A stretch of 21,154 nucleotides of DNA from a virus, in IMG/VR virus record IMGVR_UViG_3300034072_001616, positions 1 to 21,154 of that record. One strand, given 5' to 3'. Below the pieces are notes generated by a model. It had not been told where the DNA came from, did not search any database, and was given only the letters and a program-made list of their open reading frames with translations. The position numbers and the translations under genes were made by a program. Below, one piece after another: positions 1-21,154 of this stretch (its first letter is position 1; each line of letters begins with the position of its first letter).

Positions 1-194
1 CCTTCGCCGCGCAACGGGGCCGTTCGCCGGGGGGCGATATCTTCCTTCACGGCCAGCCCAATTCCCTGCCCTTCGGGCGTGTGCCGGGCGACTGGACCGA
101 CGGCTGCATCACCTTTTCCAACACCGAGATCGAGGAACTGTGGCGGATCGTGCCCGACGGAACGGTGATCGAGATCAGGCCGTATGTTAGGTGA
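1..194 (+). CDS. L,D-transpeptidase (YkuD family), 3' fragment of host gene
   Basis: The gene enters from outside the window and is read in the frame whose first complete codon is at 3. The visible C-terminal 63 residues contain the YkuD signature: an HGQPNSLPFG stretch followed by DWTDGCITFSN, where the Cys of DGCI is the expected catalytic nucleophile and the His lies in the upstream HG. These enzymes form or remodel 3-3 crosslinks or protein attachments of peptidoglycan in the periplasm; any signal peptide is outside the window. Relatives commonly finish near the motif PDGTxIEIRP. Here that is followed by YVR and a stop at 192-194, and these last codons overlap the inferred prophage terminus at about 185. 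The natural stop has therefore probably been replaced by phage sequence. The catalytic part is intact, so the enzyme may still work. Confidence 0.85.
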   Translation, partial: FAAQRGRSPGGDIFLHGQPNSLPFGRVPGDWTDGCITFSNTEIEELWRIVPDGTVIEIRPYVR

Positions 195-266
195 CACGAG
201 GTTTTAGAGTGGCGCTGAGCCGGGGTTTCCCGGGATTTGCCGGACTTCCGCGGACAAAAAGTGACG

Positions 267-279
267 GAAATCCGCCGTT
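267..279 (+). repeat. Left-end direct repeat, copy 1
   Basis: GAAATCCGCCGTT, identical to copy 3 and one base different from copy 2. It lies about 80 bp inside the inferred terminus. It is a candidate MuA-type transposase recognition site. A weaker inverted look-alike (GGAAGTCC read on the minus strand) lies nearby at about 242-249. Confidence 0.6.
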
Positions 280-413
280 CTTCCTTGTTGGCACCAAAAA
301 TTGGCGCTCGCGTTCTGTGTCTAGAGTCGAGGCCCATTTAGACGATGAATTGCCATGATCGGCTGGAGTGGGCCGATCTGATGGTTCGGGCCTCTGAAAC
401 CGCCTGAAGGCCG

Positions 414-426
414 GAAATCCGCCATT
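414..426 (+). repeat. Left-end direct repeat, copy 2
   Basis: GAAATCCGCCATT, one mismatch (G to A) from copies 1 and 3 and in the same orientation. It starts 147 bp after copy 1. It is a candidate internal transposase-binding site comparable in arrangement to the multiple L sites of Mu. Confidence 0.6.
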
Positions 427-540
427 TATCGTCGCCTGAGAGACCTCTGACGCCGATCTGACGCGCACTAGAGAGGCCTTCGAACTGGGGCAGAAGTGGG
501 CGCGGTTAATGGATTGCCTGATCTCAGCGGCAAACCCGCA

Positions 541-553
541 GAAATCCGCCGTT
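541..553 (+). repeat. Left-end direct repeat, copy 3
   Basis: GAAATCCGCCGTT, identical to copy 1. It starts 127 bp after copy 2 and about 50 bp before the 3' end of the first minus-strand gene. All three copies point the same way and I saw no further copy elsewhere in the window. Confidence 0.6.
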
Positions 554-603
554 TCCGGCCCGATCAAACCCCTTACTTACATGAATGAAAGTGGGCGCGA
601 ATT

Positions 604-1074
604 TTAGGCTGGTCTAATCTGGCGGTCATCGACCTCAAACCATCGGCACGAGCACCATTCCGCATCGCATCCCGCCAAAGGCAGTTGAGGTCTGTCCTGG
701 CGGGGTATGACCACCCCGTTATGTCGCTTCGATATTGAGCAGCATTCTTTTACGCTGGCACGAAGCTCGACATTCGAGCAGCGCTGGCCCCAAATGTGCT
801 CACTGCCATCGAACACTGTCCTCCAGACGGCAAAAATCATGAAGCCTCGAGTGACCTTTATTGAATGCGAGATGCTCTCCCTTCCATAAGCGCTGAATAT
901 GTGCGGGAACTGGCGCAGGTATCGGGCGCGGGTGCAGAAAGCCGACCAGTCTGCGGCGATAATTTCCGCGATCTCCTTCTCGTAGGTCGGCTCTAGGTAT
1001 GGATAGAGTTCGAGCATGGCTCTGACGGCTCCGTCGATCTCGACGTTGGCTACGCCGAACCGCACCCAAGGCAT
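604..1074 (-). CDS. Hypothetical protein coupled to the repressor gene
   Basis: A 156-residue protein that I do not recognise. Its ATG (1074-1072) directly abuts the TAG stop of the upstream repressor gene. A purine-rich GAGGAG stretch within the repressor's last codons can act as its ribosome site, so the two form a leftward operon probably expressed in the lysogen. The protein has no clear membrane segment or signal peptide. It contains Trp and Cys residues scattered through the C-terminal half (CSNVELR, KECCS, GCDAEWCSCRWFE). Base composition is less GC-rich than the structural genes, suggesting a cargo gene. Position next to the repressor would suit a superinfection-exclusion or other lysogenic-conversion role, but nothing in the sequence proves it. 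Confidence 0.55.
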   Translation of the reverse strand: MPWVRFGVANVEIDGAVRAMLELYPYLEPTYEKEIAEIIAADWSAFCTRARYLRQFPHIFSAYGRESISHSIKVTRGFMIFAVWRTVFDGSEHIWGQRCSNVELRASVKECCSISKRHNGVVIPRQDRPQLPLAGCDAEWCSCRWFEVDDRQIRPA

Positions 1075-1731
1075 CTATAGCCTCCTCACCACAGCGATGA
1101 CCCGGCCAATTATCCGCATCTCATCATCGACGGCTGTGATTGGCGGGATGATCTGACTGTCGCAATGCATCTGAACTGATCCGTCAGGCAGTTGCCGCAA
1201 GCGCTTTATCTGCACCGTGTCGGCATAAGAGACGGCCCAGATTTCGTCATTCACATGCGGAGTTGTCTGGGAGCGGTCGATCAGGATGACTTCGCCGCTT
1301 CGGATGGTCGGCTCCATGCTCGTGCCGTCGCCCAAAGCCCAGACGAGGTGGCGGGGTGCTATGCCGGTGATCGAGCGAAGCCAGGCGCGGGAAAACGAAC
1401 GGCGCTCGGCCTTCACGGGGCCGTCATCGTAGGTCGCTCCCATGCCGAACTTCAGGTCAATCTGATCCAGCTCCACGAGATCGGCATCGCGTTCATCCGC
1501 CGACACAAGTTCCGTCCATTCGGTGTCGCGCGTCCAGCCAGGAAAGGTTGGGAAGGCCGCGCGAAGAGCATCAAGCGTCGGCGCACTCAAGCGCGAATCA
1601 GGAGTGCCGGCGTTCATCCGTTGAATGGTGCGAGGGCTTACCTTCGCCTTTTGAGCGACTTTAGCCGCTGAAACGCCAGCAAAATCTATCAGTGCGCGGA
1701 TGAGCGCGATGTCTTTCTCTAAGCTCGACAC
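1075..1731 (-). CDS. Phage repressor, HTH (XRE) plus S24/LexA-like peptidase domain
   Basis: This 218-residue protein has an N-terminal helix-turn-helix at about residues 18-40 (VSAAKVAQKAKVSPRTIQRM). Its C-terminal S24 peptidase domain runs from about residue 125. GDGTSMEPTIRSGE carries the serine nucleophile (Ser138), and VQIKRLRQLPDG carries the matching lysine (Lys176). This is the CI/LexA-type architecture in which RecA-stimulated self-cleavage relieves repression, so the prophage may be SOS-inducible. Phage Mu itself uses a different, Lon/ClpX-controlled repressor. The start is GTG at 1731; an in-frame stop lies four codons upstream, so no longer start is possible. It is transcribed leftward, divergent from the early operon, with its probable operators at 1732-1817. 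Confidence 0.9.
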   Translation of the reverse strand: MSSLEKDIALIRALIDFAGVSAAKVAQKAKVSPRTIQRMNAGTPDSRLSAPTLDALRAAFPTFPGWTRDTEWTELVSADERDADLVELDQIDLKFGMGATYDDGPVKAERRSFSRAWLRSITGIAPRHLVWALGDGTSMEPTIRSGEVILIDRSQTTPHVNDEIWAVSYADTVQIKRLRQLPDGSVQMHCDSQIIPPITAVDDEMRIIGRVIAVVRRL

Positions 1732-1817
1732 GGCACTGCGCTAACAAGCCGCCCGCGTATACCAGAGCGGAAAAATCTACGTTGCAAAGCGTAAATATCT
1801 ACGCTACGCAGCTGATT
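1732..1817. promoter_or_regulatory. Divergent early/lysogenic control region with operator-like repeats
   Basis: This gap separates the leftward repressor from the rightward Cro/Ner-like gene. It contains a direct repeat ATCTACG(T/C)T at 1775-1783 and 1797-1805, exactly 22 bp apart, about two helical turns. It also has overlapping dyads: TACG...CGTA at 1778-1793 and GCGTA-AATATC-TACGC at 1789-1804. TACGCTACGC follows at 1800-1809. Such repeats in this position are the expected binding sites of the repressor and the Cro/Ner-like protein. A minus-strand TATACG (about 1757-1762) could be a -10 for the repressor. I cannot assign the rightward promoter with confidence. Confidence 0.65.
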
Positions 1818-2066
1818 ATGGACCAGCAATTGATCGTCACGGATATCGAGCGGCGGGCTAAAGCCTCTCGCATCTCCATCGCCGAGCTCTGCCGCCGTGC
1901 CGGCATCTCCCCGGACACCTTCTTCAAGTGGCGCAAGACGCCCCGGAACCCGCACCCACCTGGGGCGAACCTGCATTCGGTCGGGGCGCTCTATCGTGAG
2001 CTCGACAAGATCGAGGCCGAGGATGCCAAGCGGCTTGCTGGCCGCGGGAAGGCGGTGGCGGCATGA
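1818..2066 (+). CDS. Cro/Ner-like helix-turn-helix regulator
   Basis: An 82-residue basic protein, first gene of the rightward early operon and transcribed divergently from the repressor. That is the place of Ner in Mu and Cro in lambdoid phages. Residues about 15-36 (KASRISIAELCRRAGISPDTFFKWRK) form a good helix-turn-helix. The C-terminal part is helical (VGALYRELDKIEAEDAKRLAG) and could mediate dimerisation. I use ATG 1818. A TTG at 1782 in the same frame would put coding sequence across the operator-like repeats and has no ribosome site. No strong Shine-Dalgarno precedes 1818 either, so expression may be weak. It probably represses the repressor promoter and tunes early transcription. The end overlaps the next gene by four bases. 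Confidence 0.75.
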   Translation: MDQQLIVTDIERRAKASRISIAELCRRAGISPDTFFKWRKTPRNPHPPGANLHSVGALYRELDKIEAEDAKRLAGRGKAVAA

Positions 2067-2755
2067 GCGCGCTGTTCGAGAGCGTGGGCAAGCGGGTCGG
2101 ACCCGACGGCTGCCTGAAGTTCCGTGAGCGGCGGTTCTGGTCAGCGGACAGCGCGAAATTCGCTGGCCAGTGGGTCTCGGTGCGCAGGCCTTGTTGGGAC
2201 GATCAGATGGTGACGTTCTGGCAGGGCGACGAGGAGACGGCGCGGAAATATGCAGCGCATCTGATGGCCGACACGGGCTTTGGCGATCCGGTGGCAGCGC
2301 GGGCCGCAGCTGCGCGGCGGGTCGAAATGGCCCTTGGTGACCCCGATAAGATGCGGCGTGAGCAGGCATCAATCGTTGGCCGGAGAGTCGCTGCCGTCGT
2401 GCAGCTGCTTGACGAACGTATCGAGCGCGCCCGCCAGATCGAGCCGCTCGTCCGCCGCAGCTTTCTCGCTCGCCTGCTGGAGGGCGTGAAGCAGGTCTTC
2501 ACGCGAGGTCGGCCAGCGGCGCTCGAGAGCGTCGATCATGGCCATCTGCAGCTCAAGGGTGAGTTCGCTGTCGCGGGCGGCCTTTCGGAGCGAGGTCTCG
2601 AGAGCGCGCTGACGTTGTTCCATGTCCCGGATGCGCTGTTCGAGGACTTCAAGGCTGAGCTTATTGTTGGGCAAGGTCTTCCTCCTGCTGATGATGGTGG
2701 TGAGCCTACGCCGCCTTCTGATGACGCGCATCGTCTAAGTGGGGGTGCGAAATGA
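2063..2755 (+). CDS. Hypothetical early protein (N-terminal half convincing)
   Basis: A 230-residue reading frame whose ATG overlaps the stop of the Cro/Ner-like gene and whose TGA overlaps the ATG of the ParB-like gene, so it fits the operon perfectly. I do not recognise the family. Residues 1-105 look like an ordinary protein, with Trp-rich segments (RRFWSADSAKFAGQWVSVRRPCWDD) followed by a helical Ala/Arg-rich part (DPVAARAAAARRVEMAL). From about residue 106 on, the sequence is less protein-like, and the opposite strand carries a very plausible gene (2369-2674). The C-terminal half may thus be either real overlapping coding or a read-through of antisense DNA. No membrane segment is seen. 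Confidence 0.6.
   Translation: MSALFESVGKRVGPDGCLKFRERRFWSADSAKFAGQWVSVRRPCWDDQMVTFWQGDEETARKYAAHLMADTGFGDPVAARAAAARRVEMALGDPDKMRREQASIVGRRVAAVVQLLDERIERARQIEPLVRRSFLARLLEGVKQVFTRGRPAALESVDHGHLQLKGEFAVAGGLSERGLESALTLFHVPDALFEDFKAELIVGQGLPPADDGGEPTPPSDDAHRLSGGAK
2369..2674 (-). CDS. Possible antisense-strand coiled-coil protein
   Basis: This 101-residue minus-strand frame lies wholly inside the plus-strand gene 2063-2755. It begins with TTG at 2674 preceded by a perfect AGGAGG (2686-2681) at a spacing of six bases. The product is strongly helical with heptad-like spacing (LEVLEQRIRDMEQRQRALET, then ELTLELQMAMIDALERRW), an amphipathic middle and an acidic C-terminus. It looks more like a genuine protein than the plus-strand translation of the same bases. 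The frame can be extended to an ATG at 2731, but that adds an Arg-rich, unlikely leader. It could be an independent cargo gene or an antisense regulator of the early operon, or an accident of high GC. Both strands have similar third-position GC, so composition does not decide. Confidence 0.4.
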   Translation of the reverse strand: MPNNKLSLEVLEQRIRDMEQRQRALETSLRKAARDSELTLELQMAMIDALERRWPTSREDLLHALQQASEKAAADERLDLAGALDTFVKQLHDGSDSPAND

Positions 2756-3726
2756 GCGGTCCTGCGAAGTCGCTGCTGGATGGCGCGGAGGTGATCGCGT
2801 TCAACCCCGCAGACATAGACACCTCGGGCCGGATCGGGTTTTACCACCCCGACAAGGCGGTCGCGGTTGGTCGTCTGCTCTTCAAGGATGGGCAGCGCGA
2901 CCTGATCAAGGTTGCTGCCTCCAAGAAGCCCGGCTTCAAATGGCGGCTGCTGGTTGGCCTTCACAGGACTGAAGGGGCCAAGCTCGAAGGCCTGCCCGTC
3001 TATGGCGTCATTGTCAGCGGCAAGCCCGAAATCTTGCGCGAGCTGGAGGCCTCGGAAAACATCCATCGCCGCCCGCTGCTCCCAATCGAGCACTCCAAGT
3101 TCGTTTTCGAACTTTGCCGTGCGGCGCAGGAGCGGATCGCGCGCGAGCATGGCGAGCTTTCCGACCAGCAGTTAGGCATGAAGGTTCGTTGGAGCCGGGT
3201 CAGAAGCCGCGACATCACCGCTGATCAGGCGCTGCAGCAGGAGACTGACGATACTGCGGACATGATGTCCGCAGTATATGGATGGCAGGACAGTGTTTCA
3301 GAGGCGCTCAACCTCGGAAAGCGGCAAATCCGCAGGTGTCTTGCGATTTACCGACTGGTGGTCGAGCCGTTTCCTGATCTGGCAGAGGCACTCGAGAAGC
3401 ACCCTGTCGTGGGGGCAAATGCGAGCCAACTGCTCGAGCTGGCCCGAGTTACCGAGGAAGCCCAGCGCCGCAAGATTATCGAGGCACTCCTTGCTGACCC
3501 CGAGATCAGTGTGGCGGATGCAAAAATCGCGGCAGGCGCTGAACGCTTTGAGCCAACTTCAACGCCAGTGCACTACCAGAAGTACTGGAACGCGATCGAC
3601 AACAACTGGTCGAAGCTCGGGGTCACCGAAAAGCGACTTTATCTACCAAAGTTCGTCGCCAAGCTGACACCTGACATGAAGGCCCAGCTGCGTTCGCTCC
3701 TTGATGAGGAGCAGAGCAATGGATGA
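2752..3726 (+). CDS. ParB/Srx-superfamily DNA-binding protein
   Basis: A 324-residue protein with a ParB N-terminal-type domain. GLHRTEGAKLEG (about 69-80) matches the G.HR..A....G box. ENIHRRPLLPIE (about 102-113) matches the ENIHR..L.P.E box that binds nucleotide in ParB proteins. A helix-turn-helix-like segment follows at about 181-203 (SVSEALNLGKRQIRRCLAIYRL), with a helical C-terminal part. ParB proteins bind centromere-like sites and slide with CTP; phage relatives also include nucleases and transcription factors. No ParA partner is adjacent, so plasmid-like partition is unlikely and a regulatory or DNA-processing role is more plausible. Its own GTGGGGG ribosome site precedes the ATG, which overlaps the upstream stop. 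The base composition is lower in GC than the transposition genes. Confidence 0.75.
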   Translation: MSGPAKSLLDGAEVIAFNPADIDTSGRIGFYHPDKAVAVGRLLFKDGQRDLIKVAASKKPGFKWRLLVGLHRTEGAKLEGLPVYGVIVSGKPEILRELEASENIHRRPLLPIEHSKFVFELCRAAQERIAREHGELSDQQLGMKVRWSRVRSRDITADQALQQETDDTADMMSAVYGWQDSVSEALNLGKRQIRRCLAIYRLVVEPFPDLAEALEKHPVVGANASQLLELARVTEEAQRRKIIEALLADPEISVADAKIAAGAERFEPTSTPVHYQKYWNAIDNNWSKLGVTEKRLYLPKFVAKLTPDMKAQLRSLLDEEQSNG

Positions 3727-3958
3727 CTTCACCGATGCCGTCCGTGCCGTGCTCGATGCTGAGCCAGAGCTTTTCGGTCTGCTCTATCGATCGCTGCGAT
3801 GGGACCAAAAGGCCCAACTCCTTCGGTCAATCATCAGCGAGGGTGACCACCCGCCGGGATTCAGGGTGTCGTTCGACGTCTCATCGATCAGTGATGCTGA
3901 GCGCAAATACCTGAACGCGATTGGCATAGGGCCAAAACCAGATCGGGAGATGCGCTGA
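3719..3958 (+). CDS. Small hypothetical early protein
   Basis: A 79-residue protein, unrecognised. The ATG at 3719 lies inside the last codons of the ParB-like gene and has a strong GAGGAG ribosome site seven bases upstream. An earlier TTG in frame lacks such support. The sequence is acidic at the N-terminus (MDDFTDAVRAVLDAEPELFG) and mixed afterwards, with no Cys motif and no membrane segment. Tight overlap on both sides with the ParB-like and methyltransferase genes suggests the three work or at least are expressed together. Confidence 0.65.
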   Translation: MDDFTDAVRAVLDAEPELFGLLYRSLRWDQKAQLLRSIISEGDHPPGFRVSFDVSSISDAERKYLNAIGIGPKPDREMR

Positions 3959-4647
3959 TGCGCGGCGAAATCTCCTCCGGCAAGCATTCGAAGCGTCATC
4001 CTCTCGACTGGTATGTCGACGAGCACTGGTGTGCCGAGCAGCTGGCGATCGCGCTTGATGACTTCGCGCTTGAGCGGGCCGAAGGGCTGGCGATCTGGGA
4101 TCCGTGCTGCGGCTTGGGTAACACGCTGCAGGCAGCCCACCAGCGCGGGTTGCTCGTTGTCGCATCCGACCTCGTTGACAACTTCGTCTGGGACAATTTC
4201 CTGCCCGAGGATGGTTTGCCGGTTGATTTCTTCACCCGCAATTTCCTCGAGTGCGAGCAGCTCGAATACCCCTGCAGCATCATCTGCAACCCGCCTTACA
4301 GCTACATCAAGGGCATCGCAGAGGCTTTTGCGCGGCATGCGCTGAAGCTCTCGTCGCGCCGCGTCGCTATCCTGATGCCGAGCAAGTGGCTGGCCTCGCA
4401 GGCCCGCTACCAGCTGTTCACTGATCATCCGCCGCAGGCGGTGCTGCACCTGTGCCAGCGTCCGTCGATGCCGCCGGGCGATCGCATCGCGGCGTTGGGC
4501 AACCGCGCCTTCGGTGGCGGCATGGTCGATTACTGCTGGATCGTCTGGGACGTGAAGCGCCCGACCAAGCCGGGCCAGACCCGCACCATCTGGCTGCCGC
4601 CGCTGCACCGCAATTCCGAAATCCTGTCGCTTGAGGAGGTGCTGTGA
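3958..4647 (+). CDS. DNA adenine-type methyltransferase, orphan
   Basis: A 229-residue SAM-dependent methyltransferase. Motif I is IWDPCCGLGNT (about 47-56; SAM binding). The acidic residue of motif II is in VVASDL (Asp71). Motif IV is NPPY (111-114), typical of N6-adenine (and some N4-cytosine) DNA methylases. It is short, with no obvious target-recognition domain beyond the core, and no restriction endonuclease gene is nearby. It is therefore an orphan enzyme, probably protecting phage DNA from host restriction or marking DNA for regulation. It plays the part that Mom modification plays in Mu, although Mom is unrelated. Start and stop overlap the neighbours by one base each (TGATG), so it is translationally coupled in the early operon. 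Confidence 0.85.
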   Translation: MRGEISSGKHSKRHPLDWYVDEHWCAEQLAIALDDFALERAEGLAIWDPCCGLGNTLQAAHQRGLLVVASDLVDNFVWDNFLPEDGLPVDFFTRNFLECEQLEYPCSIICNPPYSYIKGIAEAFARHALKLSSRRVAILMPSKWLASQARYQLFTDHPPQAVLHLCQRPSMPPGDRIAALGNRAFGGGMVDYCWIVWDVKRPTKPGQTRTIWLPPLHRNSEILSLEEVL

Positions 4648-4781
4648 TGCCCGACGAACCCGAAAACCGTGTCGATCTGGTCGAGGTGATGCTTGGCATC
4701 GCGATCGCCATGATCATCGGCCCCGGCGTCATCTGGTGGGGGCTGACCATCGCCCAGCTTGTCTGGGGGCCGCTGCCGTGA
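4647..4781 (+). CDS. Small single-span membrane protein
   Basis: A 44-residue frame whose ATG overlaps the methyltransferase stop (TGATG), with GAGGAGG about eight bases upstream. After an acidic N-terminus (MPDEPENRVDLVE) comes a hydrophobic segment (VMLGIAIAMIIGPGVIWWGL, about 14-33) able to cross the membrane once. The function is unknown. Good ribosome site, exact coupling to both neighbours and clear membrane character support it as a real gene. A second small membrane protein occurs at 10027. Confidence 0.6.
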   Translation: MPDEPENRVDLVEVMLGIAIAMIIGPGVIWWGLTIAQLVWGPLP

Positions 4782-5068
4782 TCAGCCTGACCGAACGCCA
4801 GCAGGATGCCCTGCGCTTCATCATCGGCTTCAAGGAAGCCCATGGGCATTCGCCGTCTTACGTCGAGATCGCAAATGGCATCGGGCTCAACGGCGACAGC
4901 TCCAAGAGCCAGATCCACCGGCTGATCAGCGGACTGTGCGAGCGTGGTGCGATCAGACGCAAGTGGTGCGCGGCGCGTGAGATCGAGGTGCTTGTGCCGG
5001 TCGCGATTCCGCGCGCACCCGATGGCGAGCCGCTGCACTTCGTGCGCACCGGAGGGATGGTGGCATGA
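4778..5068 (+). CDS. LexA-like winged-helix DNA-binding protein, copy 1
   Basis: A 96-residue protein starting at GTG 4778, which overlaps the previous stop (GTGA). It matches the LexA DNA-binding domain: LTERQQDALRFIIGFKEAHG then SPSYVEIANGIGLNGDSSKSQIHRLISGLCERGAIRR. It has no S24 peptidase domain, so it cannot self-cleave like LexA and the prophage repressor. It ends with the motif PRAPDGEPLHFVR, which is also at the end of the next gene. This suggests either a competitor at LexA-type or phage operators, or a specialised phage regulator. It is adjacent to and overlapping with its paralogue at 5065. Confidence 0.75.
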   Translation: MISLTERQQDALRFIIGFKEAHGHSPSYVEIANGIGLNGDSSKSQIHRLISGLCERGAIRRKWCAAREIEVLVPVAIPRAPDGEPLHFVRTGGMVA

Positions 5069-5346
5069 TGACCCTGACCACCCGCCAGCAGGACGCGCTG
5101 CGCTTCATCACCGGCTATTCCGAGCGCAACGGCATCTCGCCGACCCTGCGCGAGATCGCCGACGGTATCGGCCTCGACAGCAAGACCGTCTTCACCGCCG
5201 ACTGGCTGGTGCGCCAGCTGGAGGAGCGCGGCGCGGTGGTGCGTGTCGGGCGGCAGCGTTCGATTGAGGTGGTGGAAGCCCTGCCGATTCCGCGCGCGCC
5301 GGATGGCGAGCCGCTGCACTTCATTCGCATCGGGGAGGGCGCATGA
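5065..5346 (+). CDS. LexA-like winged-helix DNA-binding protein, copy 2
   Basis: A 93-residue paralogue of the gene just upstream, overlapping it by four bases and preceded by GGAGGG. It has the LexA N-terminal fold: LTTRQQDALRFITGYSERNG, SPTLREIADGIGLDSKTVF, then WLVRQLEERGAVVRVGRQRSIEV. The shared tail PRAPDGEPLHFIR shows tandem duplication rather than independent capture. Divergence is high in the recognition-helix region (KSQIHRLIS against VFTADWLVR), so the two probably recognise different sites or could form heterodimers. No peptidase domain is present. Confidence 0.75.
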   Translation: MMTLTTRQQDALRFITGYSERNGISPTLREIADGIGLDSKTVFTADWLVRQLEERGAVVRVGRQRSIEVVEALPIPRAPDGEPLHFIRIGEGA

Positions 5347-5651
5347 GCGAGTTCCGCCCCGGCGACCGCGTGATCTTTCGCGCGGGTCATCACTTCGGTG
5401 TCGCCAAGGTCGATCTGGTGAAGGATCGGCATGTCACGGCCTTCGCATTCGACACCAACCGGCAGGGCTGGCAGCGGATGCGGCAGCGCATCCAGCACAG
5501 CGCGATCCTCGGCACGCTTCCCCCGCGGGAAAATGCCGATCGCATTGCCAAAAGGCTGAACCGGCTCGCCAACGAGCGCGAGGCACTGCGCCAGCAGGCC
5601 AACCGCTGGCTGGAGGATAATGTCCGCCAGCTGATCGAGGAGGCGCGCTGA
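5343..5651 (+). CDS. Hypothetical early protein with basic helical C-terminus
   Basis: A 102-residue protein, not recognised. The N-terminus (FRPGDRVIFRAGHHFGVAKV) resembles a small beta-barrel, SH3/KOW-like start. The second half is a long charged helix (ADRIAKRLNRLANEREALRQ onward) that could be a coiled coil. It overlaps the LexA-like gene by four bases and the following gene by one, so it belongs to the early operon. No catalytic motif is visible. Confidence 0.6.
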   Translation: MSEFRPGDRVIFRAGHHFGVAKVDLVKDRHVTAFAFDTNRQGWQRMRQRIQHSAILGTLPPRENADRIAKRLNRLANEREALRQQANRWLEDNVRQLIEEAR

Positions 5652-5875
5652 TGTCGCAGCTCACCCCCGGCGAAGCGGCTGTCATGACGCGGTTCGATCT
5701 CGGCGTGGCCGAGTGCGACATCGCCGCCGATCTCGAAATCTCGGTCGCCCGCGTGCGGGCGATCGTCGCCACCTTCGACAACAACCCCGCGCATGATCGG
5801 CACCGCGAGGCGCTGGTCCGGCGCGGATCCCGGCGGCTGCTCTGGCACGTCCGCCGCGCAGGAGGGCACCGCTGA
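5651..5875 (+). CDS. Small helix-turn-helix-like protein
   Basis: A 74-residue basic protein. Residues about 14-45 (RFDLGVAECDIAADLEISVARVRAIVATF) look like a sigma-type helix-turn-helix, with DIAADLEISVARVRAIV as the two helices. The C-terminus is Arg/His-rich (RRGSRRLLWHVRRAGGHR), consistent with nucleic-acid binding. The ATG and stop overlap the neighbouring genes (TGATG). The exact role is unknown; it is one of several tiny DNA-binding candidates in this block. Confidence 0.6.
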   Translation: MSQLTPGEAAVMTRFDLGVAECDIAADLEISVARVRAIVATFDNNPAHDRHREALVRRGSRRLLWHVRRAGGHR

Positions 5876-6126
5876 TGCCGCGCTTCGCTTCCAAGGCCGA
5901 ATACTACCGCCACCACCGCAAGGTGATGCTGCTGGCGCTCGAGCTCGGCGTCACGCCGATCGAGGCCGAGGCGCGGATGAAGGTGGTGGAAGCGCGCGAG
6001 GCGCACCGCGCCAAGATGGCGCGCCGTGGGCTGCGCTCTGCCCTGCCGCCGCTGAGCCTGACGGGTGAGCCGCCGCGCCAACCCGGCTTCGACGACTTCG
6101 ATGCCCGCTGGATGATGAGAAACTGA
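5875..6126 (+). CDS. Small basic hypothetical protein
   Basis: An 83-residue, strongly basic protein (MPRFASKAEYYRHHRKVMLL, then KVVEAREAHRAKMARRGLRS). Its helical N-terminal part is followed by a Pro-rich segment and a short acidic/aromatic tail (FDDFDARWMM). I do not recognise the family. It overlaps the upstream gene by one base. A 16-base gap without a clear ribosome site separates it from the next gene. Confidence 0.55.
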   Translation: MPRFASKAEYYRHHRKVMLLALELGVTPIEAEARMKVVEAREAHRAKMARRGLRSALPPLSLTGEPPRQPGFDDFDARWMMRN

Positions 6127-6142
6127 GCCCGACGGCACACCC

Positions 6143-6421
6143 ATGACCGAGCCCTTCATCACCTCTCATGCGATCCATCGCTTCCGCGCTCTGGTGGCCG
6201 ACGTGCCACCGGGCGAGGTCCGGCGCACGCTCAATTGCCGGGCGGTGCTGGTCGCGATCGAGTTCGGCGCGCGGTTCGTGCGTCTGGCCGGTGGGCAGCG
6301 GGTGGTGCTGGAGGGCGACCACATCATCTCGATCCTGCACAAGGATGTGCCGCCGGGCGCGCTCGATCCGCGCCGCGACCCGCGTTTCGCTGACGAAGGG
6401 GATGCCCATGCCCAAGGCTAA
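6143..6421 (+). CDS. Hypothetical early protein
   Basis: A 92-residue protein of unknown function. It begins ITSHAIHRFRALVADVPPGEVRRTL, a pattern seen in several small phage and toxin-like proteins with a His-x3-Arg/Phe start, and continues with short beta-rich stretches (AVLVAIEFGARFVRLAGGQRVVLEGDHIISIL). There is no convincing catalytic triad. Its 3' end overlaps the next gene by 14 bases in a different frame. The upstream ribosome site is weak. Confidence 0.55.
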   Translation: MTEPFITSHAIHRFRALVADVPPGEVRRTLNCRAVLVAIEFGARFVRLAGGQRVVLEGDHIISILHKDVPPGALDPRRDPRFADEGDAHAQG

Positions 6422-6863
6422 GCCCCATCCCGGCCAGCTCGGCTTCGACTTCGCCGCACCCGCGCCCAACAAGGATGTGGCGGGGCTCGCGGGGCTGGAG
6501 CGGCGCATCAACGCGCTGGTCGGCACGGTGCTGGCCAGCGATGCGCGTCCGCGCGAGGTGATCGCGGCCGAGATGAGCGTGGTGCTGGACGAGCCCATCA
6601 GCCGATCGATGCTCGACGCCTATTCGAGCCCGGCGCGCACCGAACACAAGGTGCCTGCCTCACGCCTGTTCGCGCTGCTGGTGGTGACCGACCGACAGGA
6701 TCTGCTCGATCCCATCATGCGCGAGATCGGCGCGGCGCTGCTGGTCGGCGACGAGGTCAAGACCGCGCGCCTCGGCCACCTAGAACAGATGATGAAGCGG
6801 CTGCAGGCCGAGATGCGTGAGCTGCGCGCCGGTGCGCCGGAAATTCGTGAGAGCGGAGAATGA
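6408..6863 (+). CDS. Hypothetical protein preceding the transposase
   Basis: A 151-residue protein starting at the second of two in-frame ATGs (6402 and 6408). The second has AAGGGG six bases upstream and is preferred. The N-terminus PGQLGFDFAAPAP is followed by a helical region (VAGLAGLERRINALVGTVLA, then PREVIAAEMSVVLDEPISRS) and a C-terminal coiled coil (LGHLEQMMKRLQAEMRELRA). Small helical proteins of this kind are found just upstream of A in many Mu-like phages of proteobacteria, but I cannot name a family. The stop overlaps the transposase ATG (ATGA), so their translation is coupled. Confidence 0.65.
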   Translation: MPKAKPHPGQLGFDFAAPAPNKDVAGLAGLERRINALVGTVLASDARPREVIAAEMSVVLDEPISRSMLDAYSSPARTEHKVPASRLFALLVVTDRQDLLDPIMREIGAALLVGDEVKTARLGHLEQMMKRLQAEMRELRAGAPEIRESGE

Positions 6864-8815
6864 GCGGAATGATCCCTCTCGAACAGGACACCTGGTTCAC
6901 TGCGGCCGAGCTGGCCGATCTGGCGCTACCCGGCCTGCCCGCCGACAAGCGCGGGATCAACCGGCGCGCCGATGCCGAGCGCTGGGCTTCGCGCCTCGGC
7001 CCCGATAACCGCCTGCTGGTGCGTACCCGCAAGGGACGGGGCGGCGGGGTGGAGTTCCACGCCAGCCTGCTGCCCGGCGAGGCGCGGATCGAGCTGGCGC
7101 GGCGCGGCATCATGCGTCCGCGCCCGACTGAAGCCGCCCCGCAAGCCACCGCGTGGAGCTGGTATGACGGGCAATCGGCCAAGGTGAAGGCCGAGGCCGA
7201 GCGCCGCCTTGCCGTGGTTGCCGAAGTGCAGCTGCTGGCCGAAGCGGGCACCACCAAGTCCGCCGCCGTCGCCAGTGCCTCTGCCGCCCACGATATCGGG
7301 CAGGCGACCATCTGGAACTGGCTGCGCCTGATCGACGGCCTGCCGCGCGCCGACTGGCTGCCTGCGCTCGCCCCGCGCCGTAAGGGCGGCGGGGCCGAGG
7401 CTGAAATCCACCCCGAACTGTGGGAAGCCTTCCGTTCGGATTACCTGCGGCCCGAACAGCCGACGCTGACCAGCGTCTATCGCCGGGTCGGCCGGATTGC
7501 CGCCGCCAACGGTCTCTCAATGCCGTCTGAGCGCACCTTCAGACGCCGCCTGGAACGCGAAATTCCGGCCGAGCTGCTGGTGCTGAAGCGCGAGGGGCAG
7601 GAGGCGCTGCGCCGCGCGGTGCCCGCTAATCGCCGCACTGTCGCCGATCTTCAGGCGATGGAGCTGGTGAACATCGACGGGCACAAGTTCGATGTCTTCG
7701 TGCGCACGCCGGACGGCCGGATCGTCCGTCCGATCATGGTGGCGATTCAGGACATCTTCAGCCGCAAGATCGTGGCCCAGCGCATCGGCACCGAGGAAAG
7801 CGCCATCCAGACGCGCCTCGCCTTTGCCGATCTGTTCCGCGACTGGGGCATTCCCAAGGGCGTGGTGCTGGATAACGGGCGCGCCTTCGCCAGCAAGTGG
7901 ATCACCGGCGGGGCCAAGAGCCGTTTCCGCTTCAAGATCCGCGAGGAGGAGCCGACCGGCCTGCTCACCGGGCTCGGCATCGAAATCCACTGGGCGCTGC
8001 CCTATCGCGGCCAGTCCAAGCCGATCGAACGCGCCTTCCGCGATCTGTGCGACACCATCGCCAAGCACCCGGCTTTCGCGGGTGCCTACACCGGCAACAA
8101 TCCGACGGCCAAGCCCGAGAACTACGGATCGAAGGCGGTGGAGTGGGACCGGTTCTGCAAAGTCGTCGCCGAGGAAATCGCCGAACATAACGCCCGCGCC
8201 GGTCGCCGCACCGAAACGGCCAAGGGCAGCAGCTTCGATCAGGTCTTCGCCGAAAGCTACGCCACCGCGCCGATCAGCAAGGTGGTGGACCCGGCGGTGA
8301 TGCGCATGGCGCTGCTGGCCGCCGATCAGAAGCTGATCAACCGCCAGACCGGCGTGCTGGAGCTGGAAGGCAACCGTTACTGGCACCCGCAGATGTTCGC
8401 CCTGCGCGGCGAGCGGGTGACGGTGCGGTTCGATCCTGACAACCTGCACAGCTCGGTCCACCTCTACGACACGCAGGGCCGCTATCTGATGGAGGCCATG
8501 CTGCTGGCCGACACCGGCTTCCGCGACAGCGCCGGGGCCAGAGAAACCGCCAAGCGCGCCGCCAACGTCAAGCGCCGGGCCAAGGAACTGGAAGCCGCCG
8601 AGCGCCTGCTTTCGCCCGATGAAGTCGCCGCGCTGCAGGCCGGATCGGCCCCCGCCGCGAAGCCCGAACCGCGCGTCGTGCGCCCGGTCCGGCACGCCGC
8701 CGCCACCGCGCGCGATGACGCCACCCGAACCACCGCCGAGCCTGAGACCAGCAATCTCACCGTGATCGAGCGGATGCGCATCGGCCGCCAGAAAATCGCG
8801 GCCGCGAACAATTGA
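6860..8815 (+). CDS. A: Mu-type DDE transposase (MuA homologue)
   Basis: A 651-residue transposase, close to MuA (663 residues). An N-terminal winged-helix DNA-binding part (about 1-85: WFTAAELADLALPGLPADKR ... GRGGGVEFHASLLP) precedes helical end-binding domains. The RNase H-like catalytic core carries the DDE triad: Asp273 in NIDGHKFD, Asp338 in VVLDNGRAF and Glu390 in SKPIERAFRDL. MuA has D269, D336 and E392, so the spacing is nearly the same. A beta-barrel domain follows (GNRYWHPQMFALRGERVTVRF) and a basic C-terminal tail that would contact MuB and ClpX. It cuts and joins the prophage ends during integration and replicative transposition. The ATG overlaps the upstream stop. The gene is intact, so the prophage is probably transposition-competent. 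Confidence 0.95.
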   Translation: MSGMIPLEQDTWFTAAELADLALPGLPADKRGINRRADAERWASRLGPDNRLLVRTRKGRGGGVEFHASLLPGEARIELARRGIMRPRPTEAAPQATAWSWYDGQSAKVKAEAERRLAVVAEVQLLAEAGTTKSAAVASASAAHDIGQATIWNWLRLIDGLPRADWLPALAPRRKGGGAEAEIHPELWEAFRSDYLRPEQPTLTSVYRRVGRIAAANGLSMPSERTFRRRLEREIPAELLVLKREGQEALRRAVPANRRTVADLQAMELVNIDGHKFDVFVRTPDGRIVRPIMVAIQDIFSRKIVAQRIGTEESAIQTRLAFADLFRDWGIPKGVVLDNGRAFASKWITGGAKSRFRFKIREEEPTGLLTGLGIEIHWALPYRGQSKPIERAFRDLCDTIAKHPAFAGAYTGNNPTAKPENYGSKAVEWDRFCKVVAEEIAEHNARAGRRTETAKGSSFDQVFAESYATAPISKVVDPAVMRMALLAADQKLINRQTGVLELEGNRYWHPQMFALRGERVTVRFDPDNLHSSVHLYDTQGRYLMEAMLLADTGFRDSAGARETAKRAANVKRRAKELEAAERLLSPDEVAALQAGSAPAAKPEPRVVRPVRHAAATARDDATRTTAEPETSNLTVIERMRIGRQKIAAANN

Positions 8816-8837
8816 AGTCCGAGGAGGAAAAGGGACG

Positions 8838-9812
8838 ATGATCAACGTGAAGGACTTGCCGGTCGACGTCGAAGAGATGCGGCTGTGGCTCAACGGCTAC
8901 CGCGAGCTCAGCGATCCGCCGATGCCGTGGAGCAAGCTTGCCCAGGAAACCGGGATTGCGCTGGGCACGATCACCACCTTCGCCGCCGGCACCTATGGCG
9001 CCAAGGATGGTGGCGGCAATGTCGCGCGCAAGGTGTTCCAGTTCCGCCAGTCGGTGGAAGCGCAGTCGATGCGCCAGTCCAAGCTGCCGGTGAACCCGGG
9101 TTACTTTGACACGCGCACCAGCCTTCGCATGATGGAGCTGCTGGAGATCGCGCACACGGGCCGCATCACCGTGATCGGCACCGGCCCCGGCACCGGCAAG
9201 ACCATGACGGTTGACGAATATGCCGAGCGCGCCGGGCCGGTGTGGAAGGCGACCATGAAGCCTTCCAGCAACAGCCTGCATTCGATGATCCGCGAAGTGC
9301 AGAAGGCGCTGGGCGTCGAGCCGCGCCGCCTCTCCACCGCCGATGCCTCGGCCCTCGTCGTCACCCGCATGAGCGGGCGGCGCGGCCTGCTGGTGGTGGA
9401 CGAGGCCAACTGGCTTTCGCTCGAGGCGATCGAGGAGCTGCGTTACTGGCACGACATCACTGGCGTCGGGATCTGCATGCTCGGCAACGAGGAACTGGTG
9501 CAGTCGATCAAGACCGGTCGCAAGCGCGACCAGCTGGCCCGCCTGCTCAGCCGCATCGCCAACATGCACGAACAGCGCACCCCGATCCGCGACGATGTGA
9601 TCGCCTTCTGCGATGCGTGGGGGATCGAGCAGCCGGACATCCGCCGCTACCTCGAAAACATCGCCACCACGCCCGACAGCGGGGGCCTGCGCGAATGCAA
9701 GCAGCTGGTGGAGGCCGGCTCGATGCTCGCCGCCGCTGAAGAACGCGGCCTGTCGATCGTCGACCTGCGCGACGCCCAGAGCGAACGCGCCACGCGGTGG
9801 ATCAAGGCATGA
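8838..9812 (+). CDS. B: MuB-type transposition target-capture ATPase
   Basis: A 324-residue AAA+ ATPase (MuB is 312). An N-terminal helix-turn-helix region (about 29-52: MPWSKLAQETGIALGTITTF) is followed by Walker A GTGPGTGKT (114-122) and Walker B LLVVDEAN (184-191). A conserved LGNEEL lies in the sensor region, then a helical C-terminal domain. MuB-type proteins polymerise on target DNA, choose the target and stimulate the transposase while avoiding DNA near the element. It starts 22 bp after the transposase gene with a strong GAGGAGG ribosome site. The order A then B is as in Mu. Confidence 0.92.
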   Translation: MINVKDLPVDVEEMRLWLNGYRELSDPPMPWSKLAQETGIALGTITTFAAGTYGAKDGGGNVARKVFQFRQSVEAQSMRQSKLPVNPGYFDTRTSLRMMELLEIAHTGRITVIGTGPGTGKTMTVDEYAERAGPVWKATMKPSSNSLHSMIREVQKALGVEPRRLSTADASALVVTRMSGRRGLLVVDEANWLSLEAIEELRYWHDITGVGICMLGNEELVQSIKTGRKRDQLARLLSRIANMHEQRTPIRDDVIAFCDAWGIEQPDIRRYLENIATTPDSGGLRECKQLVEAGSMLAAAEERGLSIVDLRDAQSERATRWIKA

Positions 9813-10030
9813 GCGCCCCCCTCAATTCCCGCCCCGTTCCGTGGAACTACGACGGGCCGCAGATGACGGCGTCGGAGATGACCGAGAAGGCATGGACCTA
9901 TGCCGAAGCGGGCTATTTCCTCGGCGCAGCCCAGCTGTTCGAAAGCGCGGCGCAGGTGATGCGGGAACTCCATACGAAGAACAGCGCCGAGGTCGCCCGA
10001 CAGCTTGGCCCGCGCGGAGTGCAGGCATGA
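9809..10030 (+). CDS. Small hypothetical protein
   Basis: A 73-residue protein whose ATG overlaps the stop of the B gene (ATGA). The middle (KAWTYAEAGYFLGAAQLFESAAQVMREL) is a helical hairpin with Ala/aromatic spacing reminiscent of one TPR-like repeat; the ends are polar. An earlier in-frame ATG at 9797 would lie within B and is less likely. The function is unknown, in the B-gemA interval where Mu carries its small kil and accessory genes. Confidence 0.6.
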   Translation: MSAPLNSRPVPWNYDGPQMTASEMTEKAWTYAEAGYFLGAAQLFESAAQVMRELHTKNSAEVARQLGPRGVQA

Positions 10031-10182
10031 TCCGCCTCCTCGCCCTCTACCGCGAAACCGCGCGCGAGCTCGATGCCGCGCGCGGCCCCGGCACCGCCCG
10101 ATCGGAAGCGATCGGGATGGTCATCACCCTCAGCCTGTTCGCGATCCTCGCGATCGGGCTGGCAGCCATCGGAGACGCATGA
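10027..10182 (+). CDS. Small single-span membrane protein
   Basis: A 51-residue protein. A basic/acidic N-terminus (MIRLLALYRETARELDAARG) is followed by one membrane segment (IGMVITLSLFAILAIGLAAI, about 29-48). The ATG overlaps the upstream stop (ATGA) and the end overlaps the gemA start, so coupling supports it. The function is unknown. Position between B and gemA could suit a host-takeover peptide such as Mu Kil, but there is no sequence evidence for that. Confidence 0.6.
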   Translation: MIRLLALYRETARELDAARGPGTARSEAIGMVITLSLFAILAIGLAAIGDA

Positions 10183-10883
10183 TGGGCCTCGCCCTGCACA
10201 AAACCGCCGCCCCGGCGCAGTTCGACCGTTCGGCCAGCCATCGCCGGTCGATGATCGCCAAGATCCACGTGGCCAAGAAGGAGCTGGCGCTGGCGGATGA
10301 TGACTATCGCCAGATCCTGCTCGACAGCGCGGGCCGATCGAGCGCGGCTGACTGCACCGATGCCGAGCTTGAGCGGGTGCTCAAGCGCCTGCAGGAGATC
10401 GGGTTCAAGCCGCTGGTGAAGTCCGGCAGCACCCGCCCGGCGCAGCATCCGGTGGCCCGCAAGGCGCGGGCGCTGTGGATCAGCCTCTACCACCTCAATG
10501 CGGTACGCAGCCCTGATGAGCGTGCGCTGGAGGCCTTCGCCCGCCGCCAGCTCGGCTGCGAACGGCTCGTCTGGGCCAACCAGTCGCACGGTTACAAGCT
10601 GATCGAGGCGCTGAAGGCGATGGCCGAAAAGCATGGCTGGCAGCAGACCGATGCCAGCGGCAACAACCGTTCGGTGATGGGCCTGCGCGAGGCGCTGTGC
10701 GAGGCGATCCTCGCGAAGCTCAAGGCCGCCGACATGGTGCCCGATCGCTGGACGCTCAACGAAGCCGCGTTCCGCCTGTGCGGCATCGAGCCGGGCGCAG
10801 ACGGCCCGATCACCGCCGATGGATACGACCGGATCGCCCACGCGCTGGGCAAGAAGCTGCGCGCAGCGGGAGGTGGTGAATGA
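10179..10883 (+). CDS. gemA: GemA / Mu gp16-like early regulatory protein
   Basis: A 234-residue protein with the GemA-family core RSMIAKIHVAKKELALADDDYRQIL near residues 22-46. This is followed by LERVLKRLQEIGF and, later, RKARALWISLYHLNAVRSPDERALEAFARRQLG, a typical arrangement of gp16-type phage proteins. In Mu, GemA alters expression of host and phage genes, including those controlling DNA supercoiling. It is longer than Mu GemA because of an extended C-terminal helical part. ATG 10179 has GGAGA upstream; 10182 is an alternative start. It lies two genes after B and four before the Mor-like activator, matching Mu order. Confidence 0.85.
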   Translation: MMGLALHKTAAPAQFDRSASHRRSMIAKIHVAKKELALADDDYRQILLDSAGRSSAADCTDAELERVLKRLQEIGFKPLVKSGSTRPAQHPVARKARALWISLYHLNAVRSPDERALEAFARRQLGCERLVWANQSHGYKLIEALKAMAEKHGWQQTDASGNNRSVMGLREALCEAILAKLKAADMVPDRWTLNEAAFRLCGIEPGADGPITADGYDRIAHALGKKLRAAGGGE

Positions 10884-11161
10884 ACGAGGCAATAAGCGTG
10901 GACGAGCTGGTCAAGTTGATCAGCAACCCTGATGGCACGATCTATCCTTTCAGCTTTTCGGCCAACATGATGGCCGCCCACGGCGTCAATCAGAAGCTGG
11001 TCGACTACTTTCATGCAGCAGCTACCCAGATGAACCGGGCCGCGACTGATCGCACCATGATCCTGTCCGACTACAAACATGGGGTGCCCTACAGCCAGGC
11101 TGCCGCCGACAGTTTCCTGCGCTGGAATCCGCACCTTCTGCCTGACGGAGCGAACCGATGA
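10880..11161 (+). CDS. Hypothetical early protein
   Basis: A 93-residue protein, not recognised, with a four-base overlap to gemA and to the next gene. It is rather neutral and helical at the start (MNEAISVDELVKLISNPDGT) with aromatic residues later (YFHAAATQMNRAA, FLRWNPHLLP). Base composition is less GC-biased than gemA, suggesting separate origin. No motif or membrane segment is evident. Confidence 0.55.
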   Translation: MNEAISVDELVKLISNPDGTIYPFSFSANMMAAHGVNQKLVDYFHAAATQMNRAATDRTMILSDYKHGVPYSQAAADSFLRWNPHLLPDGANR

Positions 11162-11364
11162 GCGCGGTTTCTCCCCGCGCCGCCCTTGTCGTGGAGATCG
11201 TGGCAATGATCATGGAGCATGAGCCCGAGCAGGCAGGCCAATGGGTCATGCTCGAAGATCTCTGCCTTGTCGTCGGCAAATTCCATGGCTGGTCGACCAA
11301 GCAAATCGCCGTTTACGTCGAGACAATGGCTGAGCGGCTCGCAGAAGGAGCTCGAGGCCAATGA
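11158..11364 (+). CDS. Small hypothetical early protein
   Basis: A 68-residue acidic protein, predicted mostly helical (AALVVEIVAMIMEHEPEQAG, then KQIAVYVETMAERLAEGA). It overlaps its neighbours by four bases on each side, and GGAGCG precedes it. Its composition is similar to the preceding gene, so the two may have arrived together. The function is unknown. Confidence 0.55.
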   Translation: MSAVSPRAALVVEIVAMIMEHEPEQAGQWVMLEDLCLVVGKFHGWSTKQIAVYVETMAERLAEGARGQ

Positions 11365-11561
11365 ACGCCCCCGCCACCCTGATCCCCGCCGCGCCGGTGC
11401 TCTACTGGCCGGGCGAGGCTAACCGCTGCCCCGCCTGCGGCAGCAGGAGCTGGAACGTCGGCCGCGTCACCGCCGAATGCGCCGCCTGCGAACACCCGCT
11501 GCCGCTGGCCCACCAGCCCGATACGGGCGAGCCGGTGTGGGACGGCAAACCGCGCAACTGA
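11361..11561 (+). CDS. Small zinc-ribbon protein
   Basis: A 66-residue protein with two Cys pairs: CPAC (Cys23, Cys26) and CAAC (Cys40, Cys43), separated by 13 residues. This is the form of a structural zinc ribbon. GGAGCTCGAGG lies just upstream of the ATG, and the stop overlaps the following mor-like ATG. Such small ribbons usually bind nucleic acid or a protein partner. Placement directly before the late activator suggests a role in late gene control, but that is only positional. Confidence 0.6.
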   Translation: MNAPATLIPAAPVLYWPGEANRCPACGSRSWNVGRVTAECAACEHPLPLAHQPDTGEPVWDGKPRN

Positions 11562-11983
11562 TGACCGCCCCCCTCCGCCACCTGCCCCATGTGCTCGACG
11601 AGATCGCCCGGATTGCGGGCGAGGACGCCGCGCGCGCGGTGGCGCAGGAGGTGGGCGGGGTGCAGGTCTATATCCCGCCGCAGCCCGGCCCCGATCACTG
11701 GCTGAGCAAGCTGGTCGGGATCGAAGATGCCCGCAAGATCGCCGATCACTTCACCGCCGGTTTCGGCGGCATCCGGGTGGAAATCCCGCTCCACGACACC
11801 GGCTTCATCGCCCGCGCGCAGGCCCGGTGTGATGCCATGATCCTTTCCGGCAAACACAGCGAACGTGACATTGCCCGCGCGTGCGGATACACGATCCGCA
11901 GCGTCCGCCGCCGCCGCGCCGCCTTGCGTGCTGCCGGACACCGGCCCATCGATCGCCGCCAGGGCGATCTGTTCGGGAAGTAG
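11561..11983 (+). CDS. mor: Mor-family transcriptional activator
   Basis: A 140-residue protein of the Mor/C family. It has an N-terminal dimerisation region (VLDEIARIAGEDAARAVAQE), the family's GG.x.(I/V)YIP strand (VGGVQVYIPP, about 31-40) and RKIADHFTAGFGGIRVEIPL. A C-terminal helix-turn-helix follows at about 99-118 (HSERDIARACGYTIRSVRRR) with a basic tail. In Mu, Mor made at the end of the early operon activates the middle promoter, giving C, which activates late promoters. Here no second Mor/C-family gene is visible and lysis genes follow at once, so this one protein may activate late genes directly. Its stop is one base before the palindrome at 11985-12002, a likely target. Confidence 0.88.
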   Translation: MTAPLRHLPHVLDEIARIAGEDAARAVAQEVGGVQVYIPPQPGPDHWLSKLVGIEDARKIADHFTAGFGGIRVEIPLHDTGFIARAQARCDAMILSGKHSERDIARACGYTIRSVRRRRAALRAAGHRPIDRRQGDLFGK

Positions 11984-12005
11984 GCCCGGACACCTGTCCG
12001 GGGCG
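11984..12005. promoter_or_regulatory. 22-bp repeated element with perfect palindrome, copy 1
   Basis: CCCGGACACCTGTCCGGG (11985-12002) is a perfect dyad with 8-bp arms around CC. With one flanking base on the left and three on the right it is identical to 20526-20547. It lies between the mor-like stop and the lysozyme ATG at 12040, about 37 bp upstream of that ATG. It is a candidate binding site for the Mor-like activator at the late promoter. It could instead act as a terminator of the early operon, but no T-run follows. Confidence 0.7.
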
Positions 12006-12039
12006 CGATTGCCCCCGAATTCCCCCATCCAGCGGTGCC

Positions 12040-12618
12040 ATGACCACCGCGCTTCTCTCCGAACGGATGCTGCTCGAGATCGCCGAGCATGAAGGCCTCG
12101 TGCTCGAGGCCTATCTCGACAGCGTCAACGTGTGGACGTGGGGCTTCGGCGTCACCGACAAGAGCGGCCACCGCATCGGGCGCTATCGCCGTAATCGCTC
12201 CACGATCGAGCGCGCGGTCGAGGTTTTCGAATGGCTGCTGCGCACCAAATACCTCCCCGAGGTGATCGCCGCCTTCAAGGGCCGCGAGCTGACCGAGGCG
12301 CAGCTGACTGCCGCGCTGTCGTTCCACTGGAACACCGGCGCGATCGGGCAGGCTGACTGGGTGCAATCCTTCCTGCTGGGCCGCCGGGACAAGGCGTGGA
12401 CCGAGTTCCTGCACTGGTCTCGCCCACGCGAAATCATCGCCCGCCGCAAGGCAGAGCGCGATCTGTTTTTCGACGGGCGCTGGAGCGGTGACGGCGTGGT
12501 GCTGATGTATGATCAGGTGCGCGCCAGCGGCACCATCGTCTGGTCCAGCGCACAGCAGATCGACATCCGCGATGAAGTCCGCGCCGCGCTGGCCCGCAAT
12601 GCGGGGGCCGCAATCTGA
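12040..12618 (+). CDS. Phage lysozyme (endolysin), glycoside hydrolase 24
   Basis: A 192-residue muramidase of the T4 lysozyme family. The catalytic pattern E-x8-D-x5-T is exact: Glu18 (AEHEG), Asp27 (AYLDS) and Thr33 (WTWGFG), the same spacing as T4 lysozyme Glu11/Asp20/Thr26. It cleaves the glycan strand of peptidoglycan at lysis. No cleavable signal peptide or N-terminal membrane anchor is seen, so release probably needs a holin (candidate at 13441). The ATG at 12040 is 57 bases after the mor stop and follows the putative operator. Its ribosome site is weak (AGCGGTG). It is the first gene of the late operon. Confidence 0.9.
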   Translation: MTTALLSERMLLEIAEHEGLVLEAYLDSVNVWTWGFGVTDKSGHRIGRYRRNRSTIERAVEVFEWLLRTKYLPEVIAAFKGRELTEAQLTAALSFHWNTGAIGQADWVQSFLLGRRDKAWTEFLHWSRPREIIARRKAERDLFFDGRWSGDGVVLMYDQVRASGTIVWSSAQQIDIRDEVRAALARNAGAAI

Positions 12619-13232
12619 TGTGGATCGCCCTGAAACTGCTCGCCTCGGGCGCGTTTGAAGCGGCCATGAAAGGCCTCTCAGCGGCATGGCAATGGATCAT
12701 CAGCGACTGGCGCAATGGCCCGCTGCTGTGGTTCGGCGTGCTGTTCCTGGTGAACGCCTTCATCGTCAATCCCGCGCACCAGCGCCGGATCAGCGGTCTG
12801 GAGGCCGATCTCGCCGCCGAACAGGCCGCGCATCTCGGCACCGTGAACGCTTTCCTCGCTGCCTCCGAACAGGCGCAAAAAGACGCCCAGGACAATGCCC
12901 AGCGGGTCGCCCGCGAACAGGAGATCATCACCGATGAGATCGTCAGTGACTACCGCAGCGATCTTGCTGCTCTGCGCAGCCGGTTTGACCGGTTGCGGGC
13001 AGGCACGCCCCGAACCGATCCCGGCGGTGCCCACGCAGCTGGTGTGCCCGGCCTTCCCGACGCCGCCGGCCGAGTTGATGCGGCGACCGGCGAAGATCGA
13101 CTTCCTGCCGCCGGAAGCCTGACCCTTCCCGACGCGCTGATTGCCAGCGAGCAGGCGCTCCAGCTGGACGCGCTGATCGACTGGATCGAGGCGCAATCCG
13201 CCGTCCGATTCACGCCCGAAGGGAGCCGGTGA
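12618..13232 (+). CDS. Rz: Inner-membrane spanin (Rz-like)
   Basis: A 204-residue protein with one membrane segment (PLLWFGVLFLVNAFIV, about 35-50) followed by a long charged coiled coil (ISGLEADLAAEQAAHLGTVN onward to about 125). The C-terminal part is Pro/Gly-rich and then helical. This is the arrangement of i-spanins that, with an outer-membrane lipoprotein partner, disrupt the outer membrane at the last step of lysis. The partner gene is nested inside at 12934-13122 in another frame. The unusual feature is the 34-residue cytoplasmic N-terminus before the membrane span. The ATG overlaps the lysozyme stop (TGATG). Confidence 0.78.
   Translation: MWIALKLLASGAFEAAMKGLSAAWQWIISDWRNGPLLWFGVLFLVNAFIVNPAHQRRISGLEADLAAEQAAHLGTVNAFLAASEQAQKDAQDNAQRVAREQEIITDEIVSDYRSDLAALRSRFDRLRAGTPRTDPGGAHAAGVPGLPDAAGRVDAATGEDRLPAAGSLTLPDALIASEQALQLDALIDWIEAQSAVRFTPEGSR
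12934..13122 (+). CDS. Rz1: Outer-membrane spanin lipoprotein (Rz1-like), nested in Rz
   Basis: A 62-residue frame embedded entirely within the Rz-like gene in a different frame. It starts at ATG 12934 with GGAG upstream. It has a short basic N-terminus, a hydrophobic signal (TTAAILLLCAAG) and the lipobox LTGC with Cys21 as the expected lipidated residue. A Pro-rich mature part follows (ARPEPIPAVPTQLVCPAFPT), exactly the character of Rz1. After signal peptidase II cleavage the mature lipoprotein would sit in the outer membrane and pair with the inner spanin. Fully nested Rz1 genes are known from lambda. An earlier in-frame ATG at 12895 is less likely. Confidence 0.82.
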   Translation: MRSSVTTAAILLLCAAGLTGCGQARPEPIPAVPTQLVCPAFPTPPAELMRRPAKIDFLPPEA

Positions 13233-13444
13233 TGGATATCGGCGAGCGCGGGCTGGAACGGGCCGAGGAGTTTGAGCGGCTCTCGAAAGATGCGGCGGTG
13301 GCGCGCATCCGCAACAACCTTGCCGGGATCGGCGAGGAGTTCTGCATCGCCTGCGGCGAACGGATCGAGGAGGCGCGGCGTCTGGCCATGCCATCGGCCA
13401 AGCGCTGCATCGACTGCCAGACCAGGCTGGAGCGCGCGAAGTGA
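13232..13444 (+). CDS. DksA/TraR-type C4 zinc-finger protein
   Basis: A 70-residue protein with CIACGERIEEARRLAMPSAKRCIDC. Cys38, Cys41, Cys59 and Cys62 form the DksA/TraR zinc finger, including the CG.RI...R and AMPSA.RC conservation. A helical N-terminus rich in Glu and Arg (GERGLERAEEFERLSKDAAV) precedes it. Full-size DksA and the short TraR insert into the RNA polymerase secondary channel and change promoter choice. This short form resembles TraR in size, so it may shift host polymerase to phage needs. It is overlapped by one base with the spanin gene and by four with the next. Such a gene is common in this part of Mu-like phages. Confidence 0.82.
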   Translation: MDIGERGLERAEEFERLSKDAAVARIRNNLAGIGEEFCIACGERIEEARRLAMPSAKRCIDCQTRLERAK

Positions 13445-13887
13445 TCCTGCACCTGTCCGAGCCTCTGTCCTTCACCAAGTTCCTCAGCCTCTGGCTGCCG
13501 ACGCTCGCCGTCGCCGTGGTGGTGCCCGATGTGCAGACCCCGCTGGGCGACCGCTTCCTGATCGATGCCTGGGGCCTGCCGATCCCGGTGGTGACCTGCA
13601 TCCTCGGCGCGATCGGCATCATCGCCGCGCGGCCTTTCACCGTGCGGGCCGAGGCGGACCTTGGCTGGAAGCTGCGCCTGCTCGTCAGCTTCATCATGCT
13701 GGTGGTGGTCGAGCTGTGGATCATCGAGAGCCGCCCCGGGTGGCTGTTCGCCTTCGTCGTCGCCATCGGCCTCGGCTTTTCCGGCTTCAGCCTGCTCGAA
13801 CTGTTCGGCGAGCAGGTGAAGGACTTCGTGCGCCGCGCATTCGCCGGGGCGATCAATACCATCGGCAGAGGACCAGATCCCAAATGA
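13441..13887 (+). CDS. Multi-span membrane protein, probable holin
   Basis: A 148-residue protein beginning with GTG 13441 that overlaps the previous stop (GTGA). Up to four hydrophobic segments are seen: LSLWLPTLAVAVVVP (about 15-29), PVVTCILGAIGIIAA (about 49-63), LRLLVSFIMLVVVELWII (about 80-97) and WLFAFVVAIGLGFSGFSLL (about 102-121). The tail is charged. Location in the lysis cluster behind lysozyme and spanins makes a holin-type role the best guess. I do not recognise a defined holin family and a purely structural membrane role remains possible. Confidence 0.65.
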   Translation: MILHLSEPLSFTKFLSLWLPTLAVAVVVPDVQTPLGDRFLIDAWGLPIPVVTCILGAIGIIAARPFTVRAEADLGWKLRLLVSFIMLVVVELWIIESRPGWLFAFVVAIGLGFSGFSLLELFGEQVKDFVRRAFAGAINTIGRGPDPK

Positions 13888-14300
13888 GCCCCGGCAACCT
13901 CCTCGAGCTGGCGATCATCGCCTTCATCGTCATCGGCATCACGATCGCGGCGTGGCGCGGCGGGGCCAAGAACCCGGTCGGCACCGGCGGGCTCGACAAG
14001 AAGATCAACGACCTTTCGGGCGAGGTGAAGGCGGTCAAGACCAAGGTCGGCGAGATCGTCGAGCGGGTCGAGAAGATCGAGGGCGACACCGCCAGCGCGG
14101 CCGATATCAAGCGGCTGGAAAACGCGATCGACCGGCTGGCGAACAAGCAGGCCGATCACGAATCGCGCCAGCGCGCGCTGGCCGACAAGCAGTCGGAACA
14201 CGCGGCGATATCGGCCGGGACTGCCGCCAAGGTCGATCATATCGACCGCAATCTCAGCCTGATCATGTCCGTCGTCGTACCGAAGGGGATGGAGAAGTGA
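13884..14300 (+). CDS. DUF2730 family protein (Mu gp25-like)
   Basis: A 138-residue protein with an N-terminal membrane span (LELAIIAFIVIGITIAAW, about 7-24) and a long charged helix (DKKINDLSGEVKAVKTKVGE and on to about residue 115) likely to form a coiled coil. This is the layout of the DUF2730 proteins found between the lysis and packaging genes of Mu-like phages. The function is not established. The ATG overlaps the upstream stop (ATGA). Confidence 0.7.
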   Translation: MSPGNLLELAIIAFIVIGITIAAWRGGAKNPVGTGGLDKKINDLSGEVKAVKTKVGEIVERVEKIEGDTASAADIKRLENAIDRLANKQADHESRQRALADKQSEHAAISAGTAAKVDHIDRNLSLIMSVVVPKGMEK

Positions 14301-14605
14301 CTTTCGCCGCCAACCTTGCCGAGGGTGTCGCCCGCGAGGCCCGCCTTGCCATGCTGCGCGCGCTGGCCGCGCAGACCGACGGCCGCCTGTCCGACATCCT
14401 GCTCAAGCGCACGCTCGACATCTATGGCTACCGCCGCGATCGCGACTGGATCCGCACCCAGCTGCGCAAGCTCGCCGATCTGGGCGCTGTCAGCCTGTCG
14501 GAAAGCGGCGAGGTGCTGTTCGCGCTGATCGAAGGCCCGGGCCGCGATCATATCGAGGAGCGCAGCGTGATCGAAGGCGTGATGCGCCCGTCGGAGGCGC
14601 GCTGA
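14297..14605 (+). CDS. Mu gp26-like winged-helix protein
   Basis: A 102-residue protein starting at GTG 14297, overlapping the preceding stop. The middle (RLSDILLKRTLDIYGYRRDRDWIRTQLRKLADLGAVSLSESGEVLF) has the form of a winged helix: helix, helix-turn-helix, then a beta hairpin. It matches the small regulator-like protein that sits between the gp25- and gp27-like genes of Mu relatives (VpaChn25_0724 type). A role as a DNA-binding accessory factor in packaging or late regulation is possible. Its place in the conserved order supports the identification more than any single motif. Confidence 0.7.
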   Translation: MTFAANLAEGVAREARLAMLRALAAQTDGRLSDILLKRTLDIYGYRRDRDWIRTQLRKLADLGAVSLSESGEVLFALIEGPGRDHIEERSVIEGVMRPSEAR

Positions 14606-14772
14606 TGACGCGCGAGGATGATCCCGATTGGGCGCTGATCGACACGCTCGACGCCGAGCTGCTCGATGACGAGGAAGACGATTGTCTGCACGATTGCGGT
14701 CTCATGCCTGACGGCCAGTGCATGCTGGCGGGCACCGAGTTCTGTGATTGGGATTGCGGGAGGCTCGGCTGA
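14605..14772 (+). CDS. Small acidic Cys-rich protein
   Basis: A 55-residue frame coupled on both sides by TGATG overlaps. It is very acidic (Asp/Glu run AELLDDEEDD) and ends with five Cys: Cys27, Cys31, Cys39, Cys47 and Cys51, in the pattern C-x3-C-x7-C-x7-C-x3-C. This spacing is regular enough to suggest a metal site or disulfide cluster. I do not recognise it. It sits in the packaging block between the gp26-like and gp27-like genes. The GTCGGAGGCGC upstream offers a ribosome site. Confidence 0.6.
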   Translation: MTREDDPDWALIDTLDAELLDDEEDDCLHDCGLMPDGQCMLAGTEFCDWDCGRLG

Positions 14773-15347
14773 TGGCGCGGGGCAAGCGCAAGGAAGGCCG
14801 CGGGCACCTGTCGACGATCGACATGCTGCCCGATGAAGCCGAGGGCGCGATCGTCTGGGCCAATGAGCAGCTGCGCGAACGCAAGCTGCCCAGCGCCGTC
14901 ATCCTGGCCGAGTTCAACGAGCGGCTCGCCGATCTCGGCATGGCCCCGATCAGCAAGAGCGCCTGGGGCCGCTACGCTGTGCGCAAGGCGATCCAGTTCC
15001 GCCGCCTTGACGAGATCCAGCGCATGGGCGGCGAGCTGGCCCGCACCATGGACGCCAAGGCCCCGGACGAGGTCACCGTCGCGGTGGCCGAGCTGCTGAA
15101 GGTGGCGATCTTCGAGATCCTCGAAGACGGCGAAGTCTCGGCCGCCGGCATCATGCAGATGAGCCGCGCGCTGCAATCGGTGGTCAGCGCCCAGAAGACC
15201 AGCGCCGAATATCGCGAGCGGCTGGAGAAGGAAGTGCAGGAGCGGCTGGCCAAGGCCGCGAAGGACGCAGGCGAGATCGGCAAGAAGAAGGGCGTTTCGC
15301 CCGAGGCGATCGCCGAGATCAACCGCGCACTGCTGGGGCAGGGCTGA
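14772..15347 (+). CDS. DUF3486 protein, Mu gp27-like small terminase candidate
   Basis: A 191-residue protein with the gp27/DUF3486 beginning MARGKRKEGRGHLSTIDMLP. An HTH-like N-terminal domain follows (ANEQLRERKLPSAVILAEFNERLADLGMAPISKSAWGRYAVRKAIQ), then a long helical C-terminal region (YRERLEKEVQERLAKAAKDA) typical of oligomerising small terminases. In Mu relatives this protein precedes the large terminase and is believed to recognise packaging DNA. Here too it directly precedes and overlaps the large terminase by one base. ATG 14772 is chosen because it overlaps the upstream stop. Confidence 0.82.
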   Translation: MARGKRKEGRGHLSTIDMLPDEAEGAIVWANEQLRERKLPSAVILAEFNERLADLGMAPISKSAWGRYAVRKAIQFRRLDEIQRMGGELARTMDAKAPDEVTVAVAELLKVAIFEILEDGEVSAAGIMQMSRALQSVVSAQKTSAEYRERLEKEVQERLAKAAKDAGEIGKKKGVSPEAIAEINRALLGQG

Positions 15348-16771
15348 TGGCAAAAGCCAAGGGCAACGCCAAATGCATCCCGGCTGACAAGGGCGCGATC
15401 ATGCTGCCCTATCAGGCGCGCTGGGTGCGTGATGGTGCGCGGCTGAAGCTGATCGAGAAATCGCGCCAGATCGGCCTGAGCTGGGCCACCGCCTATGCCG
15501 CCGTCCAGCGCACCGCGCTCACCACCGCGCGCTTCGACCAGTGGGTCAGCTCGCGCGATGATATCCAGGCGCAGCTGTTCCTTGAGGATTGCAAGTTCTG
15601 GGCGGGCAACCTGTCGATCGCCGCGCAGGATCTGGGCGAGCAGGTGCTCGATCCGACGGCACGCCAGACCGCCTATGTCCTGCGCTTCGCCAACACGCGG
15701 CGGATCAATTCGATGAGCTCGAACCCGAACGCGCAGGCGGGCAAGCGCGGCGGACGCATTCTCGACGAGTTCGCGCTCCACCCCGATCCGCGCAAGCTGT
15801 GGACCATCGCCTATCCCGGGATCACCTGGGGAGGTTCGATGGAGCTGATCAGCACACACCGGGGCAGCGCCAACTTCTTCAACCAGCTGGTCCGCGAAAT
15901 CCGCGAGCAGGGCAATCCGAAGAAGATATCCTTGCACACCGTTACCTTGCAGGACGCGCTCGATCAGGGCTTCCTGTGGAAGCTCCAGCAGACCCTGCCG
16001 CCCGACGATGAAAAGCAGGCGATGGACGAGGCTGCCTATTTCGACTTCGTGCGCAGCGGCGCGGCCGACGAGGAGAGCTTCCAGCAGGAATACATGTGCC
16101 GCCCGGCCGATGATGACGCCGCCTTCCTCGAATATGATCTGATCGCCCGCGCCGAATATGCGCAAGGGACGGATTGGCAGACGATCGAGGGCGGCACGCT
16201 CTACGCCGGGATCGATATCGGGCGGAAGAAAGACCTCACCGTCCTGTGGCTGCTCGAGAAGCTGGGCGACGTGTTTTACACCCGCGAGGTCATCACCCTG
16301 CACAACATGTCGAAGCCCGATCAGGAAGCGGTGATCTGGCCGTGGGTGGAACGGGTGCTGGCATCGGGCGGGCGCGTGGCGCAGGATTACACCGGGCTCG
16401 GCATCGGCTGGGGCGATGATGCCCAGCGCCGGTTTGGCAAATATCGCTACGAATGCGTCAGCTTCACCGCGCAGACCAAGGAGGCGCTGGCCTATCCGGT
16501 GCGCGGCGCGATGGAAGACCGGCGGCTTCGCATCCCGCACGACGGCAAGATCCGCGCCGATCTGCGTAGCGTCACCAAGCAGGTGACCGGCGCGGGCAAC
16601 ATCCGCTTTACCGCCGAGCGCACGCCCGATGGCCACGCTGACCGCTTCTGGGCGCTGGCGCTGGCGCTCCATGCCGCAAGCACGCCCGGCGGTGCGCCCT
16701 GGCGGCCGGTGGCGGACAGCCGCCGCCAGCCCGACGTCCTCGACCTCGATGCAGACTGGATCCCGGCATGA
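15347..16771 (+). CDS. Large terminase subunit (Mu gp28-like)
   Basis: A 474-residue packaging motor. The ATPase half has LIEKSRQIGLSWATA (about 35-48), the variant Walker A of this terminase family, and GGRILDEFALH (about 135-145) with the Walker B acids. The C-terminal nuclease domain begins at about residue 286 with YAGIDIGRKKDLT (Asp290 as first metal ligand) and includes a later Asp-rich segment near AQDYTGLGIGWGDD. It translocates DNA into the prohead and makes the headful cut; in Mu-like phages packaging starts near the left end and takes some host DNA. It is shorter than Mu gp28 but has both catalytic halves. It overlaps the small terminase gene. Confidence 0.88.
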   Translation: MAKAKGNAKCIPADKGAIMLPYQARWVRDGARLKLIEKSRQIGLSWATAYAAVQRTALTTARFDQWVSSRDDIQAQLFLEDCKFWAGNLSIAAQDLGEQVLDPTARQTAYVLRFANTRRINSMSSNPNAQAGKRGGRILDEFALHPDPRKLWTIAYPGITWGGSMELISTHRGSANFFNQLVREIREQGNPKKISLHTVTLQDALDQGFLWKLQQTLPPDDEKQAMDEAAYFDFVRSGAADEESFQQEYMCRPADDDAAFLEYDLIARAEYAQGTDWQTIEGGTLYAGIDIGRKKDLTVLWLLEKLGDVFYTREVITLHNMSKPDQEAVIWPWVERVLASGGRVAQDYTGLGIGWGDDAQRRFGKYRYECVSFTAQTKEALAYPVRGAMEDRRLRIPHDGKIRADLRSVTKQVTGAGNIRFTAERTPDGHADRFWALALALHAASTPGGAPWRPVADSRRQPDVLDLDADWIPA

Positions 16772-16932
16772 AGACTGGCACGCATAATCTGGGCGCGAAC
16801 GCCTTCTCGCAGCTGACCTTGGTCACTGTCAGCGATGGCTCGGTGCTGATCCGTCAGACCGGTGTAGGCCGCCAGCATAACATCACCCTGTCGGCCCATC
16901 AGGCCAAGCTGCTGAAGGACGTCCTCGCATGA
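16768..16932 (+). CDS. Small hypothetical protein between terminase and portal
   Basis: A 54-residue frame linked to the terminase and portal genes by ATGA overlaps on both sides. The sequence starts MKTGTHNLGANAFSQLTLVT, is beta-rich and polar in the middle (SVLIRQTGVGRQHNITLSAH) and ends with a short helix (QAKLLKDVLA). No membrane or Cys motif is present. I do not recognise it. Coupling on both sides, with GCAT junctions shared with the neighbours, makes it a likely real gene. Confidence 0.55.
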   Translation: MKTGTHNLGANAFSQLTLVTVSDGSVLIRQTGVGRQHNITLSAHQAKLLKDVLA

Positions 16933-19106
16933 GCACCAACACCGGCGGCAACTTCCTCACCAAGGCGCTCGCCCGCGTCACCACCTCGCTCACCCAGATG
17001 CGCCATGCCGCGCAGTCGCTGTTCTGGGGCGGGCTGCTGAAGCGCACCCGCTTCGATTACGCCCGCGAGGTCGGCGACATGCTGGACGCGAGCGTGGTGA
17101 TGGCCCCGATCATGTGGCTGCAGCGCGCGCTGCCCGAGGCAAACCTTGCCATGCGCGACCGCCAGAAGGGCGGGAAGCTGGAGCCGGTCGAGGAGCACCC
17201 GCTGCTCGAGCTGATCCGCAATCCGAACCCGTTCTACGGCGATATCGCCCTGTGGGGCGCGACCATCCTCAGCTATTGCACCTCGGGCGACGCCTATTGG
17301 GTGAAGGTGCGCAACACATCCGGCGTGCCTGTCGAGCTGTGGTATGTCCCGCACTGGATGATGGAGCCCAAGGCGGGCCTCGACGGGACCGAGTTCCTGT
17401 CGCACTACGAATATTCGCCCGGCACCGGCTTCGGCCGGATGTACCTCGATCCCGATGATGTGATCCACTTCCGCCACGGCCTCAACCCGCGCGATCTGCG
17501 CCGGGGCCTGTCGCCGCTGCAGAGCGTGATCCGCGAGATCTTCGCCGATATCGAAAGCAGCAACTTCGTCGCCAGCCTGCTCCGCAACATGGGCGTGCCC
17601 GGTGTGGTGATCAGCCCCAAGGGCGGGGCCATGCCGACGCCCGAGGATGTCGAGGCGACAAAGGCGTGGTTCAACCAGACCTTCAGCGGCGATGGGCGCG
17701 GCGGCACGCTGGTGATGGGCGCACCGACCGAGGTGAGCCAGTACGGCTTCAACCCCCAGCAGATGGAGCTGAGCGGCGCGCGAGACGTCGCTGAGGAACG
17801 CGTCTGCGCCGCGCTCGGCATCCCGGCCGCTGTCGTCGGCTTCGGCGCGGGTCTCCAGTCGACCAAGGTCGGCGCGACGATGGAGGAGATGCGCAAGCTC
17901 GCCTGGCACAACGGCGTGCTGCCGCTTGGCCGCGCGCTGATCGACGAGCTGCAGCGCAGCCTGCTGCCCGATTTCCAGCGCGGGGAACGCCGCCGCCTGG
18001 AGCTGTTCTGGGACACCGACGAGGTGCTCGCCCTGCAAGAGGACGAGAACCGTACCACCGAACGCAAGCTCAATGAGCTGAAGGCCGGGGCGATCACGCT
18101 CTACGACTATCTCACCGAGACCGGGCGCGAGGCTGACGAGGCGCATAAGTATTACCTGCGGCCGATCTCGGTGATGGAGGTGCCGCTCGCGGAGGCTGGC
18201 CGTGGGCGCGCGCCGATGGAGCCTGTCGGCGTCCAGTCACCAGACCTACTGCCGCCGCCCGCCAAGGCGCTTCCGGCTCCGGCTGGAAAGGCCGCCAATC
18301 CGCTCGAGGACTATCTCCCCGCCAATGCCCGCGAGGCCAGCGCCGATGCCATAGCGCGGGGCGAGCGTTTCGCTCTGATGCTGCGCGCCGAGGAGCGCGC
18401 CGATCGCGAGGCCTTCACCGCTGCGCTGCTGCCGCTGTTTGAAGGCTGGGGCGACACCGCCGGCAAGATCGCGCTCGATGTGCTGCGGGCGCGCGGCGAA
18501 AAAGCCTTCGAGAAAGCCGAACCCGATCCCGAGCTGATCAACCAGATCATCGACCTGCTCAATCTCGAAGCATGGGAGCAGGGCCTCTCGTCCCGCTACC
18601 AGGCTCAATATGTCGGCATCGCCCGAAAGGTCGCCGCCGCGATCGAGGAGGCAGGCTTCGGCACCGGCCTGCCCGATCCGGTGATGCGCCAGATCATCGC
18701 TGCCGGCGGCACCCGCGCCGGGCTGGTCGATGTGCCGGCGCAGACCCGGCAGGCGATCTTCGATGCGCTGGCTGAAGGCCGCGCTCTGGGCGAAGGCGCG
18801 CAGGCGCTGGCCAACCGCATCGCCAACAGCGTCGAGGGTAGCCACTGGGGCAATGCCGAAACCCGCGCCCGCGTGATCGCCCGCACCGAAACCAAGTATG
18901 CGCAGAACATCTCGACGCTTGAGGCCGGCCGCGCTGCGGGGGTCGAGGAATACGTGATCTTCGACGGCCGCTTCGGCGAGCCGCGATCCGAGCTCGCCCA
19001 CATCGCCCGCGACGGCAAGATCGTATCGGCCGAGGATGCCTGGATCATGGCCACCAACATGCGGCCCAACTGCACCCTCAGCTTTGCACCCCACTTCTCG
19101 CTCTAG
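16929..19106 (+). CDS. HK97-type portal fused to a MuF-type head morphogenesis domain
   Basis: A 725-residue protein in which two usual phage genes appear joined. Residues about 30-420 look like an HK97-family portal (LELIRNPNPFYG, DAYWVKVRNTSGVPVELWYV, DVIHFRHGLNPRDLRRGLSPLQ, GIPAAVVGFGAGLQSTKVG). A Pro/Ala-rich linker at about 435-460 (PPPAKALPAPAGKAAN) follows. Residues about 465-725 are helical and end in the MuF motif region (NAETRARVIARTETKYAQNI at about 640-659, then NCTLSFAPHF). MuF proteins bind the portal inside the procapsid and often work as minor head proteins. The frame is continuous across the linker. In Mu the portal (gp29) and gp30 are separate and the portal is of another family. 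Confidence 0.85.
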   Translation: MSTNTGGNFLTKALARVTTSLTQMRHAAQSLFWGGLLKRTRFDYAREVGDMLDASVVMAPIMWLQRALPEANLAMRDRQKGGKLEPVEEHPLLELIRNPNPFYGDIALWGATILSYCTSGDAYWVKVRNTSGVPVELWYVPHWMMEPKAGLDGTEFLSHYEYSPGTGFGRMYLDPDDVIHFRHGLNPRDLRRGLSPLQSVIREIFADIESSNFVASLLRNMGVPGVVISPKGGAMPTPEDVEATKAWFNQTFSGDGRGGTLVMGAPTEVSQYGFNPQQMELSGARDVAEERVCAALGIPAAVVGFGAGLQSTKVGATMEEMRKLAWHNGVLPLGRALIDELQRSLLPDFQRGERRRLELFWDTDEVLALQEDENRTTERKLNELKAGAITLYDYLTETGREADEAHKYYLRPISVMEVPLAEAGRGRAPMEPVGVQSPDLLPPPAKALPAPAGKAANPLEDYLPANAREASADAIARGERFALMLRAEERADREAFTAALLPLFEGWGDTAGKIALDVLRARGEKAFEKAEPDPELINQIIDLLNLEAWEQGLSSRYQAQYVGIARKVAAAIEEAGFGTGLPDPVMRQIIAAGGTRAGLVDVPAQTRQAIFDALAEGRALGEGAQALANRIANSVEGSHWGNAETRARVIARTETKYAQNISTLEAGRAAGVEEYVIFDGRFGEPRSELAHIARDGKIVSAEDAWIMATNMRPNCTLSFAPHFSL

Positions 19107-19116
19107 GAGCCCGACC

Positions 19117-19815
19117 ATGCAGACCAAGAACCTGACCGTCACCGAGATGGGCGAGACCGGCAAGGGCCTCGCCATCCTCGCCCGCCTCTCCGAAGTCGAT
19201 CACGACGGCGACACCTATGCGCCGGGAGCCTTTAGCTGGAAGGGCGACCAGTGGTGCCCTCTGATCCACCACCACGATCGCTACCAGATGCCCTTCGGCA
19301 AGGCGCGGGTCTACGAGGAGGGCGACATCGCCTATGCCGAGCTGCACCTCAACCTCGAAACCCGCGCCGGGGCCGACTGGCACAAGGCGCTGCTGTTCGA
19401 TCTGGCCACCGGCAAGTCGGTGCAGGAGTATTCCTACGGCTTCGAGGTGCTGGACGCCGATTACAACATCACCGCCGACAGCCGCACCCGGGTGCTGAAG
19501 CAGCTTGACGTGCATGAGGTTTCGACGGTGGTGCGCGGGGCCGGGCGCGGCACCCGCACGCTCAGCATGAAGGAGCTGAAGGACGCCGCCTTCGCCCCGC
19601 TGATCGGATCGCTGGGCGAACTGGCCGAGGCGCTGAAGGGCGATCCCCAGTCGCTCACCGCCACCGGTCGCAAACAGCTCGAGCAGATCCACGCGCAGCT
19701 GGGGGCGGTCCTCGATCCGGCCGATCCCGATGCCGAGGCCAAGGCGCTGGCCGCGATCGAGGCTGAAATCGTCCACCACCTGACCCGCGATGCGCGAAGA
19801 AGGATTATCGGGTAA
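19117..19815 (+). CDS. HK97-type prohead protease
   Basis: A 232-residue capsid maturation protease. The family pattern is visible: LARLSEVDHDGDTYAPGAF, then PLIHHHDRYQMPFGKARV holding the catalytic His (51-53 cluster) and ETRAGADWHKALL. KSVQEYSYGFEVLD has the nucleophile Ser106. The C-terminal half is helical and may serve as a scaffold. It cleaves the delta domain of the capsid protein during head maturation. The ATG at 19117 has AGGAG seven bases upstream, just after the portal-MuF stop. Mu itself uses an unrelated protease/scaffold gene (I/Z), so this belongs to the exchanged head module. Confidence 0.88.
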   Translation: MQTKNLTVTEMGETGKGLAILARLSEVDHDGDTYAPGAFSWKGDQWCPLIHHHDRYQMPFGKARVYEEGDIAYAELHLNLETRAGADWHKALLFDLATGKSVQEYSYGFEVLDADYNITADSRTRVLKQLDVHEVSTVVRGAGRGTRTLSMKELKDAAFAPLIGSLGELAEALKGDPQSLTATGRKQLEQIHAQLGAVLDPADPDAEAKALAAIEAEIVHHLTRDARRRIIG

Positions 19816-19821
19816 CTTCGA

Positions 19822-19841
19822 GCAACCGACTCGGAGGTTGC
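19822..19841 (+). promoter_or_regulatory. Hairpin covering the ribosome site of the extra gene
   Basis: GCAACC (19822-19827) and GGTTGC (19836-19841) are perfectly complementary around an 8-base loop. The Shine-Dalgarno GGAGG (19833-19837) spans the loop and right arm, and the ATG follows at once at 19842. In RNA this would partly hide the ribosome site. The overlapping CCGACTCGG is also a short dyad. It could be a translational switch or chance. Confidence 0.4.
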
Positions 19842-20309
19842 ATGATCAGTGAAATTGCAGGGGCATTTTCGAGCCTCAAAGCGGCGACGGATATCGCTCT
19901 AGGCCTCAGTGCAACTTCGACCCAAGCGGCAGTCGATGAGGCGAAGATTGGGTTGCAGAGGCATCTACTGGAGGCGCAACAGGCCATCTTTGCTGCACAA
20001 GCGGTGCAAGTGGAGCAAGCCAAGAAGATTGCCGACCTGGAGGCAGAGATATCCCGCCTGAGATCGTGGGAGACTGAGAAAGCGAGATATGAGCTCAAGC
20101 AGTACGATAACGGCGCTCTCGCTTACGAACTGAAGGCAGAGGAGGCCGGGGGCGAACCACCTCATCAATTGTGTCCGAACTGTTTTCTGGAAGGCGCTAA
20201 GTCATATCTGCAACCCACGGGCGGGCTGAAGGCTGGCGCCAAAGCTACGGGATGCCCCAGATGCAAAAGTAGCTTTGCTTCAGGCGCGAAACACAACGTT
20301 TATATCTGA
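19842..20309 (+). CDS. Phage cargo protein: coiled coil plus CxxC zinc site, unknown function
   Basis: A 155-residue protein inserted between protease and capsid genes and with a lower GC content than both. Residues about 30-85 form a helical coiled coil (QRHLLEAQQAIFAAQAVQVE, KIADLEAEISRLRSWETEKA). The conserved-looking RYELKQYDNGALAYELK follows. A C-terminal zinc-ribbon-like part has CPNC (Cys111, Cys114) and CPRC (Cys138, Cys141). I recall similar proteins with the same ETEK.RYEL and C.NC patterns in many unrelated prophages, without known function. It has its own ribosome site within a hairpin and is followed by a candidate terminator, which fits a 'moron' gene. A lysogen or anti-host role is a guess. 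Confidence 0.7.
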   Translation: MISEIAGAFSSLKAATDIALGLSATSTQAAVDEAKIGLQRHLLEAQQAIFAAQAVQVEQAKKIADLEAEISRLRSWETEKARYELKQYDNGALAYELKAEEAGGEPPHQLCPNCFLEGAKSYLQPTGGLKAGAKATGCPRCKSSFASGAKHNVYI

Positions 20310-20347
20310 GGCGCTGGGGGCCGCCAGAATGCCCCAGAATTGATTGG

Positions 20348-20387
20348 AGGCCCGTCCCCCGCCAAAATTCGGGTGACGGCCTTCTTA
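20348..20387 (+). terminator. Candidate intrinsic terminator after the cargo gene
   Basis: AGGCCCGTC (20348-20356) pairs with GACGGCCTT (20375-20383), with one bulged C. An inner stem CCCG/CGGG closes a CCAAAATT loop (20362-20369). The long GC-rich hairpin is followed by a short T-containing tail (TCTTAT). It stands 38 bases after the stop at 20309. The T tail is weak, so efficiency is uncertain. Confidence 0.5.
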
Positions 20388-20525
20388 TGGCCTCTGAAAT
20401 CGCCGCTAGGGGGCGTTTCATAAGCGGGCCGCACCCGGCAGTGTCGATCATCGCCGGTTCCGGTTGTCGCATCGGCACGATCGCGCTACACCGCACCCAT
20501 CCCGACATCGCTGGCAATCCACTGC

Positions 20526-20547
20526 GCCCGGACACCTGTCCGGGGCG
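20526..20547. promoter_or_regulatory. 22-bp repeated element with perfect palindrome, copy 2
   Basis: This is identical over 22 bp to 11984-12005, with the dyad CCCGGACACCTGTCCGGG at 20527-20544. It lies 86 bp upstream of the capsid ATG and downstream of the candidate terminator, so it marks the start of another late unit. It is the second candidate binding site for the Mor-like activator. Confidence 0.7.
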
Positions 20548-20591
20548 AGAAGGCGCGTCTGCCCCGTCATTACGGCTCCACCGGTTTCATC

Positions 20592-20608
20592 CGCCGCACC
20601 GTGCGGCG
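20592..20608. repeat. Dyad in the capsid gene leader
   Basis: CGCCGCAC-C-GTGCGGCG is a perfect 8-bp-arm dyad that ends 22 bases before the capsid ATG and about 10 bases before its GGAGA ribosome site. In RNA it could form a 5' hairpin that stabilises the capsid transcript. As DNA it could be a protein site. It differs from the 22-bp element. Confidence 0.4.
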
Positions 20609-20630
20609 CGAGCCAAGTGGAGAAGACGCA

Positions 20631-21154
20631 ATGTCCGATATCAAGAACCTCACCCGGAAGGAGGCTGAGGAAAAGCTCCAGACCCGCCAGGCGGATCTGG
20701 CCAAGGTGTTCGAGGCCGCCAAGACCGAGGACGGCCGTTACGATTACAGCAAGGCGGTCAGCCTGTTCCCCGAAGTGAACGACGCGATCGGCGTGGCCGA
20801 GAAGGTCAAGTCGCTGAACGCCGAGGCCGACGCGCTGATGACGCATGTCGAAACCTTCCTCGAAGCCGACAAGGCAGCGGCGGCGATGGCTGCCCGCGGC
20901 AAGGCGCGCGGCGGCTTCGTCCATCCGCATGCCGGCGGCCAGCCTGCCAACCAGGGCCAGTTCAAGTCGGTCGGGCAGCACCTCGTCGAGGCTGCGGAGT
21001 TCAAGGCTTGGATGACCGGCGGCAAGGGGCCGGCCGGTGCCTCGATCAACATCGAGGACATGCTGCCGTCCGACTTCCTCGCCAAGGCTGCCGCCTTCGA
21101 GACCATGGGCCGCAAGGCGCTGATGAGCACCTCGGCCGGTTTCGCGCCGGAAAG
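20631..21154 (+). CDS. HK97-type major capsid protein, 5' part
   Basis: The frame opens at ATG 20631 with GTGGAGA upstream and runs off the window after 174 codons. The first about 85 residues are a charged helical delta/scaffold domain (LTRKEAEEKLQTRQADLAKV, KSLNAEADALMTHVETFLEA). A Gly/Ala-rich cleavage region follows (about 86-110). The start of the mature HK97-fold protein is then seen (QFKSVGQHLVEAAEFKAWMT and MSTSAGFAPE, the usual N-arm character). The upstream protease would remove the delta domain. It forms the head shell. The product is truncated here only because the window ends. Confidence 0.85.
   Translation, partial: MSDIKNLTRKEAEEKLQTRQADLAKVFEAAKTEDGRYDYSKAVSLFPEVNDAIGVAEKVKSLNAEADALMTHVETFLEADKAAAAMAARGKARGGFVHPHAGGQPANQGQFKSVGQHLVEAAEFKAWMTGGKGPAGASINIEDMLPSDFLAKAAAFETMGRKALMSTSAGFAPE

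Follow-up and report, generated by a model that had tools for sequence, protein, structure and literature searches.

Two copies of a palindromic element in a Mu-like phage record

The stretch of DNA analysed in this study (hereafter the window) is an IMG/VR record of 21,154 bases, a fragment that ends inside a capsid gene. Its gene content is that of a Mu-like transposable phage and comprises MuA transposase, Mor, lysozyme, Mu gp27, terminase, portal/F and S78 protease genes, followed by the capsid gene. The string GCCCGGACACCTGTCCGGGGCG is present at 11984-12005 and again at 20526-20547, and all 22 bases agree between the two copies, as a first-pass annotation of this DNA had reported; the repeat can be stretched to 25 bases with one mismatch. 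Its core is a dyad, CCCGGACA-CC-TGTCCGGG, in which perfect 8-bp arms flank the 2-bp centre CC, again in line with the annotation (11985-12002 and 20527-20544). The annotation held such a repeat to be far beyond chance, and shuffled sequence is expected to hold 0.01 matches to the 18-bp dyad at up to three mismatches. A third copy, also reported as missing, was not found in the window within the same mismatch limit; this owes in part to the record being a 21-kb fragment, and relatives with longer records carry another copy before the tail genes.

Both copies are indeed intergenic. Copy 1 (11984-12005) starts right after the stop codon of the mor gene (TAG, 11981-11983), with 37 nt between the end of its 18-bp dyad and the ATG (12040) of a lysozyme (endolysin) gene, the first gene of the lysis unit (12040-12618, + strand; PF00959, E 2e-11). 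The element is found at the same place in L028, L111, L029 and other contigs. Copy 2 (20526-20547) lies between an open reading frame at 19842-20309 and the ATG (20631) of the major capsid protein gene, with 86 nt from dyad end to ATG, and it occupies the same place in G004, G005, G008, G023 and L073. Only the 5' part of this capsid gene is contained in the window (20631-21154, + strand) before it runs off the record, and it is homologous to the post-protease capsid ORFs of relatives. The candidate terminator that had been placed upstream of copy 2 was not recovered, since a scan of 20310-20526 on the + strand gave no terminator-like site. The open reading frame at 19842-20309, between the protease gene and the second dyad, is a conserved gene of unknown function (PHROG 1244) that encodes two CxxC pairs. 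Besides, the window contains a tandem duplication at 4767-5333, where two adjacent short ORFs (4631-5068 and 5065-5346) resemble LexA-type N-terminal domains and share 78-79% DNA identity over two stretches.

Distribution of the dyad among related phages

The exact 18-mer was found in 25 IMG/VR stretches from 22 contigs, 19 of which provide Mu-like surroundings according to profiles grown from the window's own proteins and from proteins of named phages. A search of relatives had been suggested in the first-pass annotation, and the dyad is present at homologous positions in many of them. It stands right after mor and before the lysis genes in the window, G002, G005, G010, G011, G012, G018 and G023, and before protease I or capsid genes in G001, G004, G005, G006, G008, G009, G011, G012, G016, G018 and G023. 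Moreover, it precedes tail or baseplate genes (G005, G006, G007, G010, G014 and G017), a position that had been asked about for the tail operons. The layout as a whole, with the dyad following the activator gene and preceding the lysis, protease/capsid and tail units, is that of Mor/C-dependent promoters. In Mu-like contigs the dyad typically begins 0-51 nt after the mor stop codon, and a free-centre version of the pattern, CCCGGACA-NN-TGTCCGGG, added further examples.

Since the 22 contigs were selected for holding the dyad, loci found by Mor homology alone give a less biased figure. At 10 of 11 such loci, some of which are near-identical to each other and hence not all independent, the dyad lies no more than about 40 nt from the mor stop codon, and at the eleventh (L113) a site is located about 850 nt past mor. 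A Mor homology search of genome contigs returned a single weak match (Marinobacter), and a search of that genome for PF08765 found nothing. In the phages Mwe-Yong1, Aussie and B23, ungapped 16-24-mers gave no clear site common to the post-Mor and pre-structural regions.

Similar sequences also occur outside Mu-like surroundings. Paired GGACA-NN-TGTCC dyads about 40 bp apart, accompanied by further half-sites, are found in L074, L079, L082, L084, L089, L094, L102 and L104, which are contigs without Mu-like genes; these pairs lie between a large and a short ORF and are probably the operator of an unrelated regulator. Tandem CCCGGACAAATGTCC units, several of them about 23 bp apart, occupy L096:7130-7260, again in a contig without Mu-like matches. 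In addition, CCCCGGACAATTGTCCGGGGTTTTTTTT at L101:10789-10810, a contig unrelated to these phages, resembles an ordinary terminator built on the same arms; the arms alone are therefore not diagnostic. Taken with the twin sites, this copy means that the function of such a dyad cannot be read from its sequence by itself.

A -10-like hexamer at a fixed distance from the dyad

When the sites were aligned on the dyad in gene direction, an A at offset 25 and a T at offset 29 past the 18-mer stood out, which are A(-11) and T(-7) of a -10 hexamer. The signal emerged from an initial set of 29 sites and held in a further 21, with A at -11 in 21/29 and 15/21, respectively. The -10 signature xAxxxT begins 24 bp past the dyad in 27/58 non-redundant sites, whereas the 89 remaining offsets tested reach 5/58 at most. 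After restriction to perfect-arm sites and removal of sequences at least 50% alike, xAxxxT was retained at offset 24 in 20/38 sites, against a maximum of 9 for rotated sequences at their best offset. The signal is present at the post-Mor/lysis and the structural promoters alike, and its fixed spacing implies that the dyad belongs to a promoter, in which it would take the place of the -35 element (27/58 sites overall, and 13/14 in the clade of phage POA1180 described below).

In the window, the predicted -10 hexamers are CATCCA (12026-12031, + strand) and CATTAC (20568-20573, + strand), each 24 bp past its dyad. Both carry the A at -11 and lack the T at -7, and are thus partial matches. CATCCA is conserved in G002, L111 and G023, and CAATAC stands at the place of CATTAC in G004 and G008. 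A sigma70 consensus scan yielded no promoters, which we attribute to the degenerate -10 hexamers and the lack of a -35 element.

The Mor-like protein and covariation of the dyad with its recognition helix

The gene that ends directly before copy 1 (11561-11983, + strand) codes for a Mor-like late activator of 140 aa, the presumed binder of the dyad. The protein matches the Pfam family PF08765 (Mor) with an E-value of 8.5e-7 and 29.4 bits, above the curated cut-off of 24.9, as well as PHROG 836, 'late transcriptional activator' (E 7e-22), and on these sequence profiles it can be assigned to the Mor/C family. An AF2 model (pLDDT 83) features a helix-turn-helix at residues 101-108/112-124. Foldseek searches with the model returned TrpR-like helix-turn-helix matches, while Mu Mor (1rr7) appeared only at E 1.4, which is not a significant match; a PDB sequence search found only generic helix-turn-helix or designed repeat proteins.

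We were curious to know whether the dyad changes together with the C-terminal helix of Mor, as had been proposed as a check, and this is what we observed. Phage POA1180 (KX669658, Ochrobactrum) has a different dyad, CCTGACA-N-TGTCAGG, which occurs three times, namely after mor, before the protease gene and before the tail sheath gene, and which shares its distance to the -10 with the window's sites. Its relatives L114-L119 carry the same type of dyad, and in 13 of the 14 sites of this clade xAxxxT is found at one offset; dyad centre and hexamer are 32 bp apart, compared with 32.5 in the CCGGACA group. The recognition helix reads RSAYR in proteins with CCTGACA sites and R-x-x-RR in those with CCGGACA sites. 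At the position of Arg116 of the window, all Mor proteins with a CCGGACA site directly after mor possess an arginine, whereas the POA1180 clade has a tyrosine. The Mor protein of L120 is 47% identical to that of POA1180, yet its dyads are of the CCGGACA type. A tree places the POA1180 clade inside the group of Mor sequences that go with CCGGACA sites, with one transition, so the Arg/Tyr change in specificity was probably a single evolutionary event.

The Rhodobacter phage RcapMu (JN190960) carries two identical copies of CCCCCGGACCTGTGTCCGGGGG, one immediately behind its Mor/C-like gene and one ahead of the protease gene I, with the arms CCCGGAC/GTCCGGG that the window also has. It differs from the window in the 4-bp centre and in a T-rich tail behind the dyad, and the site is unannotated in the record. 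The Roseophages PeaS-P1, RhkS_P1 and ThpS-P1 feature other lineage-specific repeats common to their post-Mor and pre-protease regions, and a CA-starting hexamer, read by eye, lies at centre +32.5 to +33. Dyads that are specific to a lineage and change with Mor argue that the site tracks Mor. In the named phages L064 (POA1180), L072 (RcapMu), L066, L067 and L069, repeats without annotation that lie behind the Mor-like gene and ahead of protease or tail genes are likely late promoters as well.

Comparison with the Mor- and C-dependent promoters of Mu

In the middle promoter Pm of Mu, a Mor dimer binds two inverted half-sites at -51 to -36, and this site, centred at -43.5, replaces the -35 element upstream of a weak -10 (PMC4287176, PMC4390567). 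Using the primer JM1 and the bases at -57 to -52 given in PMC4390567, we located the site on the Mu record (L071) as AGTAA-AGCCGG-TTAAT at 9173-9188, which puts it 3 nt behind the mor stop codon. The arrangement is shared with the window, where a Mor-family gene is likewise followed within 3 nt by a dyad in the presumed place of the -35 element and by a weak predicted -10. In contrast, the site sequences are unrelated, and Pm drives a middle operon that includes gene C, while the genes downstream here are those for lysis and the capsid. The description of Mu sites as AT-rich and unlike the dyad holds in part for the Mor site, as its arms are AT-rich but its spacer is GC-rich. Dyad centre and -10 lie 30.5 bp apart in Mu Pm and 32.5 bp apart in the window (32-32.5 bp over both dyad types), a difference that counts against reading the dyad as an activator site.

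The late promoters Plys, PI, PP and Pmom of Mu (PMC4461284, PMC4287176) resemble the sites described here in preceding lysis, protease/capsid and tail genes, and the positions of Pm/Plys, PI and PP correspond to the places of the dyad. Nevertheless, Mu uses C as a second activator for them, whereas no separate C gene was seen here and the Mor-like gene is itself followed by the site found at the late units. One Mor-like activator seems to do the work that Mu divides between Mor (middle) and C (late).

Proposed function of the dyad

We consider it most likely, at a probability of roughly 0.9, that the dyad is the activator site of a Mor/C-family protein and replaces the -35 element in two late promoters, one for lysis and one for the capsid. 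The proposal of the first-pass annotation that the element is a candidate site of the Mor-like protein thereby gains support from its position, from covariation with the recognition helix and from the -10-like hexamer at fixed spacing, all read from sequence. The Mor-family gene closes the early region, and the dyad directly follows its stop codon. Judging by symmetry, position and covariation, a Mor dimer would bind the dyad, with each helix-turn-helix reading one CCGGACA half-site. The spacing of the -10 signal suggests that the bound dimer occupies the place of the -35 element, its centre lying about 44 bp ahead of the start, and brings host RNA polymerase carrying a sigma70-type factor to the weak -10 (CATCCA at 12026, CATTAC at 20568), with predicted transcript starts near 12038 and 20580. 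Accumulation of Mor would then activate the lysis and capsid units at the same time. Points that speak against this reading, besides the spacing difference from Mu Pm, are the missing T at -7 in both hexamers of the window, the similar dyads in non-Mu contigs, the probably single origin of the Arg/Tyr change and the lack of a significant fold match to Mu Mor. The window thus follows the plan of Mu with a different site sequence and, within the reach of the record, one activator instead of two.

The dyad might in addition act as a terminator or roadblock for upstream transcription as long as Mor is not bound, a supplement to the activator role rather than a substitute for it. The Mor site of Mu (9173-9188) overlaps a predicted terminator (9179-9200), and T-rich tails follow the dyads of RcapMu, G001, L095 and L120; neither copy in the window has a T tract, and we regard such a dual role as unlikely here. 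Less probable still is that the dyad serves solely as an intrinsic terminator or 3'-end hairpin closing the early/mor and the upstream structural transcripts. It does lie just past stop codons, a hairpin can form in its RNA, GGTTTTGCTTT follows it in RcapMu and G001, and the predicted terminator of Mu, as mentioned, overlaps the Mor site. We rejected termination as the sole role, however, because a scan for a GC-rich hairpin with a T tract found none at the window's copies, T-rich tails are limited to 10 of 58 sites, and the hairpins are not clearly more stable than those of shuffled sequences (z -1.4 and -0.9). Moreover, base identity is conserved and not just pairing, and termination accounts for neither the constant spacing of the -10 hexamer nor a sequence that follows the Mor helix. 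That the dyad is the operator of another regulator (a phage CI-like repressor, Ner, GemA or a host factor) is equally improbable: palindromes of this size are generic for dimeric helix-turn-helix proteins and twin GGACA-NN-TGTCC dyads exist in unrelated contigs, but no copies lie in the early/repressor region of the window or near MuA/MuB in annotated relatives, the dyad usually adjoins mor and changes with its recognition helix, and the known layout of Mu is the same.

Work on Mor/C promoters has been almost confined to Mu, and our search of open papers found no description of such sites outside Mu. As candidate activator sites, the dyads are legible from sequence alone in dozens of phage contigs and form a natural set of paired activators and operators, which makes a DNA-recognition code of the Mor/C family testable and the late promoters of unannotated transposable phages predictable.

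Predicted leaderless transcripts

The first ATG of the downstream open frame is at offset 35-39 in 19 of 58 sites, which is the region where transcription is expected to start, about 7 nt after the -10. The ATG of the window's lysozyme gene, at offset 38, falls at about +3 relative to the predicted start; with only 0-2 nt ahead of this ATG, the lysis mRNA would be leaderless or nearly so. In the relative L111 this ATG is kept and the next one is absent. We predict from these positions that many dyad promoters, including the lysis promoter of the window, give rise to leaderless or nearly leaderless mRNA, and leaderless translation of phage lysis genes is thereby raised as a testable question. 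A broader scenario, to which we would give somewhat less than an even chance, is that a Mu-like lineage relies on one Mor-type activator with its operator set against its own gene, that the difference between Arg (residue 116 in the window) and Tyr (POA1180 clade) goes with a switch of every late promoter from CCGGACA to CCTGACA half-sites, and that many late mRNAs, that of the window's lysis unit among them, are leaderless. The capsid promoter, by contrast, has a predicted leader of about 50 nt.
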